The notes under the pieces are model-generated. The model had not been told where the DNA came from and searched no databases. It worked only from the letters and a program-made list of their open reading frames with translations. Shown here piece by piece: positions 1 through 64,000 of a DNA stretch of 64,000 nt. Source of the DNA: Sphingomonas sp. BT-65 (GTDB lineage Bacteria > Pseudomonadota > Alphaproteobacteria > Sphingomonadales > Sphingomonadaceae); assembly GCF_026107375.2 (NCBI RefSeq), contig NZ_JAPCIA010000003.1:232105-296104 (forward strand). The letters are read 5' to 3'. The translations under genes were made by a program, and so were the position numbers. Position 1 is the first letter of the stretch. Each line of letters starts with the position of its first letter.

Positions 1-270
1 CGTCTCGTAGAGACCGATATTGTCATAGCCGAGCGCGACATCGGCCTTCTTGCCGTTGCGGTCGGGCAGCACCACCGACTGGATCGTAGCACCATAGGCG
101 ATCAGCGTCACCGAGACGCCGCGTCCGTTGGTGAGCGTGACCGAAGCGACGTCGCGCCCATCGGCCAGCTTGCCGAAGGTGCCGCGCTTGGCCGTCGCGG
201 CCTCGGCGCTGCCCGCCGCGAGGCAAGCCGTCGCCGCGGCGGCGAGAAGAAGTGCGCTTTTGCGTGCCAT
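1..270 (-). CDS. Aldose 1-epimerase (galactose mutarotase), 5' part only
   Basis: The N-terminal 90 residues of a protein that continues past the left edge. It opens with a signal peptide (MARKSALLLAAAATACLAAG, cleavage likely near AEA) and then reads like the start of an aldose 1-epimerase: FGKLADGRDVASVTLTNGRG, then VTLIAYGATIQSVVLPDRNG and DVALGYDNIGLYE, which are family hallmarks. The family interconverts alpha and beta anomers of galactose and other aldoses. The signal peptide points to a periplasmic enzyme. ATG at 270 is preferred over ATG at 279 because AGGAG sits about 11 nt upstream of the former and only 2 nt from the latter. It lies 80 bp downstream of the dehydratase on the same strand, so it is probably the last gene of that unit. 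Catalytic His and Glu residues lie outside the window. Confidence 0.85.
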   Translation of the reverse strand, partial: MARKSALLLAAAATACLAAGSAEAATAKRGTFGKLADGRDVASVTLTNGRGVSVTLIAYGATIQSVVLPDRNGKKADVALGYDNIGLYET

Positions 271-350
271 GTCGAACATCTCTCCTGTTATCCGCGATAC
301 CTTTCCAGCGCCCGGCCGCGGCAGCCGGGATCGATGATGCGCGTCCGTCA

Positions 351-2159
351 TCAATGGCTGTCGCGCGGCAGGCCGCGGGTCTGCGCGATCCGCTGATATT
401 TGACCGCGAGCTCGATCACCGCGCCGCCCTCGAACTGGCCGGTGACGTTGCGATGGATTTCCTGCCACGGCGTCTGCGACGGCGGCACATAGTCCGGCGT
501 GTCGGCGAGCGCGGCGCGGCGGCGATCGAGTTCCTCCATATCGACGAGCATGTCGGCGGTGCGCTTGCCGAGATCGATGCGGATGCGGTCGCCGGTCCGC
601 ACCAGCGCGAGGCCGCCGCCGACCGCCGCCTCGGGCGCGGCGTTGAGGATCGACGGGCTGCCGCTCGTCCCCGACTGGCGCCCGTCGCCAAGGCAGGGCA
701 GGGCGTTGACGCCGGCGCGGATCAGGGTCGCGGGCGGACGCATGTTCACCACCTCCGCGCCGCCCGGATAGCCGATCGGCCCGGCACCGCGCATGATCAG
801 GATCGAGCGGTCGTCCGCGCCGAGCGCGGGATCGTCGATCCGCGCATGATAATCCTCCGGCCCGTCGAACACGATCGCGGTGCCCTCGAACGCCTCCGGA
901 TCGTCCGGATTGGAGAGATAGCGCGCGCGGAATTCGGGCGAGATCACGCTGAGCTTCATCACCGCATGATCGAACAGGTTGCCCGACAGTACGGTGAGGC
1001 CGGCGGCGGGCTTCAGCGGATCGGCGAGTGGACGGATCACGTCGGCGTCGAGCGTGTCGGCGGCGCCAATATTCTCGGCCAGGGTCCGCCCATTGGCGCT
1101 CGGCGCGTCGCCGTCGATGAGGCCGGCGCGGTAGAGTTGGCCCATCACCGCGGGCACGCCGCCGGCGCGGTAGAAATCCTCGCCAAGATAACTGCCGGCG
1201 GGCTGGAGGTTGACGATCAGCGGCACCTCGGCGCCGTGCGACTCCCAATCCTCCAGGGTCAGCTCGACGCCGATATGGCGGGCGATCGCATTGAGATGGA
1301 TCGGCGCGTTGGTCGATCCGCCGATCGCCGAATTGACGCGGATCGCGTTGAGGAAGGCTTCCCGCGTCATGATGTCCGACGGCTTGCGATCGGCATTGAC
1401 CATCTCGACGATCTGCAGGCCGGTGCGATAGGCGTTTTCCTGCCGGTCGCGATAGGGCGCGGGGATCGCGGCCGAGCCGGGCAGCGACATGCCGAGCGCT
1501 TCGCACAGCGAATTCATCGTCGTCGCGGTGCCCATCGTGTTGCACCAGCCAGTCGAGGGGGCGGAGGACGCCACCAGCTCGACGAAGCCCTTATAGTCGA
1601 TCTCGCCCGCCGCGAGCATCTCGCGCGCCTTCCAAACGATCGTGCCGGATCCAGTGCGCTCCCCCTTGAACCAGCCATTGAGCATTGGGCCGACCGACAG
1701 CGCGATCGCCGGGATGTTCACCGTGGCGGCGGCCATCAGACAGGCCGGCGTCGTCTTGTCGCAGCCGATCGTCAGCACAACGCCGTCCATCGGGTAGCCG
1801 TAGATCGATTCGACCAGGCTCAAATAGGAGAGGTTGCGGTCGAGCCCTGCGGTGGGGCGCTTGCCGGTCTCCTGGATGGGATGCACCGGAAATTCGATCG
1901 CGATGCCGCCCGCCTCGCGAATGCCCTCGCGCACGCGCTTGGCCAGTTCGAGATGGTGGCGGTTGCACGGCACGAGATCGCTGCCGGTCTGCGCGATGCC
2001 GATGATCGGGCGATTGGACTGCAACTCTTCCAGGCTGATGCCGTAATTCAGGTAACGCTCGACATACAGCGCTGTCATGTCCGGATTGTCCGGATTGTCG
2101 AACCATGCGCGCGAGCGCAAATTACGCGGTTCGTTCTTGCCGTGCCCCAACGTCGTCAC
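351..2159 (-). CDS. IlvD/Edd-family sugar-acid dehydratase (XylD-like)
   Basis: A dehydratase that removes water from an aldonate (xylonate, arabinonate, galactonate or similar) to give the 2-keto-3-deoxy acid in oxidative sugar catabolism. It aligns closely, as far as I can recall it, with Caulobacter D-xylonate dehydratase: [41 protein letters not shown] (a cluster Cys), [29 protein letters not shown]. Start choice: GTG at 2159 has GGAAG 7 nt upstream and gives 602 residues, close to XylD (about 590). A TTG at 2231 would add 24 residues but has no Shine-Dalgarno site. Divergent from the galactose-type dehydrogenase and followed by the mutarotase, so oxidation, dehydration and anomer interconversion are encoded together. 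The substrate is not settled by sequence; galactonate or arabinonate fits the neighbour best. Confidence 0.88.
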
Positions 2160-2246
2160 CTCTTCGCTTCCGGCCGACCATTCGAGCCGTCGGCGCTTGC
2201 CGCTACCAAGCGCGTTGATATCGTGGTTCAACGAGGATAGGAAGCA

Positions 2247-2260
2247 TATATATCGTATAA
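2247..2260 (-). promoter_or_regulatory. Candidate operator, AT-rich motif copy 1
   Basis: Minus-strand reading TTATACGATATATA. It matches the ATAWGATWTAT core at 10 of 11 positions and lies 12 nt upstream of the dehydrogenase start, between the two divergent genes. A bound repressor there could control both. The regulator is not identified in the window. Confidence 0.5.
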
Positions 2261-2272
2261 AAGAGGTAGCGT

Positions 2273-3196
2273 GTGGACAGGATCAGGATTGGGCTCGTCG
2301 GAATCGGAAAGATCGCGCGCGATCAGCATCTGCCGGCGCTAGCCGCGTTGCCGGATTTCGAGCTTGCCGCTACGGCGAGTCGGCATGGCCGCGTCGATGG
2401 CGTGCGCGGCTATTCGTCGATCGCCGAGATGCTGGCGGGCGAACCGGAGATTACGGCGGTATCGCTGTGCACGCCACCCGAGGGACGTTTCGAGCAGGCG
2501 GTCACCGCGATCCGCGCCGGCAAGCACCTGATGCTCGAGAAGCCGCCCACGGCAACCGTGTCGGAAGCGGAAGCGCTCGCCGCTCTGGCGCGGGAACAGG
2601 GCGTGACGTTGTTCGCGACCTGGCATTCGCGCGAAGCGGCCGAGGTGGATGCCGCGCGCGACTGGCTGGCGGACAAGCGAATCGGGGCGGTGCGCATCCG
2701 CTGGATGGAGAATATCCGCCAATGGCATCCGGGGCAGGACTGGATCCTGGCGCCCGGCGGTTTCGGCGTGTTCGATCCGGGGATCAACGCGCTGTCGATC
2801 GCGACGCGCATCCTGCCGCAGCCGCTGACGGTGCTGAGCGCGACGATGGACGTGCCGGCCAATCGCGCCTGTCCGATCGCGTCGGCGATCAGGTTCCGCA
2901 GCGGGGACGCCGAGGTCGATGCGCAGTTCGACTTCCTCCAGACCGGTCTGCAGACCTGGCATATCGAGGTGGAGACCGATGGCGGGCTGCTTCGTCTGAC
3001 CGACGGTGGGTGCAAGCTCGAACTGCCCGGCCGGGAACCGATCAGCGGGCCGAACGAGGAGTATCCGCGCCTCTATGCCGGCTTTGCCAAGCTGGTGCGT
3101 GACGGCCGCAGCGATGTCGACTTGCGGCCGATCCAGCTCGTCGCGGACGCGTTCCTGGTGGCGGATCGGCGGACGACCGAAGCGTTCGAGTTCTGA
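2273..3196 (+). CDS. Gfo/Idh/MocA oxidoreductase, D-galactose (L-arabinose) 1-dehydrogenase type
   Basis: A 307-residue NAD(P)-dependent sugar dehydrogenase expected to oxidise the C1 hydroxyl of galactose (or arabinose) to the lactone in the cytoplasm; no signal peptide. The Rossmann motif [17 protein letters not shown] is at residues 7-23, the EKPP motif typical of Gfo/Idh/MocA proteins near residue 89, and the stretch [28 protein letters not shown] closely matches Pseudomonas D-galactose 1-dehydrogenase as I remember it. GTG start at 2273 with AAGAGG 6 nt upstream. Divergent from the dehydratase: together they make the first oxidative steps of a galactonate-type route. A related activity on arabinose or fucose cannot be excluded. 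Confidence 0.85.
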
Positions 3197-3215
3197 ACCG
3201 GGCGCCGGCCGGCGC

Positions 3216-3377
3216 TCAGTCGGTGTCGCCGCGCAATTCGCGTGCGCAGATGTGCTCGAATTGGCGCTGCAAGCGTGCGGCTTCCGCAGCTTCGGTTCGG
3301 TGCCGGTCGCCGTGCGCCAGCTGGCGGCGCGATACGGTACAGTGCGGGGCGATCGTCGATCGGGCGGTGTCGCGCAT
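3216..3377 (-). CDS. Possible small protein, function unknown
   Basis: A 53-residue frame in the 242-bp space between the dehydrogenase and the GH5-like gene. ATG at 3377 has AGGAC 5 nt upstream. The C-terminal half (TEAAEAARLQRQFEHICARE) looks like an amphipathic helix. I do not recognise it. GC-rich DNA gives many such frames by chance, so support is weak; otherwise I see nothing in this interval. Confidence 0.22.
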   Translation of the reverse strand: MRDTARSTIAPHCTVSRRQLAHGDRHRTEAAEAARLQRQFEHICARELRGDTD

Positions 3378-3438
3378 GGGCGTCCTGTCGGGATGATTGG
3401 CCGCCGCGACCCGGGATGCGGGCCGCGGCGGCAAGCGG

Positions 3439-4575
3439 TCAGCGGCGCGGGCCGTTGGCTTCGGTGGTGAGCTTCTTGATCAGGTCGACTTCGGCCTGGC
3501 GATAGGGCTTGCCGTTGGCGCGCAGCACTTCGTGGAACCAGATCGTCGGCTCGTCCATCGTGTAGGGCTTCTTCCAGCTGTCCCACGGCAGACGGGTCTG
3601 CGACTTGCCGTCGACGAAGCCCCAGTTGATCATCGCGATCTTGTATTTCTTGCCGAGCGGGAGCGAGCCGTCGAAAGTCGAGCCGTTGCCGCGCGCCATA
3701 TATTCGGTGGCGAGCACCGGGCGGCCATAGCCCAGCATCTGCTTGGCCCGCTCCTCGAACTTCTCCGGCCAGTTATAGTCGTGGAAGCTCATCACGTCGG
3801 ACTGTGCGACCTGGATCTTCTCGACCGCGTCGAGCTTGTCCGCCTGATCCCAATGATTGCCGATCCACAGGCCGCTGGTCAGCGGCTGGGATGGGTCGGC
3901 GCTGCGCGCCCATTCGAACACCGGGCCGAGCAGGCTAGCGACCAGCGCGACCTTGTTCGGCGTCGCCTTGTAGGCGCCGCCGCCGCCGCCCTGGTTGTTG
4001 GGCTCGTTCCACACGTCCCACACGACGATGCGCTTGTCGTTGGCGAAGTGGCCGACCACGTCCTTCACATAGGCTTCGAGCTTGTTGTACTGGCTCTTGT
4101 CGGCGAGGCGCGCGGCGCCCGGCGCCTGCATCCAGCCCGAATTGTGGACGCCCGGAATCGGCGGGCGCTGACGCCCCGACACCGGATCGGGATCCCAGCA
4201 GCTGTCGAACAGCACGAACATGATGCGGATCTTGTGCTTGTCCGCGATCTGCAGGAACGTCTCCATCCGCTGCTTGAGGCCGGCGGCATCCTCCTCCCAC
4301 AGCAGGTTGTGGAGGTAGACGCGCATCACGTTCATGCCCATCGCCGAGGCCCAGCCGAGTTCCTCGTCGATCTCCTTGGGGTTGAAGGTGTCGGCCTGCC
4401 ACATCTCGAACTGGTTGATTGCGCTGCGGTTGTTGTAGTTGGCGCCGACCATCCAGGGCTGCTTGGCGTACCAGCCATTCGCCTGTTCCTTCGACCACAT
4501 CTCCCGCGCATCAGCGGGGAGGGCGGCGCAGACGGCCAGGGCGGCGGCGCCTGCGAGCAGCAGCAGATTCTTCAT
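3439..4575 (-). CDS. Secreted GH5-like (clan GH-A) glycoside hydrolase
   Basis: A 378-residue exported retaining glycosidase of the cellulase/GH5 fold type. Signal peptide 1-23 (MKNLLLLAGAAALAVCAALP, cut after ADA). The acid/base is likely E191 in VVWDVWNEPN and the nucleophile E291 in VLATEYMARG, the spacing expected for clan GH-A. Other family signatures are WSKEQANGWYAKQPW, GMNVMRVYLHNLLW and FVLFDSCWDPDP, seen in proteins often labelled 1,4-beta-xylanase or cellulase-family glycosylhydrolase. ATG at 4575 has AGGAC upstream; an upstream in-frame ATG at 4644 would put 23 charged residues before the signal peptide and is rejected. It is divergent from the TonB receptor across 449 bp with three operator-like motifs, so it is probably co-induced. 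The linkage it cleaves is unknown. Confidence 0.83.
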   Translation of the reverse strand: MKNLLLLAGAAALAVCAALPADAREMWSKEQANGWYAKQPWMVGANYNNRSAINQFEMWQADTFNPKEIDEELGWASAMGMNVMRVYLHNLLWEEDAAGLKQRMETFLQIADKHKIRIMFVLFDSCWDPDPVSGRQRPPIPGVHNSGWMQAPGAARLADKSQYNKLEAYVKDVVGHFANDKRIVVWDVWNEPNNQGGGGGAYKATPNKVALVASLLGPVFEWARSADPSQPLTSGLWIGNHWDQADKLDAVEKIQVAQSDVMSFHDYNWPEKFEERAKQMLGYGRPVLATEYMARGNGSTFDGSLPLGKKYKIAMINWGFVDGKSQTRLPWDSWKKPYTMDEPTIWFHEVLRANGKPYRQAEVDLIKKLTTEANGPRR

Positions 4576-4746
4576 GCGGGATTGTCCTGATCCAGAGTTG
4601 AGCTTGGGCTGCCGGGGAGCGCGCCGGGATGTGGCGGCGGGCAAGTTTCGCGAGATCGCATTGCTTCGCTTCCCTGGGCATCGGGCGCCTTCGAGCGAGC
4701 GCCCCGAACGGCAGCCTAACGGACTCAGTGCGAAGTTGGAAGTAAA

Positions 4747-4760
4747 TTATCTGATTTATC
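4747..4760 (+). promoter_or_regulatory. Candidate operator, AT-rich motif copy 2
   Basis: Reads TTATCTGATTTATC, 10 of 11 core positions. It lies 172 bp from the GH5-like start in the 449-bp divergent region 4576-5024, which otherwise shows no gene. Confidence 0.4.
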
Positions 4761-4780
4761 CTTTTACGAGACGCCGAATT

Positions 4781-4794
4781 TAAATCATATCTAA
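4781..4794 (-). promoter_or_regulatory. Candidate operator, AT-rich motif copy 3
   Basis: Minus-strand reading AGATATGATTTAAA, 10 of 11 core positions (ATATGATTTAA). It is 20 bp from copy 2, about two helical turns, which would allow side-by-side binding. Confidence 0.33.
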
Positions 4795-4921
4795 ACAGTG
4801 GGAGTGGAAACCTTTGTCGCTTAATCCCGCTGAAACAATGGATGTCGGGCGGGCCGCAGGGCGGTGAGGTCGGGTCGAGTCCAAGCTTCAGCCAAGCGGC
4901 AAGAGCACAGCTTTATTCGAT

Positions 4922-4935
4922 TTATATGATTGATC
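4922..4935 (+). promoter_or_regulatory. Candidate operator, AT-rich motif copy 4
   Basis: Reads TTATATGATTGATC, 10 of 11 core positions, 89 bp upstream of the TonB receptor start at 5025. It probably overlaps or flanks the receptor promoter. Confidence 0.42.
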
Positions 4936-5024
4936 TCTTATTACACCTTTGATAGCCCAAACGAACCCAGAGAGGTGCCGCGCAAACGGCCCCGGATTCG
5001 TTCGGATCAAAGGGGGAGGAACAC

Positions 5025-7820
5025 ATGCGACTGGAATTTCTGCTGACGGCATCGCTTGCCGCGCTCGTCACCGCTACGCCCGCAACCGCGCAGGATGCGG
5101 CTGCTCAAGACAATGCCGCATCAACGCAGGCTCAGCCCGCCGAGGGGGATGGCGAGGCGATCGTTATCACCGGCGTGCGCCAGTCGCTCGAGCGCGCCGC
5201 CGAGGTGAAGCGCAATGCCGTGCAGGTGGTCGACTCGATCGTCGCCACCGATATCGGCAAGCTGCCCGATCCCACCGTGGCCGCCGCGCTGCAGCGCGTG
5301 CCCGGCATCCAGGTGCAGAACGACCGCAACAACGAATTGACGAGCGTGCGCATTCGCGGCCTCACGGACATCCTGACCACGGTGAACGGGCGGGAGGTCA
5401 TCACCACGACGGGGCGCGGCTTCGACCTCCAGGACGTGCCGGCCGAAGCGCTGGCGCGAATCGATGCCTTCAAGTCGCAGACCGCAGACCAGATCGAGGG
5501 CGGCGTCGCCGGCGCGCTCGACCTGCGCCTCAACCGTCCCTTCAACTTTCGCAAGCCGACGCTGGTGCTGACGGCGCGCCAGAACTACGCGACCATCGGC
5601 GATACGAGCAATCCGCAGTTCGGCGTGCTCGCCGCAGGCAAGACGGATAGCCCGATCGGCGAGATCGGCGCACTGGTCAACGCGACCTATTCGCATGCCA
5701 AGAACATCCGCAGCGTCACCAACCTGAGCGAGCGCCGCTATGGCGGTGGCGCGCCGCTCAACGCGCCCGGGCTGCTCGTGCCGCAGGTGCTGCGCAACAT
5801 GCCCGATGTCGGCGAGATCGATCGCGCGCAGGTCAACGCGGCGGTGCAATGGCAGGCGACGCCGTCGCTTCAGGTCTATGCCGACGGCCTCTACACCTAT
5901 TTCCGCAGCACCACCGGTTTTGCCGGGTTCAATCCGCAGCCCTTCACCAACAATTCGCGGATCTCGGAGATCACGGCCAGCGACTATTGCTTCGATGCAC
6001 GGGTCAATGCGGGCGGCACCAATCCCCAGCTGATCAACAATGCCGACGGCACGGTCTCACTCCAGCCTTTCACCGTTCAGCGCGTGTGCGAGCTCAAAAG
6101 CGCGCGCTTCGACAATGTCGTGATCAACCAGAACTCCTCGTCCGAGCAGATCACCCAGCGCAACAAGATGATCGCCGGCGGCCTCAACTTCGAGCAGGAT
6201 CGGGCCAAGCTGGTGCTCGACGTCGCCTACCAGACCTCGCGCTCCTTCAACGAGAATTTCAACGCCGAAGTCGGCCAGCGCATCCCGACGATCTTCGTCG
6301 TGCTGGACGACGACAATGGCCCGTCCTTCACGGTCGATCCGTCGATTCCGCTGCGCGCGACCAACCTGTCGCTGCGCAACTCGATCAACCAGAATTTCAC
6401 GCTGGGGCAGGGCGAGCTGTTCCAGGCACGGCTCGACGGCGAGTATGAGGTCGGTGGCATCCTGCCCAAGGTGAAGGCTGGCCTGCGCTACGCCAAGCGC
6501 GAGGCGCGCTTCCAGGAAGTGCGGCAGACCAACACGGTGCAGTCGATCGGGTTCGGCAATATCGGCACCCCCACCGAGGCCAATGCGCGGCTGATCTCGA
6601 GCCTGCCGCTGTCGCCCGACTTTCTCGGCGTGATCGGGGTGGCACCGCGACTCAACGGCGGCGTGCCGTTCCTCGGCGTCAATCCCGAATATCTGCGGTC
6701 GGAGCAGGGCCGCAACGAGCTGCGCGCGCTGTTCAACCTTCCGCTGCGGCAGCCCGATTACGACCCGACCAAGGAATTCAACGCCGACGAGACGACCTAT
6801 GCCGCCTATGTCGAGGGCAGCTACGAGATTCCGCTGGGATCGCTCACGCTCGACGGCGTGGTCGGCGCGCGGGTCGTCAAGACCGAGCGCTCGATCGCGG
6901 GCTTCCAGCGGACCGGCGGCACCATAAGCCCGGTGGCGGCCGAGACTTCGGATACCGACTTCCTGCCCGCCGCGACCGCGCGGCTCAAGATCCCGGGCGG
7001 CTTCCAGACGCGTCTCACCTATTCACGCTCGATGCGGCGGCCCGATTTCGCGTCGCTCAACCCGGCGGAGTCGCTGACGCTGGTGGGCAACGTGTTCCTG
7101 CTCAACACCGGCACGCGCGGGAACCCCGATCTGCGGCCGCAAAAGTCCGACAGCATCGACCTGACCGCAGAATATTATTTCGGCAGCGGCTATATCGCGG
7201 TGACCGGCTACTACCGCTCGATCAAGGATCGCGTCGTCACTTCCAACGCCCAGGAGACGATCGACGGGCTCGACTATCTGATCTCCACCCCGCGCAACGT
7301 CGGCTCGGTGACTCTCAAGGGAATCGAGGCCAGCGCGCAATATTTCTTCGATTTCCTGCCGGGCGCGCTGTCCGGGTTCGGCGTCCAGGGCGCGTTCACC
7401 CTCGCGGATTCGGAGATTGGGGGCGACGATACGCTGGCCGGCACTCCGCTGGTGGGCGTATCGAAATACAATTACACGGCCGGTCTGCTCTATGACAAAG
7501 GCGGTCTCAGCGGCCGCCTGATCTGGACCTATCGCTCCAAATATCTCAACGCCGACAATACTGGCGGCGTGGCACTGCGGCCGTTCGATCCGGATCGGGT
7601 GAACGAAGCCTATGTGCCGGTATTCCTGTCCTATGTCCGGCCCGCCGGGCGTCTGGACTTCAGTATCGGCTATGACGTGACCGAGGCGCTGCGCATCGAT
7701 ATCGGCGGCACCAACATCCTGCGCAACAAGACCTCGACCTATTGGGGTGACGAGCGAGTGGTGCTGGGGCTGCAGGGGGACGAGACGGTCTATACGGTCG
7801 GCGCGCGGATCAAGTTCTGA
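5025..7820 (+). CDS. TonB-dependent outer-membrane receptor
   Basis: A 931-residue outer-membrane transporter expected to import a glycan fragment using TonB-ExbBD energy. Signal peptide 1-22, cleaved near ATAQ. The TonB box EAIVITGVR is at about 44-52. The plug follows (DSIVATDIGKLPDPTVAAAL, QRVPGIQVQNDRNN, SVRIRGL), then a 22-strand-type barrel ending in the aromatic C-terminus VGARIKF. Length is usual for sphingomonad carbohydrate receptors of the CirA/FecA-like group. The start has GGGGGAGG upstream. A sulfatase follows 34 bp downstream, so the two are probably cotranscribed, and the upstream DNA carries copies of the shared AT-rich motif. The ligand is not readable from sequence; the neighbours suggest a sulfated oligosaccharide. 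Confidence 0.93.
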   Translation: MRLEFLLTASLAALVTATPATAQDAAAQDNAASTQAQPAEGDGEAIVITGVRQSLERAAEVKRNAVQVVDSIVATDIGKLPDPTVAAALQRVPGIQVQNDRNNELTSVRIRGLTDILTTVNGREVITTTGRGFDLQDVPAEALARIDAFKSQTADQIEGGVAGALDLRLNRPFNFRKPTLVLTARQNYATIGDTSNPQFGVLAAGKTDSPIGEIGALVNATYSHAKNIRSVTNLSERRYGGGAPLNAPGLLVPQVLRNMPDVGEIDRAQVNAAVQWQATPSLQVYADGLYTYFRSTTGFAGFNPQPFTNNSRISEITASDYCFDARVNAGGTNPQLINNADGTVSLQPFTVQRVCELKSARFDNVVINQNSSSEQITQRNKMIAGGLNFEQDRAKLVLDVAYQTSRSFNENFNAEVGQRIPTIFVVLDDDNGPSFTVDPSIPLRATNLSLRNSINQNFTLGQGELFQARLDGEYEVGGILPKVKAGLRYAKREARFQEVRQTNTVQSIGFGNIGTPTEANARLISSLPLSPDFLGVIGVAPRLNGGVPFLGVNPEYLRSEQGRNELRALFNLPLRQPDYDPTKEFNADETTYAAYVEGSYEIPLGSLTLDGVVGARVVKTERSIAGFQRTGGTISPVAAETSDTDFLPAATARLKIPGGFQTRLTYSRSMRRPDFASLNPAESLTLVGNVFLLNTGTRGNPDLRPQKSDSIDLTAEYYFGSGYIAVTGYYRSIKDRVVTSNAQETIDGLDYLISTPRNVGSVTLKGIEASAQYFFDFLPGALSGFGVQGAFTLADSEIGGDDTLAGTPLVGVSKYNYTAGLLYDKGGLSGRLIWTYRSKYLNADNTGGVALRPFDPDRVNEAYVPVFLSYVRPAGRLDFSIGYDVTEALRIDIGGTNILRNKTSTYWGDERVVLGLQGDETVYTVGARIKF

Positions 7821-7854
7821 CGAGCACCGGCTGCTAGCGAGCGGGGAAGGCGAG

Positions 7855-9264
7855 ATGACGATGAAGCGGGTATTCAGGGCGGCGGTGATCGCTGCCGCCT
7901 CAGCGGGGGCGCTGTCGGTCGCCTCGGCGCAGCAGGCCGAGGCCCAGGCGCGGCCGAACATCGTCGTCTTTCTAGCCGACGACATGGGCTATCAGGATTT
8001 CGGCGCGGCGGGCGACCGCAATGTCCGCACGCCCAATCTCGACAAGCTGGCGGCAGAGGGGCTGAGCTTCGATCGCGCCTTCGTCGCATCGCCGAGCTGC
8101 GCGCCGAGCCGCGCGGCGCTGCTCACCGGCTACATGCCCTCGCGCAACGGCGCCGAGGGCAATCACGAGATTCCGACCACGGGCGTGCCCAAGCTGCCCG
8201 CATATCTGCGCTCGCTCGGCTATCAGGTCGTCGCGTTCGGCAAGGTCGCGCACTACCAGACCACCGGCATGTACGGCTTCGACCGGTTCGAGCACGACAC
8301 GTTCCACGATCCCGACGCGGTGACCTCGGCACTCAAATGGCTGAAGGGTCGCACCGACAAGCGGCCGCTGGCGATCTTCGTCGGCAGCAACTGGCCGCAC
8401 GTCCCGTGGCCCGAGACCAGCGAAGGCTATGCGCCCGACAAGGTGACCCTCCCGGCCAAGTCGGTCGACCTGCCGATCACCCGCGACGCGCGCACGCGTT
8501 ACTATGCGGCGGTCTCACGGATGGACAAGGAACTGGGCGAGACGCTCGACCTGGTCGACCGCAAGCTCGGCAAGAACAGCTTCGTGCTGTTCTCCGCGGA
8601 TCACGGCGCGCAATGGCCGTTCGGCAAGTGGAACCTCTACGACACCGGCACGCGCGTGCCGATGGTGGTGCGCTGGGCGGGCAAGGTGCGGCCGGGCACG
8701 AAGACCGGTACGATGGTGAGCTGGGTGGACATCCTGCCCACGCTGGTCGAGGTCGGCGGCGGCGAGGCGCCGATGGAGATTGACGGGCGCTCGTTCGCGG
8801 GCGCGTTCGGACCCGATGCGGCATCGTTCAAGGGGCGTTCTGAAATCTACACGACGCACAACAGCGACCTGAAGATGAACGTCTATCCGATGCGCAGCGT
8901 GCGCACGGCGAAGTGGAAATATATCGCGAACCTCCACCCCGAATATGTCTTCACCACGCATATCGACCTGCAGCCGCGCAAGGATGCGGGCGGCTATTTC
9001 CCGGCGTGGCGGCGCGCGGCGCAGACCGACCCGAAGGCGCGCAAGATCGTCGACCAATATTATCACCGGCCGGCCGAAGAGCTCTATGACCTCGAGTCCG
9101 ATCCCGGCGAGACGCGTAACCTCGCCGCCGATCCCAAATATCGTTCGGTGATCAGCGAGCTGCGCCTCAAGCTGGCGGGCTGGCGCGAGTCGCAGAAGGA
9201 TGACCGGCCGCACAAGCACACGCCGCACCGCACCGAAGGACCGATCGACGGCCTGAAGGAATAG
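7855..9264 (+). CDS. S1-family sulfatase, heparan N-sulfatase-like
   Basis: A 469-residue exported sulfatase that would hydrolyse a sulfate ester or sulfamate. Signal peptide about 1-30 (cut near QAEAQA). Metal-binding ADD at 41-43 and the formylglycine site C82 in SCAPSRAALLTGY, which fits C-x-P-S-R. The SCAPSRAALLTGYMPSRNG context resembles human SGSH (N-sulfoglucosamine sulfohydrolase) more than arylsulfatase A. Other signatures are AFGKVAHY, NWPHVPWP and SADHGAQWPFGKWNLYD..RVPMVVRW. ATG at 7855 is chosen because GGGGAAGG lies 5 nt upstream; longer in-frame starts run into the receptor gene. It must be activated by a Cys-to-formylglycine maturase, not seen here. The exact sulfate position is unknown. 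Confidence 0.88.
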   Translation: MTMKRVFRAAVIAAASAGALSVASAQQAEAQARPNIVVFLADDMGYQDFGAAGDRNVRTPNLDKLAAEGLSFDRAFVASPSCAPSRAALLTGYMPSRNGAEGNHEIPTTGVPKLPAYLRSLGYQVVAFGKVAHYQTTGMYGFDRFEHDTFHDPDAVTSALKWLKGRTDKRPLAIFVGSNWPHVPWPETSEGYAPDKVTLPAKSVDLPITRDARTRYYAAVSRMDKELGETLDLVDRKLGKNSFVLFSADHGAQWPFGKWNLYDTGTRVPMVVRWAGKVRPGTKTGTMVSWVDILPTLVEVGGGEAPMEIDGRSFAGAFGPDAASFKGRSEIYTTHNSDLKMNVYPMRSVRTAKWKYIANLHPEYVFTTHIDLQPRKDAGGYFPAWRRAAQTDPKARKIVDQYYHRPAEELYDLESDPGETRNLAADPKYRSVISELRLKLAGWRESQKDDRPHKHTPHRTEGPIDGLKE

Positions 9265-9275
9265 AGCGCAGCCGG

Positions 9276-10556
9276 CTACGCGGCATCGGTGCGGGGCAGC
9301 AGGCGGTCGATCGCCAGCACGCCGAGCGCCGATGCGGTGATGCACAGCGCGAGGAACAGCATCGGTGCGAGCGCGCTGCCGGTGGCCTCGCCGATCCGCG
9401 GCACGATCGTCTGGGCGACGAAGCCGCCGAGATTGCCGACCGAGTTGATCGCCGCGAAGCCGGCCGCCGCCCCGGCGCCGGTCAATACCCGCGACGGAAG
9501 CGTCCAGAAGATCGGCTGCCCGGCGAAGATCGCCGCCGCGGCGATGCACAGGGCGGCGAACTTGAGCGGCGCCCCGGGCAACAGCGTGGCCGCGACCAGG
9601 GCGGCGGCGGCCACGAGCGCGGGGATCGCAATATACCAGCGTTGTCCCGGTTTCCCTGCGGCCCGGCGCGGCAGCCACCACAAGGCAGCGGCGACGCAGA
9701 TCCACGGAATGACGTTGAGCAGCCCGTTCGCGCCGTTGCTCACCCCGAAGCCGCGCACGATCGTAGGCAGCCAGTAGCTCAACCCGTAAGCGGCCAGCGG
9801 GAACCCGGCGAATGCGGCGCAGAGCGCGAGCACGCGCGGATCGCGCAGTGCGCGCAGCGGATTGGCGTGCAGGTCGGGCCGCTGCTCGCTGGCGAGCTCG
9901 CGCGCCAGCCATTGCTTCCCGGCATCGGGGAGCCAGCGCGCGGCCGCCGGCCCGTCGGGCAGCCAGCGCAGCACGGCGGGAACGAGGGCGACCGCGGGGA
10001 TGCCGGTGACGATGAACACCCATTGCCAGCCGCGCAGGCCGCCAAGCCCGTCGAGCTCGAGCAGCAGCCCGCCGATCGCCGCGCCGACCGCGTTGGCGAA
10101 CGCGCTGGCGATCAGGAAGATGCCGATCGCCCGGGCGCGGTGCCGCTGCGGGAACCACAGGGTCAGCGCATAGAGCACGCCGGGAAAGAACCCGGCCTCG
10201 GCCACGCCGAGCAGGAAGCGCAGGACGTAGAAGCTCTCCAGCGACCAGGCGAAGCCGAGCGCGATCGTCACCAGGCCCCAGGCGCCGATGATGCGCGCGA
10301 ACCACAGCCGCACGCCGACGCGCGCGAGGATCAGGTTGCTCGGTATTTCGAACAGGCAATAGCCGATGAAGAACAGCCCGGCGCCGAGCCCATAGGCCGC
10401 CTCGCTCATGCCGAGGTCGCCGACCATTTGCAGCTTGGCGAAAGAGACGTTCTGCCGGTCGATATAGGCGACCATGTAGAGCAGGCAGAGGAACGGCATC
10501 AGCCGCCAGAAAATGCGGCGGATCGTCGCCGTCTCCAGCATGACGTCAGGGTTCAC
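9276..10556 (-). CDS. MFS permease, anion:cation symporter (hexuronate-type) family
   Basis: A 426-residue inner-membrane transporter with about 12 hydrophobic segments. The N-terminal segment IRRIFWRLMPFLCLLYMVAY then IDRQNVSFAKLQM matches the ACS family (ExuT/GudP-like), which carries sugar acids and organic anions with protons. Typical loop motifs are SNLILARVGVRLWFARI and GVAEAGFFPG. The start is taken as GTG at 10556 because it overlaps the TGA of the upstream GH43 gene (GTGA), a translational-coupling arrangement; ATG at 10541 is the alternative. It forms a two-gene unit with the GH43 gene and converges with the sulfatase at only 11 bp. The cargo is probably an oxidised or acidic sugar released by this locus. 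Confidence 0.85.
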   Translation of the reverse strand: MNPDVMLETATIRRIFWRLMPFLCLLYMVAYIDRQNVSFAKLQMVGDLGMSEAAYGLGAGLFFIGYCLFEIPSNLILARVGVRLWFARIIGAWGLVTIALGFAWSLESFYVLRFLLGVAEAGFFPGVLYALTLWFPQRHRARAIGIFLIASAFANAVGAAIGGLLLELDGLGGLRGWQWVFIVTGIPAVALVPAVLRWLPDGPAAARWLPDAGKQWLARELASEQRPDLHANPLRALRDPRVLALCAAFAGFPLAAYGLSYWLPTIVRGFGVSNGANGLLNVIPWICVAAALWWLPRRAAGKPGQRWYIAIPALVAAAALVAATLLPGAPLKFAALCIAAAAIFAGQPIFWTLPSRVLTGAGAAAGFAAINSVGNLGGFVAQTIVPRIGEATGSALAPMLFLALCITASALGVLAIDRLLPRTDAA

Positions 10557-11617
10557 GGGCGGGTTCCGGAGGGCTTGCGCAGTCGTTGCGTCATCGGCGC
10601 CGGCGGCCCGATGCGCGGCTCGCCCGCGGCGGTCCACTCGATCCGCTGCATGTGCGGCGCGCGCCTGGCGGTGCAGCCCATGCCGGCACGCGGGTTGGCG
10701 TGATAGACGATCCACTGCTCGCGCCGGTCGGGCGAGGTGAAGAAGCCGTTATGGCCGGTCGCGAAGACGCCGTTGCCGCTGCGCAGCACGGGCTGCGGAT
10801 GCTTGGTCCAGGTCGCCGGATCGAGCAGGTCGCCCCCGCGTTTCGCCGCGAGCAGGCCGAGCGCGTAATCGTCCGACCAGCAGGCGCCCGCCGAATAGCT
10901 CATGAAGAGGCGGCCGGTTGCGCTCTCGAGGAATTGGGGGCCTTCGAGAATCTTGCGGCCGCCGCGGTCTTCCCACGGCTTGTCGGGCCGGGCGATCACG
11001 CGCTCGGGGCCAGTCAGGGTCCACGGGTTCGCCATGCGGGCGATGGCGAGGCCGCTGACCTTGCCGATATAGGGGGAGTAGGCGAAATACCATGTGCCGT
11101 CCCGCTCGAAGACGGTGCCGTCAATCCCGGCGCGTGCGGTGTTGACCCGGCCGCGGTCAACCCATTCGCCTTCGAGCGGGTTGGCCATGTCATTCTCCAG
11201 CACGAAGATCGCGCGATGGGCATCGTCCTTGAAGCCCGCGGCGGTCGCTGAATAGTAGAGATACCATTTGCCGTCGATGCGGTGCAGCTCGGGCGCCCAG
11301 ATCGAATGGGCATTGGGCCCGGAGGCAGGGGGCGTCCACACCACGCGATGCTCGGCATCAGCGAGGTTCGTGATGTCGGCGGTGCGCCACAGCGCGATGC
11401 GGTTCCCGAGCGTGTGGGTGTAATAATAGATGCCGTCATGCGCGATCACCCAGGGGTCGGGGCCTGATTGCAGGATCGGATTGGTGAAGGTCGCGTCCGC
11501 GGCCTGCGGGTCACGGGCAACGGCTGGCGGTGTGGAGAGCGCGAGCAGGGCGAATGCGGCGGCGATGCGAGCGGCGGTGCGCCTGATGTTGGAACCCGAG
11601 CGGCCTTCAGCGTGCAT
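10553..11617 (-). CDS. Secreted GH43-family glycosidase
   Basis: A 354-residue exported five-bladed-propeller hydrolase of clan GH-F. Signal peptide about 1-34 (IAAAFALLALSTPPAVA). NPILQSGPDPWVI carries the general-base Asp. SIWAPELHRIDGKWYLYYSA is the usual GH43 second-blade motif, AGIDGTVFERDG holds the pKa-modulating Asp, and ILEGPQFLE is likely to hold the acid Glu. GH43 proteins include alpha-L-arabinofuranosidases and beta-xylosidases; the layout here is most like arabinofuranosidase subfamilies. ATG at 11617 has GGAGAGG 7 nt upstream; the long frame extending further runs antisense through the sulfatase and is not coding. First gene of a unit with the MFS permease, divergent from a sulfatase, with one operator-like motif between them. 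Confidence 0.87.
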   Translation of the reverse strand: MHAEGRSGSNIRRTAARIAAAFALLALSTPPAVARDPQAADATFTNPILQSGPDPWVIAHDGIYYYTHTLGNRIALWRTADITNLADAEHRVVWTPPASGPNAHSIWAPELHRIDGKWYLYYSATAAGFKDDAHRAIFVLENDMANPLEGEWVDRGRVNTARAGIDGTVFERDGTWYFAYSPYIGKVSGLAIARMANPWTLTGPERVIARPDKPWEDRGGRKILEGPQFLESATGRLFMSYSAGACWSDDYALGLLAAKRGGDLLDPATWTKHPQPVLRSGNGVFATGHNGFFTSPDRREQWIVYHANPRAGMGCTARRAPHMQRIEWTAAGEPRIGPPAPMTQRLRKPSGTRP

Positions 11618-11682
11618 GCCAATCCTCTCCAAAATCGATTGCGGAACATCGTGCGCCGGTGCATGGAGTGTATGACTTGTAT

Positions 11683-11696
11683 TTATTATCATATCA
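11683..11696 (-). promoter_or_regulatory. Candidate operator, AT-rich motif copy 5
   Basis: Minus-strand reading TGATATGATAATAA, the weakest copy (8 of 11 core positions). It is between the divergent GH43 and sulfatase genes, 17 nt from the sulfatase start and 65 nt from the GH43 start. Confidence 0.35.
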
Positions 11697-11713
11697 ATGA
11701 TGAGGGGGCGGTT

Positions 11714-13285
11714 GTGACGGGTGGGATGACGCGGCGCTTCGTTCTTCTCGCGGGTACCGCCATACTCGCGGCGCCCGCGCTGGCCGCCGCGCCCTCGCGC
11801 AAGCCCAATGTCATCGTGATCTATGCCGACGATCTCGGTTACGGCGATCTCAGCTGCTACGGATCCAAAACGATCCGTACGCCGCATCTCGACCGCTTGG
11901 CGGCGCGCGGCACGCGCTTCGTCAACGCGCATTCGCCCTCGGCGACCTGCACGCCCTCGCGCTACGCCTTGCTGACCGGCGATTATGCGTGGCGCGCCTC
12001 GGGCACGCAGATCCTGCCGGGCGACGCGCCTGCGATCATCCGGCCCGGCCGGTTCACGCTGTCCGCGATGCTCAAGCAGGCGGGCTATGCGACGGGCGTG
12101 GTCGGCAAATGGCATCTGGGCCTCGGCGACGGCAAGGTCGACTGGAACGGCGAGATCGCGCCGGGCCCGCTCGATATCGGCTTCGACTATGGCTTCTTCA
12201 TGCCCGCGACGCTCGATCGCGTGCCGACGGTGCTGATCGAGAATCGCCGCGTCATGAACCTCGATCCGGCCGACCCGATCAAGGTCGACTACAAGGCCAA
12301 GGTCGGCGACGAGCCGATCGGCGCCGAGCATCCGGACCAACTCAAGTTCGGCGCCGATCCCGAACATTCGAACACGATCGTCAACGGCATCAGCCGCATC
12401 GGCTATATGGCCGGGGGCAATGCGGCGCGCTGGAAGGACGAGGAGCTGACCGATTTGCTGCTCGGCAAGGCGGTCGAGTACGTGACGGCGCGCAAGGACG
12501 GTCCGTTCTTCCTCTATTTCGCGATGAACGAGCCGCATGTGCCGCGCGCGCCGCATCCGCGCTTCGCGGGCAAGTCCGGCATGGGGCCGCGCGGCGACAC
12601 CATCCTCCAGCTCGACTGGACGGTGGGCGAGCTGATGCGCCGGCTCGAGGAGCTGGGCATCGCGGACGATACGCTGGTCGTGTTCAGCAGCGACAACGGC
12701 CCGATCCTGTTCGATGGCTATGCGGACCGGGCGGTCGAGCTGGCCGGCGATCACCGCATGTCGGGGCCGTATCGCAGCGGCAAGTACAGCATCTTCGAGG
12801 GCGGCACGCGCGTACCGATGATCGTCAGCTGGCCGGGGCAGGTCCGCGCGGGGCATGTGTCGCGCGCGGTGATCAGCCATGTCGATCTGATCGCCACGCT
12901 TGCGGCGCTGGTCGGACAGTCGTTGCCGGCCGATCAGGCGGTGGACAGCTTCGACCTGTTGCCCGCGCTGCTCGGGCAGAGCGAGCGCGGGCGCGACCAT
13001 GTCGTGCAGGACACCAAGCTGATGGTCACGAGCGGCACGACGGTCGCGAGCAGCGGCGCGCGCATTCTCGCGCTTCGCGCCGGAGACTGGAAATTCATCC
13101 GCGGCAGCGTGGCGCCGCACGAATTCCACGGCAACCCGATCGGCACCGTGCTGCGGCATCAGCTCTACGACCTGGCGAATGACCCCGGCGAGCGCAGCGA
13201 TCTCGCGGCCAGGCTGCCCGACCGGACCAAGGCGATGGCCGCCCGGCTCGACAAGATCGAACGCGACGGCCGCAGCCGGCCCTAA
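11714..13285 (+). CDS. S1-family sulfatase (arylsulfatase type)
   Basis: A 523-residue exported sulfatase. N-terminal MTRRFVLLAGTAILAAPALAA has paired arginines and may use the Tat route. ADD metal site at 38-40; formylglycine site C79 in ATCTPSRYALLTGDYAWR; KWHLGLGD and SSDNGP complete the alkaline-phosphatase-superfamily core. The TGDYAWR continuation is found in one group of bacterial S1 enzymes active on sulfated polysaccharides. GTG at 11714 is chosen for AGGGGG 6 nt upstream; ATG at 11726 (MTRRF) is the alternative and would give nearly the same signal peptide. It is divergent from GH43 and followed by a lipoprotein sulfatase on the same strand, which has its own operator motif. Its substrate position is not determined. 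Confidence 0.88.
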   Translation: MTGGMTRRFVLLAGTAILAAPALAAAPSRKPNVIVIYADDLGYGDLSCYGSKTIRTPHLDRLAARGTRFVNAHSPSATCTPSRYALLTGDYAWRASGTQILPGDAPAIIRPGRFTLSAMLKQAGYATGVVGKWHLGLGDGKVDWNGEIAPGPLDIGFDYGFFMPATLDRVPTVLIENRRVMNLDPADPIKVDYKAKVGDEPIGAEHPDQLKFGADPEHSNTIVNGISRIGYMAGGNAARWKDEELTDLLLGKAVEYVTARKDGPFFLYFAMNEPHVPRAPHPRFAGKSGMGPRGDTILQLDWTVGELMRRLEELGIADDTLVVFSSDNGPILFDGYADRAVELAGDHRMSGPYRSGKYSIFEGGTRVPMIVSWPGQVRAGHVSRAVISHVDLIATLAALVGQSLPADQAVDSFDLLPALLGQSERGRDHVVQDTKLMVTSGTTVASSGARILALRAGDWKFIRGSVAPHEFHGNPIGTVLRHQLYDLANDPGERSDLAARLPDRTKAMAARLDKIERDGRSRP

Positions 13286-13336
13286 TGTACAAATGCCGGG
13301 CGGTGCGCAACTAGCGCTTGCCTTCGCTCACGATAA

Positions 13337-13350
13337 TTATAAGATTTATA
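13337..13350 (+). promoter_or_regulatory. Candidate operator, AT-rich motif copy 6
   Basis: Reads TTATAAGATTTATA, a perfect 11 of 11 core match. It is 27 nt upstream of the ATG of the lipoprotein sulfatase that opens a four-gene unit. Confidence 0.52.
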
Positions 13351-13377
13351 GGAAAAGAAGTGGGGGGGATTGTTTCG

Positions 13378-14970
13378 ATGCGTTTGTCCCGGATCGCCAA
13401 GCGGGCGCTGGCCCTGATGGCCGCAACGGCGGTGGCCGGATGCGCGCAGACCGGCGGTATCGATGCGCCGCGCCAGGCGGCGGCGCCCAAATCGGCATCC
13501 GTGCCCACCGCCCAGCGCCCCAACGTCCTGCTGATCCTGGTCGACGACCTCAAGCCGACGCTGCGCTCGTTCGGCGACCGCACCGCGATCAGTCCCAATA
13601 TCGACCGGCTGGTGGCGCGCGGCACGCGGTTCGAGCATGCCTATGCCAATCAGGCGGTGTGCGCGCCGAGCCGTATCAACCTGATGACCAGCCGGCGCTC
13701 GACCTCGACCGGCATCTATAATTTCGGCCAGAACCTGCGCGACTACATGCCCGACGCGGTGACCCTGCCGCAGGCGTTCATGCGCGCCGGCTATCAGGCG
13801 GAGAGCATGGGCAAGGTGTACCATGTCGGCCATGGCACGCAGGGCGATGACGCGAGCTGGTCGGCGCCGCCGATCAAGGACTATGTGATCGAATATGTCG
13901 ATCCCGCGAACGCCGGCAAATCGACGCGCGAAGAGGCGCTGTTCAACGAGATCCCGGTGCCGGCCGACCAGGATATCTTCAAATACGCCTCGACGCTGAC
14001 GCGCGGCGCAGCGTGGGAAAGCCCCGACGTCGCCGACGACGCCTATGCCGACGGGCGCACCGCGAACCGCGCCGCCAAACGGCTGGCCGAACTCAAATCG
14101 TCGGCGTCGCCCTTCTTCCTCGCGGTCGGCTTCGCGCGGCCGCATCTGCCCTTCTCGGTGCCCAAGCGCTATTGGGACCTGTACGATCCCGCGAAGCTGC
14201 CGATGCCGAAGTTCGAGCAGCTGCCCGAGGGCGCGCCGGTCTTTGCCGGCAAGGTCGGCGGCGAGATCATCGCCTATGAGCCGGTGCCCGAGAAGGTGGC
14301 CGGCAAGGACTATCCCGAGGCGCTCAAGCGCAAGCTGATCCACGGCTATTACGCCGGCGTCAGCTATGTCGACGCGCAGATCGGCAAGGTGCTCGACGCG
14401 CTGGAGCGCGAGGGCCTGGCGGACAACACGATCGTGGTGCTGTGGGGCGATCACGGCTTCCATCTCGGCGACCACGGCATCTGGACCAAGCACACCAATT
14501 TCGAGCAGGCGGTGCATCTGCCGCTGATCTTCGCCGGGCCCGGCACAGGGCGCCCGGGAAGCGCGCCGGGGCAAATCGCCGAGACGGTGGACGTCTATCC
14601 AACGCTGGTGAAGCTCGCGGGGATCACGCTGCCGGCGAGGACTCAGCCGATCGACGGCGCGGACCTGACGCCGGTGCTGCACGATCCGGCGAAGCGGGTG
14701 CGGCCCTATGCCTATCACGCCTTCAACCGCCCGGGCCGCATCGGCCAGGCGATCCGCACCGAACGCTACCGGCTCGTCCGCTGGACGCAGGAGGCGAGCG
14801 GCGCGCGCGCCTATGAGCTCTACGACATGCAGGCCGATCCGGGCGAGACGCGCAACATGGCCGATGCGCTGCCCAAGGTGCGTGCCGAACTCGAAGCCTA
14901 TCTCGACGCGCAGCCCAAGCCCGTCCCGGTCGCGCTGAAGGCGCAACGCGCGGCGCAGGGGCGCAACTAG
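13378..14970 (+). CDS. S1-family sulfatase, iduronate-2-sulfatase-like lipoprotein
   Basis: A 530-residue sulfatase, probably lipid-anchored: residues 1-22 end in the lipobox AVAGC, with C22 as the lipidated residue, so it should sit on a membrane facing the periplasm or the outside. VDDLKPTLRSFGD at 55-67 and CAPSRINLMTSRRS (formylglycine site C95) are the iduronate-2-sulfatase signature, as are GKVYHVGH, FARPHLPFSVPKRYWDLYD and WGDHGFHLGDHGIWTKHTNFE. ATG at 13378 lies 9 nt after a G-rich tract; an in-frame GTG at 13360 with AGGA upstream would add six residues. It opens a unit with a GH-A hydrolase, a tandem GH43-like protein and another sulfatase. A lipoprotein among soluble exported sulfatases suggests division of labour by location. 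Confidence 0.87.
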   Translation: MRLSRIAKRALALMAATAVAGCAQTGGIDAPRQAAAPKSASVPTAQRPNVLLILVDDLKPTLRSFGDRTAISPNIDRLVARGTRFEHAYANQAVCAPSRINLMTSRRSTSTGIYNFGQNLRDYMPDAVTLPQAFMRAGYQAESMGKVYHVGHGTQGDDASWSAPPIKDYVIEYVDPANAGKSTREEALFNEIPVPADQDIFKYASTLTRGAAWESPDVADDAYADGRTANRAAKRLAELKSSASPFFLAVGFARPHLPFSVPKRYWDLYDPAKLPMPKFEQLPEGAPVFAGKVGGEIIAYEPVPEKVAGKDYPEALKRKLIHGYYAGVSYVDAQIGKVLDALEREGLADNTIVVLWGDHGFHLGDHGIWTKHTNFEQAVHLPLIFAGPGTGRPGSAPGQIAETVDVYPTLVKLAGITLPARTQPIDGADLTPVLHDPAKRVRPYAYHAFNRPGRIGQAIRTERYRLVRWTQEASGARAYELYDMQADPGETRNMADALPKVRAELEAYLDAQPKPVPVALKAQRAAQGRN

Positions 14971-14996
14971 ACCAACGATCTCACAGGGGAGAGACG

Positions 14997-16118
14997 ATGC
15001 GCATATTTCTGGCGGCGGCTGCCGCGATGATCTGCACGAGCGGTTCGGCGCTCGCGCAAGGCGCGCTCGGCGCGAACTACAACGAGCATTTCGAGGATGT
15101 CGACTATCGAGACCTTGAGAAGGCCGGGACTAAATGGGTCCGCATCTTCCTGCCGATGCCGCAGCTCGACCGCGGCCCCGCCGCGGAGCATGGCGCGGTG
15201 AAGAAGATCCTCGAGGTCGGCGAGCGTGGCTACCAGACGATCCTGACGCTCAAATATCCCTATAACCGCGTGCCCTTTCCCAAGGCCGACAGCGCCGAGA
15301 TGGAGCGCCAGCTCGCGCGGACCGACGCGGTGCTGCCGCTAGTGATGGGCAAGGTCGACATCCTGATGATCGGCAACGAGCCTTTCATCGAGAGCCGCAA
15401 GCAGGACTGGAATCCCAATTTCAACGCCTTCTACGAGAAGCTGGCGAAGCGTGTGATCGCCTATCGCGCGAAGCATTGCGGCCCGAACTGCAAGACGCGG
15501 CTCTACATGGGCGCGATGAACCAGCTGGAGAACCCGGTGTGGCGCAATGCCACGACCGACCGCTGGATGGCGTTCGTCAAGGAAACGCCCGAGCTGGACG
15601 GCGTGACCATCCACCCGCACATCCGTGCGATCGAGCAGTCCAAGGCGTTCGTCGGCTATATCCTGCCGCGCATGCGCCCCGAGCAGAAGTTCCTCGTCAC
15701 CGAATTCTCGCTGATCTGGTGGTGGAAGGCGCAGATGACGCAGCCGGTGAACCCGGCCTTCGCTGACAAATATCAGGCGCCGCGTACCGCGCAGAACTGG
15801 CAGATCGTGAAAGCGGCGCTGGAGATCCCGTTTCCCAAGGAACAATGGGACGATTTCCTGCGCATGAGTCCGTGGTTCGAGGGCCGGAAACATTACCTGG
15901 CCAACCAGATGAAGATCTTCCGCGACACCGGCCGGCTGGCGGTGGCGACCTATGGCTTCAAGCAGGGCAGCTCGATGTCCGCGAAATGGGGGCCGGAGAA
16001 GACGCCGTGGCTGTTCAACAGCGTCTTCGCGGGCGCGACGATCCGCAAGAATCCGGATGGCAGCGCGGCGTTCAACTATGCCTGGATCGATGATTTCAAG
16101 CGGCTGCAGAAGAACTGA
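14997..16118 (+). CDS. Exported clan GH-A-like glycoside hydrolase, family not assigned
   Basis: A 373-residue protein with signal peptide 1-21 (cut after ALAQ). It reads as a TIM-barrel retaining glycosidase: N127-E128 in ILMIGNEPF is the expected acid/base pair, E236 in FLVTEFSLIWWW the expected nucleophile, and DGVTIHPHIRA lies between. The barrel also shows GTKWVRIFLP and YQTILTLKYPYN. I cannot place it in a numbered family with confidence (GH5, GH39 and GH30 relatives share these motifs). ATG at 14997 has AGGGGAGAG just upstream. The stop overlaps the next start (TGATG), so it is coupled to the GH43-like gene. It probably cleaves the backbone or an internal linkage of the same sulfated glycan. 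Confidence 0.72.
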   Translation: MRIFLAAAAAMICTSGSALAQGALGANYNEHFEDVDYRDLEKAGTKWVRIFLPMPQLDRGPAAEHGAVKKILEVGERGYQTILTLKYPYNRVPFPKADSAEMERQLARTDAVLPLVMGKVDILMIGNEPFIESRKQDWNPNFNAFYEKLAKRVIAYRAKHCGPNCKTRLYMGAMNQLENPVWRNATTDRWMAFVKETPELDGVTIHPHIRAIEQSKAFVGYILPRMRPEQKFLVTEFSLIWWWKAQMTQPVNPAFADKYQAPRTAQNWQIVKAALEIPFPKEQWDDFLRMSPWFEGRKHYLANQMKIFRDTGRLAVATYGFKQGSSMSAKWGPEKTPWLFNSVFAGATIRKNPDGSAAFNYAWIDDFKRLQKN

Positions 16119-18016
16119 TGGCCATGAAGACCCAGATCCTGATCGCGCTGGCGGCACTCGGCGCTGTCCCCGCGGCGGCGCAGGTGCAGCCGCTCAAGAA
16201 GGCGGTGGCCGACGATATCTTTGCCGACCACCCGTCGATGGACAAGAATGCGACGGTGATGCCTGCGGCGGACGCAAAGCCGGTGGCGGCGATCTTCTCC
16301 GAGCGTCCGATCGGCGACGCATCGGTCGCGCGGCTGCCCGGTGGAGGCTGGGTCCTGACCGGGACCACGTTGCGCAACGGTCCGCGCCACGGGGTCGAGC
16401 TGTGGACGTCGCCGGATGCGAAGAAATGGACTCGGGTCGGTCCGGCGAAGATTTCCGGCAATGGGATCGCGGCGGGCGACGTGTCCGAACGCTATCTCGC
16501 GCCGTCGGTGACGGTGGCGGGCGAGCGGCTCTTTCTCGCCTTTTCCGACAAGACTGGTTGCGCGCGGATCGCGACCGGCAGCGCAGCGGCCCCCGGCGGC
16601 GCGTTTGCGGCCTCGCCCTGCTTGGTCGAGGATGCGGCGGACGTCTCGCTGTTCGTCGATGCGGATGGCAAGGGCTATCTGGTCTGGAGCGGCGGGATGA
16701 TCGCTCGGCTGGAGGACGAGTTCCAGAAGCTGGCCGAGGCACCGCGCTTCCTCAAGCCCGACCAGAAGCTGTTCGCCAAGCATCCGCCGGTGGGCAAGGA
16801 CTGGCCGGTGCGGACCCGCGTCGGCACGCGCGGCGCCACGCTGGCGCGCGACGGCGGCAAGTACATCCTCGCCGCGAGCGAGGTGACCGGGCGGATGCGT
16901 ACTGCGACCGAGGATCTGTTCGTCGCGGAGGCGCCGACGCCTTATGGCCCCTTCAGCATGCGCGCGCTGGCCGTGCCGCATGCCGGGCGCGGATCGCTGG
17001 TGCGGCTCGACGACGGCAAGCTGGCAGCGGGTTACAACCCCAAATGCGATGATGGTTTCGCACTGTTCTGCGAGCAGGTCGGTCTCGTCCCGCTCGAGCG
17101 CGCACCCGACGGGCGGCTGCGCCAGGCAGCATCGGTGATCACCGAGGACAGCGCGGTCGCCGGGCGCAAGGCGCTGGTCGTCACCGAATCGATGCGCGAC
17201 CCCTCGGTCACGCTCGGCGGCGACGGCTATTACTATCTGGTCGGGACGCTCGACGGCTATGGCTATCACCGGCCCGAGGGCGGGGTGAAATTGTGGCGCT
17301 CGGCGGATCTGGAGAAGTGGGACGAGGTCGGCTTCATCTGGCGCTGGGAAGGGCTGGGCTACGATTTCGGCACGAACATCGCCGAATTATGGGCGCCCGA
17401 GATCATGTGGTCGGCACGCGACAAGACCTATTACCTCGCCTTTTCGGTGATGGAGCGCGGGGTCGGGGGCAAGACCTGGCTCTACCGTTCGACCAGCGGC
17501 AGGGCCGGCGGCCCCTATGAGAACGTCACCAAGAGCTTCTTCGTGAACGGCATCGACGGTTTCCCGTTCGAGGATGACGACGGGCTCTATTTCCTGTGGG
17601 GCGGCGGGAGCATCGCCAAGCTCAATGCCAGGCGCGGCGGGTTCGAGGGGCCGGTGCGCCAGCTTGGCGACGTCGATGGCGACCATGTCGGCTATGAGGG
17701 CAACGGCCTGATCAAGGTGAACGGCGTCTATTTCCTGACCGGCGCCGAATGGCACGGACCGCTGCGCACGCACGGCACCTATGACATGATGTACGGCACC
17801 TCGAAGTCGCTGTTCGGGCCCTACACGCAGCGCCGCATGGGCGCGCCGCATGGCGGCCACGGCACCGCGTTCAAGGACAAGCAGGGCCGCTATTGGTACA
17901 CGATGTTCGGCAACGACCCGACCGCGCCGTGGCGCATGCAGTTCGGTCTCGTCCCGATCGATATCGGTGATCCCGCGTCGATCGGCGTGCCGCGCGTCGA
18001 ACGCCCCGGCAACTGA
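16118..18016 (+). CDS. Exported tandem GH43-like protein
   Basis: A 632-residue protein with signal peptide 1-21. The C-terminal half is a clear GH43-type propeller: SMRDPSVTLGGDGYYYLVG carries the base Asp, KLWRSADLEKWDEVGFIW and ELWAPEIMWSARDKTYYLAFS the second blade, NGIDGFPFEDDDGLYF the middle Asp, and HVGYEGNGLIKVNG a plausible acid Glu. The N-terminal half (about 45-300) also reads as a five-bladed propeller (VARLPGGGWVLTGTTLRNG, ELWTSPDAKKWTRVG) but lacks an obvious catalytic set, so it may be a binding or dead domain. Length is about twice a single GH43 domain. The start overlaps the preceding stop by one base. The subfamily was not determined; galactan or arabinan side-chain removal is an inference. 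Confidence 0.8.
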   Translation: MAMKTQILIALAALGAVPAAAQVQPLKKAVADDIFADHPSMDKNATVMPAADAKPVAAIFSERPIGDASVARLPGGGWVLTGTTLRNGPRHGVELWTSPDAKKWTRVGPAKISGNGIAAGDVSERYLAPSVTVAGERLFLAFSDKTGCARIATGSAAAPGGAFAASPCLVEDAADVSLFVDADGKGYLVWSGGMIARLEDEFQKLAEAPRFLKPDQKLFAKHPPVGKDWPVRTRVGTRGATLARDGGKYILAASEVTGRMRTATEDLFVAEAPTPYGPFSMRALAVPHAGRGSLVRLDDGKLAAGYNPKCDDGFALFCEQVGLVPLERAPDGRLRQAASVITEDSAVAGRKALVVTESMRDPSVTLGGDGYYYLVGTLDGYGYHRPEGGVKLWRSADLEKWDEVGFIWRWEGLGYDFGTNIAELWAPEIMWSARDKTYYLAFSVMERGVGGKTWLYRSTSGRAGGPYENVTKSFFVNGIDGFPFEDDDGLYFLWGGGSIAKLNARRGGFEGPVRQLGDVDGDHVGYEGNGLIKVNGVYFLTGAEWHGPLRTHGTYDMMYGTSKSLFGPYTQRRMGAPHGGHGTAFKDKQGRYWYTMFGNDPTAPWRMQFGLVPIDIGDPASIGVPRVERPGN

Positions 18017-18156
18017 GGCTGGACGGAAAGGATGCGCGCCATGACCCGCTACGCATTTCGCGGAGGATTGCGCTGGGGCTGACCGCGGCGGGGCTCGTCG
18101 CCGGGATCGGCACCGGCTCTTCGATCGCCGGGCCGGGACTCGCCGCGCCGCAGCCG

Positions 18157-19494
18157 GTGCCGGCGCCTGCGCAGCGGGTCGCGCGCCAGCCCAACATCCT
18201 GTTCGTGCTGGCCGACGACATGGGGTTTGGCGACCTGTCGATCAGCGGCAACAAGCTGGTGCAGACCCCGAACATCGACGCGCTGGCGCGCGACGGCATG
18301 CTGATGACTCAATTCTATGACGCGGCGCCGATCTGCTCGCCCTCGCGCGCGGGCTTCCTGACCGGCCAGTTTCCGGCGCGGAACCGCTTCGTCACCTATA
18401 TTTCCGATCGCAAGCGCAACGCCAATTTCGGCCAGGCCGACTGGCTCGATCCCAAGCTGCCCAACCTGGCACGCGCGCTGAAGCAGGCCGGCTATGCGAC
18501 CGGCCATTTCGGCAAATGGCATCTGGGCGGCGGCCGCGACGTCGGCGATGCGCCGCTGCCCGCGGCCTATGGCTTCGACGAGAGCTACACCCAGTTTGAG
18601 GGGCTTGGCCCGCGTGTGCTGCCGAGCGACCTTGGCGGAAAACTCGCGCAGCAGAGCGCGGCGCTGGGCAAGGGGCCGATCGAGTGGCTGCCGCGCGCAC
18701 AGGTGACCGGACGCTATGTCGACAAAACGCTCGACTTCGTGTGGCGCAGCAAGGCGGGTCCGTGGTTCGCGCAGTTGTGGCTGGACGACGTGCACACCCC
18801 CTGGGAGCCGAGCGCGGAACAGATCGCGGCGGTCAAGGGGAAGGGCAAGAACGCGCGCGAGGATCGCTTCCTCGCGGTGCTGGTCGCGATGGATGCCGAG
18901 ATCGGGCGGCTGGTCGAGGGCCTGCGCAAGGCCGGCGAGCTCGACGACACGCTGATCGTGTTCACCTCGGACAATGGCCCGACGGTCGGCGCCGAGACGC
19001 CGGGCTCCTCCGGCCCCTATCGCGGCCGCAAGGCGAGCCTGTACGAGGGCGGCGTCCGCCAGCCGCTGATCGTCCGCTGGCCCGGCGCGGTCCGCGCGGG
19101 CAGCCGCGATGCGACGAGCGTGGTGCAGGCGGTGGACCTGTTCCCGACGCTGGCGAAGATCGCCGGTGCGCGCCAGCCGCGCGGGGTGGACGGCGTGGAC
19201 GTCGCCTCGGCCTGGCGCGGCGAGCCGATCGCGAGCCGGCCCGACCTCTACACGCATATCGCGCGCCCGAACGCGGAGAACAGCTTCGGCCCGCTCTATT
19301 CGGTCCGCTCGGGCCCGTGGAAGCTGCTGATGAACGCCGATGGGGCGGGCGTCGAACTCTACAATGTCGTCGATGATTCGGGCGAGACGCGCAACCGCAA
19401 GGCCGACCAGCCCCAGGTCGTGAATCAGCTCTCGGGCAAGCTTGCGCGGTGGATCGGCAGCCTGCCGAAGCCGGGGCCTGCGGTCGCGCGGTAG
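18157..19494 (+). CDS. S1-family sulfatase (GALNS/arylsulfatase type), N-terminus disrupted
   Basis: The catalytic part is intact: ADDMGFGDLSI at 19-29, formylglycine site C60 in APICSPSRAGFLTGQ, GKWHLGGGRD, TSDNGPTVGAE and YEGGVRQPLIVRW. The first in-frame start is GTG at 18157, after the expected signal peptide. Upstream in the same frame, codons 18046-18156 read PLRISRRIALGLTAAGLVAG.., a typical signal peptide, but no ATG, GTG or TTG opens them. ATG at 18041, with GGAAAGG upstream, is in another frame and stops after 13 codons. One missing base between about 18046 and 18060 would join the two. Either the export signal has been lost or the assembly has a 1-nt error. Last gene of the unit begun at 13378. 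Confidence 0.8.
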   Translation: MPAPAQRVARQPNILFVLADDMGFGDLSISGNKLVQTPNIDALARDGMLMTQFYDAAPICSPSRAGFLTGQFPARNRFVTYISDRKRNANFGQADWLDPKLPNLARALKQAGYATGHFGKWHLGGGRDVGDAPLPAAYGFDESYTQFEGLGPRVLPSDLGGKLAQQSAALGKGPIEWLPRAQVTGRYVDKTLDFVWRSKAGPWFAQLWLDDVHTPWEPSAEQIAAVKGKGKNAREDRFLAVLVAMDAEIGRLVEGLRKAGELDDTLIVFTSDNGPTVGAETPGSSGPYRGRKASLYEGGVRQPLIVRWPGAVRAGSRDATSVVQAVDLFPTLAKIAGARQPRGVDGVDVASAWRGEPIASRPDLYTHIARPNAENSFGPLYSVRSGPWKLLMNADGAGVELYNVVDDSGETRNRKADQPQVVNQLSGKLARWIGSLPKPGPAVAR

Positions 19495-19560
19495 CTATTT
19501 GAAGCTGCGCAACGCGATCCGATTGTCGAAATCCGGCGTGTCGCCCCGGTTGGGCGTCGT

Positions 19561-21702
19561 TCATCTCGATTTCAGGAAAACGGGCGGGGTGTAGGCGCCG
19601 TTTCCGGCAATGTCCCACACTTCGATGCGCGCCCATTTACGGCCACGCAGGTCCACCCGCCGCTCGATCGCGCGGCTGCCGAATGGCGCGCCGTTCAGTT
19701 CGATGCGCTCGCGATGGATTCGTGCGCCGTCGCCGCTGACGATCTCGGCGAAGGCGGGCGGGAAGGTCCATTCGACGCGGGCGCGCACCAGCGTGTTCCT
19801 GCCGAACGTCGCCTCGCCGCCGCTCGCCGCGCCGTCGATCGTAAAGTCCGGGATCAGCACTTCGCCGGTGGTGGTGAAGAACCGGCCGCCCCGCAGCGCA
19901 TCGAGCACCGGCGCCCAGCCATCGGCATAACGGGGCAGCGGGCCGTCGAGCCGGAGATAGTTGACGTTCATATGGGCATAGAACTCGCTCTCGTCCGTGA
20001 GCTGGAACACGTCCACTTCGCCCGGTGCGAATTTGCGTTCGGATGCCGCCGCTGCCCAATTGTTCATGTCGTCGAGCGTGTCGAGCACGCGCCGGCCTAG
20101 CCGCGGCTCGGCATAGTCCGCCGGCATCGCCTTCCACGCGCCGCCGAGGAAGCGGTCGCTGCGGAAGAAGGGCGTGTCCCGATGCTTGTCCGGAAAGCCG
20201 AACGAGCCCTTGATCCGCGGATGCGCGGTCCACATCAGCCCGCGCTCGGCCTCCATCAGCTTGAGCACATCCTCGGGCGAGCCGACATGATAGACCTTGC
20301 CCAGCTGGGGATCATTCTCGACGAACGGCTGGCCTTGCTTGCGGTCGAGCGTCCAGTAGACGGGCCGGGGGAAGAAGCTGATCCAGTGCCCGCCGAGATG
20401 GACGTTGGGTTCCTCGCCGGGCAGCAGCAGCAGCCGGTCGTCGGAAAGCCGCGCGGTTTCCGCATGCATCGTCCGGAGCAGAGTCAGCCGGTCGCCCGCC
20501 CGGTCGAGCGCCTTGCGCGGCAGATGCAGCTCGGCGAGATGCACGATCTCGACGTTCATGTCCTTGAAGCGCTTGACGAAGGCTGGCGATTCCAGGCCAT
20601 CGGGCACGCCCGTCGCCTGCTGGAACCGCGCCGCATTCAAATACGCTTCGGTGTGCTCGACATGATAATGGCTGGTGAAGGTACGATAGCCGTCGAGCGC
20701 CTTGAACCGGTCGCCCCGCGTATAGGCGAGCGCGGCGCGTGTCGCGCTGCCCGCATCGCCGCCGTCGGGCAGCAGGAAGACGCCCATGTCCTGCACCGAT
20801 CCGGGCGGCGCGTTGACCCATGGCACCCAGCGCCCGTCCCCCTCCAGCGTCTGGCGCACGCCGAAGCCGGTGCGGCCGGTGAGGTTGCGATAATCGCTGC
20901 CGTACCAGGCCGAATTGTCGTTGTTCGCATAGTCGAGCGGGTAGTAGAATTGATGCGGCGGCGGCACGATGCCGAGCGCGCCGCCCGATTTCCCCTCCGC
21001 CACGATCATGCGCGCGCGCACCTTGGGCGAAACCGCCGGGCCGCGCATGGCGGCGCCGGTGCGGCGCACGATCGCGTCGGCGGTATCGGTATAGGCGATC
21101 GCGCGCCATGGCGCCGGCGCGGATGCCGGGACGGTCAGTCCCGCGTCGAACGTGTAGGCGGTCGCCGGGCGCGGTGTCGACATCGCCATCGCCGCGCGGA
21201 TCAGGCGCGATCCAGGGTAGAGGGTGAACTGATAGCTGCCGGAGAACGGCCCGGCGGTCGCGCCGGTCACGGTTACCGTCGTATAGTCTCCCGCGGCGCG
21301 AATGCGGATGGTGTCGCGCGACAGGGTAAGCGGGAAGCTGTCGAACGCGCGCTCGCGCGGATTGTCGAAGAAGACGGTCCAGCCTTGCTTGAGGTCGCGC
21401 GTGCCGACGGTGACCACGCCTGCCGGATCGATGTCGGCGATCACGGTCCTGCCGGCGATGGCGATGCCGCGGATCAGGGCCTTGTGGCGGTCGAGCGACA
21501 GCGTCAGCTGGCCGCGCTCACCCTCTCCCGATGGCCAGTCGAGGGTTACTTCGTCGCCGGTACGGACCAGCCGCACGTCGCCGGGCAGTGCGTGGCGCGG
21601 CCGGTCCAGAACGGAAAGATCACCCGCCTGCGCGCTGGCCGCGTGACTCCATCCGAAGGCGACGATCAGCCAAATTGCCGCGCCTAGCCATTTCCGGGTC
21701 AC
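19561..21702 (-). CDS. Exported PHP-superfamily-like metalloprotein, putative
   Basis: A 713-residue protein with signal peptide about 1-25 (GAAIWLIVAFGWSHAASAQ). The N-terminal 300 residues look beta-rich. The central part has a metal-ligand pattern like PHP/amidohydrolase-type enzymes: H345-x-H347 in SHYHVEH, H388..E391-x-H393, EEPNVH(435)LGGH(439) and WTAH(494)PR. I infer a hydrolase of unknown substrate. GTG at 21702 has AGGAGAG 4 nt upstream; the longer frame to 21858 runs into the upstream sulfatase. Beyond its TGA at 19561-19563 the same frame stays open for 21 protein-like codons to TAG at 19495, exactly abutting the convergent sulfatase, so the C-terminus may be truncated. Forms a unit with the sulfatase 40 bp upstream. 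Confidence 0.7.
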   Translation of the reverse strand: MTRKWLGAAIWLIVAFGWSHAASAQAGDLSVLDRPRHALPGDVRLVRTGDEVTLDWPSGEGERGQLTLSLDRHKALIRGIAIAGRTVIADIDPAGVVTVGTRDLKQGWTVFFDNPRERAFDSFPLTLSRDTIRIRAAGDYTTVTVTGATAGPFSGSYQFTLYPGSRLIRAAMAMSTPRPATAYTFDAGLTVPASAPAPWRAIAYTDTADAIVRRTGAAMRGPAVSPKVRARMIVAEGKSGGALGIVPPPHQFYYPLDYANNDNSAWYGSDYRNLTGRTGFGVRQTLEGDGRWVPWVNAPPGSVQDMGVFLLPDGGDAGSATRAALAYTRGDRFKALDGYRTFTSHYHVEHTEAYLNAARFQQATGVPDGLESPAFVKRFKDMNVEIVHLAELHLPRKALDRAGDRLTLLRTMHAETARLSDDRLLLLPGEEPNVHLGGHWISFFPRPVYWTLDRKQGQPFVENDPQLGKVYHVGSPEDVLKLMEAERGLMWTAHPRIKGSFGFPDKHRDTPFFRSDRFLGGAWKAMPADYAEPRLGRRVLDTLDDMNNWAAAASERKFAPGEVDVFQLTDESEFYAHMNVNYLRLDGPLPRYADGWAPVLDALRGGRFFTTTGEVLIPDFTIDGAASGGEATFGRNTLVRARVEWTFPPAFAEIVSGDGARIHRERIELNGAPFGSRAIERRVDLRGRKWARIEVWDIAGNGAYTPPVFLKSR

Positions 21703-21742
21703 GCTGCTCTCCTCTGCTCCATCGCCGCTGGCATCACCCGTC

Positions 21743-23473
21743 CTAGCGGTTGCGTCTCCGCTTTCTGCCAGCGGGCCGGTTTGGACCTTCGGTCGCTGCC
21801 GTCCTGAGCGGAGCGCCCCAGTCGGTGCGGCGGACGTCGTCGGTCCATTCGTCGACAAAGGTGCGCTCGGCCCATTTGTCCCAGGTCGCGGCCATCGCGG
21901 CCAGCCGCGGCGCCTGCGCCTGGGCCAGATCCGTGCGCTCGGTACGGTCGGCGTCCATATCGAACAGCTGCCACGGATAGCCGAGCCGCTTGACTGCTTT
22001 CCACCGCCCGTCGCGCACGGCGCGATTGCCCTCGTGCGCCCAGAAGAGCGGCTTGCCGCGCGCGATCGATTGACCTTTCAGCAAGGGGGCCAGGCTGGTG
22101 CCTTCCATCGGCAGGATCGCGTTCCCGCCGAACGTCTTGGGATAGCTCGCCCCGGTCAGCTCCAGCACCGTCGGCATGATGTCGATCACCTGCCCGGGCG
22201 TGCGCTCGAGCTGGCCGCGGCGATTGGCCGCAATCCCCGCGGGCCAGTGCGCGACCAGCGGGGTGGCGATGCCGCCTTCATGCGTGAAATGCTTGAAGGT
22301 GCGGAACGGCGTGTTCTGCAGTCCGGCCCAGTTCATGCCCGTCCAGGTGTCGCTGGCCGGACCGCCCCATGGCGCCTGACCGGTACGGCCGCGCGGCCCG
22401 GATTCGGCGTTGCCGCCATTGTCGGACATGACCAAGATCAGCGTGTTGTCGAGCTCACCGGTCGCCTTGAGGTGCGCGGTGAGCCGGCCGACCGCGGCGT
22501 CGATGCGCGTGATCGCCGCCGCATAGACCGCCATGATCCGGTCGAAACGGATCTTGTCCGCTTCGGAGAGCGAATCCCATTCGTCGCCATCGTCCGACAG
22601 TTCGCCAAGGCCCGTATTGGGGCCGATCAGCCCCATTGCCTGCTGCCGCTTGAAGCGCTCGGCGCGCAGCTTGTCCCACCCGGCGCGATATTTGCCGACG
22701 AACTTCTCGATATCGGCCTGCGGCGCCATCAGCGGGAAATGCGGCGCGACATGCGCCAGGTAGAGGAAGAAGGGCTTCTTCTTCTCGCGCGCCTCATCGA
22801 TGTAGCGGATGCCCCAGTCGGTCCACAGATCGGTGCCGTACCAGTTCTTGCCGAGCGACGGATCGTTCAGTTCGACCCGCTTGCCGTCGCGCAGCAGGAA
22901 GCGCGAGCCGCGCCCCGCCTTGCCGAACCGCTGATCGGAAAAATAGATGCCGCCGGCCCCCGCCGACAGCGACCGGTCGAACCCGCGCGTTTCAGGCGTC
23001 GTCCCGGGCTTGTTGCCCAGATGCCACTTGCCGGTGAAGGCGGTCATATATCCCGCACCTTGCAGCAGTTGCGCGATCGTGACGCTGCGCTCGTGAAGCC
23101 GGCCGAACGTGCCGCGCGACTCCGGCTCGATCTTGCCCGACAGATAGCCCATCCCGGCCTGGTGCGGGTTGAGCCCCGTTAGCAACGCCGCGCGCGTCGG
23201 GCTGCATCGCGCGTTGTTGTAGAATTGGGTGAACCGCAGTCCGCCGCTCGCGAGCGCGTCGATATTGGGAGTAGGGATCTCGCCGCCATAGCAGCCGAAG
23301 TCGGAGAACCCCATGTCGTCGACCAGGATCACGACGACGTTGGGCGCACGCCCCCCTTGCGCCGATTGCGGGCGCATACCCGCCGCAGCGTCGGCGATCC
23401 CGCTTATGCTCGAAAGCATCGAGCCCGCCAGCGCAAGGCCGATGGTCTTCATGAGGGTACGGCGCGCGGTCAT
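21743..23473 (-). CDS. S1-family arylsulfatase (AtsA type)
   Basis: A 576-residue exported sulfatase. N-terminus MTARRTLMKTIGLALAGSML has paired arginines and may be a Tat signal, cut near DAAAG. VDDMGFSDFGCYGGEI at 51-66 and formylglycine site C90 in ARCSPTRAALLTGLNPH match Pseudomonas AtsA-like arylsulfatases (CSPTR variant). GKWHLGNKPG, YLAHVAPHFPLMAP, MSDNGGNAE and THEGGIATPLVAHWP complete the active site. The C-terminal tail is strongly basic (GPNRPAGRKRRRNR), which is unusual. ATG at 23473 has GGGGGAG 4 nt upstream. A perfect operator-like motif lies 24 nt upstream. First gene of a unit with the PHP-like protein. Confidence 0.9.
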   Translation of the reverse strand: MTARRTLMKTIGLALAGSMLSSISGIADAAAGMRPQSAQGGRAPNVVVILVDDMGFSDFGCYGGEIPTPNIDALASGGLRFTQFYNNARCSPTRAALLTGLNPHQAGMGYLSGKIEPESRGTFGRLHERSVTIAQLLQGAGYMTAFTGKWHLGNKPGTTPETRGFDRSLSAGAGGIYFSDQRFGKAGRGSRFLLRDGKRVELNDPSLGKNWYGTDLWTDWGIRYIDEAREKKKPFFLYLAHVAPHFPLMAPQADIEKFVGKYRAGWDKLRAERFKRQQAMGLIGPNTGLGELSDDGDEWDSLSEADKIRFDRIMAVYAAAITRIDAAVGRLTAHLKATGELDNTLILVMSDNGGNAESGPRGRTGQAPWGGPASDTWTGMNWAGLQNTPFRTFKHFTHEGGIATPLVAHWPAGIAANRRGQLERTPGQVIDIMPTVLELTGASYPKTFGGNAILPMEGTSLAPLLKGQSIARGKPLFWAHEGNRAVRDGRWKAVKRLGYPWQLFDMDADRTERTDLAQAQAPRLAAMAATWDKWAERTFVDEWTDDVRRTDWGAPLRTAATEGPNRPAGRKRRRNR

Positions 23474-23497
23474 AAGGCTCCCCCAGATCGATATATC

Positions 23498-23511
23498 TAT
23501 ATATCTTATAA
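23498..23511 (-). promoter_or_regulatory. Candidate operator, AT-rich motif copy 7
   Basis: Minus-strand reading TTATAAGATATATA, a perfect 11 of 11 core match, 24 nt upstream of the arylsulfatase start. It marks the right-hand end of the sulfated-glycan locus. Confidence 0.52.
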
Positions 23512-23567
23512 ATCTGGAGATTCGTCGCATGCAACCGCGCATGTGTCGCAAAATGTCTCAGCGATGC

Positions 23568-24974
23568 TCAATCGAGTTTGAGCGCGCCCCGGATGATGTA
23601 GTGCAGGTCGGTCTGATCGAGCAGGCCGCTGACATTGACAGCGTGCGGACCATAGGCGGCGATGCGCAATTGCGTGCCCGTATGGGCCTGCGATCCTTCT
23701 TCCGCCGTGCCGTACGTCACCGTCATCACGTCGCCTTCGCGCGTGTTCAGCGCGGCACTCAGGCCGGGTGCGCGGGTGCCGTTGCCGACGATCTGGCTGG
23801 TATGTGCGTGATCGGCGGTGACGATGACCAGCGTGTGCCCGTCGGCCTCGGCGAACTCCAGCGCGACCTGGACCGCTTCGTCGAGGTCCACCGTCTCGCC
23901 GATCTGGCCGCAGGGATTGGCGGCATGGTCCTGCTTGTCGATCGAAGCGCCTTCGACCTGGAGGAAGAAGCCCCTGGGCTTGTCCTTCAGCAACGCGATC
24001 GCCTTGCGGGTCATCGCTGCCAGCGTCGGCGTGGCCGCGGTGCGGTCGGCATTGGGCTGGCAGGTGATCGCGGGCTGGTCGATATTGCCGTGATGGCTGG
24101 CGCGGGGTCCGGTCCAGCGCACCGGCATATTGCCTTCGGCGAACAGGCCGATCAGCGGCTGCTTGTCGTCGGCGCGGCTCACCGCCTCAAGCTCCGCAGC
24201 GTTGCGTACGACGCGATACCCGCGCGCCTGCGCTTGCTGGAACAGCGTCTTGCCCTTCCACTTGCCTGCCTTTGCGGTCTCGGCGAAGCTTGCCGCGCCC
24301 CCGCCGAGCACCAGGTCGGCGCGCGTGTCGAGCAACTGCTCGGTGATCGATCCGGCGCCGCCATTCTCCAGCGCGTTCTGCGGGCAGGTCTTGCTGGTCG
24401 CTGCAGGGGCATAGCAGCTGCGAAAGGCGACATGGGCGATCAGCGCGGCGGGAGTCGCGTCCTGGATCTCGGCGGTCGAGACATTGCCGGTGGCAAGCCC
24501 CGCCGCCCGGGCGCGCTCGAGCAGCGTAGCGTGCGGCTTGCCTCGGATGTCGACGCCGATCGCGCCGTTATAGCTTTTGACGCCTGACGCCCATGCGGTC
24601 GCCGACGCGGCGCTGTCCGTCACGTAATCGGGTTTGCCGGTCTCCCGGTCGAGCGAATAATGGGTATACTGGCCCGTGAAGGGCAGCGCGTCGATGCCCT
24701 TGAAATAGCCGCCAGCCCCTTCCGCATAATTGCGCGCGACGGTGATTTCCGAATCGCCCATACCGTCGCCGATCAGCAGGATGACGTTGCGCACCTCCGC
24801 CTCGGCGCTCAGCTTGCGATAGGTCTCGCGCATGTCCCCGGCGAGCCGCCGCGCACCACCGGGCTCACGCACATCGCCGCGCGCGCCACGCGCCAGATCG
24901 GGCCCGGCTTCCTGCGCGAACGCGGACTGGCTGGTGAGGGCAAGCAGGGCGGTCAGGGCGATGCGCGAGATCAT
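23568..24974 (-). CDS. phoA: Alkaline phosphatase (PhoA type)
   Basis: A 468-residue periplasmic phosphomonoesterase. Signal peptide 1-20. The metal/catalytic pattern is that of E. coli PhoA: D70 in LLIGDGMGD, nucleophile S121 in [15 protein letters not shown], then [37 protein letters not shown] and [17 protein letters not shown]. It releases phosphate from monoesters and needs zinc and magnesium. Third gene of a minus-strand unit after a TonB receptor and a PI-PLC-like phosphodiesterase, 18 bp from the latter. The order suggests that a diester is first cleaved and the resulting monoester is then dephosphorylated. A Pho-type control element is possible but weakly supported. Confidence 0.93.
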
Positions 24975-24992
24975 CGATGATACTCCGAAGGG

Positions 24993-26027
24993 TCAGTTGG
25001 TCGGTTCGGTGATGGCGCCGCCGCATCCTTGCGGCCGGCGAACCGGGTTGCACAGCGCCACGGCGCCGCCAGGCATCGTCACGCGATAGCCACCGGCGAA
25101 ACGCGGATCGGGCCAGAGATAGTCGGTCGAGATATACTGCGCGCCGCTCTTGAACGCCGCGTCGCGCGGACCGGTGTCGTTGGTCCGGGCTTCGCGGGTA
25201 TTGGCGTCGGCGCGGGTGCGGACGAGGAAGTTGGCCTTGACCGCTCGGGCGATGCGATCGGCATCGCGCACCGGCTCGTTGAGCGTCAGATAGGCAGCGG
25301 CCGGCGATTGCTCGTCGGTGTTGACGAAGAACACGCGCCCTTCGAGCGATTTGCGCGCGCCGCGATAGAGTGCGACCTTGGCTGGCGTTTCATCCAGCGC
25401 GAAGAGGAACTTGCCGCGCGAACCTTCGAGTGTCGGCCAGTTGTTGGCGAGCACCGCCTCGCGGAGCGTCGGATAGTTCCCCTGGACATCGTCGGGCACG
25501 ATCAGTTTCGACGGCGCAAGCACCGAGCGGACCTCGGCATCGAGCGCGTCATAGGCGGCCTCGCTATAGGGTTCGCCCTTGATGAAGCGGCCATTGTCGT
25601 TGGTGTTGAACATCAGCAGGATCGGGACGTGCCCTGGATGCGCGTCGGACCAGGCGCGGATGATCGTCAGGCACTGGACCAGCGTGACGCAGTTCGAGCG
25701 GTTGTCGAACCCGGCCATGTGCTGGACCTTGAAGCCCGGCCGCTGCATCGCGGGATCGGTCGATCCGTCGGCATAGAGCCCGCCCTTGGGATCGTACCAG
25801 ATGTCGAGTTCGAGCTGCCGCGCGCCTGCGTCGAGCTGCTCGACGATCGGGCGGTGTGTGTAATCGAGCGCGTTGGCGCTGTCCGCTGACGCCTTGCGCA
25901 GCATCTCCATGCGCTCGGCCGGCATCGCCAGTTTATAGCTATTGTGCGTGCCGATCATCACCAGGTCGTTGATGCGGATCGGGGCATCGGCAGTGGCGAC
26001 GGCGAGCGGGGCGAGCAGCCAGAACAT
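24993..26027 (-). CDS. PI-PLC-like, Ca2+-dependent phosphodiesterase
   Basis: A 344-residue exported protein of the phosphoinositide-specific phospholipase C-like TIM-barrel group (Ca2+-dependent bacterial type). A short signal peptide occupies about 1-14. The first active-site His is H28 in VMIGTHNSYKLAMP; QLDAGARQLELDIWYDPKGG carries likely metal ligands, and VQHMAGFDNRSNC the second His. Such enzymes cleave phosphodiesters of inositol lipids or related compounds. ATG at 26027 has GGAGG 4 nt upstream; the longer frame to 26306 overlaps the receptor gene and is rejected. It sits between receptor and alkaline phosphatase, with a hairpin between it and the receptor. The true substrate (phosphoinositide, glycerophosphodiester or other) is open. 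Confidence 0.8.
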   Translation of the reverse strand: MFWLLAPLAVATADAPIRINDLVMIGTHNSYKLAMPAERMEMLRKASADSANALDYTHRPIVEQLDAGARQLELDIWYDPKGGLYADGSTDPAMQRPGFKVQHMAGFDNRSNCVTLVQCLTIIRAWSDAHPGHVPILLMFNTNDNGRFIKGEPYSEAAYDALDAEVRSVLAPSKLIVPDDVQGNYPTLREAVLANNWPTLEGSRGKFLFALDETPAKVALYRGARKSLEGRVFFVNTDEQSPAAAYLTLNEPVRDADRIARAVKANFLVRTRADANTREARTNDTGPRDAAFKSGAQYISTDYLWPDPRFAGGYRVTMPGGAVALCNPVRRPQGCGGAITEPTN

Positions 26028-26044
26028 ACGGCCTCCGAATAGGT

Positions 26045-26075
26045 GGACCGGCATGCCGCACGGGCACGCCGGTCC
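26045..26075 (-). promoter_or_regulatory. Intercistronic hairpin between receptor and PLC-like gene
   Basis: Arms 26045-26057 and 26063-26075 pair over 13 bp with one mismatch around a 5-nt loop. It lies just after the receptor stop and before the next Shine-Dalgarno site and has no T-tract. It could attenuate or stabilise the upstream message, lowering expression of the enzymes relative to the receptor. Confidence 0.45.
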
Positions 26076-26082
26076 AGAAGGG

Positions 26083-28833
26083 TCAGAACTGCGCCCGGAC
26101 GCCCAGGCTGATGCGGCTTCCCGAAAATTCGTACATGGTCGGGAAGGACGGATCCATCGTATAGCCCGTGGTCTTCGCATTCCCCACATTGATGCCCTGA
26201 AGCTCGACGCGGAAGTTGCGAGTGACCTGATAACTGGCCGCAATGTCAAACTGGCCGTAGGCGTCGCGATAGACCGGATACATGTTCCGTTCGATCCGCT
26301 CCACATAGGCGCCCTTGCGATTGTACGACACGCGCAGCGACAGCGGGCCCTTATCGTAGAACACGGTGGCGTTGTACGTGTTGTCGGCCAGTCCGATCGG
26401 CGAGGTCGGCACGCCGAGATCGGACTGCCCGGTCAGCGAGCTGTCGAGGAAGGTGACGTTGGCGTTGACGCCGAAACCGTCCGCCCAGTCCGCGAACATG
26501 CCGAACGGGATCACCGCGTTGAGCTCGATGCCGCTCACGTCGTACGAACCTTCGGCATTGACCGGCTGATAGACGTCGAAGTCGTACACGCCGTTGACCG
26601 TGCCGTTGGCATTGTACACCGTCACATTGGGCACTTCGCCGGTCAGACGGCTCTGCACCACACCCTTGATCTTCTTCCAGAAATAGGACGCGGCCAGGAT
26701 GCCGCCGCCGCCAAGATACTTCTCGACGCCGACTTCCCATTGATCGGCATAGGTGGGCTTCAGGCCAGGATTGCCGTCGGTGTACCGGAAGCTGCTGTAG
26801 CTCGCGGTGCGCTTGTAGGCGAGGTCGGTCAGCGCCGGGCGGATCAGCGTCTGCGACGCGGCCGCGCGCAGATACAGGGTGTCGGTCAGCTCGGCGTGCG
26901 CGTTGAACGACGGCAGGAACTTTTCGTAGCGGCCCTCGCTCGCCACCGGCTCCGGGGTGAGACCGGTCGTGCCATTCGGATTCTGGACCTGGTGAAAGCC
27001 CTCCGAACGGATGGTGGTGCGCAGGTAGCGGCCGCCCAGATTGACGAACACCGGCACCACGATATCGAACTCGAAATCGACCATCGCATAGCCGGCCAGC
27101 GTCTCTTCCTGGACCTTATAATAGTTGGCATTGCCGAACGGCGTCACGAACCCGTCGGGACGGAAGAAGTCGCGGGCATATTCGTTCGAGATCTGTGCCC
27201 AGCTGAGGTTGCGCGCCTGGTAGTCCTTGCCACCGACGATATCGATCACATTGGTCAGCGGGCTCGCGCCGAGCGTGCGGGTGTTGACATAGGCGATGCT
27301 GCCGCGCGTCGGACCCTGGATCTTCTCTTCGCCATATTGGCGCTCATTGGTCTTGTTGGTGTAGCGGCCGCCGAAGCTGAAGCGCTTGAGCACCGACGAA
27401 TCGAAGCCGTAGCTCACATCGAGCTGGGCGGCATATTTGTCGTCCTTGATCTGCTCGCGCGTGGTCTCGTAGGCCTCGAACAGATAGGCGTTCGGCGCAT
27501 TGTACATGTCGATCGTGCGCGGATTGGCGCTCGGGATCGTCTCGCCGCCATGCTCGGTATAGCGGGTACGCGACGGCGCATAGGCGACGTGCTTGAGATT
27601 GGCATAGTCGAGGATCTTCCTGGCGCCAGAATAACCGCCCAGCGCATTGATCTTCCAGTTGCCGGTTTCCCAGTTCATCTCGCCGCCGAACTGGCGATAG
27701 TCGGTCTCGTTGATATATTCCTTGCTCAGGAATTCATGCTGAGTGTTGGTGTAGGAAACGTCGCGCAGCACGATGATGCCGGCGTCGGACAGCGTCGTCT
27801 TGTCCGCCTCGTGGATGGTCTCGAGCGTCGAGTTGCTCGATGCCGAATAGCCCGCGGCGTCATATTCGTCCTCGACCGTGTCGTAGGAGCCGATGAAGGC
27901 GTCGAAGGCGAGGCTGAAGCTGTCGCTTGGCTTGTACTGGATCGAGCCCGACAGGCCGAGCCGGTCCTGGTCGTTCTGATAGACGCGGTCGCCGACCTTA
28001 TCGAGGAACACGATCTTGTTCTTCATCGCGTCGGTGAAGGTGACGCCGGCATCGCGCTGAAGCACGGCGATCGCCTGGCTGCGATAGGTGCTTCCGGCGC
28101 GATCGGTCCAGCGCGCGATCGGGCGGAAGTTGATGCCCGAATTCGAATCGGTGCGGTTGGTGCGCTGCTGCTTGGCGACCGAGACCAGCACGCCGAAATC
28201 GCCGAAGGTGTTGCTGGCGAGGAACGAGAAGTTCGGGTCGATCTTTTCGGAGATCGAGTTGTACGCGCCCTCCGCGCTGCCGACGAGACGCAGGCCGGGA
28301 TTGTCGAACGGACGCGCGGTGCGGATCGAGACCGAGCCGGCGATGCCGCCTTCCTCGTCCGCCGCGGTCGGCGACTTCTGCACGGTGACCGACTGGATCA
28401 GTTCGGAGGCGAAGATGTCGAACTCGACATCGCGGCCGCCCGATCCCGACGCGGTGGCGAGCTTGTTGATTGAGACGAAGGTGAACTCGCTCGGCAGGCC
28501 GCGGACGTTGACGCGCGTGCCGAGGCCCCGTTCCCGCTCGATCGTCACGCCGGGCACACGCTGGAGCGCTTCGGACAGGTTCTGCTCGGGGAAGTCGGCA
28601 ATGTCGGTGGCGACGATCGAATCCGAGAAGCCGACAGTTTCGCGTTTCATGTCGATCGCCTCTTCCAGGCTGCGGCGATAGCCCGAAACCACGATCTCTT
28701 CGCCGGCATCGGCTTCGCTGGCCGTGGTCGGAGCGTCGGTCTGTGCGATGGCCGGGACGATCGTCAGGGCTGCGACCGCCACTCCGGCGAGGAGATGCGT
28801 CGCGCGCCCGAACCGACTGAATTTGTCGTGCAT
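26083..28833 (-). CDS. TonB-dependent outer-membrane receptor
   Basis: A 916-residue receptor. Signal peptide 1-30 (HLLAGVAVAALTIVPAIA). TonB box EEIVVSGYRR at 45-54; plug with DSIVATDIADFPEQNLSEAL, QRVPGVTIERERGLGTRVN and VRGLPSEFTFVSINK; the barrel ends in SLGVRAQF. ATG at 28833 has AAGGG 6 nt upstream; the longer frame to 29070 adds basic residues before the signal peptide and is rejected. The plug pattern DVEFDIFASELIQSVTVQKS is common in sphingomonad and Caulobacter receptors. First gene of a unit with a PI-PLC-like enzyme and PhoA, so its ligand may be a phosphorylated compound such as an inositol phosphate. No member of the AT-rich motif family is found upstream, so it belongs to another regulon. 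Confidence 0.92.
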   Translation of the reverse strand: MHDKFSRFGRATHLLAGVAVAALTIVPAIAQTDAPTTASEADAGEEIVVSGYRRSLEEAIDMKRETVGFSDSIVATDIADFPEQNLSEALQRVPGVTIERERGLGTRVNVRGLPSEFTFVSINKLATASGSGGRDVEFDIFASELIQSVTVQKSPTAADEEGGIAGSVSIRTARPFDNPGLRLVGSAEGAYNSISEKIDPNFSFLASNTFGDFGVLVSVAKQQRTNRTDSNSGINFRPIARWTDRAGSTYRSQAIAVLQRDAGVTFTDAMKNKIVFLDKVGDRVYQNDQDRLGLSGSIQYKPSDSFSLAFDAFIGSYDTVEDEYDAAGYSASSNSTLETIHEADKTTLSDAGIIVLRDVSYTNTQHEFLSKEYINETDYRQFGGEMNWETGNWKINALGGYSGARKILDYANLKHVAYAPSRTRYTEHGGETIPSANPRTIDMYNAPNAYLFEAYETTREQIKDDKYAAQLDVSYGFDSSVLKRFSFGGRYTNKTNERQYGEEKIQGPTRGSIAYVNTRTLGASPLTNVIDIVGGKDYQARNLSWAQISNEYARDFFRPDGFVTPFGNANYYKVQEETLAGYAMVDFEFDIVVPVFVNLGGRYLRTTIRSEGFHQVQNPNGTTGLTPEPVASEGRYEKFLPSFNAHAELTDTLYLRAAASQTLIRPALTDLAYKRTASYSSFRYTDGNPGLKPTYADQWEVGVEKYLGGGGILAASYFWKKIKGVVQSRLTGEVPNVTVYNANGTVNGVYDFDVYQPVNAEGSYDVSGIELNAVIPFGMFADWADGFGVNANVTFLDSSLTGQSDLGVPTSPIGLADNTYNATVFYDKGPLSLRVSYNRKGAYVERIERNMYPVYRDAYGQFDIAASYQVTRNFRVELQGINVGNAKTTGYTMDPSFPTMYEFSGSRISLGVRAQF

Positions 28834-29166
28834 GTCTAACCCTTTTTTGATTTTGCGGACATTGGCGTCCGGTGTTTCTTGATGGCGAGCGGCTGCGGGC
28901 CCTGACCTCTGGAGGGAGCGGGCTGCGGCAACTCTCGTGAGTGCTCGTCGTGTGGCGCTCAGCGACCGGCCGGCCTCAGCGCGCCTGTTATCTCCCCAAG
29001 CCGGATGGGCATTTCTGACGGATTCGGCACGCGTGCTGCGGCAAGTTGCCGCGCACCCGAACCCCTCCACGATGCATCGCGCCTTACAGCGCCGATGATC
29101 GGCGAATTGCCGTTTTCAGCTTGATTGCTTCCCCATCCGGCTCGCAATGCCCGGTGCGCAAGAGAT

Positions 29167-29184
29167 GTGACGCCGTTGTGACGA
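29167..29184 (-). promoter_or_regulatory. Weak PHO-box-like direct repeat in a 475-bp non-coding stretch
   Basis: On the minus strand, TCGTCAC-AACG-GCGTCAC: two 7-bp units in an 11-bp period, the layout of a PHO box, but only four of seven positions per unit match CTGTCAT. It is about 330 bp from the receptor start. The rest of 28834-29308 shows no gene or clear signal that I can support. Confidence 0.18.
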
Positions 29185-29308
29185 TCGGACTGATTACCCG
29201 CCGATAGCGGCCACCAGCCCATCGCCTGAACGAAGTGCGGGTTTCAGGATCATCCGAGCTGGCGATTGCTCGAGCGGCGAACCTGACAAACTGTCCTGCG
29301 GATGTTAG

Positions 29309-29346
29309 CTTCCGGTCGCGGATCGCGAACGATCCGCGACCGGAAG
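29309..29346 (+). promoter_or_regulatory. Perfect 17-bp hairpin touching the Shine-Dalgarno site
   Basis: Arms 29309-29325 and 29330-29346 are perfect complements around a CGAA loop (TTCG on the other strand). The 3' arm runs into the GGAAGGAG ribosome-binding site of the amidohydrolase at 29359. It may be a leader structure affecting translation or a palindromic protein-binding site. Confidence 0.55.
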
Positions 29347-29358
29347 GAGAGCGTTCCC

Positions 29359-30774
29359 ATGCCACGCTTCGCCTCTCTCAATGCGCGCGTCCCACTCGTC
29401 CTTTTTGCGCTCATGCTGCTGATCGCGGCCGCGTTCGTTGCGCTGCGAGGCACGGCATCGGATGCGAAGGAAACGGGCCAGTCGATCGCCTTTGTCGGCG
29501 TCAATGTGGTGCCGATGGATCGCGAGCGCGTGCTCGCAAACCAGACCGTGGTGGTGCGGGGCGGGCGGATCGTGTCGATGGCGCCGGCGTCCACCGCGAG
29601 CATCCCGGCAGGCGCGCGCCGGATCGAAGGCAAGGGGCGCTGGCTGATGCCCGGTCTGGCGGAGATGCACGGGCATGTGCCCGGTCCGGAGGAACCGGCC
29701 TATCGCGACGACATGCTGTTCCTCTACCTTGCGAATGGCGTCACGACCGTGCGCAACATGGCCGGGAATGCGTCGCATCTTGCTTTGCGCGACCGCATCG
29801 CGGCGGGGGAGCTGCTTGGCCCGACACTCTATACGGCGAGTCCCTGGCTGAGCGCAGCGGCCGCCGGCACGCCCGACAAGGCGCGCCAAGCGGTGCGGGA
29901 TTATCGCGCGGCGGGATATGACCTCATCAAGATCGGCAGCGTGCCACGCGACGCGTATCTCGCGATGGCCGACGCCGCGAATGCGATCAAAATGCCGTTC
30001 GGCGGCCATATTCCCGAAGAAGTCCGGCTCACCGACGCGCTCGCCAGCCGGCAGACCTCGATCGATCACCTCGATCGCTATGTCGAGTTTCTGGTTCCGG
30101 AAGGCACCGATACTGCGGGGCGGCCGAGCGGTTTCTTCGGCAGCGGCTGGGTGCAGTTCGCCGATGCGCGCCGTATCCCCGATGCCGTGCGGCGCACGAT
30201 CACCGCCGGCACCTGGAATGTGCCGACATTGAGCCTGGTCGAGCATCTGGCTTCGTCCGAGACGCCCGAGGCGATGATCGCCTGGCCGGAAATGCGCTAC
30301 ATGCCCAAACGCTTGCTGGATGGCTGGGCAAAGGCGAAGCGCGAGTTCGCCGCGCGCCCCGATTTCCAGCCGGATGCGGCGCGCTGGCTGGTGGAGCTAC
30401 GGCGCCGTCTGCTGCGCGAGCTTCATGCCGCGGGGGCGCCGATCGCGCTCGGCTCGGACGCACCGCAATTCTTCAACGTGCCGGGCTTTTCGATCCATCA
30501 CGAGATGCGGATGATGCAGGCGGCGGGACTCTCGCCCTATCAGGTCCTCGCGACCGGAACGCGCGAGGCGGCACGCTATTTCGGCCCGGACGCGCGCTTC
30601 GGCACGATCGCGCCGGGGCAGCGCGCCGACCTGATCCTGCTGACCGCGAACCCGCTCGAACAGCTGGCCAATGTCGAGCGGCGCGCTGGAGTGATGGTGC
30701 GCGGACGCTGGTTGCCTGAGAGCGAAATCCAGGCACGTCTCGAGAAGATCGCCGCGGCGGCCAGGACTAACTGA
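29359..30774 (+). CDS. Exported or membrane-anchored amidohydrolase
   Basis: A 471-residue metal-dependent hydrolase of the imidazolonepropionase/prolidase-like amidohydrolase group. A hydrophobic segment at 11-28 is a signal anchor. Metal ligands are likely H104 and H106 in LAEMHGHVP, the Lys in YDLIKIGS, a His in GGHIPEEV, another in TSIDHLDRY and Asp in LGSDAPQF. C-terminal APGQRADLILLTANPLEQL is the usual family tail. These enzymes cleave peptides or cyclic amides; the substrate here is not predictable. ATG at 29359 has AAGGAG about 9 nt upstream, at the end of a strong hairpin. Its end overlaps the convergent LacI gene by 8 nt. It may be unrelated to either neighbouring locus. Confidence 0.83.
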   Translation: MPRFASLNARVPLVLFALMLLIAAAFVALRGTASDAKETGQSIAFVGVNVVPMDRERVLANQTVVVRGGRIVSMAPASTASIPAGARRIEGKGRWLMPGLAEMHGHVPGPEEPAYRDDMLFLYLANGVTTVRNMAGNASHLALRDRIAAGELLGPTLYTASPWLSAAAAGTPDKARQAVRDYRAAGYDLIKIGSVPRDAYLAMADAANAIKMPFGGHIPEEVRLTDALASRQTSIDHLDRYVEFLVPEGTDTAGRPSGFFGSGWVQFADARRIPDAVRRTITAGTWNVPTLSLVEHLASSETPEAMIAWPEMRYMPKRLLDGWAKAKREFAARPDFQPDAARWLVELRRRLLRELHAAGAPIALGSDAPQFFNVPGFSIHHEMRMMQAAGLSPYQVLATGTREAARYFGPDARFGTIAPGQRADLILLTANPLEQLANVERRAGVMVRGRWLPESEIQARLEKIAAAARTN

Positions 30775-31771
30775 GACGGACCGCCCGGGTGCTGTCGCGG
30801 ACAACCAACTCGTGCGGCAAGGTGATCTGCCGGACCGGGCTTTCCGGATCGCGCAAGATCTCGACGAGCAGCTCGACGGTCCGGCGGCCGATCATCCCCT
30901 TGGGCTGGGCAATGGTGGTGAGCGCGGGCTGAAAGAAACGGGCCGTAGGCAGATCGTCGAAACCGACCACCGAGACATGTCCGGGGCAGGTAAGTCCGGC
31001 CGCGCCGATCGCGCTGATCGCGCCCATCGCCATCTCGTCACTGAAGCAGAAGATCGCGCTGACGTTGTGCGCGAGCAGGTCGCCGGCCTGCTCGCACGCC
31101 AGCTTCGCCGAATAGTCGCCGGTCCGTACCTGCAGACGATCCTGCAGACCGTGGCGCGTGGCGATCTCCATCGCGCCGGAAAGACGGTCGTGGCTGATCG
31201 GGCTGACCAAAGGCCCCGTGATGATGCCGATATCGCGATGGCCGAGTGCGATCAGGTGCTCGACGGCATCCCCGCTGGCCGCGGCATTGTCGATATGCAC
31301 GCTCGGGACGCCGAGTTCCGGGCTGTATTCGCAGCCGTTGACGACCGGCGCCGCAAGGCCCGGCCGGGAGAGGAGCGGACCGAGATTTTCCGGCAACCGG
31401 TGGCCGAGAAAGATGAGCCCATCCACCTCGCGGCGCGACAGCATCTCCGCATATTGATCCTCGACCTGCGGGTCGTGCCGGGTGTCGCCGACCACGACCG
31501 CATAGCCCGCGTCGCGTGCCGCTTCCTCTGCGCCGCGGATCACGCTGGCGAAGAACGGGTTGGAGATGTCGGGCACCGTCAGGAGGATCTTGGCGGCGCG
31601 CAAGGTGCGCAGCGTCCGCGCCGCGACGTTCGGGGAATAGCCCAGCGATTGAACGACCTCGAGGACGCGCTGGCGCGTCGCTTCCGCCACCCGCTCGGGC
31701 TGACTCAATACGCGCGAAACCGTGGCAGTGGAGACGCCCGCGACCGCGGCGACGTCGATAATCGTTGGCAT
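30767..31771 (-). CDS. LacI-family transcriptional regulator
   Basis: A 334-residue repressor. The helix-turn-helix at 3-28 (TIIDVAAVAGVSTATVSRVL) includes the hinge-contact pattern SRVL, followed by a periplasmic-binding-protein-like sensor domain (ILLTVPDISNPFFASVIRGA, INGCEYSPELG region, VVGFDDLPTARFFQPALTTI). It is divergent from the permease gene at 31895 across 123 bp that contains a clean TGTAA-N4-TTACA palindrome, the expected operator. It therefore most likely controls itself and the 3-keto-glycoside-type operon, with a sugar or sugar derivative as inducer. Its 3' end overlaps the convergent amidohydrolase by 8 nt. Confidence 0.92.
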   Translation of the reverse strand: MPTIIDVAAVAGVSTATVSRVLSQPERVAEATRQRVLEVVQSLGYSPNVAARTLRTLRAAKILLTVPDISNPFFASVIRGAEEAARDAGYAVVVGDTRHDPQVEDQYAEMLSRREVDGLIFLGHRLPENLGPLLSRPGLAAPVVNGCEYSPELGVPSVHIDNAAASGDAVEHLIALGHRDIGIITGPLVSPISHDRLSGAMEIATRHGLQDRLQVRTGDYSAKLACEQAGDLLAHNVSAIFCFSDEMAMGAISAIGAAGLTCPGHVSVVGFDDLPTARFFQPALTTIAQPKGMIGRRTVELLVEILRDPESPVRQITLPHELVVRDSTRAVRLS

Positions 31772-31816
31772 CGTGGCTTCATGTCGCTTGCCGCGCAGCC
31801 TGTCGACAAAATTCGA

Positions 31817-31830
31817 TGTAATCCTTTACA
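31817..31830. promoter_or_regulatory. LacI-type operator palindrome
   Basis: TGTAATCCTTTACA: perfect 5-bp arms TGTAA/TTACA around four bases. It lies between the divergent LacI gene and the permease, 64 bp upstream of the permease start. Good candidate site for the adjacent regulator. Confidence 0.6.
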
Positions 31831-31894
31831 CCGGCGTTCGACTTGCTTAGCCTGAGTCGCGAAAAGAACGAAACGGGTGAGGGAAGGGGATCGC

Positions 31895-33145
31895 ATGGCC
31901 ACCGCCAACGAAGCGCTGGATGCTGCCTCGCATCGGGTATCGGGAATGCTGATGGGGCGGCTCAGCGCCCTCATGTTCATGCAGTTCTTCGTGTGGGGCG
32001 CATGGGCGGTCACGCTCGGACTGGTCATGCAGACCGTCGGGATCGGCAATCTCATCGCCAACGCCTTTTCGGTCGGTCCGATCGCCTCGATTGCCGGGTC
32101 CTTCCTGCTCGGCATGGCCGCGACCCGCTATCTCAGCCCCAAGGCGCTGATGGTGATCCTCCATCTGGCCGGCGGCGCGATCCTGCTGGCACTGCCGGCG
32201 CTGCTGACGCCGGAGACGGGCAGCACCTTCGTCTGGGTGCTGCTCGGCTACATGATCCTCTACATGCCGACCGTCGGCCTCGCGAATACGATCGCGCTGA
32301 AGAGCCTGGGCGAGCGTGATGACCGCTTCCCCTTCGTTCGGGCCTTCGGCACGCTCGGCTGGATCGTCGCCGGCCTGATCATCGGCTGGGCGGCGCTGTC
32401 GGCCAGCCCCGAGATCTTCCGCGTGGCGGCAATCGTGTCGATCGCGCTCGGCATCTATTGCCTGACACTTCCCGCCGTTGCGCCCGATGCGCCGCGCGAG
32501 GAGTCACTGGTGCGCCAGGTGCTGTGCGTCGAGGCGTTCGGCCTGATGCGGCAGCGCTCCTACCTGATCTTCGTGGTCTGCGCGACGCTGATCTCGATCC
32601 CGCTCGCCATGTATTACGCCTATGCCTCGGCCTATATCGGTGCGGCGGGCATCACCAACGTTGGCGGCACGATGTCGATTGGGCAGATGTCCGAACTGGC
32701 GTTCATGTTCTCGATGCCGTGGCTGTATCGCCGGTTCGGCGTGAAGCCGCTGCTGCTGGTGGGCATGGCGGCGTGGGCGCTGCGCTATGCGCTGTTCGCG
32801 ATCGGCGACGGTGGTGGATCGCTGTGGGCGATCTATCTCGGCGTGGCGCTGCACGGGGTTTGTTACGACTTCTTCTTCGTCGCCGGCGCGATCTACACCG
32901 GCACCATCGCCACGCCCAAGGGTGTGAACGCCCAGGCGCAGGGGATGCTGACCCTGTTCACCTATGGCGTGGGCATGCTGCTCGGCTCGCAGATCGGGGG
33001 CCTGCTCTACGCGCAGTTGCCCGCGGCGCCGACGATTGCCGACTGGCAGCAGATGTGGTGGTATCCGGCGATCGCGGCCGCGGTCATCACCGTGCTGTTC
33101 CAGCTCCTGTTCCGCGATGACAGCAAGAAGGAAACCGCCGCATGA
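31895..33145 (+). CDS. MFS permease, nucleoside:H+ symporter-like
   Basis: A 416-residue inner-membrane transporter with about 12 hydrophobic segments. The opening LSALMFMQFFVWGAWAVTLG and FVRAFGTLGWIVAG are the pattern of the NupG/NHS branch of the MFS, whose members in glycoside clusters often carry sugars rather than nucleosides. ATG at 31895 has GAAGGGGA 4 nt upstream; GTG at 31877 is less likely. First gene of a long plus-strand operon with ATGA overlap to the isomerase that follows. In this context it probably imports the keto-sugar or glycoside product made in the periplasm by the downstream GMC dehydrogenase. Confidence 0.85.
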   Translation: MATANEALDAASHRVSGMLMGRLSALMFMQFFVWGAWAVTLGLVMQTVGIGNLIANAFSVGPIASIAGSFLLGMAATRYLSPKALMVILHLAGGAILLALPALLTPETGSTFVWVLLGYMILYMPTVGLANTIALKSLGERDDRFPFVRAFGTLGWIVAGLIIGWAALSASPEIFRVAAIVSIALGIYCLTLPAVAPDAPREESLVRQVLCVEAFGLMRQRSYLIFVVCATLISIPLAMYYAYASAYIGAAGITNVGGTMSIGQMSELAFMFSMPWLYRRFGVKPLLLVGMAAWALRYALFAIGDGGGSLWAIYLGVALHGVCYDFFFVAGAIYTGTIATPKGVNAQAQGMLTLFTYGVGMLLGSQIGGLLYAQLPAAPTIADWQQMWWYPAIAAAVITVLFQLLFRDDSKKETAA

Positions 33146-34191
33146 GCGCGATGAAGGGCCCCGCGATCTTCCTCGCCCAGTTCATGGGTGACACCGCGCC
33201 ATTCGATACGCTCGACGGGCTCGCCAAATGGGCCGCCGGCCTCGGCTATATTGGTGTCCAGATCCCGTGCGATCCGCGCCTGATCGACCTGAAGCTGGCT
33301 GCGGAGAGCAAGGCGTATTGCGACGACCTGCGTGGCCGGCTCGTCGGCTATGGCGTCGAGCCGACCGAGTTGTCGACTCATCTGCAAGGCCAGCTGGTGG
33401 CGGTGCATCCCGCCTATGACCAGCTCTTCGACGGGTTCGCCCCGCCCGAGCTGCACGGCAAGCCGGCGGAGCGCCAGGTCTGGGCCGTCGAGCAGGTCAA
33501 GCTCGCCGCCAAGGCGAGCGCCAATCTCGGGCTCAAGGCGCATGCGACCTTCTCCGGGGCGCTCGCCTGGCCCTATGTCTATCCCTGGCCGCAGCGGCCG
33601 GCCGGGCTGGTCGAGGAAGCCTTTGCCGAACTCGCCCGGCGCTGGGTTCCGATCCTCGACGTGTTCGAGGAAGCGGGCGTCGATTGCGCCTTCGAGATCC
33701 ATCCGGGCGAGGATATCCACGACGGCGCGACCTGGGAGCGTTTCCTCGCCGCGGTCAACAATCACCCGCGGGCGCGCATCTTGTTCGACCCGTCGCATTA
33801 CGTGTTGCAGCAGCTCGACTATCTCGACTTCATCGACCGCTATCATGACCGCATTTCGTGCTTCCATGTGAAGGACGCCGAGTTCAACCCGACCGGACGC
33901 ACCGGCGTCTATGGCGGCTATGAGAACTGGGTGGATCGTGCCGGCCGCTTCCGCTCGCTCGGCGACGGGCAGGTCGATTTCGTCGGCATCTTCAGCAAGC
34001 TGGCGCAATATGGCTATGGCGGCTGGGCCGTGCTCGAATGGGAGTGTGCGCTCAAGCACCCGGAGGATGGCGCCCGCGAGGGCGCGCCGTTCATCCGCGA
34101 CCACATCATCCGTCTGACCGAGCGGTCCTTCGACGATTTCGCAGCCAGCGGGATCGACCGGGACGCGATCCGCGCGCTGCTGGGGCTCTAG
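33142..34191 (+). CDS. Sugar phosphate isomerase/epimerase-like TIM-barrel protein
   Basis: A 349-residue cytoplasmic protein of the xylose isomerase-like TIM-barrel superfamily. Likely metal-site residues are in CAFEIHPGEDIHDG (Glu), NHPRARILFDPSHYV (Asp/His), ISCFHVKDAEFNP (His-Lys-Asp) and AVLEWECA (Glu). Family members isomerise or epimerise ketoses and keto-glycosides. The start ATG overlaps the permease stop (ATGA), so translation is coupled. With the Gfo/Idh/MocA enzyme right after it, it may process a 3-keto-sugar in the cytoplasm. No signal peptide, unlike the two TIM-barrel proteins further down. Confidence 0.82.
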   Translation: MSAMKGPAIFLAQFMGDTAPFDTLDGLAKWAAGLGYIGVQIPCDPRLIDLKLAAESKAYCDDLRGRLVGYGVEPTELSTHLQGQLVAVHPAYDQLFDGFAPPELHGKPAERQVWAVEQVKLAAKASANLGLKAHATFSGALAWPYVYPWPQRPAGLVEEAFAELARRWVPILDVFEEAGVDCAFEIHPGEDIHDGATWERFLAAVNNHPRARILFDPSHYVLQQLDYLDFIDRYHDRISCFHVKDAEFNPTGRTGVYGGYENWVDRAGRFRSLGDGQVDFVGIFSKLAQYGYGGWAVLEWECALKHPEDGAREGAPFIRDHIIRLTERSFDDFAASGIDRDAIRALLGL

Positions 34192-34192
34192 A

Positions 34193-35359
34193 ATGGTGCG
34201 ACAGCCTCTTCGACTTGGCATGGTGGGGGGCGGCGAGGGCGCGTTCATCGGCGCCGTCCATCGCATTGCCGCTGCAATCGATGGGGAGTGGCGGATGACC
34301 GCCGGCGCCTTCAGCACCGATGCCGGCCGCAATGTGCGGACCGGCGAGGCGCTCGGGCTCGATCCGCAGCGCGTGTACGATACGTTCGAGCAATTGGTGG
34401 AACACGAGCGCGCATTGCCGCCGGAGGCGCGGGTCGACGCGATCGCGATCGTCACGCCCAACCACCTCCATGCCCCGGTGGCGATCGCCGCGCTCGACGC
34501 GGGCTTTCACGTGCTGTGCGAAAAGCCGATGGCGATGAGCGTGGCGGAGGCCGAGGCCATCGCACGGTCGGCGAAGGCGAGCGGGCGGCTGTTCGGGCTG
34601 GCCTTCACTTATGCCGGCTACCCGCTGGTGGAGGAGGCGCGCATTCGCGTCGCGCGCGGTGATCTCGGTGCGATCCGGCTGGTGCAGGCGGAGTATCTGC
34701 AGGGCTGGCTCAGCCGGCCGATCGACCAGGACGGGCACAAGCAGGCCGAATGGCGCACCGATCCCGCGCGGGCGGGGATCGGCGGATGCCTGGGCGACAT
34801 CGGTACCCATGCATTCCAGCTTGCCGAGCATGTCTCCGGCCTGCGGACGGACGCGGTGTGCGCGGAGCTGACGACGCATGTGCCGGGGCGGCTGCTGGAC
34901 GACGATGTGAGCGCGCTGCTGCGCTTCGGCGGCGGCGCACGCGGCGTGCTCAAGGCCAGCCAGGTCGCGGCCGGCGAAGAGAATGGCCTCAAGCTGCGGG
35001 TCTATGGCGAGCTTGGCGGGCTCGAATGGTCGCAGATGGAGCCGAACACGCTGATCCTGCGCTGGCTCGACCGGCCGGCGGAAATCGTGCGGACGGGCGG
35101 CCCCGGCCTCGACCCGCACACCGTTGCGTTGACCCGGACCCCGGCGGGGCATCCGGAAGGCTATCTCGAGGCATTTGCCAACATCTACCGCGCGTTCGCG
35201 GCTGCGGCTCGGCACGGCGGACTTGCATCGGAGATCGCGCCTGGTACGCAAGACTGGTTCCCCGGTCTCGCCGACGGGCTGCGCACGATGCGTTTCGTCG
35301 AGACGGTTGCCGCCAATGCGGCATCGGACGCAAAATGGACCGCGATCGAGAGCGGATGA
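34193..35359 (+). CDS. Gfo/Idh/MocA-family oxidoreductase
   Basis: A 388-residue NAD(P)-dependent dehydrogenase. Rossmann segment LRLGMVGGGEGAFIGAVHR at 6-24; IVTPNHLHAPVAIAAL and LCEKPMAMSVAEAEA are the family EKP motif; DIGTHAFQLAEHVSGL holds the DxxxH catalytic pair typical of inositol and glucose-fructose-type enzymes. One base separates it from the isomerase stop (TAGAATG). Likely role: interconversion of a 3-keto-sugar and its alcohol, or oxidation at C3 on the cytoplasmic side. It is clearly distinct from the galactose dehydrogenase-type protein at the left of the window. Confidence 0.87.
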   Translation: MVRQPLRLGMVGGGEGAFIGAVHRIAAAIDGEWRMTAGAFSTDAGRNVRTGEALGLDPQRVYDTFEQLVEHERALPPEARVDAIAIVTPNHLHAPVAIAALDAGFHVLCEKPMAMSVAEAEAIARSAKASGRLFGLAFTYAGYPLVEEARIRVARGDLGAIRLVQAEYLQGWLSRPIDQDGHKQAEWRTDPARAGIGGCLGDIGTHAFQLAEHVSGLRTDAVCAELTTHVPGRLLDDDVSALLRFGGGARGVLKASQVAAGEENGLKLRVYGELGGLEWSQMEPNTLILRWLDRPAEIVRTGGPGLDPHTVALTRTPAGHPEGYLEAFANIYRAFAAAARHGGLASEIAPGTQDWFPGLADGLRTMRFVETVAANAASDAKWTAIESG

Positions 35360-35402
35360 CGCGGCCATCCGCCGGACGAGATACGAGATTGGGAGAGACG
35401 AG

Positions 35403-35792
35403 ATGAAGTTTGTAGCGGGTCTGGCAACGGGAGCGGTAGCGCTAACAGGATTGGGCGCGGCGCTCGCGCCAAGCTTTGCCCAGACCAAGCCGGCCGCATC
35501 ACCGCCGGCCTTTGCCGCGTGCCGCGCCTGTCATACCACCAACAAGGGCGGCAAGAACGGGCTCGGTCCCAATCTCTATGGGATCATTGGAAGGCCCGCC
35601 GCATCGGTGCCCGGCGTCAGCTACTCCGCGGCGCTCAAGAGCTCGAAGCTGAAATGGGATGAAAAGACGCTGGACGCGTTCCTCGCCAATCCTTCCAAGA
35701 AGGTCCCCGGCACGCGAATGCCGATCGGCACGCCCGATCCCGCCAAGCGCGCCGCGATCATCGCCTATCTGAAAGCCGAGAGCGCGAAGTGA
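35403..35792 (+). CDS. Class I c-type cytochrome
   Basis: A 129-residue periplasmic electron carrier. Signal peptide 1-26 (ALTGLGAALAPSFAQ). Haem-binding C40-R-A-C43-H44 in AACRACHTTNKGGKNGLGPN, distal ligand likely M106 in VPGTRMPIGTP: a cytochrome c of the c2/c550 sort. ATG at 35403 follows GGGAGAG. In this operon it is the natural electron acceptor for the GMC flavoprotein at 38938, as in other membrane-associated sugar dehydrogenases. Its stop overlaps the next start. Confidence 0.9.
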   Translation: MKFVAGLATGAVALTGLGAALAPSFAQTKPAASPPAFAACRACHTTNKGGKNGLGPNLYGIIGRPAASVPGVSYSAALKSSKLKWDEKTLDAFLANPSKKVPGTRMPIGTPDPAKRAAIIAYLKAESAK

Positions 35793-36715
35793 TGCCGCCG
35801 ATCGCACGCCGAAGCTTGCTCGCGGGAAGCATGGCTCTGCCGCTCGTCGGACTGGCGCGCGCGCAGGGTTCCACGTCCAACGCCGCGCGTTTCTCGCTCG
35901 CCTATGCGCCGCACGAGGGCAGCTTCGCGAGCCGGGGCGGTCGGATCGAGCAGATTGCCTTCGCTGCCGATCAGGGCTTCCGGGCCTGGGAAGACAATGA
36001 GGCGGGCGCCCGCCCGGTCGACGAGCAGGAACAGATGGCAAAGGCCCTTGCCCAGCGCGGCATGCGGATGGGCGTGTTCGTCGCCAGCATGCCGAATTGG
36101 TCGCAATCGCGGCCGCTGCTCGGCGGCAATGACGATGCCGAGCGCGAGGCCTTCCTCGCCGACATCCGCAAGGCGGTCGACGTCTCCAAACGGCTGAACG
36201 CGACGCAGATGACGGTGGTGACGGGGTTCCTCGATCCGCGCGTCCCGGTCGACATCCAGACCGCGCGCGTCATCGACGTCATGCGCCGCGCAGGCGACAT
36301 TATGGCGCCGCACAAGCTGACGATGGTGATGGAGCCGCTGAACACGCGCACCAACCACCCCGGAGTATATATGCAGACGATCGCGCAGGGCTATGCCGTG
36401 GCGCGCGGCGTCAACAGCCCGGCGGTGAAGATACTTGCCGATCTCTATCACGAGCAGATCCAGTCGGGGAATTTGATCCCGGCGCTCGAGACCTGCTGGA
36501 GCGAGATCGCCTATCTCCAGTTCGGCGACAATCCCGGCCGCAAGGAGCCAGGCACCGGCGAGGTCAATTATGCGACGATCGTCCGCTGGCTCCGCGCCAA
36601 GGGCTATACTGGCGTGATCGGCATGGAGCACGGCAATTCGGTCGCGGGCCGCGCTGGCGAGGACCGCCTGATCGCCGCCTATCGTATCATCGATCGACAA
36701 GGAGGAGAGGCATGA
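35792..36715 (+). CDS. Tat-exported hydroxypyruvate isomerase-like TIM-barrel protein
   Basis: A 307-residue protein with an N-terminal IARRSLLAGSMALPLVGLARA, which looks like a twin-arginine signal. The body resembles the hydroxypyruvate isomerase/xylose isomerase-like superfamily: FSLAYAPHEGSF, KLTMVMEPLNTRTNHPGVYM, KILADLYHEQIQSGNL, YLQFGDNPGRKEPGTGEVNY and GVIGMEHGNS supply Glu, Asp, His and Glu metal ligands in the expected order. ATG at 35792 overlaps the cytochrome stop; GTG at 35789 is possible. Export through Tat suggests the cofactor or metal is loaded in the cytoplasm. A periplasmic isomerase or lyase acting on a keto-glycoside is an inference from the neighbours. Confidence 0.82.
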   Translation: MPPIARRSLLAGSMALPLVGLARAQGSTSNAARFSLAYAPHEGSFASRGGRIEQIAFAADQGFRAWEDNEAGARPVDEQEQMAKALAQRGMRMGVFVASMPNWSQSRPLLGGNDDAEREAFLADIRKAVDVSKRLNATQMTVVTGFLDPRVPVDIQTARVIDVMRRAGDIMAPHKLTMVMEPLNTRTNHPGVYMQTIAQGYAVARGVNSPAVKILADLYHEQIQSGNLIPALETCWSEIAYLQFGDNPGRKEPGTGEVNYATIVRWLRAKGYTGVIGMEHGNSVAGRAGEDRLIAAYRIIDRQGGEA

Positions 36716-37527
36716 CGCGCATGCGCATGGCCGGTTGCGTAATCGCCGGATGGATCGCGATCGCGAGCGCATCCGCGCAGGAGAAGCCGGGATTCAAGGA
36801 CACGCCGATGCTGCCCGACGGCAAGTGGCGCGTACATGACGCGGACCGGCCGGCGCCTGCGGTGGTGACGCCGGCAGCGGCGCCGGGCGGTGCCCCTTCT
36901 GACGCGATCGTCCTGTCCGCGGACGCGTGGCAGGCTCAGCTGGTGCCATGGACCGTCGCCGACGGCGCGATCACGGTTCCCACCCGTCCGCCGGGCGGGG
37001 GCGACAACAATCTCGTCTCGCGCCAGAGCTTTGGGGACGTCCAGCTCCACCTCGAATTCCGCTCGCCCAATCCGCCGAAGGATGCATCGCAGGATCGCGG
37101 CAACAGCGGCATCTGGTTCATGCAGCGCTATGAGGTCCAGATCCTCGACGCCTATCAGAATCCGACCTATGCCGACGGCACGGTTGGCGCCGTCTATGGG
37201 TGGAAACCGCCGCTGGTGATTGCCGCGCGCAAGCCCGGCGAGTGGCAAAGCTACGACATCATATTCGAACGGCCTCGCTTTGCGGCGGACGGCAAGCTGC
37301 TGCGCCCGGCCCATGTCACGGTCTTCCTCAACGGCGTGCTGGTGCAGAACCGTCAGGCGCTGCTCGGCACCACGGTCTGGCGCAAGGTTGCCGCCTATCA
37401 GCCGCACCCTGATGCGGCGCCGCTGCAACTGCAGGACCACGGATCGCCGGTCTCGTTCCGCAACATCTGGGTGCGTCCGTTGCCCGAGGCCGCAATCCCG
37501 CAAGATCTTCCCGGAGAAGCCAAATGA
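36712..37527 (+). CDS. Exported DUF1080 protein, 3-keto-disaccharide hydrolase/lyase-like
   Basis: A 271-residue protein with signal peptide 1-23. The domain is a concanavalin-like sandwich of the DUF1080 (3-keto-disaccharide hydrolase) family: DAWQAQLVPWTVADGAITVP, NLVSRQSFGDVQLHLEFR, DRGNSGIWFMQRYEVQILD, KPGEWQSYDIIFERPRF, HVTVFLNGVLVQN and SPVSFRNIWVRPL. The family cleaves glycosides that have first been oxidised to the 3-keto form. It overlaps both neighbours by 4 nt (ATGA), so it is part of a tightly coupled operon with the dehydrogenase that would make its substrate. Assignment to the domain family is firm; the precise glycoside is not known. Confidence 0.87.
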   Translation: MTRMRMAGCVIAGWIAIASASAQEKPGFKDTPMLPDGKWRVHDADRPAPAVVTPAAAPGGAPSDAIVLSADAWQAQLVPWTVADGAITVPTRPPGGGDNNLVSRQSFGDVQLHLEFRSPNPPKDASQDRGNSGIWFMQRYEVQILDAYQNPTYADGTVGAVYGWKPPLVIAARKPGEWQSYDIIFERPRFAADGKLLRPAHVTVFLNGVLVQNRQALLGTTVWRKVAAYQPHPDAAPLQLQDHGSPVSFRNIWVRPLPEAAIPQDLPGEAK

Positions 37528-38093
37528 TCAACCGTAGAACCGCCCTGGCGGGCGTGGCGAGCATGTTCGGCGCGTCGCTCTTCGCGCCACTCGCCCGCGC
37601 GGCCGGCGCTGGGCCGGGTGGGGATATCCCCATCATATCGGAAGGGCCGCCCAGCGTGCGAGTGTTCACGCCCGCCCAGCGCGCGGCGATGACCGCGCTG
37701 AGCGACCGCGTCATCCCGACGACCGACACGCCCGGCGCGATCGCCGCCGGGGTGCCGGATTTCATCGAGAAGATGCTGGCCGACTGGGCCTCGCCCGGCG
37801 ATCGCGTGCCGATCATTGCGGGGCTCGACGCGATCGAGGCGCGCAGCATGCGCGACTATGGCGTGCCGGCGGCCAAGGCGAGCGCGGAGCAGCAGGACGC
37901 GCTGCTGACGCTGGCGATGAACAAGCAATTGCCTGAAGCCAGCGGCTTCTTCGAGCCGTTCCGGCAGCTCGTCATCGCCGGCTACTACACGTCCGAGATC
38001 GGGATGACGCAGGAGCGCGAATATCTCCCGGTGCCGGGCGAGTATAACGGCGAATTTCTCTATTCGCAGGTCAATAAGGTGTATTCCTCATGA
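37524..38093 (+). CDS. Gluconate 2-dehydrogenase subunit 3-like protein
   Basis: A 189-residue Tat-exported small subunit. The signal INRRTALAGVASMFGASLF carries the RR motif. The rest matches the gluconate 2-dehydrogenase subunit 3 family: FTPAQRAAMTALSDRVIPTTDTPGA, GVPDFIEKML, FFEPFRQLVIAGYYTSEIGM. Such subunits escort the folded FAD-containing GMC subunit across the membrane and help hold the complex. The partner is the GMC flavoprotein at 38938, which has no signal of its own. Overlaps both neighbours by 4 nt. Confidence 0.9.
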   Translation: MINRRTALAGVASMFGASLFAPLARAAGAGPGGDIPIISEGPPSVRVFTPAQRAAMTALSDRVIPTTDTPGAIAAGVPDFIEKMLADWASPGDRVPIIAGLDAIEARSMRDYGVPAAKASAEQQDALLTLAMNKQLPEASGFFEPFRQLVIAGYYTSEIGMTQEREYLPVPGEYNGEFLYSQVNKVYSS

Positions 38094-38917
38094 TCGGCCG
38101 CAGAACGATGCTCGCAGGCGCTGCGGGCGCCGCCGCCCTTGCCTGTTTCCCGGCGGCCGCCGCGCAACGCCGGGCGATCGGCCTGCAGCTCTATACCCTG
38201 CGCGAGATCTTCGCGAAGGACCCGGTGAAGACGCTCGAGCAGGTTGCCGCCATCGGCTATCGCGAGGTCGAGTTCGGCGGGGGCGGCTATGACGCGATGG
38301 ATCCCGTCATGCTGCGCGGGACGCTCGACCGGCTGGGCCTCAAGGCGCCGTCGATCCATGTCGGCTATGACGCGCTGCTCAACCAGTTCGACCGGCAAGT
38401 CACCCTTGCCAAGGCGCTCGGTGCCGACACGATCGTCCTGCCGTACATGACGGCGGAGCATCGCACCGGCCCGGCTTGGCGGACGGCGCTGCCAAACATC
38501 AGCCGCTTCGCGGGGGAGCTAAAGAAGGCCGGACTCGGCTTCGCCTACCACAACCATGATTTCGAGTTCACCGAGAAGCCGGACGGGGTCAGCCTGTTCG
38601 ACCAGCTGCTCAAGGAAACCGATCCCTCGCTCGTGAAGATCGAGCTGGATATCTTCTGGGCGGTGAAGGCCGGTGAGGATGCGGGCGCGCTGATCGACCG
38701 GTTGTCGAGCCGGCTCTACGGCTATCACGTCAAGGACATGCGCGCCGATGGCGGCATGGTCGCGGTAGGGGCGGGCACCATCGATTTCGCCGCGCTGTTC
38801 AAGCGGAAGGGCAGTGCCGGCGTTCGCCATTTCTATGTCGAGAATGACCAGGCGCCAGCGCCCTATCTTCCCGATATCACGACGAGTTTCCAGACGCTGC
38901 GCGCGCTGCGGTTCTGA
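38090..38917 (+). CDS. Tat-exported sugar isomerase/epimerase-like TIM-barrel protein
   Basis: A 275-residue protein. IGRRTMLAGAAGAAALACFP is a Tat signal. The mature part is a xylose isomerase-like barrel: IGLQLYTLREIFAKDPVKTL, AAIGYREVEFGG, GLGFAYHNHDFEF (His), KIELDIFWAVKAGED (Glu/Asp) and RLYGYHVKDM (His). Proteins of this kind in 3-keto-glycoside clusters are thought to act on the oxidised sugar. Start overlaps the previous stop (ATGA). It is the third TIM-barrel isomerase of the operon and the second with an export signal. Confidence 0.83.
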   Translation: MIGRRTMLAGAAGAAALACFPAAAAQRRAIGLQLYTLREIFAKDPVKTLEQVAAIGYREVEFGGGGYDAMDPVMLRGTLDRLGLKAPSIHVGYDALLNQFDRQVTLAKALGADTIVLPYMTAEHRTGPAWRTALPNISRFAGELKKAGLGFAYHNHDFEFTEKPDGVSLFDQLLKETDPSLVKIELDIFWAVKAGEDAGALIDRLSSRLYGYHVKDMRADGGMVAVGAGTIDFAALFKRKGSAGVRHFYVENDQAPAPYLPDITTSFQTLRALRF

Positions 38918-38937
38918 CCGGACAGGAGAGTAAGGTT

Positions 38938-40614
38938 ATGGCTTCGACCAACAGGTTTGATGCGATCGTCATCGGGTCCGGGGTGAGCGGCGGCTTCGCT
39001 GCGAAAGAGCTTACCGAGAAAGGCCTGCGCGTCCTCATGCTCGATCGCGGCGTGATGGTCGAGCATGGTGAGGACTACACCTATGACGGCAAGCTGGCCT
39101 ATGAGGTTCCGGCGCGCAACATGATGCCCAAGCCGCTGATCGAGAGCGACTATTTCATCGCCAAGCACGGCTATGTCGCGCCCAGCAACCGGCGCTTTTA
39201 CAATGACGACCGGCTGAACCCCTATGCCTTTGACGAGGGCAGCAAATTCTACTGGATCCGGCCCGGTGCGGTCGGCGGCAAATCGCTGATCTGGGGGCGC
39301 TGGAGCTTCCGCTGGAGCCCCGCGGACTTCGAGGCGAACAAGCGCGACGGCATCGATGGCGACTGGCCGATCCGCTATGACGATCTCGCGCCGTGGTACA
39401 GCTATGTCGAGAAATATATCGGCGTCTCCGGCTCGCGGGAGAATCTGTCCGAGCTTCCCGACAGCGAGTTTCAGCCGCCAGTGCCGATGAACATCGCCGA
39501 AAAATGGGTCAAGCAGCGGCTCGAAGCCCAATTCCCCGGCCGCAAACTCATCAACGCGCGCCTGTCCAACATCACCGAAGACAAGCCCGAGCAGAACCGC
39601 ACGAAATGCCAGTTCCGCGCCCAATGCGGCAATGGCTGTGCGTTCGGCGCCTATTTCTCGACCCAGGCGGTGACGCTGCCGGCGGCACGCGCGACCGGGC
39701 GGCTGACGCTGCGGGCCGACGCGGTCGTCACCAATCTTGAATATGATCCGGTGAAGAAGCGCGTGACTGGGGTGCGCTTCATCGATGCGAAGACCCGCCA
39801 GGCAGAGGTGGTCAACGCCGACCTGGTCTTCCTGTGCGCCTCGGCGATGGCCTCGACCCAGATCCTGATGAACTCGCGCCCGGCGGGCAGCGGGCGCAGT
39901 CATTTCGATTCGAGCGGGACGCTCGGCAAATATGTGATGGATCACATCTTCCGCGTCGGGATCGAGGGCGAAATCCCGGGGATGACCGAATATATCGAAT
40001 ATGGCCGCCGGCCGGGCGGCATCTACATCCCGCGTTTCCGCAACGTCGGGGACAACGAGGACGTCGGCTTCAAGCGCGGCTATGGTTATCAGGGCGGCGC
40101 CCACCGTCCCCCCGCGGCACCGGTCGGTTTCGGCGCGTCGATGAAGCAGGGCATGCGCAAATACGCGCCCTGGAAGTTCCACATCGGCGCGTTCGGCGAA
40201 TGCCTCCCCTATCGCGACAACAATGTCTCCCTGCACGCGGACAAGGTCGACCGCTTCGGCGTTCCGCTGATGCGCTTCGACGTCCGTTTCCGCGAAAACG
40301 AGCTGCGGATGATGGCGGACGCCCGAGCGCAAGGCGAGGTCATGCTCAAGGCTGCGGGCCTGAGCAACGTCACCAGCTGGGCAGGCGAGCATGTGCCTGG
40401 CGACGCCATCCACGAAATGGGCGGCGCGCGCATGGGCACCGACCCACGTGCATCGGTGCTCAACGGTTGGAGCCAGGCGCACGACGCCTCGAACCTGTAC
40501 GTGACCGACGGCGCGCAGATGGCGTCCGTGTCCTGCGTGAACCCTTCGCTCACCTTCATGGCGCTCACCGTTCGGGCGGCCGATCATGCGGTCAAAGGGC
40601 TTCGAAATGCCTAG
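38938..40614 (+). CDS. GMC-family FAD sugar dehydrogenase, large subunit
   Basis: A 558-residue flavoprotein. The FAD-binding GSGVSGG is at 13-19; IRPGAVGGKSLIWGRWSFRW is the second GMC motif; H492 (AIHEMGGARMG) and N535 (CVNPSLTFMAL) form the usual catalytic pair. C224, C230 and C234 in KCQFRAQCGNGCAFG could hold a small iron-sulfur cluster, as in FAD-glucose dehydrogenases. There is no signal peptide, so export probably rides on the Tat-bearing subunit-3 protein. It should oxidise a sugar or glycoside (C3 is likely by analogy with glucoside 3-dehydrogenases) and pass electrons to the operon's cytochrome c. AGGAGAG precedes the ATG. Last intact gene of the operon. Confidence 0.88.
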   Translation: MASTNRFDAIVIGSGVSGGFAAKELTEKGLRVLMLDRGVMVEHGEDYTYDGKLAYEVPARNMMPKPLIESDYFIAKHGYVAPSNRRFYNDDRLNPYAFDEGSKFYWIRPGAVGGKSLIWGRWSFRWSPADFEANKRDGIDGDWPIRYDDLAPWYSYVEKYIGVSGSRENLSELPDSEFQPPVPMNIAEKWVKQRLEAQFPGRKLINARLSNITEDKPEQNRTKCQFRAQCGNGCAFGAYFSTQAVTLPAARATGRLTLRADAVVTNLEYDPVKKRVTGVRFIDAKTRQAEVVNADLVFLCASAMASTQILMNSRPAGSGRSHFDSSGTLGKYVMDHIFRVGIEGEIPGMTEYIEYGRRPGGIYIPRFRNVGDNEDVGFKRGYGYQGGAHRPPAAPVGFGASMKQGMRKYAPWKFHIGAFGECLPYRDNNVSLHADKVDRFGVPLMRFDVRFRENELRMMADARAQGEVMLKAAGLSNVTSWAGEHVPGDAIHEMGGARMGTDPRASVLNGWSQAHDASNLYVTDGAQMASVSCVNPSLTFMALTVRAADHAVKGLRNA

Positions 40615-40667
40615 GCGGGGCGCAGAGCGAGAACGGTAGATCCTCTGTCAGCGGCCATTATTGGCCA

Positions 40668-41044
40668 TCAGGCGAGCGCGACGATGCCTCCCGGCAGTCG
40701 CGTGACGGAAAGGTTCATCAGCTGCTGGATCTGCACCACGGCAAGATGCCGCCGCCGTCGAGCGAGAGGCTGGATCGAGTGTTGAGCTCGAGTTCGATGC
40801 CCGCCATCGGGACGAGCTTCTGACGCTGACCGGGTCCTGTACGATAGTCCGCGAGCAGTTCGGCAAAGGAGGGCCAGAGCCCGAGGGGCGGATCGCGCAG
40901 GACAAGGACGCCCGCGAGCCCCGCCGCGATCGCGCCGCTGCCGGCGAGAAAGCTACGCCGTCCCATCCGCCGGTCGGCGCGGCGGGGCAGGGGAATGATC
41001 TCGGCGCCGGCGGGCGGCAGGCCGTCGCGTGCGGGCAGCGCGCG
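40668..41044 (-). pseudogene. FecR-like anti-sigma/regulator remnant
   Basis: The minus strand from about 41044 reads ARDGLPPAGAEIIPLPRR, then MGRRSFLAGSGAIAAG (a membrane segment), then LLADYRTGPGQRQKL..IELELNTRSSLSL, which are hallmark pieces of a sphingomonad FecR protein. The FecR domain breaks off near 40746, after about 100 residues of an expected 300 or so. In another frame, LAVVQIQQLMNLSVTR runs to TGA at 40668, apparently the tail of some gene. No intact start precedes the first part. I read this as a deletion remnant and not a working gene. Confidence 0.6.
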
Positions 41045-41048
41045 AGGG

Positions 41049-41108
41049 AATCATCTCGCTACGCTCTACAAGGCGCTGGGCGGCGGCTGGGAGGATGTCG
41101 GAGGGTGA
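41049..41108 (+). pseudogene. C-terminal remnant of a NodT-type efflux outer-membrane protein
   Basis: Nineteen codons plus stop read NHLATLYKALGGGWEDVGG. The L-Y-K-A-L-G-G-G-W-E pattern is the usual end of RND-efflux outer-membrane (NodT-family) lipoproteins. Nothing of the rest of the gene is present upstream; the frame collides with the FecR remnant on the other strand. With that remnant it marks a recombination scar in 40615-41112. Confidence 0.45.
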
Positions 41109-41112
41109 CTCG

Positions 41113-41433
41113 CTATCGCGCCGGGGTCGGCGCGAGGAGGCCGGCGAGCGCGCCGATCGCGGCTGAGCCGATTGCGATCAGCCCGTCGGGGATATCCGCC
41201 TGGGTCTTTTCCAGCGCCAGCCACATTTGGGCGACGATCACCGAGAGGACGCTGATTCCGAGCAGGATGACCGTGGCCTGATAGACGAACGTGTCGGGGA
41301 CGTTGGTGCGGCGGCGAGCTTCGAGCTCGGCTTCGTTGACGATGGTCTTCACCGCACCGGCGTCGCCGGCTGCGGCAAGATCGGGCAGGCGTTCCTCGAG
41401 GGCGCGGGTCATATTCGTGGCGAAGGTTGCCAT
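41113..41433 (-). CDS. Small protein with two membrane segments, function unknown
   Basis: 106 residues. The N-terminal half is charged and helical (MTRALEERLPDLAAAGDAGA, ELEARRRTN). It is followed by two hydrophobic segments at about 50-72 (FVYQATVILLGISVLSVIVA) and 84-103 (GLIAIGSAAIGALAGLLAP). ATG at 41433 has AGGAGA 6 nt upstream. I do not recognise the family. Two membrane segments after a helical head resemble small holin-like or anchor proteins, but this is only a shape. It is the last of three same-strand genes whose first encodes a repeat protein and second an SH3/CHAP-like protein, so a shared role is plausible. Confidence 0.65.
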   Translation of the reverse strand: MATFATNMTRALEERLPDLAAAGDAGAVKTIVNEAELEARRRTNVPDTFVYQATVILLGISVLSVIVAQMWLALEKTQADIPDGLIAIGSAAIGALAGLLAPTPAR

Positions 41434-41455
41434 GATGTGTCTCCTTTCCGACGGA

Positions 41456-42340
41456 TCAGCCGTTGGTGAACAGGACGAAGCTGCTGAAGCGCGTGTCCGC
41501 CCACCAGGCGGAAGCGGGCACGCGGCGCTCGAAGTTGACGCTGCCGGCCTGCGACTGCACCGGCATGGTGACACGGCCGTTCGCGTCGCGGCGCGCCTTC
41601 ACGTCCGCGGTTTCCGGCGCGATGATCACGATATGCCCCGAACGCGCGAGATCCTTGCGCCGCGCGCAGATCGTGGCGATCCCGCCGCGCTTGGCGCACT
41701 CCTGCAGGTCGGTCAGCGAAAAGGTCCGCTTCCAGCCGAAGTGCGCGCCATAGTCGATCAGCCAATTGTGGATCGCATTGGCGTTCATCTCGCGGATCGT
41801 GACGTCGTATTGCGCCGCCACTTGCCGCCCGGCCTTGAGCTCGGCGATCGCCTTGTCGGTCCACCATACACGCGGCAGATAGACGTCCGCCGCATAGGCG
41901 ACGTCATGGGCGTAGATGTTGCAATAGGTGCGCCCGCCGCCGGGCTGATAGCGACGGCTCTGCTCGACCGCGAGCCAGGCGATCACCTTATTGAGTTGCG
42001 CGGCCGAGGGTTGGGTGTTGCGCGGCATGCCCGGTTCGCCGATCGGACTTGCCGAGGCCGGGCTGTTGCGAGTCGAGTTCGGATTGTGTTCGCGCCAGTG
42101 CACCGGCGCTAGTTTCGACGCGGTGGCGAAGCTCACATCGCTGGCGGGCGCCAGATATTGGGCCGAGGCCCAGCCCTCGAACGCGACGCCGTCGAGCTTG
42201 CCGCGCACGCGGCACCAGCTGCCGCTGCGATCGAGCACTTCGACCTCGCACCCCTCGGGCAGCACGCCCCGCTCGTTGCCGGGCTCCTTGCGTGGTTCCT
42301 TGCGCAGAAAGAGCCCGTGCGCGGTGACCTTGTAGCGCAT
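41456..42340 (-). CDS. SH3-domain plus CHAP/papain-like protein, putative
   Basis: 294 residues. The first 65 read as a bacterial SH3 domain (VTAHGLFLRKEP, GVLPEGCEVEVLDRSGSWCR, GWASAQYL). The C-terminal part (about 110-294) contains TYCNIYAHDVAYA with C140 and SGHIVIIAPE with H236, the Cys and His order of CHAP/NlpC-type amidases. There is no signal peptide. ATG at 42340 has GAGAGGA upstream. The combination suggests binding and cleavage of peptidoglycan or another peptide-linked polymer, but the CHAP call rests on two short motifs. It lies between an unusual repeat protein and a two-segment membrane protein. Its lack of an export signal would require lysis or a dedicated route. Confidence 0.62.
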   Translation of the reverse strand: MRYKVTAHGLFLRKEPRKEPGNERGVLPEGCEVEVLDRSGSWCRVRGKLDGVAFEGWASAQYLAPASDVSFATASKLAPVHWREHNPNSTRNSPASASPIGEPGMPRNTQPSAAQLNKVIAWLAVEQSRRYQPGGGRTYCNIYAHDVAYAADVYLPRVWWTDKAIAELKAGRQVAAQYDVTIREMNANAIHNWLIDYGAHFGWKRTFSLTDLQECAKRGGIATICARRKDLARSGHIVIIAPETADVKARRDANGRVTMPVQSQAGSVNFERRVPASAWWADTRFSSFVLFTNG

Positions 42341-42404
42341 CGCATTTCCTCTCTCGATTGGGTGAGCCGGGCGCGGGGTCGCTATTCGCGCCCGGCTGCC
42401 TCGT

Positions 42405-43346
42405 TCAGGCGACGTCGCGCAGTCCATTGAGCAGCGCGTCGACCGTCGCCTTTTCCTGCTCGACGATCCGGCGCACCGCTTCGTCGAATTGAACCGTCGC
42501 CGCGTCGCGCTTGGCTGTCAGATCGGCCAAGCGCTGGCGCATCGCGTCCGCCTCGCCACCGGCCTTGACGTCCTCGAGCTTGCTCAGCGCCTGCCGGACC
42601 ATGGCCAGGCCGGGCTCGAACGCCGCGGCCGTCTCGTCGCGCTTCATCTGGATCTGCGTGCGCAGGCAGGTGAAGAAGGTGCTGGACGCTGCGACGATCT
42701 GTTCGCGCGCGCCGCCGAACAGCTCGGCGCGCTTGGCCGCGATCTCGTCGCGCATCGCCTCGGCTTTGGCTTCGGCTTTCTCCCTCAGCTCCTCCGCTTC
42801 GATGCTGATGCGCTTGACGGTGATCTGGGGCACGTCGAACTTGAGCTCCTGCGTGCGCATCGCGAATTCGGGCACGTCGAGCTTGAACGAAGTGCGGTCC
42901 ATCCGCACATCGGGGATGCCCATCACGATCTCATGCTTCTGCATGAAGGGTTCGGGCACCTCGATATGGATATTCTTCCACTTGATGGTCCAACCATGGA
43001 CCTCGGGGCGTTGTCCGATCTTCTTGCGCACCATGCGGATCGACGGTGTGTGGAACACGATCCGCTTGTCCTTCATGGTGACTTGCGGAAGGTCGAGCGA
43101 CCATTCCTGGGTCTTCATCGTCACCTCGGGGAGGTCGAGCGCGATGCCGATCGTCTCCCATTCGACATCGATCTCGATGCCCAGCGCAGCATCGACCCCG
43201 CCGGCGTCGGGCGCGTCGTCGCGGATGCGGTCGAACTCGGGTTCGTAGCGGTCGCTGATTTCCTTGATCGAGCTGGAGAGCTCCCCGCCCAGCGTCTTGA
43301 CGAGATCGTGGAGCGATTGCCTTGCGGCTTCACAGGCTTCGGCCAT
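42405..43346 (-). CDS. 14-residue beta-repeat plus coiled-coil protein, function unknown
   Basis: 313 residues, unrecognised. Prolines at 73, 87, 101, 131, 145, 159 and 173 fall on an exact 14-residue period (with P114 close to the missing step), each in a unit like LDLPEVTMKTQEWS, LDLPQVTMKDKRIV or FDVPQITVKRISIE. Alternating hydrophobic residues imply a regular beta structure such as a solenoid or fibre shaft. Helical, charged segments follow at about 183-215 and 250-305 and look like coiled coil. The N-terminal 45 residues are also helical. ATG at 43346 has AAAGGA upstream. No signal peptide. First of three same-strand genes; 168 bp separate it from the divergent GH16 gene. Codon and GC usage look like the neighbours. 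Confidence 0.68.
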   Translation of the reverse strand: MAEACEAARQSLHDLVKTLGGELSSSIKEISDRYEPEFDRIRDDAPDAGGVDAALGIEIDVEWETIGIALDLPEVTMKTQEWSLDLPQVTMKDKRIVFHTPSIRMVRKKIGQRPEVHGWTIKWKNIHIEVPEPFMQKHEIVMGIPDVRMDRTSFKLDVPEFAMRTQELKFDVPQITVKRISIEAEELREKAEAKAEAMRDEIAAKRAELFGGAREQIVAASSTFFTCLRTQIQMKRDETAAAFEPGLAMVRQALSKLEDVKAGGEADAMRQRLADLTAKRDAATVQFDEAVRRIVEQEKATVDALLNGLRDVA

Positions 43347-43481
43347 GTCGAAAATCCTTTCTGTGGATTGGCGACGACAGGCCTAGGGCAGGGGGCGACC
43401 GGGAGGCGTGAAGCCAGCGTCGGTGAAGCGTGAAAACGACATCGGCAAGCGGGCAGCGGTTGACGCGCGGCGGGTGCAGGA

Positions 43482-43495
43482 TGAGAACGTTCCCA
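43482..43495. promoter_or_regulatory. LacI-type operator palindrome, GH16 copy
   Basis: TGAGAACGTTCCCA with the perfect core GAACGTTC, 19 bp upstream of the GH16 start. The same core occurs before GH3 and the receptor of this locus. Confidence 0.6.
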
Positions 43496-43514
43496 TCATC
43501 ATGGGAGAGGACCG

Positions 43515-44381
43515 ATGTGGTTTGCGATCGTGGCCGCGATGCAGACGGCGACCCTGGGGGCGACCAACGTCAAGGCCGATGTGCCGATGACGGTGCCGGC
43601 TACGAAACCGAGTTTTGCCGACGAGTTCGACGGCCCGAAGATCGACACCGGCAAATGGCTGTTCGACACGCACCGGAACCGCGAGGGCTGGTACAATAAC
43701 GAGCGCCAATATTATGCCGACGGGCGGCCCGAGAATGCGCGGATCGAGGATGGCGCGCTGGTGATCGAGGCGCGGCGCGAGTCGCTCAAGGGCAAGGCCG
43801 CGGACTGGGGCGGGCAGGAGTACACCTCGGCCAAGCTCGTGACGCGCGAGCGCTATGGCTATGGTTTCTATGAGATCCGCGCGAAGCTGCCGTGCGGGCG
43901 CGGGATGTGGCCGGCGATCTGGATGTTGCCAACTGGGGAGAAATGGCCCGACGGGGGCGAGATCGACATCATGGAGATGGTCGGCTGGGACGCGCACGTG
44001 ATCCACGCGACGCTCCACACCGGCGCATACAACCACGCCAAGGGCACGCAGCGCGGGGCGCAGGTAAAGGTGCCGACGGCATGCACCGCCTATCACCGCT
44101 ACCAGCTCGACTGGCGGCCCGGCGTGATCACGATCGGCATCGACGGGCGCGGGCATATGCAGGTCAAGGACGATCAGCCCGGCGGCTTGGCGGCATGGCC
44201 GTTCGTGCGGCCCTATGAGTTGATCCTCAACCTGGCGGTCGGCGGCGACTGGGGCGGGAAGCACGGGATCGACGATGCCGCGCTTCCGCAGCGCATGCAT
44301 GTCGATTATGTGCGCTATTGGGCGGCGGCGCCTAGCGCCGATGCCGGATCGCCAGCACCAGCAGCCCGCCCAGCAGAGTGA
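43515..44381 (+). CDS. GH16-family beta-glucanase (laminarinase type)
   Basis: A 288-residue endo-glycosidase. The catalytic motif is E149-I-D-I-M-E154 in WPDGGEIDIMEMVG; DEFDGPKIDTGKWLFDTH and GYGFYEIRAKLPCGRGMWPAIW are the usual GH16 strands, the latter typical of beta-1,3(4)-glucanases such as laminarinase. The N-terminus (MWFAIVAAMQTATLGA) is a short, weak signal peptide. ATG at 43515 has GGGAGAGG 4 nt upstream. A LacI-type palindrome lies just before. It would cut beta-glucan outside or in the periplasm, feeding GH3 and the receptor of the same regulon. The 3' end overlaps the convergent MFS gene by 50 nt. Confidence 0.9.
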   Translation: MWFAIVAAMQTATLGATNVKADVPMTVPATKPSFADEFDGPKIDTGKWLFDTHRNREGWYNNERQYYADGRPENARIEDGALVIEARRESLKGKAADWGGQEYTSAKLVTRERYGYGFYEIRAKLPCGRGMWPAIWMLPTGEKWPDGGEIDIMEMVGWDAHVIHATLHTGAYNHAKGTQRGAQVKVPTACTAYHRYQLDWRPGVITIGIDGRGHMQVKDDQPGGLAAWPFVRPYELILNLAVGGDWGGKHGIDDAALPQRMHVDYVRYWAAAPSADAGSPAPAARPAE

Positions 44382-45579
44382 GGCCGGCGAGCGCCAGCAT
44401 CACCGGGCCGAAATCATGCGGGGTCGCCAGCGCCCAGGTGAGCGCGGGACCGGCCAGCGCGGGCAGCGTGTTGGTGAGGTTGATCAGCCCGAGATCGCGG
44501 CCGCGGTGGCGCGGATCGGGCAGTAGCTGCATCGCGAAGCCCGAATGGAGCGAGAGGAACGCGGCCGAGCCCAGCGCATAAAGCGCGAAGGCAAGCGCCG
44601 CCAGATTCCAGTCCCGCACGAAGGCCAGCCCCGTCAGACCCAGCGCGGCGAGCGCGGCAAAGGCGATCAGGAAGGGCTTGCGGCGCCCGATCCGGTCGGA
44701 CCAGCGCCCCGCCAGCACCGCGATGGGAAGCGGCACGAGATAGGCGACCGTCATCAGCTGCCCAAGGGCCCCGACATGCTTGGAGGCGGGGGTGGCCGGG
44801 TCGATGCTCGCGAAATAATAGACGAGGTAGAGCCACAGCACGTTGCCCGCGACCTGCACCAGCAGCCGGGACGCCCAGGCGATGGCGAGATCGCGGCCCA
44901 GCAGCGGCGCTTCGTGTGGCGGGGCGGCGGCGGGCGCGATCCGTGATGGCGCGAGCAGCAACGGGAGGACGCAGAGCAGCACCGCGGCGAGGACGAAAGC
45001 GAGCCGGGCGGACTCGCTGCTGATGCCGATCGCGACCATCAGCGCCGCCACCGCCGACGCGAGCGGCGCGCCGAGCGCGATGAGGCCGCCAGCCAACCCT
45101 TTTTGAGCGTCGGGCACCTCGTCCGCCATCACCGCGAACATCGGTGCCAGCACGGCATTCACCGCGGTCTGAAACAGCGCGACGGCGAGGATGATCTGCA
45201 CGGGCGTGACGGCCAGGGTGACGGCGGCGAAGGATGCCGCGAGGCCAGCCAGGCCGAACATGATCCATCCGCGCCGCCCGTGTCCGCGCGCCACCGAGCG
45301 ATCGCTGAGCCAGCCGAACAGGATGTTCGACGCGCTCGCCGCGAGCGCGCCGGCGATGACGGTGGCGGTGAACACGGCGATGCGATCATCGCCCGCGATC
45401 CCGGCGACCTTGACCGGCAAGAGCAGAGTGAGCAGCGGCAGGAAGCCGATCACGCCGCCGGCATTGGCGAGTGCGACGAGCAGGATGAAGCGCAGTGACC
45501 GCCGCGCCGGATACCCGGTCTGAAACTCGCTTCCCAACACCGTCCCCCGCATCCCGGTCGTCGCGCCTGCGTTGGCCAC
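44332..45579 (-). CDS. MFS permease, glycoside transporter-like
   Basis: A 415-residue inner-membrane transporter with about 12 hydrophobic segments. LFGWLSDRSVARGHGRRGWI and LAGRWSDRIGRRKPFLIAF are the two copies of the MFS loop 2-3 motif. The overall plan resembles SLC45/AmpG-like carriers of disaccharides. The annotated start is GTG at 45579, 26 nt after the GH3 stop; ATG at 45552 is a reasonable alternative because neither has a clear Shine-Dalgarno site. It is placed after GH3 on the same strand and so probably imports the glucose or oligosaccharide produced. Its 3' end overlaps the GH16 gene. Confidence 0.82.
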   Translation of the reverse strand: MANAGATTGMRGTVLGSEFQTGYPARRSLRFILLVALANAGGVIGFLPLLTLLLPVKVAGIAGDDRIAVFTATVIAGALAASASNILFGWLSDRSVARGHGRRGWIMFGLAGLAASFAAVTLAVTPVQIILAVALFQTAVNAVLAPMFAVMADEVPDAQKGLAGGLIALGAPLASAVAALMVAIGISSESARLAFVLAAVLLCVLPLLLAPSRIAPAAAPPHEAPLLGRDLAIAWASRLLVQVAGNVLWLYLVYYFASIDPATPASKHVGALGQLMTVAYLVPLPIAVLAGRWSDRIGRRKPFLIAFAALAALGLTGLAFVRDWNLAALAFALYALGSAAFLSLHSGFAMQLLPDPRHRGRDLGLINLTNTLPALAGPALTWALATPHDFGPVMLALAGLTLLGGLLVLAIRHRR

Positions 45580-45605
45580 AGGCGCCGTCGGGGTAGCGCT
45601 CGACG

Positions 45606-47849
45606 CTAGGGCTTCATCGTCGCCGGGTCGAGGCTCGTCGTGAGCAGCAGCGAACGGTCGGTCGCATCGCGCGCGATGGCGATGCGGTAGCTGCCGCCGC
45701 GGATGCGCCAGCCAGGCAGAGTTGTGTCGTAATCGGCGAGAATGCGCGGCTCGGCGATGAGTGTGACGCGGCGCGTCTCTCCCGGCTTGAGCTCGATCCG
45801 GCGGAAGGCGGCGAGGCGCATCGGATTGTCCGAGCCTTCGCGCGTCACATAGATTTGCGGCACGTCCGCACCGGCGCGCGCGCCGGTATTGGTGACGTCG
45901 AACGAGACGGTGAGCCGGGCGCCACCGCTGGCGCTTGCGTTGCGATAGGCGAAGCTCGTGTAGCTGAGCCCGTGGCCGAAGGGGAACAGCGGCTTTTGGC
46001 CCTTCTTCTCGTACCAGCGATAGCCGACGTCGCTGCCTTCGACATACTCCACCGGGAAGCTCTTGAGCTCGTAGGCGCCCGAATTCGCGGGGTTGGCTGC
46101 GGCCGCCGCCTGGAGCGAGGTGAAGGTGTCGAGGCCGACCGGCTGCGGGCGCGGCGCCTGCCCCTCATGCGCCGGGAAGGTGATTGGCAGACGGCCCGAG
46201 GGATTGACCTTGCCGGTGAGGATATTGGCGATCGCCTCGCCGCCGCGCTGGCCGGGATACCAGGCCTGTACCACCGCGGGGACGCGATCGAGCCACGGCA
46301 TCGTCACCGGGCCGCCCGTGGTGAGCGCGGCGATGGTCTTCGGCTGCGCGGCGGCGACCGCTGCGACCAGCGCGTCCTGGTGATGCTGGAGTCTGAGGTC
46401 GGGCACGTCATCGGCCTCGGTCGTCCATTGCGTCGCGAAGACGATGGCGAGATCGGCTGCCTTTGCCGCATCGACCGTGGCGTTGAGGTTGCGGCCGTCG
46501 ACGAAGCTCACCTGCGCGCCCGGCAGCGCCTTGCGCAGCGCGGCGAGCGGCGAGGAGGCGTGATAGGTGATGCGCGCAAACGATGCGGAACCACCAGTCG
46601 ACAGCGCGATCTCGATCGGCGCGCCGCCGACCGAGCGCACCTGGCTCGATCCGCCGCCCGAGAGCACGCCGAGGTCGGCGCCGCCCCCAATCACCACGAT
46701 CTTCTTCGCGGTGCGGGCGAGGGGGAGGAGGTCGCCCTGGTTCTTGAGCAGCACGATCCCTGCCTCGGCCGCGCGCTGCGCGACGAGCGCGTTGCGGGCA
46801 TAGTCGGGGGTCTGCGCCTTGGCGGGCATCGGCGTGTCATAGGCGCCGCTCTCGATCAGGCCGGTGAGATAGCGGACGACCATGTCGTCGAGCCGCGCCA
46901 TCGGCACCTCACCCTTCTCGACCGCGGCCTTGAGCGGCGCGTCGAAATACATCGCGCGGTCGAGCTCCTGGCCCGATTGCTGGTCGAGACCCGCCTTCGC
47001 GGCCTTTTCGGTCGAATGGACGCCGCCCCAGTCGCTCATCACCCAGCCGCGATAACCCCAATCGCGCTTGAGCACCTGGTTGAGCAGGAAGTCGTTCTCG
47101 CACGCCCAGTCGCCATTGACCTTGTTATAGGCGCACATGACCGAGGCGGGCTTGCCCTTCTCGATCGCGATCTGGAAGGCGAGCAGGTCGCTCTCGCGCA
47201 GCGCGGCCTCGCCGATGCGCGCATCGAGCACCATGCGGCCGGTCTCCTGCGCATTGAGCGCGAAATGCTTGATCGTCGAGACGATGCGGTTGGACTGGAC
47301 GCCCGCGATATGCGCGCCGGCGAGTTCGCCCGCGAGCAGCGGATCCTCGCCGAGATACTCGAAGTTGCGCCCGCCCCACGGATCGCGCGTCAGGTTGACG
47401 CCGCCCGCTAGCAGCACGTTGAAACGCTTGGCGCGCGCCTCGCTGCCGATCATCGCGCCGCCGGCGCGGGCGATCTCGGGATCGAAGGTCGCGGCGGTGG
47501 CGAGACTGGAGGGGAGGGCGGTGGCGACGTCGCCCTTGCGCTGTTCGACCTGGTTGGCGACGCCGAGCGAAGCGTCGCTTTCGCGCACCAGCGGCACGCC
47601 GAGTCGGTTGTTGCCCTCGATATGGCCGGCCGAGGGAATCAGTTCATTCGCGGGCTTCACCTTGGTGAGCGGGGGGAAGAGGCCGTGGACCAGCGCGATC
47701 TTCTCGTCGAGCGTCATGCGGGTGACGATCGATTCGGCTCGGGCACGCGCGTCGGTGACGGCAGCCGGTGCTTCCTGCGCGAATCCCGCATTTGCGCCAA
47801 TGGTAGCGATCGCAGTCGCTGCAAGCAGCGCGGCAACGGTCCGGCTCAT
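45606..47849 (-). CDS. GH3-family beta-glucosidase
   Basis: A 747-residue exported exo-glycosidase. Signal peptide about 1-25. GH3 barrel: nucleophile D273 in GWVMSDWGGVHST, substrate-binding K194-H195 in IVSTIKHFALN, ARIGEAALRESDLLAFQ. The C-terminal alpha/beta sandwich (GIVLLKNQGDLLPL, PWLDRVPAVVQAWYPGQRGG) is followed by a fibronectin-III-like domain (GHGLSYTSFAYRN to the end). ATG at 47849 has GGAGAGGGAACAGG upstream; the longer frame is rejected. It should release glucose from beta-glucan oligosaccharides. A GAACGTTC palindrome lies 62 bp upstream. Divergent from the receptor gene, cotranscribed with the MFS permease. Confidence 0.92.
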   Translation of the reverse strand: MSRTVAALLAATAIATIGANAGFAQEAPAAVTDARARAESIVTRMTLDEKIALVHGLFPPLTKVKPANELIPSAGHIEGNNRLGVPLVRESDASLGVANQVEQRKGDVATALPSSLATAATFDPEIARAGGAMIGSEARAKRFNVLLAGGVNLTRDPWGGRNFEYLGEDPLLAGELAGAHIAGVQSNRIVSTIKHFALNAQETGRMVLDARIGEAALRESDLLAFQIAIEKGKPASVMCAYNKVNGDWACENDFLLNQVLKRDWGYRGWVMSDWGGVHSTEKAAKAGLDQQSGQELDRAMYFDAPLKAAVEKGEVPMARLDDMVVRYLTGLIESGAYDTPMPAKAQTPDYARNALVAQRAAEAGIVLLKNQGDLLPLARTAKKIVVIGGGADLGVLSGGGSSQVRSVGGAPIEIALSTGGSASFARITYHASSPLAALRKALPGAQVSFVDGRNLNATVDAAKAADLAIVFATQWTTEADDVPDLRLQHHQDALVAAVAAAQPKTIAALTTGGPVTMPWLDRVPAVVQAWYPGQRGGEAIANILTGKVNPSGRLPITFPAHEGQAPRPQPVGLDTFTSLQAAAAANPANSGAYELKSFPVEYVEGSDVGYRWYEKKGQKPLFPFGHGLSYTSFAYRNASASGGARLTVSFDVTNTGARAGADVPQIYVTREGSDNPMRLAAFRRIELKPGETRRVTLIAEPRILADYDTTLPGWRIRGGSYRIAIARDATDRSLLLTTSLDPATMKP

Positions 47850-47911
47850 CCTGTTCCCTCTCCTGACGGCGGTGCGACCGCCCTTCTTGGTGGCGCACAG
47901 ACAGCATAATT

Positions 47912-47925
47912 TGAGAACGTTCACA
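47912..47925. promoter_or_regulatory. LacI-type operator palindrome, GH3 copy
   Basis: TGAGAACGTTCACA, core GAACGTTC, 62 bp from the GH3 start in the 203-bp divergent region. Confidence 0.6.
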
Positions 47926-47974
47926 ACAGCGGTTTTCCGCCGTTCGTGGAAACTCCGCGAGGAATGGGCATGCT

Positions 47975-47988
47975 TGACAACGTTGTAC
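47975..47988. promoter_or_regulatory. Operator-like palindrome in the GH3/receptor intergenic region
   Basis: TGACAACGTTGTAC: same AACGTT centre and a perfect ACAACGTTGT palindrome, but C/G instead of G/C next to the centre. Possibly a weaker site for the same regulator. Confidence 0.4.
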
Positions 47989-47998
47989 AAAGGGTTCA

Positions 47999-48012
47999 GG
48001 TGAACGTTCTCA
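47999..48012. promoter_or_regulatory. LacI-type operator palindrome, receptor copy
   Basis: GGTGAACGTTCTCA, core GAACGTTC at 48002-48009, 40 bp upstream of the receptor start. The right arm TTCTCA mirrors the left arm TGAGAA of the other two copies. Confidence 0.58.
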
Positions 48013-48052
48013 ACGAGTGCAGATTCACTGCGCCGTAAAGGGGAGGACGAGG

Positions 48053-51000
48053 ATGCGGGGCACGACTCGCTCGATTTCGCGACTGGTGATTGGCGTATCG
48101 ACTCTGGCGATGGCCGCGACTCCGACACTGGCACAGGATACGCAGGACGCGCCGCCGCCCGCCGAGGAGACCGAGGACGTCGTCGTCACCGGCATCCGCG
48201 CCAGCCTCGAACAGTCGATGACGATCAAGCGCGACGCGCAGGGCGTGGTCGACGCGATCTCTGCCGAGGAGATCGGCAAGTTCCCCGACACCAACCTCGC
48301 CGAATCGCTTCAGCGCATCACCGGCGTGTCGATCGACCGCTCGAACGGCGAAGGCTCGCTGGTGACGGTCCGCGGCTTCGGTCCCGAATTCAACCTGGTG
48401 ACGGTCAATGGCCGCCAGATGCCGACCGCCCTCATCGGTGACGGTGGCGGTCCGCCGTCGTCGCGCTCGTTCGACTTCGCGAACCTCGCTTCGGAAGGCA
48501 TTTCGGCGGTCGAGGTCTACAAGAGCGGCCGCGTGACGATGGAATCGGGCGGTATCGGCTCGACCATCAACATTCGCACGCCGCGCCCGCTCGACCGGCC
48601 GGGCCTGCGCGGAAGCATCTCGGTGAAGGGCGTGTACGACACGTCGCGCAACGAGGGCGATCCGATCACCCCCGAAATCTCGGGCATCGTCAGCTCGACC
48701 TTCGCCGACGACCGGATCGGCATCATGATCGCCGGCTCGTACCAGAAGCGCAAATCGAGCACGAACACCGCCAGTGCCGGCTGGCGCGACGGCTATCTCG
48801 GCAGCGAGAACAACTGGGGCTCGCTGGCGCAGCCGGGCACGCCGCGCGCTGCGAACATCACCAACCGTCCCGATCCGACCGACGTCTATCAGGTGCCGCA
48901 GAGCGCGTCCTACAATCTCGAGGACATCAACCGCGAGCGCATCAACGGCCAGGCGGTGCTGCAATTCCGTCCGATCGACAGCCTCACCGCGACGATCGAT
49001 TTCCTCTACTCGCGCAACACGGTCGAAACGCGGAACAGCAACGTCGGCGTGTGGTTCAACCACGAAGACACGTCGAGCGCGTGGACCGACGGCCCGGTCG
49101 CCGGTCCGATCTTCTACACCGAACGCTTCGCGCCTCCCACCGGGGTTCCCAGCCCGAACGCCCTCTATGGCGGCAAGGATCTTTCGTACAGCGGCGCGCT
49201 GATCGAGAACCGCGCCGAGAACAAGTCGTTGGGCGCCAATCTGGAATGGAAGGCGCCGGGCGGCATGACGGTGGAGCTCGATTTCCATCATTCGACAGCC
49301 CAGGTGAATCCGGTCAACAATTACGGTTCAAGCATGTCGCTGGGCAACGCCGTCTTCGGCGTTCAAAGCCAGTCGGTCAATTTCGAGAATGACATGCCGA
49401 TCATCTCCTATCAGATGTTCCCGGGGATCGATCCGCTGAATGCAGGCATGATCGCCTCGACCGGCAACGCCTTCCGCAACGCCTATTTCCGGAACCGCAT
49501 CAACCAGGCGCAGCTGCGTGGTCACTACGACCATGACGAGGGGTTCCTCGACAGCATCGATTTCGGCGTGTCCTATATCGACAGCAAGGTGCGCTCGGCC
49601 TTCGGCACGATCCAGAACGACGATACCTGGGGCGGTGCTGGCCCGGCGTCTGATATCCCTGACGACATCTTCACCCTCGTGACCCTGCCGGACAAGTTCC
49701 CGGGGCTTGCCCAGTCCGGCATGATCCAGAGCTTCTACACCTTCAACTTCGAGCGGCTGGCCGATCTGGCGGAGCAGGAGTACCAGGTGTGCAGCAATCC
49801 CGCGACGGGCTCGGCCCAGCCGGGCACCTGTCTCGCCAACTTCAATACCGACCGGCGCATCACCGAGAAGACGCTGGCGCCGTACCTGCAGATCGCGACC
49901 AAGTTCGACCTCTTCCAGAATCCGGCGCATTTCGTGGCGGGTGTTCGCTACGAGACGACCACCGTCGCATCCTCGGCGATGGTGCCGGCGCCCGCGACCA
50001 CCAACTGGGTGGGCGAGAACGAATTCAACATCGTCTTTTCGGGCGGCAGCGAATTCACGCTGTTCAAGGGCTCGTATCAGAACTGGCTGCCGGCATTCGA
50101 CTTTGACCTCTCGCCGCTGACCAACGTCAAGCTGCGCGCGTCGTACAGCCACACGATCACCCGTGCCGACTATGCCAGCATGCAGGGTGGACGCACGCTC
50201 GACACGCTCTTCCGCGTCGGCGGCGGCACGGGCGCGCAGGGCAACCCCGGCCTGATCCCTTACAAGTCGAAGAATATCGATCTGTCCGCGGAATGGTATT
50301 ACGCGCCCGGCAGCTACATTTCGGTCGGCTATTTCCACAAGGACGTGGAGAACTTCATCTCCTCGACGCGGATCGATACGACGGCCTTTGGGCTGACGAC
50401 TCCGGTCGACGGGCCGCGTTGGCAGGCGGCCGTGGCTGCGGGGAGGACGACAGTCAGCGCGATCCGGCAATATATCTTCGACACTTTCCCCAGCACGGTG
50501 ACGATCACCGGAGGGGGTCCGGGTGCATGGACCGGCATCATCCATGCGGCGCCCGGCGATCCGCTGGTCAATTTCGAGGTCACGCAGCCGGTCAACAGCG
50601 ACCAGACCGCCGCGATCAACGGCTGGGAATTCGCGCTCCAGCACGCCCTCTGGGATACCGGCTTCGGCGTGATCCTGAACTATACGATCGTCAATGGCGA
50701 CGCGACCTATGACAATACGCAGCCATCGTCGGTGACCCAGTTCGCGCTGACCGGCCTCAGCGACAGCGCCAATGCCGTCGCCTATTACGACAAGAACGGG
50801 CTCCAGGCGCGCGTCGCATGGAACTGGCGCGACAAGTTCCTCGCGGGAACGGGGCCCAACCCCTTCTATACGGAGGCATATTGGCAGCTCGACGCCAGCG
50901 CGAGCTATGAGTTCATCCCCGGCCTCACCGGCTTTGTCGAGGCGATCAACCTCACCGGGGAAGGCCGGCGCGGGCATCTGCGGCACGAGAACAACGTGAC

Positions 51001-51055
51001 CTTCGTGCAGCCGGGATTTGCGCGCTACGCGGCGGGCGTGAGGTTCAACTTCTAG
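48053..51055 (+). CDS. TonB-dependent outer-membrane receptor
   Basis: A 1000-residue receptor. Signal peptide 1-28 (LVIGVSTLAMAATPTLAQ). TonB box EDVVVTGIRAS at 41-51; plug with DAISAEEIGKFPDTNLAESL, QRITGVSIDRSNGEGSLVTV, RGFGPEFNLVTVNGRQMP; the barrel ends in RYAAGVRFNF. ATG at 48053 has GGGAGGACGAGG upstream. The plug type (IGKFPDTNLAESLQRITGVSI) is the one found beside halogenase/SapC genes in sphingomonads, Caulobacter and Xanthomonas. It should import oligosaccharides made by the GH16 enzyme. Operator-like palindromes precede it, and the halogenase operon follows after 75 bp containing a hairpin. Confidence 0.93.
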   Translation: MRGTTRSISRLVIGVSTLAMAATPTLAQDTQDAPPPAEETEDVVVTGIRASLEQSMTIKRDAQGVVDAISAEEIGKFPDTNLAESLQRITGVSIDRSNGEGSLVTVRGFGPEFNLVTVNGRQMPTALIGDGGGPPSSRSFDFANLASEGISAVEVYKSGRVTMESGGIGSTINIRTPRPLDRPGLRGSISVKGVYDTSRNEGDPITPEISGIVSSTFADDRIGIMIAGSYQKRKSSTNTASAGWRDGYLGSENNWGSLAQPGTPRAANITNRPDPTDVYQVPQSASYNLEDINRERINGQAVLQFRPIDSLTATIDFLYSRNTVETRNSNVGVWFNHEDTSSAWTDGPVAGPIFYTERFAPPTGVPSPNALYGGKDLSYSGALIENRAENKSLGANLEWKAPGGMTVELDFHHSTAQVNPVNNYGSSMSLGNAVFGVQSQSVNFENDMPIISYQMFPGIDPLNAGMIASTGNAFRNAYFRNRINQAQLRGHYDHDEGFLDSIDFGVSYIDSKVRSAFGTIQNDDTWGGAGPASDIPDDIFTLVTLPDKFPGLAQSGMIQSFYTFNFERLADLAEQEYQVCSNPATGSAQPGTCLANFNTDRRITEKTLAPYLQIATKFDLFQNPAHFVAGVRYETTTVASSAMVPAPATTNWVGENEFNIVFSGGSEFTLFKGSYQNWLPAFDFDLSPLTNVKLRASYSHTITRADYASMQGGRTLDTLFRVGGGTGAQGNPGLIPYKSKNIDLSAEWYYAPGSYISVGYFHKDVENFISSTRIDTTAFGLTTPVDGPRWQAAVAAGRTTVSAIRQYIFDTFPSTVTITGGGPGAWTGIIHAAPGDPLVNFEVTQPVNSDQTAAINGWEFALQHALWDTGFGVILNYTIVNGDATYDNTQPSSVTQFALTGLSDSANAVAYYDKNGLQARVAWNWRDKFLAGTGPNPFYTEAYWQLDASASYEFIPGLTGFVEAINLTGEGRRGHLRHENNVTFVQPGFARYAAGVRFNF

Positions 51056-51068
51056 GGCAGGTATGTTG

Positions 51069-51109
51069 GCCCGCAGCCCGCGCGCGCTTTCAGGTGACGC
51101 GGGCCGGGC
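51069..51109 (+). promoter_or_regulatory. GC-rich hairpin between receptor and halogenase genes
   Basis: Inner stem of 7 bp (51076-51082 with 51098-51104) and outer stem of 5 bp (51069-51073 with 51105-51109), with a 2-nt bulge and a 15-nt loop. No T-tract. It could reduce read-through into the downstream genes or protect the receptor message. Confidence 0.42.
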
Positions 51110-51130
51110 GCTGGCCTAGGATCGGGTTCA

Positions 51131-52681
51131 ATGCACAGCGTGGTCGAGAGGGTTGTCATCGTGGGCGGCGGCACTGCCGGCTGGCTGGCGGCGTCGCGCC
51201 TCGCCAGCTCGCCGCGCGCCCGCTCCGGCGGGCTCCGCGTCACGCTGATCGAGGCGCCCGATATCCCGATCATCGGCGTCGGCGAAGGCACCTGGCCGAC
51301 GATGCGCGCGACGCTTGCGGCGATCGGCCTCGGCGAGGCCGAATTCCTGCTCGCCTGCGACGCGTCGTTCAAGCAGGGATCGCGCTTTGACGGCTGGCTC
51401 GAGGGCACCCCGGAGGACCGTTACTATCATCCCTTCACCTCCCCACCCCCCGCCGCGATGGCAGAATTGCTCGCGGCCTGGCAGACGACGGCGCCCGACC
51501 TGTCCTTTGCCGCCGTGATGACCCCGCAGGCGCATGTCTGCGACCACGACCTCGCTCCGCGCCAGCGGATGATGCCCGACTATCAGGGCGCGGCGAACTA
51601 TGCCTATCATCTCGACGCCGGCAAGTTCGCCGTGCTGCTCACCTCGCACGCGACGCGGCGGCTCGGCGTCGAACATGTCGCCGCGCATGTCACCGGCGTG
51701 CGGCGCGGTGCGGGCGATACGATCGCCGCGGTCGTCACGCGCGAGCGCGGGGAGATTGAAGGCGACCTGTTCGTCGACTGCACCGGCCTTGCCGGGGTAC
51801 TGATCGGCGGGGAGCTGGGGGTCGAGTGGATCGACCGCAGTGACACGCTGTTCAACGATCGCGCGCTCGCCGCGCAGGTCCCCGTCGAGCCCGGGAGTGC
51901 GATCGCGTCGCAAACCGTGTCGACCGCGCATGAAGCGGGCTGGATCTGGGACATCGGGCTGCCCAGTCGGCGCGGCATCGGCTGCGTCTATGCCAGCCGC
52001 TTCATGGACGATGCCGCGGCGGAGGCGAGCCTGCGCGCCTATATCGCCCGCGTGCTACCCGACGCACCCGAAGTGCCGGTGCGCCGTCTTGCGTTCCCGA
52101 CCGGCCATCGCGCGCGCTTCTGGCAAGGCAATTGCGTCGCCATCGGCCTGTCGGCGGGCTTCATCGAGCCGCTCGAGGCCTCGGCGATCGTGCTGATCGA
52201 ATTGTCATTGAATGCGCTGATCGACAATTTTCCGGCCGATGCGGTGGCGATGCCGATCCACGCCAGACGCTTCAACAGCTTGTTCCGCTATCGCTGGGAC
52301 CGCATCGTCGAGTTCCTGAAGCTCCATTATGCGCTGAGCCGCCGTCAGGAGCCCTATTGGCTGGCGCAGCGCGATCCGGCGCACATCCCGCCGCGACTGG
52401 CCGAGATGCTGACGCTGTGGCGTGACCAGCCGCCATCGACCTGGGACTTCCCGCAAGTCGACGAGATCTTCTCGGCCGAGAGTCACCAGTACATTCTCTA
52501 TGGCATGGGGCATCCCGTGCCCGCCGGCGTGCAGGCCAACGACAAGGCCGGCGCGATGCTCATGCAGAACCGGCAGCGCGCCCGCTCGCTCGCCGCTGCG
52601 CTGCCCAGTAACCGCGATTATCTGGATGCGCTGCGCGCCGAAGCCGGCGCCGCGGCCGTGCGCCACGAAAGCAGGGTATGA
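51131..52681 (+). CDS. Flavin-dependent tryptophan-halogenase-like protein, copy 1
   Basis: A 516-residue FAD enzyme. GGGTAGWLA at 12-20 is the FAD-binding motif. K81 in [12 protein letters not shown] corresponds to the catalytic Lys of PrnA (K79). W271-I-W273-D-I matches the halogenase W-x-W-x-I motif, although LP is displaced by one residue. [18 protein letters not shown] holds the expected Glu. All key positions are therefore present. Known relatives brominate or chlorinate indoles, but the natural substrate of those in receptor loci is not established. A flavin reductase would be needed and is not seen here. Its stop overlaps SapC (ATGA). Start ATG at 51131; no strong Shine-Dalgarno site. 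Confidence 0.87.
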
Positions 52682-53397
52682 CTCAGCACGCCATTCTCGA
52701 CAACAACACCCACCGCGCGCTGCGCGTCCGCTCCGATGTGGGCACGGACCTTGGCGATGGCGTGATGGGGACGCTGACCGTGCCCAGCGAATTTCGCAAC
52801 GTGCAGGGCCAGTTCCCGATCCTGTTCCGCCGCGAAATGGGGCGCGACGACTTCTTCGCGCTCGCGCTGTTCGGCTTCGAGAACGGAGAGAATCTCTTCC
52901 TCGACGGCAATCGTTGGGACGCGCGCTACCGCCCGCTGTCACTCGCGATCCAGCCCTTTCTGATCGGGCGCCCGGAAAGCGGGGAGGGGCCGGGGCAAGT
53001 CCATATCGACCTTGGCCATCCGCGCATCGCGGCGGACGGCGAGGGCGTGCGGCTGTTCGACGCCGAGGGCGCGGCGACGCCCTATCTCGAGGATGTCGCC
53101 GAACGGCTCGGCGCGCTGGACGAGGGGTATCGCGCGAGCAAGGGATTTTTTGACGCGCTGCTCGCCCACGACCTGCTCGAACCGTTCAGCCTTGAGGTGA
53201 CGCTCGACGACATGTCGGTCCATTCGCTCGTCGGGTACCACATCATCGACGAGACCAAGCTGCGCCTGCTCGACGCGGAGACGCTGTGGCGCCTCCATGT
53301 CGATGGGCATCTGATGCCGATCTTCATGGCGCTCGCGTCACTGTCGCAGATCTCCGCGCTCGTCGCGCGCAAGAACCGCAGGCTGGCCGGTGGCTGA
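52678..53397 (+). CDS. SapC-family protein
   Basis: A 239-residue cytoplasmic protein of the SapC family, named after a Campylobacter S-layer gene cluster. Signatures: [18 protein letters not shown] near 36-53, [48 protein letters not shown] and a C-terminal [23 protein letters not shown]. Its biochemical role is unknown. It is almost always found with TonB receptors, halogenase-like and cupin genes in this group of bacteria. The start overlaps the halogenase stop by 4 nt and its end overlaps the cupin gene by 8 nt, so the four genes are translationally linked. Confidence 0.9.
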
Positions 53398-54418
53398 ACA
53401 GGCGCTGTCCATTCCCCCCTCTCTGACCAAGGTGCCGGAGCGTGACTGGAGGGCAGTGGGGCTCGACACGCTGCTCAAGGAAGCGCGCGAGCCCTTCGTC
53501 GTGCGCGGGCTGGTCGCCGACTGGCCGCTGGTCGCTGTGGGCAAGAGCGGCGCCCGCGCGGCGCGGCGCTATCTGCTGGATCATGCCCGCGACCGGCCCT
53601 TCACCGTCTCGATCGGCTCGCCCGGGCATGACGGGCGGATGTTCTACGACACCGACATGCAGATGAATTTCCGTACCGGAACGGGCAAGCTCGCCGATAT
53701 CTTCGCGGGGATCGATAAGGCCGAGGAGCTTGGCGAGAACCGCACCGTCTATCTCGCATCGATCGACATTCCGTCGCATTTCGACGGCCTCGACGCGGCG
53801 AATCCGATCGATCTCGGGATGCGGGATCCGTTGAAGAGCATCTGGATCGGCACGCGCACACTGATCGCCGCGCACAATGATTTCCCGGACAATCTCGCCT
53901 GCGTCGCGGTCGGCCGGCGGCGGTTCACGCTGTTCCCGCCCGACCAGTTTCGCAATCTCTATCTGGGGCCGATCGACAATACGCCGGCGGGCCGCACGGT
54001 GAGCATGGTCGATTTCAACGATCCCGATTTCGAGCGCTACCCGCGCTTCCGCGAGGCGCTGGAGCACGCCATGGTGGCCGAGCTCGGCCCGGGCGACGCG
54101 ATCCATATCCCGATGATGTGGTGGCACCACATCGAAGGGCTCGATCCGTTCAATGTGCTGGTCAACTATTGGTGGCGCGATACCCCGCGCTGGCTCGGCC
54201 AGCCGCAGGATGCGCTCAACCATGCGATCCTCTCGATCCGCGACTTGCCGCCCGAACAGAAGGCGCACTGGCGCGCGCTGTTCGACCATTATGTCTTTGC
54301 CAATGGAGATGATGTGACGGAACATCTGCCCGAGGGAATGCGCGGCATCCTCGATCCGCTGACGCACGAGACCGCTTCGCGCATCCGCGCCTATTTGCTG
54401 CGGCAGTTGAGCCGGTGA
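53390..54418 (+). CDS. Cupin/JmjC-like Fe(II) dioxygenase-type protein
   Basis: A 342-residue protein of the cupin-8/JmjC-like fold. The metal triad is probably H162 and D164 in IAAHNDFPDNLACVAVGRRR and H246 or H247 in IPMMWWHHIEGLDPFNVLVNYWW. The N-terminal EPFVVRGLVADWPLV is the usual opening of this group. Such proteins hydroxylate protein side chains with Fe(II) and 2-oxoglutarate. GTG at 53390 overlaps the end of SapC, and its own end overlaps the next gene (GTGA). Sitting between two halogenase-like genes, it may act with them on a common target, for example an aromatic residue or small molecule, but this is speculative. Confidence 0.84.
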   Translation: MAEQALSIPPSLTKVPERDWRAVGLDTLLKEAREPFVVRGLVADWPLVAVGKSGARAARRYLLDHARDRPFTVSIGSPGHDGRMFYDTDMQMNFRTGTGKLADIFAGIDKAEELGENRTVYLASIDIPSHFDGLDAANPIDLGMRDPLKSIWIGTRTLIAAHNDFPDNLACVAVGRRRFTLFPPDQFRNLYLGPIDNTPAGRTVSMVDFNDPDFERYPRFREALEHAMVAELGPGDAIHIPMMWWHHIEGLDPFNVLVNYWWRDTPRWLGQPQDALNHAILSIRDLPPEQKAHWRALFDHYVFANGDDVTEHLPEGMRGILDPLTHETASRIRAYLLRQLSR

Positions 54419-55911
54419 GCGCGCGTCCCGCGACACGCGTGGTCATCGCCGGTGGCGGCACCGCGGGCTGGATGGCCGCGGCTGCGATCAGCCGGACGAT
54501 GGGCCCCACGATCGACTTGACCCTGGTCGAGTCCGAGCAGATCGGCACGATCGGGGTGGGGGAATCGACCATTCCCCCGCTGGTCAACTTCAACCGCATT
54601 CTGCGCATCGGCGAGGCCGAGTTCATGCGCGCGGCGCAGGCGACCTTCAAGCTCGGCATCCTGTTCGACAATTGGAAGCATGACGGGCACAGCTATTTCC
54701 ACAGCTTCGGCCTGTCGGGGAAGGATCACTGGTCGGCGGGATTCCAGCATTTCTGGCTCTACGGGCGCGAGCGGGGGCACCAAGAGCCCTATGACGATTA
54801 TTGTCTTGAGCTCGCCGCGGCGATGCAGGGCAAGTTCGCGCACCTGCCGCAGGACCGGATGAACTATGCCTATCACGTCGATGCGACGCTGTACGGCCGC
54901 TACCTGCGCAAGCTCGCCGAGGAGGCGGGCACCAAGCGGGTCGAGGGCAAGATCCAGCGCGTCGAGCTGAACGGCGAGACCGGCGACATCGCCGCGCTGC
55001 TGCTCGATGGCGAGCGGCGGATCGAGGGCGATATGTTCGTCGACTGCACCGGCTTCCGCGGGCTGCTGATCGACGGCGCGCTGCATGCCGGGTTCGAGGA
55101 TTGGGGGCACTGGCTGCCCAACGACAGCGCGATCGCGGTGCAATCGAAGCATCTGGGGCCGCCGCAGCCCTATACCCAGGCGATCGCGCACGATGCGGGC
55201 TGGCAATGGCGCATCCCGCTGCAGCACCGCATGGGCGCGGGGATCGTCTATGCGAGCGGCTATCTGTCGCGCGACGAAGCCTATCACCGGCTGATTTCGA
55301 CCGTCGGTGAGCCGCTGATCGAGCCGTTCGACATCAAGTTCAAGGGCGGGGTGCGGCGCAAGCAATGGTATCGCAACTGCGTCGCTATCGGCCTGTCGGG
55401 CGGGTTCGTCGAGCCACTCGAGGCGACCACGGTGCACCTGATCCAGCGCGCGGTGCTGCGCTTCGTGCGGCTGATGCCCAACGGGCGCGTGAGCGAACGC
55501 GACGCGGCCGAGTTCAACGAGCAGCAGCGCCAGGATATCGAGCAGATCCGCGACTTCGTGATCCTGCACTACAAGGCGACCAACCGGCGCGACAGCGCGT
55601 TCTGGCGGCATGTCGCGGCGATGCCGGTACCGGATTCGCTGGCGCAGAAGATCGAGCTGTTCCGCGAGACCGCCCGCACCTTCCGCAAGAATGAGGAGCT
55701 GTTCGCGGAAAATAGCTGGGTGCAGGTGATGATGGGGCAGGGGATCGATCCGCAAAGCTGGCATCCGATCGCGGAGAAGCTGTCGGACGACGAGCTGGCG
55801 CGGCTGCTGGCGACGCTGCGCGAGGATGTGACGCGCACCGTCGCGACGCTGCCCGAGCATCATGCCTATGTCGCGCAATATTGTGGCGCCGCCGATCCGG
55901 TGGCGGCCTGA
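54415..55911 (+). CDS. Flavin-dependent tryptophan-halogenase-like protein, copy 2
   Basis: A 498-residue FAD enzyme related to copy 1 but not a recent duplicate. FAD motif GGGTAGWMA at 13-21; IGVGESTIPPL; catalytic K79 in ATFKLGILFDNW; the full W263-Q-W265-R-I-P268 motif; Glu in GGFVEPLEATTVHLIQRAV. Conservation of all halogenase positions argues for activity. GTG at 54415 overlaps the cupin stop. The sequence is closer to the canonical halogenase pattern than copy 1, so the two could differ in substrate or one could assist the other. Followed after 11 bp by the LacI regulator. Confidence 0.88.
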   Translation: MSARPATRVVIAGGGTAGWMAAAAISRTMGPTIDLTLVESEQIGTIGVGESTIPPLVNFNRILRIGEAEFMRAAQATFKLGILFDNWKHDGHSYFHSFGLSGKDHWSAGFQHFWLYGRERGHQEPYDDYCLELAAAMQGKFAHLPQDRMNYAYHVDATLYGRYLRKLAEEAGTKRVEGKIQRVELNGETGDIAALLLDGERRIEGDMFVDCTGFRGLLIDGALHAGFEDWGHWLPNDSAIAVQSKHLGPPQPYTQAIAHDAGWQWRIPLQHRMGAGIVYASGYLSRDEAYHRLISTVGEPLIEPFDIKFKGGVRRKQWYRNCVAIGLSGGFVEPLEATTVHLIQRAVLRFVRLMPNGRVSERDAAEFNEQQRQDIEQIRDFVILHYKATNRRDSAFWRHVAAMPVPDSLAQKIELFRETARTFRKNEELFAENSWVQVMMGQGIDPQSWHPIAEKLSDDELARLLATLREDVTRTVATLPEHHAYVAQYCGAADPVAA

Positions 55912-55922
55912 GCGACACACGC

Positions 55923-56969
55923 ATGGCACGCCGGAAACAGGCCGTCACGATCCGCCACGTCGCCGCCGATGCCGGCGTGTCGCTGCAGACCGTGAGCCGC
56001 GTCATCAACAAGGAGCCGAACGTACGGCCCGAGATGGCCGAGCGCGTGCGCACCTCGATCGCAAAGCTCGGCTATGTCCCGTCGATCGCGGCGCAGCGGA
56101 TGAGCGGATCGCGGTCGTATCTGATCATGGCGCTCAACGACCGCGAACGTACCCTCGACGGCTGGCGCGCGCGCGACGGCACCGACTGGGTCGACCAGAT
56201 GCTGCTCGGCGGGATGCTGACCTGTTCCGAACATGGCTATCGCCTGATCGTCGAGCTGGTCGACACGCACAGCGACCATATCGAGCGCGAACTTTCCGCG
56301 GCGCTGGCGGCGCTCCAGCCCGACGGGGTGATCCTGACGCCGCCGCATTCGGCCAACCCGGCGATCCTGGAGTTGCTCGACGACGCGCATATCAGCCTGG
56401 CGCGGATCGGATCGCTGCACGAGGGGCCGGGGTTCCGGCTGACGATGGGGGACGATCTGGCGGCGGCGCTCGCCACGCGGCACCTCACCGGGCTCGGCCA
56501 TGCGCGGATCGCGCTGATCGCCGGGCCGGACGAATATGAGCTGAGCGGCTGGCGTGTCGATGGCTGGCGCGCGGCGATGGCCGAGGCCGGGCTGTCCACT
56601 GAAGGATTGCTCGCGCAGGGCGATTTCAGCCGCGAGTCCGGCCGCGCCGCGGCGCCGCGCCTGATCGATGCTGGGGCGACCGCGATCATCGCGAGCAACG
56701 ATCAGATGACGCTCGGTGCGCTCGAGGTTGCGCGCGAACGCGGCTTGACGGTGCCGCGCGACCTCTCGCTGATCAGCTTCGACGACACGCCGATCGCGCG
56801 CTTCAACCACCCGCCGCTGACCGCGATCACGCAGCCGATCGCCGAAGTGACGGCGCGGGCGGTCGAACTGATCATCGCGGCGCGGGGCGGGCGGGCGGTG
56901 CCGGACGGGCCGGTGGTCGTGCCGCCGACGCTGACGGTGCGGGAATCGACGGCCGCGCCCCGCCACTGA
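55923..56969 (+). CDS. LacI-family transcriptional regulator
   Basis: A 348-residue repressor. The helix-turn-helix at about 9-30 reads IRHVAADAGVSLQTVSRVIN, followed by VRPEMAERVRTSIAKLGYVP and a sugar-binding sensor domain (ALIAGPDEYELSGWRVDGW, IIASNDQMTLGALEVARERG, ISFDDTPIARFNHPPLTAI). It lies at the end of the halogenase operon, 11 bp after it. It is the obvious candidate to bind the GAACGTTC palindromes before GH16, GH3 and the receptor, with a glucan-derived sugar as inducer. ATG at 55923 is chosen over an upstream start at 55881 that would run into the halogenase end. This link is inferred from position and operator type. Confidence 0.9.
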   Translation: MARRKQAVTIRHVAADAGVSLQTVSRVINKEPNVRPEMAERVRTSIAKLGYVPSIAAQRMSGSRSYLIMALNDRERTLDGWRARDGTDWVDQMLLGGMLTCSEHGYRLIVELVDTHSDHIERELSAALAALQPDGVILTPPHSANPAILELLDDAHISLARIGSLHEGPGFRLTMGDDLAAALATRHLTGLGHARIALIAGPDEYELSGWRVDGWRAAMAEAGLSTEGLLAQGDFSRESGRAAAPRLIDAGATAIIASNDQMTLGALEVARERGLTVPRDLSLISFDDTPIARFNHPPLTAITQPIAEVTARAVELIIAARGGRAVPDGPVVVPPTLTVRESTAAPRH

Positions 56970-56980
56970 CGGGCGCCTGA

Positions 56981-57066
56981 TGGTACGGGCGGGGGGACTT
57001 GAACCCCCACGAGCCGAAGCTCAACGGATTTTAAGTCCGGTGCGTCTACCATTCCGCCACGCCCGC
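56981..57066 (-). tRNA. tRNA-Leu (UAA)
   Basis: The minus strand folds as a class II tRNA: acceptor GCGGGCG pairs with CGCCCGT (first pair G-U), the anticodon arm CCGGACTTAAAATCCG shows anticodon TAA, a long variable arm follows, then the T arm with GTTCAAGTC and an encoded CCA end. It lies between the LacI gene and ihfB and marks the switch to core genes. Confidence 0.95.
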
Positions 57067-57122
57067 ATCGGACTGGCTGTATCGGGTCGGGAACGGAGTG
57101 CCAAGCGCGCTAGGGCCAAGCC

Positions 57123-57401
57123 CTAGACGTTCAGGCGCGCGCGCATTTCCTTGCCGGGCTTGAAATAGGGAACCCGTTTGGCCGAGACGTCGACGGTCTC
57201 GCCCGTGCGCGGGTTGCGGCCGGTGCGCGCGTCGCGCGCGCGGGTGGAGAAGGCGCCGAAGCCGCGCAGCTCGACGCGGCCGTTCACGACGAGCCGCGTG
57301 GTGATCTCTTCGAAGAAGGTGTCGACGATGCGCTCGATCTCACGCGCGGACAGGCCGGGATTGTCCGCCGCCAGCATCTGCACGAGTTCCGAACGGATCA
57401 T
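57123..57401 (-). CDS. ihfB: Integration host factor beta subunit
   Basis: A 92-residue DNA-bending protein of the HU/IHF family. [30 protein letters not shown] and [27 protein letters not shown] are the IHF-beta pattern; the GRNPRTGE arm inserts into the minor groove. It forms a heterodimer with IHF-alpha and takes part in transcription, replication and recombination. It lies directly downstream of rpsA on the same strand, the usual order in proteobacteria, with a terminator-like hairpin between, so it may have its own promoter in the 205-bp spacer. Confidence 0.93.
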
Positions 57402-57571
57402 CCCGCGTCCCCAACTGCCCGGTCATTTGCGCCGGAAACAATATGTATCGCCGCGCTCAGCGGCGCGGTGCGGGACTGATTTAGGCGCGTTTCCTTACCT
57501 GCATCAATCGAATCTTGCGGCTCCGCGGTGCTTTTCAGAGACACCGGCGGGAAGCCGTTGAAATGATTGGC

Positions 57572-57598
57572 GGGACGGTCCGCCATCCGGACCGCCCC
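57572..57598 (-). terminator. Terminator-like hairpin after rpsA
   Basis: Arms 57572-57582 and 57588-57598 pair at 10 of 11 positions around a 5-nt loop, beginning 9 nt past the rpsA stop. The downstream minus-strand DNA has only scattered T residues, so termination may be partial. Confidence 0.55.
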
Positions 57599-57606
57599 GC
57601 ACACAA

Positions 57607-59319
57607 TCACTTCTTCTCTTCGCGAGCCTTGAGGGCCTCGCCCAGGATGTCGCCCAGCGATGCGCCCGAATCGGACGAACCATATTGCGCGACCGCCTGC
57701 TTCTCCTCGGCGATCTGCATCGCCTTGACCGAGAAGGTCGGCTTCTTCGAACGGTCCATGCCGGTGACCATCGCGTCGAACTTCTGGCCGACCTGGAAAC
57801 GCTCCGGACGCTGCTCGTCGCGGTCACGGCCGAGGTCGGTGCGCTTGATGAAGCCGGTCGCGCCATCGTCGCCAACCTGCACTTCGAGGCCCGCGTCGCG
57901 GACTTCCAGAACGGTGACCGTGACGATCTCGTTCTTGTTCACGCGCGCTCCGCCGGTGGCGGCCGCCGGGGTCGGCACGCCGCCGCGCTCGAGCTGCTTC
58001 ATGCCGAGCGAGATGCGCTCCTTGTCGGGCTCAACCGCGAGCACAACGGCCTTGACCATCTCACCCTTGCGGTGAAGCGCCAGCGCATCTTCGCCCGAGA
58101 TGCCCCAGGCGATGTCCGACATGTGGACCATGCCGTCGACGTCGTTGTCGAGACCGATGAACAGGCCGAACTCGGTGGCGTTCTTGACTTCGCCCTCGAC
58201 CTCGGTGCCGACCGGGTGAGCGGCCGCAAAGGCCTCCCACGGGTTCTGCTGGGCCTGCTTGAGGCCGAGCGAGATGCGGCGCTTGTCCTGATCGACCTCG
58301 AGCACGACGACATCGACTTCCTGCGAGGTCGAGACGATCTTGCCCGGATGGACATTCTTCTTGGTCCAGCTCATCTCCGAGACGTGGACGAGGCCCTCGA
58401 TGCCCGGCTCGAGCTCGACGAACGCACCATATTCGGTGATGTTGGTCACGCGGCCCGACAGCTTCGCACCGATCGGATACTTGACGCCGGCGCCATCCCA
58501 AGGATCGCTCTCGAGCTGCTTCATGCCGAGCGAGATGCGCTGGGTGTCGCGGTTGATGCGGATGATCTGCACCTTCACCGTGTCGCCGATGTTGAGCATC
58601 TCCGACGGGTGGTTGACGCGCTTGTAGCTCAAGTCGGTGACATGCAGCAGGCCGTCGATGCCGCCGAGGTCGACGAACGCACCATAGTCGGTGATGTTCT
58701 TGACGACGCCGTCGATCACCTGGCCCTCGGCCAGGCTCTGGATCAGGCCCGAACGCTGCTCGGCACGGTTCTCTTCGAGGACGGCGCGGCGCGACACGAC
58801 GATGTTGCCGCGCTTGCGGTCCATCTTGAGGATCTGGAAGGGCTGCGGCAGGTCCATCAGCGGCTGCACGTCGCGCACCGGACGGATATCGACCTGCGAG
58901 CCCGGCAGGAACGCCACGGCACCGCTGAGGTCGACGGTGAAGCCGCCCTTGACGCGGCCGAAGATCACGCCCTCGACGCGGTTACCCTGCGAGAATTCGA
59001 GCTCGAGCTTGTCCCATGCGGCTTCGCGGCGGGCGCGGTCGCGGCTGAGCATCGCTTCGCCGTTCGCATTCTCGACGCGGTCGACATAGACCTCGACTTC
59101 GTCGCCGACCTTGAGATCGGCGGGCTGGCCCGGCGCGGCGAATTCGCGCAGCGGCACGCGGCCTTCGCTCTTGAGGCCGACGTCGATGATGGCGAGGTCG
59201 TTTTCGATGCCGGTGACGGTGCCGATGACGACGCGGCCTTCAAAGCTTTCTGCGCCGCCAAGCGTCTGGTCGAGAAGCGCGGCGAAATCGTCGCGCGTGG
59301 GGTTTGCCGAAGTGGCCAT
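57607..59319 (-). CDS. rpsA: 30S ribosomal protein S1
   Basis: A 570-residue RNA-binding protein with six S1 (OB-fold) domains that brings mRNA to the 30S subunit. Repeats are visible as GTVTGIENDLAIIDVGLKSEG, KNITDYGAFVDLGGIDGLLH, TNITEYGAFVELEPGIEGLV and KNATEFGLFIGLDNDVDGMV, with the conserved DPWD and NPWE pieces between. Length and order match alphaproteobacterial S1. Start ATG at 59319. Followed by ihfB. Confidence 0.97.
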   Translation of the reverse strand: MATSANPTRDDFAALLDQTLGGAESFEGRVVIGTVTGIENDLAIIDVGLKSEGRVPLREFAAPGQPADLKVGDEVEVYVDRVENANGEAMLSRDRARREAAWDKLELEFSQGNRVEGVIFGRVKGGFTVDLSGAVAFLPGSQVDIRPVRDVQPLMDLPQPFQILKMDRKRGNIVVSRRAVLEENRAEQRSGLIQSLAEGQVIDGVVKNITDYGAFVDLGGIDGLLHVTDLSYKRVNHPSEMLNIGDTVKVQIIRINRDTQRISLGMKQLESDPWDGAGVKYPIGAKLSGRVTNITEYGAFVELEPGIEGLVHVSEMSWTKKNVHPGKIVSTSQEVDVVVLEVDQDKRRISLGLKQAQQNPWEAFAAAHPVGTEVEGEVKNATEFGLFIGLDNDVDGMVHMSDIAWGISGEDALALHRKGEMVKAVVLAVEPDKERISLGMKQLERGGVPTPAAATGGARVNKNEIVTVTVLEVRDAGLEVQVGDDGATGFIKRTDLGRDRDEQRPERFQVGQKFDAMVTGMDRSKKPTFSVKAMQIAEEKQAVAQYGSSDSGASLGDILGEALKAREEKK

Positions 59320-59658
59320 AAAGGGTTCAGTCCTAACTATCGTTTTTCCGGCCGGCTGGTTGGATCCAGCGGTCTTGAAGGCCGAAATGCCGTGGCGGCC
59401 GCATGCCGGTCACGGCATCCGGTGGACGGGCGCGGTTGGAGAGGTCACGCTTTTGATCTAAAGCGAAAATGGCGCGTGAGCTGCACGCTCCGCGCCTCCC
59501 TCCGCGAGCACCCGCTCGCCGGACGGGCGCCCCCTTAGCTCCACTGCTCGGCAAAGGCAAGGAAATCCCGGCCTTGGGGCGGTCGCGACGGAGCCCTCAC
59601 CGATTATTTACCTTAACTGGTCACATCGCTCCCGAAACGAAAACGGAGAGGGGGCGAG
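59320..59658. other. Non-coding divergent region between rpsA and the STAS-like gene
   Basis: 339 bp with no convincing gene. It must hold the rpsA promoter and leader on the minus strand and a promoter for the plus-strand gene. An AT-richer stretch near 59598-59625 (TTATTTACCTTAACTGGTCA) is the best promoter candidate for the latter. I could not assign -35/-10 boxes with confidence. Confidence 0.3.
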
Positions 59659-60081
59659 ATGACACCGGTTGGCGGATTGGCGGAGAATGCGGACTGGCTG
59701 GTCGCCGCCGCGGCGTCCGATCTCTATGAGATCATCCGCGACGACAAGCTGAAGATCCTGCGGATCAGCCAGGTTGCGGTGCAGACGCGCGAGGAGGTTG
59801 ATCAGTATCTCGCCGTGCTGGGCGAGATCGTGCGCGACACGCGGCTGCGGTTCGGACGCGTCCGCGTGCTCGCCGACCTGCGCAACGCGCCGCTGCGCAC
59901 GCAGGAAGCGGCCGAGCGCATGCGGATGGGCAACCTTGCGCTCTATCGCACCGGAGACCGCGTCGCGCTGATCGTCGAATCAAGCCTGCTCAAGATGCAG
60001 CTGCGACGGACGCTGGTCGAGTATCAGAACATCTTCCTCTCGCCCAACGCCGCCGAGACCTGGCTCACAGCGCTCGACTGA
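59659..60081 (+). CDS. STAS/SpoIIAA-like small protein, putative
   Basis: A 140-residue cytoplasmic protein, no signal peptide. The pattern [22 protein letters not shown], then [46 protein letters not shown] and [11 protein letters not shown] alternates strands and helices like a STAS or SpoIIAA-like domain, with ADLRNAP in the place of the usual central strand-loop. ATG at 59659 has GGAGAGGGGGCGAG upstream. Its role is unknown. It converges with alanine dehydrogenase at a 3-bp gap. The fold call is by pattern only. Confidence 0.7.
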
Positions 60082-60084
60082 CGG

Positions 60085-61191
60085 TCAGGGGCGCCGGGCG
60101 GTGAAGGGCAGATCGAGCGCCTCGGCCACCGCCTCGTGGGTGATCGTGCCCTTGTAGACGTTGAGGCCGGCGGCGAGGTGGGGATCGGCCTCCATCGCCT
60201 TCTCCGCGCCGAGATTGGCGAGCTTCATCACGAAGGGCAGCGTGGCGTTGTTGAGCGCGAAGGTTGAGGTGCGCGCCACCGCGCCCGGCATGTTGGCGAC
60301 GCAATAATGGATCACACCATCGACCTCATAGACCGGGTCGTCATGCGTGGTGGCGTGGCTGGTCTCGAAGCAGCCGCCCTGATCGATCGCGATGTCGACC
60401 AGGACCGAGCCGCGCTTCATCGTCTTGAGCATGTCGCGCGTGACCAGCTTGGGCGCGGCCGCGCCGGGCACCAGCACCGCGCCGATCACCAGATGGGCAT
60501 TGGCCACCGCGGCGGCGATCGCCGCCTTGCTGGCATAGGCGGTCTTGATCTGGCTGCCGAAATGCATGTCGAGCTCGGCGAGGCGGGCGTTGTTGATATC
60601 GTAGATGGTGACGTCGGCGCGCAGGCCGGTGGCCATCTGCGCCGCGTTGATCCCGGAGACGCCGCCGCCGAGGATCGCGACCCGCGCCGGCGCGACGCCG
60701 GGGACGCCACCGAGCAGCACGCCGCGGCCGCCTTGCTCCTTTTCCAGATAGTGCGCGCCGACCTGAACCGACATGCGGCCCGCCACCTCGCTCATCGGCT
60801 TGAGCAGCGGCAGCGAGCGATCGTTGGCGGTGACCGTCTCATAGGCGATGCAGGTCGCGCCCGATTCCATCAGCCCTTCGGCCTGGGCCTTGTCGGCGGC
60901 GAGGTGAAGATAGGTGAACAGCGTGTGGCGCGCCTCGAGCAGCGCGATCTCGCTCGGCTGCGGTTCCTTGACCTTCACGATCATGTCGGACTGCGCGAAC
61001 ACGGTTGCCGCGTCCGGCACGATGCGCGCGCCGGCCGCGACATAGTCCGAATCCTCGAAGTCGATGCCCATCCCGGCGCGAGTCTCGACCGCGACTTCAT
61101 GGCCGACGGCGGTCAGCTCGGCGACTAGCGGCGGCGTCAGGCCGACGCGATATTCGTGATTCTTGATTTCCTTTGGAACACCGACGCGCAT
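60085..61191 (-). CDS. ald: Alanine dehydrogenase
   Basis: A 368-residue NAD-dependent enzyme that interconverts L-alanine and pyruvate plus ammonia. [20 protein letters not shown] at the N-terminus, [16 protein letters not shown] (substrate-binding Lys), [11 protein letters not shown] (catalytic His), [21 protein letters not shown] (NAD-binding) and [21 protein letters not shown] are diagnostic. Length is standard. Divergent from an Lrp/AsnC-family regulator across 139 bp, the typical arrangement for amino-acid-responsive control. Confidence 0.96.
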
Positions 61192-61284
61192 GACAAACTC
61201 TCCGATATCTGTGTCTCGCGCACATCGTAACGCAGGATATCGCCGCGAATCTCTGCAAACTTATGCGCTTGGATCGTGACGCTT

Positions 61285-61296
61285 GCATGAATATGC
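61285..61296. promoter_or_regulatory. Possible Lrp/AsnC-type site
   Basis: GCATGAATATGC, 4-bp arms around an AT-rich centre, in the 139-bp ald/regulator intergenic region. Only a weak resemblance to Lrp sites. Confidence 0.2.
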
Positions 61297-61330
61297 TTGT
61301 GAAAACGAGATACTCGGGATTCCATGCGCG

Positions 61331-61804
61331 ATGGACAAAATCGACGAGGCGATCCTCAAGCAGCTCGCGCGCAATGCGCGTGCGCCGGTCAGCCACATTG
61401 CGACGGAGGTCGGGCTCTCGCAATCGGCCTGCACGCGGCGGATCCAGGCGCTCGAGGCGTCGGGGCATATCCTGGGCTATGGCGCGCGGCTCGGCCTGCG
61501 GCGGCTGGGCTATAGCGTCACCGCGATGGTGGACATCACGCTGGGCACCGAAGTGGGCGAGGACCTCGCGCGGTTCGAGGCGGCGGTGGCGCAGATCGAC
61601 GGGATCGTCGAATGCGCGCTGGTTTCGGGCGGGTACGACTATCGCCTGAAGATATTGTGCCGCGATCTCGACGACTATGAACGACTGCACCGCGAGGAGA
61701 TGGGGCGCCTGCCCGGCGTGGTGAAGATCAGTTCGAGCTTCGTGCTGCGCGCGGTACCGACGCGTAGCGAAGCCGACGCACTGTTTCCCGCCACGGGACG
61801 ATGA
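61331..61804 (+). CDS. Lrp/AsnC-family transcriptional regulator
   Basis: A 157-residue regulator. Winged helix-turn-helix at the N-terminus (MDKIDEAILKQLARNARAPV, ATEVGLSQSACTRRIQALEA), then the RAM ligand-binding domain (DGIVECALVSGGYDYRLKIL, LPGVVKISSSFVLRAV). ATG at 61331 starts exactly at the family's usual MDKID. Divergent from ald, which it most likely activates in response to alanine. A longer start at 61283 is rejected. Confidence 0.92.
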   Translation: MDKIDEAILKQLARNARAPVSHIATEVGLSQSACTRRIQALEASGHILGYGARLGLRRLGYSVTAMVDITLGTEVGEDLARFEAAVAQIDGIVECALVSGGYDYRLKILCRDLDDYERLHREEMGRLPGVVKISSSFVLRAVPTRSEADALFPATGR

Positions 61805-61921
61805 GACCGGCCCCAATTGCGCCGCAATGTTGCACGTGCTAACTGCGCGGCCGTTTCAATGGACAGGTAGCCGGTCTGACATGACCACTGCATTGCTCGC
61901 CACGGTACGCAAGTTTCTCCC

Positions 61922-63871
61922 GTGAGCGAGACCAACGGAAGCCCCGGGGCGGCGACCGACTCGATTCCCGAACAGCATCATCCGCATGGCCGTGAGGCGG
62001 CGTTGTGGAAGCTTGCCGTCGGGGCGATCGGCGTGGTGTTCGGCGATATCGGCACCAGCCCGCTCTATGCGTTTCGCGAAACGTTCAGCTCGGCACACCA
62101 TCCGGAGCATCCGCTAGCGCTCGACGAGATGCACATCATGGGCGTGATCAGCCTGATGTTCTGGTCGATGATGGTGGTGGTGACGCTCAAATATGTGTCG
62201 CTGATCATGCGCGCCGACAACAAGGGCGAAGGCGGCAGCCTGGCGCTGCTCGCGCTGATCAATCGGGCGAGCGGGCAGAAGCGCTGGACGGCCGGGATCG
62301 TGCTGCTCGGCGTGTTCGCGACGGCGCTGTTCTATGGCGATTCGATGATCACTCCGGCGGTCTCGGTGCTGTCGGCGGTCGAGGGACTCGCGGTGGCGGC
62401 GCCGCAGTTCGCCGGCTGGGTGCTGCCGATCGCGATCGCGATCCTGGTCTTCCTCTTCTCGATCCAGCGCACCGGCACCGCGCGGGTGGGTGCGATGTTC
62501 GGGCCGATCATGCTCGTCTATTTCGCCGTGATCGCGACGCTGGGGGTGATCAGCGCGGCGCAACGTCCCGATGTGCTGTGGGCATTCCTGCCGACCTATG
62601 CGTTCAACTTCTTCGTCGTCGATCCCCTCGCGGCGTTCCTGGCGCTGGGCTCGGTGGTGCTCGCGGTGACTGGGGCCGAGGCGCTCTATGCCGATATGGG
62701 CCATTTCGGGCGCAAGCCGATCCGCTTCTCGTGGCTGTGGTTCGTGCTGCCCGCACTGATGTGCAACTATCTGGGGCAAGGCGCGCTGCTGATGCGGGAC
62801 GCCACGGCGCTGCAAAACCCGTTCTACATGCTCGCGCCCGAATATCTGCGGCTGCCGCTGGTCGGCATCGCGACCGCGGCCGCGATCATCGCGTCGCAGG
62901 CGGTGATCACCGGCGCCTTCTCGGTGACGCAGCAAGGCATCCAGCTCGGCTTCATCCCACGGCTGCGAATCTCGCACACCAGCGCGTCGACCGCCGGGCA
63001 GATCTACATCCCGCTGATCAACTGGGCGCTGATGGTGGCGATCATCCTGCTGGTGCTGATCTTCCAGACCTCGTCCAACCTCACCGCCGCCTATGGCATC
63101 GCGGTGACGGGCGCGATGCTGATCGACAATTTCCTGATCGCGGTCGTGCTGTTCGCCTTGTGGAAATGGAAGAAGCGCTATGCGCTCCCGCTGCTGGCGC
63201 TCTTCTTCCTGGTCGACCTTGCCTATTTCAGCGCGAACCTGACCAAGATCCCCGATGGCGGCTGGTTCCCGCTGTTCGCGGGCGTGGTGATCTTCACGCT
63301 GCTGACCACCTGGGCCAAGGGCCGCCGCCTGATGGTCGAGCGGATGCGCGAGGGCGCGATGCCGATCAAGGTGTTCATCCAGTCGGCTGCGGGCTCCGCG
63401 ACGCGCGTGCCGGGCACCGCTGTGTTCATGACCTCGACCCCCGAGGGCGTGCCGCACGCGTTGCTCCACAATTTGAAGCACAACAAGGTGCTGCACGAGC
63501 GGGTGATCCTGCTGACGGTGAAGATCGCCGACCAGCCCTATGTCACCGAAGCCGAGCGCGCCAAGGTCGACGACCTGGGGCAGGGCTTCCACCGCATGCT
63601 GCTCTATTACGGCTTCATGCAGGAGGCTGATGTGCCGGGCGCACTCAAGTCGATCGGCGCGTGCGGGGGCAATTGCGGCGGCGCGTTCAACATGATGGAC
63701 ACGAGCTTCTTCCTGTCGCGCCAGACGCTGCTGGCGTCGGAGCGGCCAGGGATGCGGATCTGGCGCGAGAAGTTGTTCGCGTGGATGCTGCGCAACGCGG
63801 AAAGCGCGATGGAGTTCTTCCGCCTGCCCACCAACCGCGTGGTCGAGCTGGGCAGCCAGGTCGAGATTTGA
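61922..63871 (+). CDS. kup: Low-affinity K+ uptake transporter Kup
   Basis: A 649-residue inner-membrane potassium/proton symporter. [24 protein letters not shown] is the diagnostic first segment; [38 protein letters not shown] and [20 protein letters not shown] follow, giving about 12 membrane spans and a cytoplasmic C-terminal domain of about 180 residues. GTG at 61922 gives the usual family length, although its Shine-Dalgarno site is weak. It stands alone between the Lrp-type regulator and the right edge. Confidence 0.96.
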
Positions 63872-63920
63872 GTATGTTTGCTGGATCGGCTCCGCCGATG
63901 CGGTACCGGCCCGCTCCCCC

Positions 63921-63960
63921 ACCCGGCCACCCATATGATGCTACCGCTGGGTGGCCGGGT
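63921..63960 (+). terminator. Terminator-like hairpin after kup
   Basis: Perfect 13-bp arms ACCCGGCCACCCA (63921-63933) and TGGGTGGCCGGGT (63948-63960) around a 14-nt loop, 49 nt after the kup stop. There is no T-tract, so it may be a Rho-assisted or protective structure. The last 40 bases of the window show no gene. Confidence 0.6.
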
Positions 63961-64000
63961 GTTGCGACCGGAGTGACTTGAATGGACGGCGAATCCGGCG

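Follow-up and report, generated by a model that had tools for sequence, protein, structure and literature searches.

A halogenase, SapC and JmjC gene array linked to a TonB-dependent receptor in Sphingomonas sp. BT-65, with a possible role in receptor tailoring

Behind the gene for a TonB-dependent receptor (TBDR), Sphingomonas sp. BT-65 carries an array of four genes that encode two halogenase-like flavoproteins (HalA and HalB), a SapC family protein and a JmjC protein. Synteny, the recurrence of the halogenase-receptor pair in loci for other glycans and the correlated distances of TBDR and HalB support a coupling of these genes to the receptor, rather than to glucan. We favor the reading that the four genes form a cytoplasmic module that would tailor its cognate receptor before export, which we regard as quite possible, if somewhat short of probable.

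The window, by which we mean the whole stretch of 64,000 nt analysed here (GCF_026107375.2, NZ_JAPCIA010000003.1, positions 232,105-296,104 of the forward strand), has the gene content of a TonB-dependent carbohydrate-utilisation locus. It contains a GH16 glycosidase (43515..44381, + strand; PF00722, 84.7 bits), an MFS transporter (44332..45579, - strand; PF07690, 97.7 bits), a GH3 glycosidase (45606..47852, - strand; PF00933/PF01915), a TBDR of the TIGR01782 family with plug and barrel (48053..51055, + strand; 619.2 bits) and a LacI-family regulator (55881..56969, + strand; PF00356/PF13377), whose start codon is uncertain and whose listed ORF overlaps HalB. We infer the regulation and transport roles in this locus, and the MFS gene fits sugar uptake. 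The receptor begins with what by eye resembles a signal peptide, and a purine-rich stretch precedes its ATG at 48053. The array lies between the TBDR on its 5' side and the LacI gene on its 3' side, all on the + strand, in the order HalA (51131..52681), SapC (52678..53397), JmjC/cupin_8 (53390..54418; PF13621, 221.1 bits) and HalB (54415..55911). The ORFs overlap successively by 4, 8 and 4 bp. A preliminary description of this DNA had placed four overlapping genes of these families behind the receptor, and the coordinates and profile matches bear it out. Given these overlaps, a precursor peptide could not fit between the four genes, and the sole gap is the short one of 75 bp after the TBDR; we therefore discarded the idea of such a peptide within the array.

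Operator-like palindromes are located upstream of GH16 (43481..43496, + strand; an exact match to TGAGAACGTTCNCA with three mismatches to the 16-base form) and, as found in motif searches, twice in the region that separates GH3 from the divergently transcribed TBDR gene (47911..47926, + strand, GAACGTTC; 47998..48013, + strand). Allowing at most one mismatch, the palindrome occurs in four places in the 4.08 Mb genome; the genomic sites mark GH16, GH3/TBDR (two sites) and a distant GH5-like gene. Since these genes have operator-like sites in common, the module appears to be part of a beta-glucan regulon. In homologous loci, GAACGTTC was found upstream of the TBDR in 64 of the 72 tested, against 0.014 occurrences per 500 bp elsewhere in these loci, and of the 80 loci fetched as the best of at least 580 confirmed matches, 75 have a co-directional LacI match downstream.

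Both flavoproteins are predicted to be halogenase-like enzymes of the flavin-dependent type. They score far above the curated cut-off of 21 for PF04820 (HalA 387.6 bits, HalB 594.1 bits) and contain the FAD motif GxGxxG as GGGTAGW. Sequence comparison identifies K81 in HalA and K79 in HalB as the catalytic lysine, and the glutamate of the EPLE motif is found in both. It had been claimed that both proteins keep every halogenase landmark. This holds for the lysines, the glutamate and the tryptophans W271/W273 and W263/W265, but not for the entire WxWxIP motif, which reads WQWRIP in HalB and WIWDIG in HalA, with its IP end altered. The closest PDB matches of HalA are 9ltb (721.8 bits) and 2pyx (446.4 bits), both near full length; HalB matches 6y1w (608.6 bits), 9luq (496.6 bits) and 6frl (443.5 bits). 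In the alignment with 6nsd, HalB has NEELFAENS in place of the group-B motif YYHGLPPYS, which suggests that HalB lacks the C-terminal free-tryptophan-binding segment of the PrnA/RebH/PyrH type. This segment is described as the Trp4 motif of free-tryptophan halogenases in the text available to us (PMC8269204).

The JmjC protein is a putative FIH-like protein hydroxylase with an HxD..H iron site in a JmjC fold. As the preliminary description had recognized, the metal-binding set is retained: H162, D164 and H246 are invariant in all 23 aligned sequences, including that of the window, and their counterparts in FIH are the segments AHYD and WWHH. The similarity to FIH reaches 85.4 bits across residues 158-272, and the closest folds include FIH and JMJD5, which are hydroxylases of protein residues. 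At the position of FIH Lys214, the 2-oxoglutarate-binding lysine, the JmjC protein has an arginine.

SapC is a clear member of its family (PF07277, 195.7 bits; cut-off 28.9), and its structure is predicted with confidence (pLDDT 94.3), while a search with the predicted fold returned no PDB match at E<=0.001. The name refers to a role as S-layer component, that is, a secreted surface-layer protein. By eye, no signal peptide is seen at its N-terminus, and the four module proteins are probably cytoplasmic.

The arrangement recurs in other genomes. Among the 80 homologous loci, which as the best 80 of at least 580 confirmed matches are close relatives, BLAST matches follow the order TBDR-HalA-SapC-JmjC-HalB in 68, and nine more keep this order without HalA (77 of 80 together). 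Judged from these sequences, the arrangement is therefore not due to chance. Two of the remaining three loci lie at contig ends (L071 and L079), and L015 contains only HalB within 17 kb. In some loci (for example L014, L036, L054 and L063) one gene is split over two or more frames. In more distant genomes, TBDR, SapC, JmjC and HalB occur together in 10 of 40 fetched SapC loci; HalA is also present in three of these 10. The proposal of an undescribed system stands insofar as our searches of the open-licence literature, judged largely by titles and the opening lines of abstracts, found no paper describing the arrangement, but the arrangement occurs beyond the window and its genes are annotated one by one in public records.

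SapC was rejected as a marker of the module. The other 30 of the 40 fetched SapC loci hold lower-scoring SapC genes in mixed neighbourhoods, with 63-138 bits to the SapC profile made here compared to 165-296 bits for the module type, and by score and neighbourhood we treat them as another clade. Of 39 genomes that encode a strong halogenase, 38 also encode SapC, as do 54 of the remaining 210 (six candidates scored per genome); much of this co-occurrence may be taxonomic. Arg125 of SapC tracks HalA (66 of 70 loci with HalA, 3 of 16 without, from about 1700 tests), but within sphingomonads a change at this position accompanies only three of the roughly six apparent losses of HalA, and three distant HalA-bearing loci also lack Arg125. 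We consider this putative association a lead only.

Coupling to a glucan receptor had been claimed for the module, and the receptor part of this claim is supported while glucan turned out not to be the defining element. Six of the seven halogenase clusters in the host genome lie next to a TBDR, and glycosidases were identified in five of the six, namely GH16/GH3, GH13/GH97, GH97, GH39/GH43 and arabinofuranosidase/GH3. The related halogenases adjoin TBDRs of alpha-glucan, xylan-type and arabinoside loci. Thus, the glycan differs between loci and the receptor is constant. When 40 halogenase loci were chosen away from SapC, 32 had a TBDR next door (29 TIGR01782-like within 310 bp, three of another TBDR type) and in two more the receptor gene lay at a distance of about 2.1 kb; a TBDR was not detected in the neighbourhood of the other six, two of which carry a GH31 or GH94 gene. 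Plasmid locus L207 has the order TBDR-SapC-JmjC (cupin)-HalB, and over the 17 kb read its annotation lists neither a glycosidase nor any further gene for uptake. Furthermore, distances between TBDRs correlate with those between HalB proteins (r 0.575 over 43 pairs), a value that none of 5000 swaps of HalB among within-genome paralogous pairs reached (mean 0.294). The correlation exceeds species effects; since neighbouring genes co-duplicate, it does not prove contact.

The idea that the receptor itself is modified gains from this coupling, but residue-level comparisons revealed no common target. We aligned 39 halogenase-linked and 25 unlinked TBDRs; nine receptors whose distance to a halogenase was 1.5-2.2 kb, among them seven from SapC modules, were assigned to neither set. 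No aromatic residue separated the two sets or was common to all linked clades. The best tryptophan column has W in 26 of 39 linked and 1 of 25 unlinked receptors and is a gap in the window receptor; the other leading column has W in 20 of 39 and 3 of 25. W925, considered as a target residue, is not among the linkage-associated tryptophan columns. Because the linked receptors are spread over multiple clades and include TBDRs of more than one type, a single site common to all of them seems unlikely. Comparison of 66 TBDRs with HalA to 16 without, which are also more distant, gave columns tracking HalA that are no stronger in the TBDR (best p 1e-7) than in SapC (1.3e-9). Tryptophan makes up 1.28% of residues in halogenase-linked receptors and 1.00% in other TBDRs (p 0.009 uncorrected, one of six residues tested and phylogeny ignored), an enrichment that may reflect sugar binding.

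How might such a module work? In this reading, none of the module proteins would leave the cytoplasm, and their target would be the precursor of the receptor, still unfolded and not yet exported by Sec. With help from HalA in most close relatives, HalB would halogenate or oxidise at least one aromatic side chain, tryptophan being the likeliest, and the FIH-like JmjC protein might hydroxylate another side chain. SapC could serve as scaffold or substrate-presenting subunit. The modification may adjust how the cognate receptor folds, how stable it is, how it binds its ligand, or how well it resists phages or proteases. A tentative and more doubtful extension is that dedicated cytoplasmic halogenase/JmjC-hydroxylase/SapC modules in many bacteria each mark one cognate TBDR covalently before export, by halogenating Trp or Tyr and hydroxylating residues. 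Such pathway-specific, post-translational marking of outer-membrane proteins would then be what halogenases of the BrvH/Xcc4156 type naturally do.

Unlikely in our judgment, the enzymes could instead make a halogenated or hydroxylated small aromatic such as an indole derivative, which would serve in signalling, chelation or defence in the presence of the glycan. The HalB relative BrvH indeed brominates indole in vitro according to the accessible part of the report (PMC5945002), and the available text on BrvH and three Xanthomonas halogenases says that they act on indole derivatives (PMC7336383). However, the same partial text on BrvH gives a low turnover of indole, which its authors doubt to be the natural substrate (PMC5945002). 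Among the module genes we recognized none for synthesis or export of a small molecule, the MFS protein being accounted for by sugar uptake, and an FIH-like hydroxylase and SapC would fit a small-molecule route less well. It is quite unlikely that another protein of the uptake system is modified, be it a periplasmic or surface glycosidase, a regulator or a TonB/ExbBD partner. The lone HalB of L015 and the six halogenase loci without detected TBDR would need such a target, the GH31 and GH94 genes being at hand in two of them, and lower-scoring SapC genes lie directly behind genes for giant proteins that carry surface or RTX domains at L116, L127 and L131. The TBDR is nevertheless the most constant partner, and L207 combines module and receptor in the stretch described above. 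That the enzymes act on the imported glycan, at an aromatic group such as a phenolic or lignin-like decoration, agrees with the position of the genes in glycan-uptake loci, apparently with the operator of the glycosidases, but is very improbable, as the module proteins look cytoplasmic by eye and the halogenase family also occurs in alpha-glucan, beta-glucan, arabinoside or xylan-type loci, the first two of which are not expected to carry aromatics.

Several known systems share parts of this locus. TonB-dependent carbohydrate-utilisation loci have the same TBDR, GH16, GH3, MFS and LacI genes and common operator-like sites; sugar uptake, however, leaves the tailoring enzymes unexplained. We take annotations such as 'tryptophan halogenase', 'SapC-related' and 'Pass1-related' to exist in Xanthomonas and Caulobacter sugar regulons; no paper reporting them was found in the accessible open-licence literature. 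The matches of HalA, 2pyx and 9ltb, were named 'tryptophan halogenase' by their depositors, and we know of no established function for either. FIH (HIF1AN) and JMJD5 share the HxD..H triad, the WWHH segment and the fold with the JmjC protein, FIH differing by its lysine at the position of the arginine. The bromide-preferring halogenases Xcc4156 (6y1w) and BrvH (6frl), both matched near full length, are like HalB, which keeps the lysine, the glutamate and WxWxIP without the group-B segment. As far as the available text goes, BrvH does not halogenate free tryptophan and has weak activity on indole, its active site could admit larger substrates, and a second halogenase gene lies upstream (PMC5945002). 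Native substrates of BrvH and the Xanthomonas halogenases are stated or suggested to be unknown in the available parts of these papers (PMC5945002, PMC7336383); the main text of the Xcc4156 paper contains neither 'TonB' nor 'SapC', and that of the BrvH paper does not contain 'TonB'. For this halogenase family, which has no known natural substrate, the receptor linkage provides a target that can be tested. Should the receptor prove to be the substrate, this would be a modification of outer-membrane proteins for which we found no description in the open-licence literature, and a source of protein-tailoring halogenases; otherwise, the linkage at least confines the search to a single testable gene pair. 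A flavoprotein acting on tryptophan within a protein would have a precedent in QhpG. Its family differs from the enzymes described here, since NF049967 scores HalA at 33.5 and HalB at 28 bits against a cut-off of 240. Yet, according to the available text, QhpG has a structure like that of FAD-dependent halogenases, works with a radical SAM enzyme and dihydroxylates a tryptophan inside a protein that is later found in the periplasm (PMC7876137).

The TonB-dependent receptor gene (TBDR, 48053-51055, placed in the TIGR01782 family by profile match) is separated by a 75 bp gap from HalA, which is followed by SapC, a cupin_8/JmjC protein, HalB and a LacI-family regulator. Successive module genes share 4, 8 and 4 bp at their ends; GH3, MFS and GH16 genes lie on the other side of the receptor. 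ORF positions in the window bear out the four-gene coordinates of the preliminary description, and alignments of the halogenases and the JmjC protein recover the landmark residues it had named, among them K81 and W271/W273 in HalA and K79 and W263/W265 in HalB. This arrangement of known families is real and recurrent, and no published explanation of it was found in the literature searched. A scan with HalB yielded at least 580 confirmed relatives, and its best matches place the host sphingomonad genome close to Sphingopyxis. Among the best 80 of these, all of them closely related to the window, the order TBDR-HalA-SapC-JmjC-HalB, judged from BLAST matches, is kept in 68 and HalA alone is missing in nine. 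One locus on a short contig (L071) has JmjC-HalB, and HalB stands by itself in two, at a contig end (L079) and within 17 kb (L015). In 249 genomes of the phylum, SapC was found in 92 and strong halogenases, for which just six candidates per genome were scored, in 39. Forty of the listed SapC loci were fetched; TBDR, SapC, JmjC and HalB occur together in ten, three of them also with HalA, and 30 carry lower-scoring SapC genes, in one case (L138) with a halogenase-like gene a few genes off. Some lower-scoring SapC genes sit directly behind giant genes (L116 9614-18979, L127 114-7703, L131 8873-15976), of whose products one is a haemagglutinin-family protein that has an STN domain and the other two carry RTX repeats.

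The preliminary description had tied the module to a beta-glucan receptor. The receptor part of this claim is supported, since receptors recur beside related halogenases, but the glucan is not constant and the glycosidases vary. In 40 halogenase loci picked away from SapC and scored with a TIGR01782-based profile, a receptor above 300 bits lies within 310 bp in 29; a receptor of another type adjoins the halogenase in three, one lies about 2.1 kb away in two, and none was detected in six. In the host genome, PF04820 genes number ten and fall into seven clusters, and 28 receptors exceed the TIGR01782 cut-off. A TBDR adjoins six of the seven clusters; one gene away from the remaining cluster lies an ORF whose receptor match is weak (41 bits to the TIGR01782-based profile). 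Five of the six TBDR-adjoining clusters have identified glycosidases, and these differ: GH16/GH3 in the window, GH13 and GH97 in another cluster, GH97 in a third, GH39, GH43 and an alpha-galactosidase in a fourth, and an arabinofuranosidase with GH3 in a fifth. On a Sphingomonas plasmid (L207 2944-9518), a TBDR-SapC-cupin-halogenase unit lies between sulfur and type VI secretion genes. The 17 kb stretch read there contains no annotated glycosidase, the gene table of this plasmid being stated as incomplete. Reduced forms were also found (TBDR-SapC-halogenase and TBDR-halogenase-DUF6445). The partner of the module is thus the receptor rather than the glucan. A DUF6445 (PF20043) gene adjoins HalB or a relative at L133 10905-11606, L154 11021-11731 and L206 9478-10194; its product may replace or supplement the JmjC step.

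In the host, the four module genes appear to be members of a beta-glucan regulon, because operator-like sites are shared and are conserved at the TBDR. When one mismatch at most is allowed, the 4.08 Mb genome contains four copies of the palindrome TGAGAACGTTCNCA. One precedes GH16, two separate GH3 from TBDR, and the fourth is just upstream of a GH5-like glycosidase gene far from the window (L203 3607-5406, assigned by reading its translation). The window holds three sites within three mismatches of a 16-base form, where shuffled sequence would give 0.14. In homologous loci, GAACGTTC lies upstream of the TBDR gene in 64 of 72 testable cases, with a background of 0.014 per 500 bp elsewhere in the same loci. 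The neighbouring LacI protein is the probable binder of the palindrome.

Receptor and HalB distances are correlated (r 0.575 for 43 pairs at most 2.2 kb apart with HalB above 400 bits), a value reached by none of 2000 free permutations. When HalB was exchanged only between paralogous pairs within a genome (23 pairs, 9 genomes), the mean was 0.294, and none of 5000 swaps reached the observed value, so that the pairs were kept together across duplication. This fits a specific receptor/HalB pairing but also a plain co-duplication of neighbours.

Residues 158-272 of the JmjC protein match the FIH sequence (E 3.7e-23), and among the best 50 of 606 fold matches (E<=0.001) of its model (pLDDT 80.8) are FIH, JMJD5 and TYW5, a tRNA hydroxylase. 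The SapC model is confident (pLDDT 94.3), and a fold comparison with the PDB gave nothing at E<=0.001. Arg125 of SapC (window 52678-53397) tracks HalA, being present in 66 of 70 loci with HalA and 3 of 16 without, a post hoc observation; this residue is a possible contact site.

We favour a tailoring of the receptor, because by eye the TBDR has a signal peptide and none of the four module proteins has one, no small peptide gene fits between the module genes, the receptor is their most constant exported partner, and a halogenase-like protein, QhpG, acts on Trp inside a protein (PMC7876137). The receptor precursor would be tailored in the cytoplasm, HalB and HalA acting on its aromatic residues, the JmjC protein on another side chain, and SapC serving as a scaffold. 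The data show the linkage, the correlated distances and the presence of the catalytic residues; where the reactions take place, on which target, by what chemistry and in which sequence is inferred. Several observations speak against it. Receptors near halogenase genes are of more than one type and share no aromatic column in their alignment, no receptor column tracks HalA presence better than SapC columns do, and for some halogenases no receptor was detected in the vicinity. The linked receptors are slightly richer in Trp (1.28 vs 1.00 percent, p 0.009, for one of six residues tested and uncorrected for phylogeny), which sugar binding could also explain. The boldest reading, receptor-specific halogenation and hydroxylation before export, seems to us less likely than not in full.

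The catalytic Lys and Glu are retained in 89 of 98 aligned halogenase rows. Both are lost in nine rows, representing eight genes (one fetched twice): L121 572-2059, L163 5386-6843, L168 8470-9837, L171 8769-10202, L173 2994-4478, L174 7044-8528, L175 3481-5211 and L185 11038-12531. Several also lack the FAD motif, and each lies in a TBDR cluster that also has a better-scoring copy; by their sequences, these paralogues are candidate non-catalytic subunits. Relatives of HalB (E<=1e-10) occur in 63 phage records, including KC465899, DQ149023 and MT835646, and an unannotated faecal phage record reaches 52 percent identity. In the PDB, HalA is closest to 9ltb and 2pyx, and HalB to Xcc4156 (608.6 bits), 9luq and BrvH. 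The group-B Trp-binding motif, as described in PMC8269204, is present in 6nsd but absent from the aligned HalB. The native substrates of BrvH and the Xanthomonas enzymes are termed unknown in PMC7336383. For BrvH, PMC5945002 describes weak bromination of indole and none of tryptophan, and its authors suggest that larger substrates may fit the active site.
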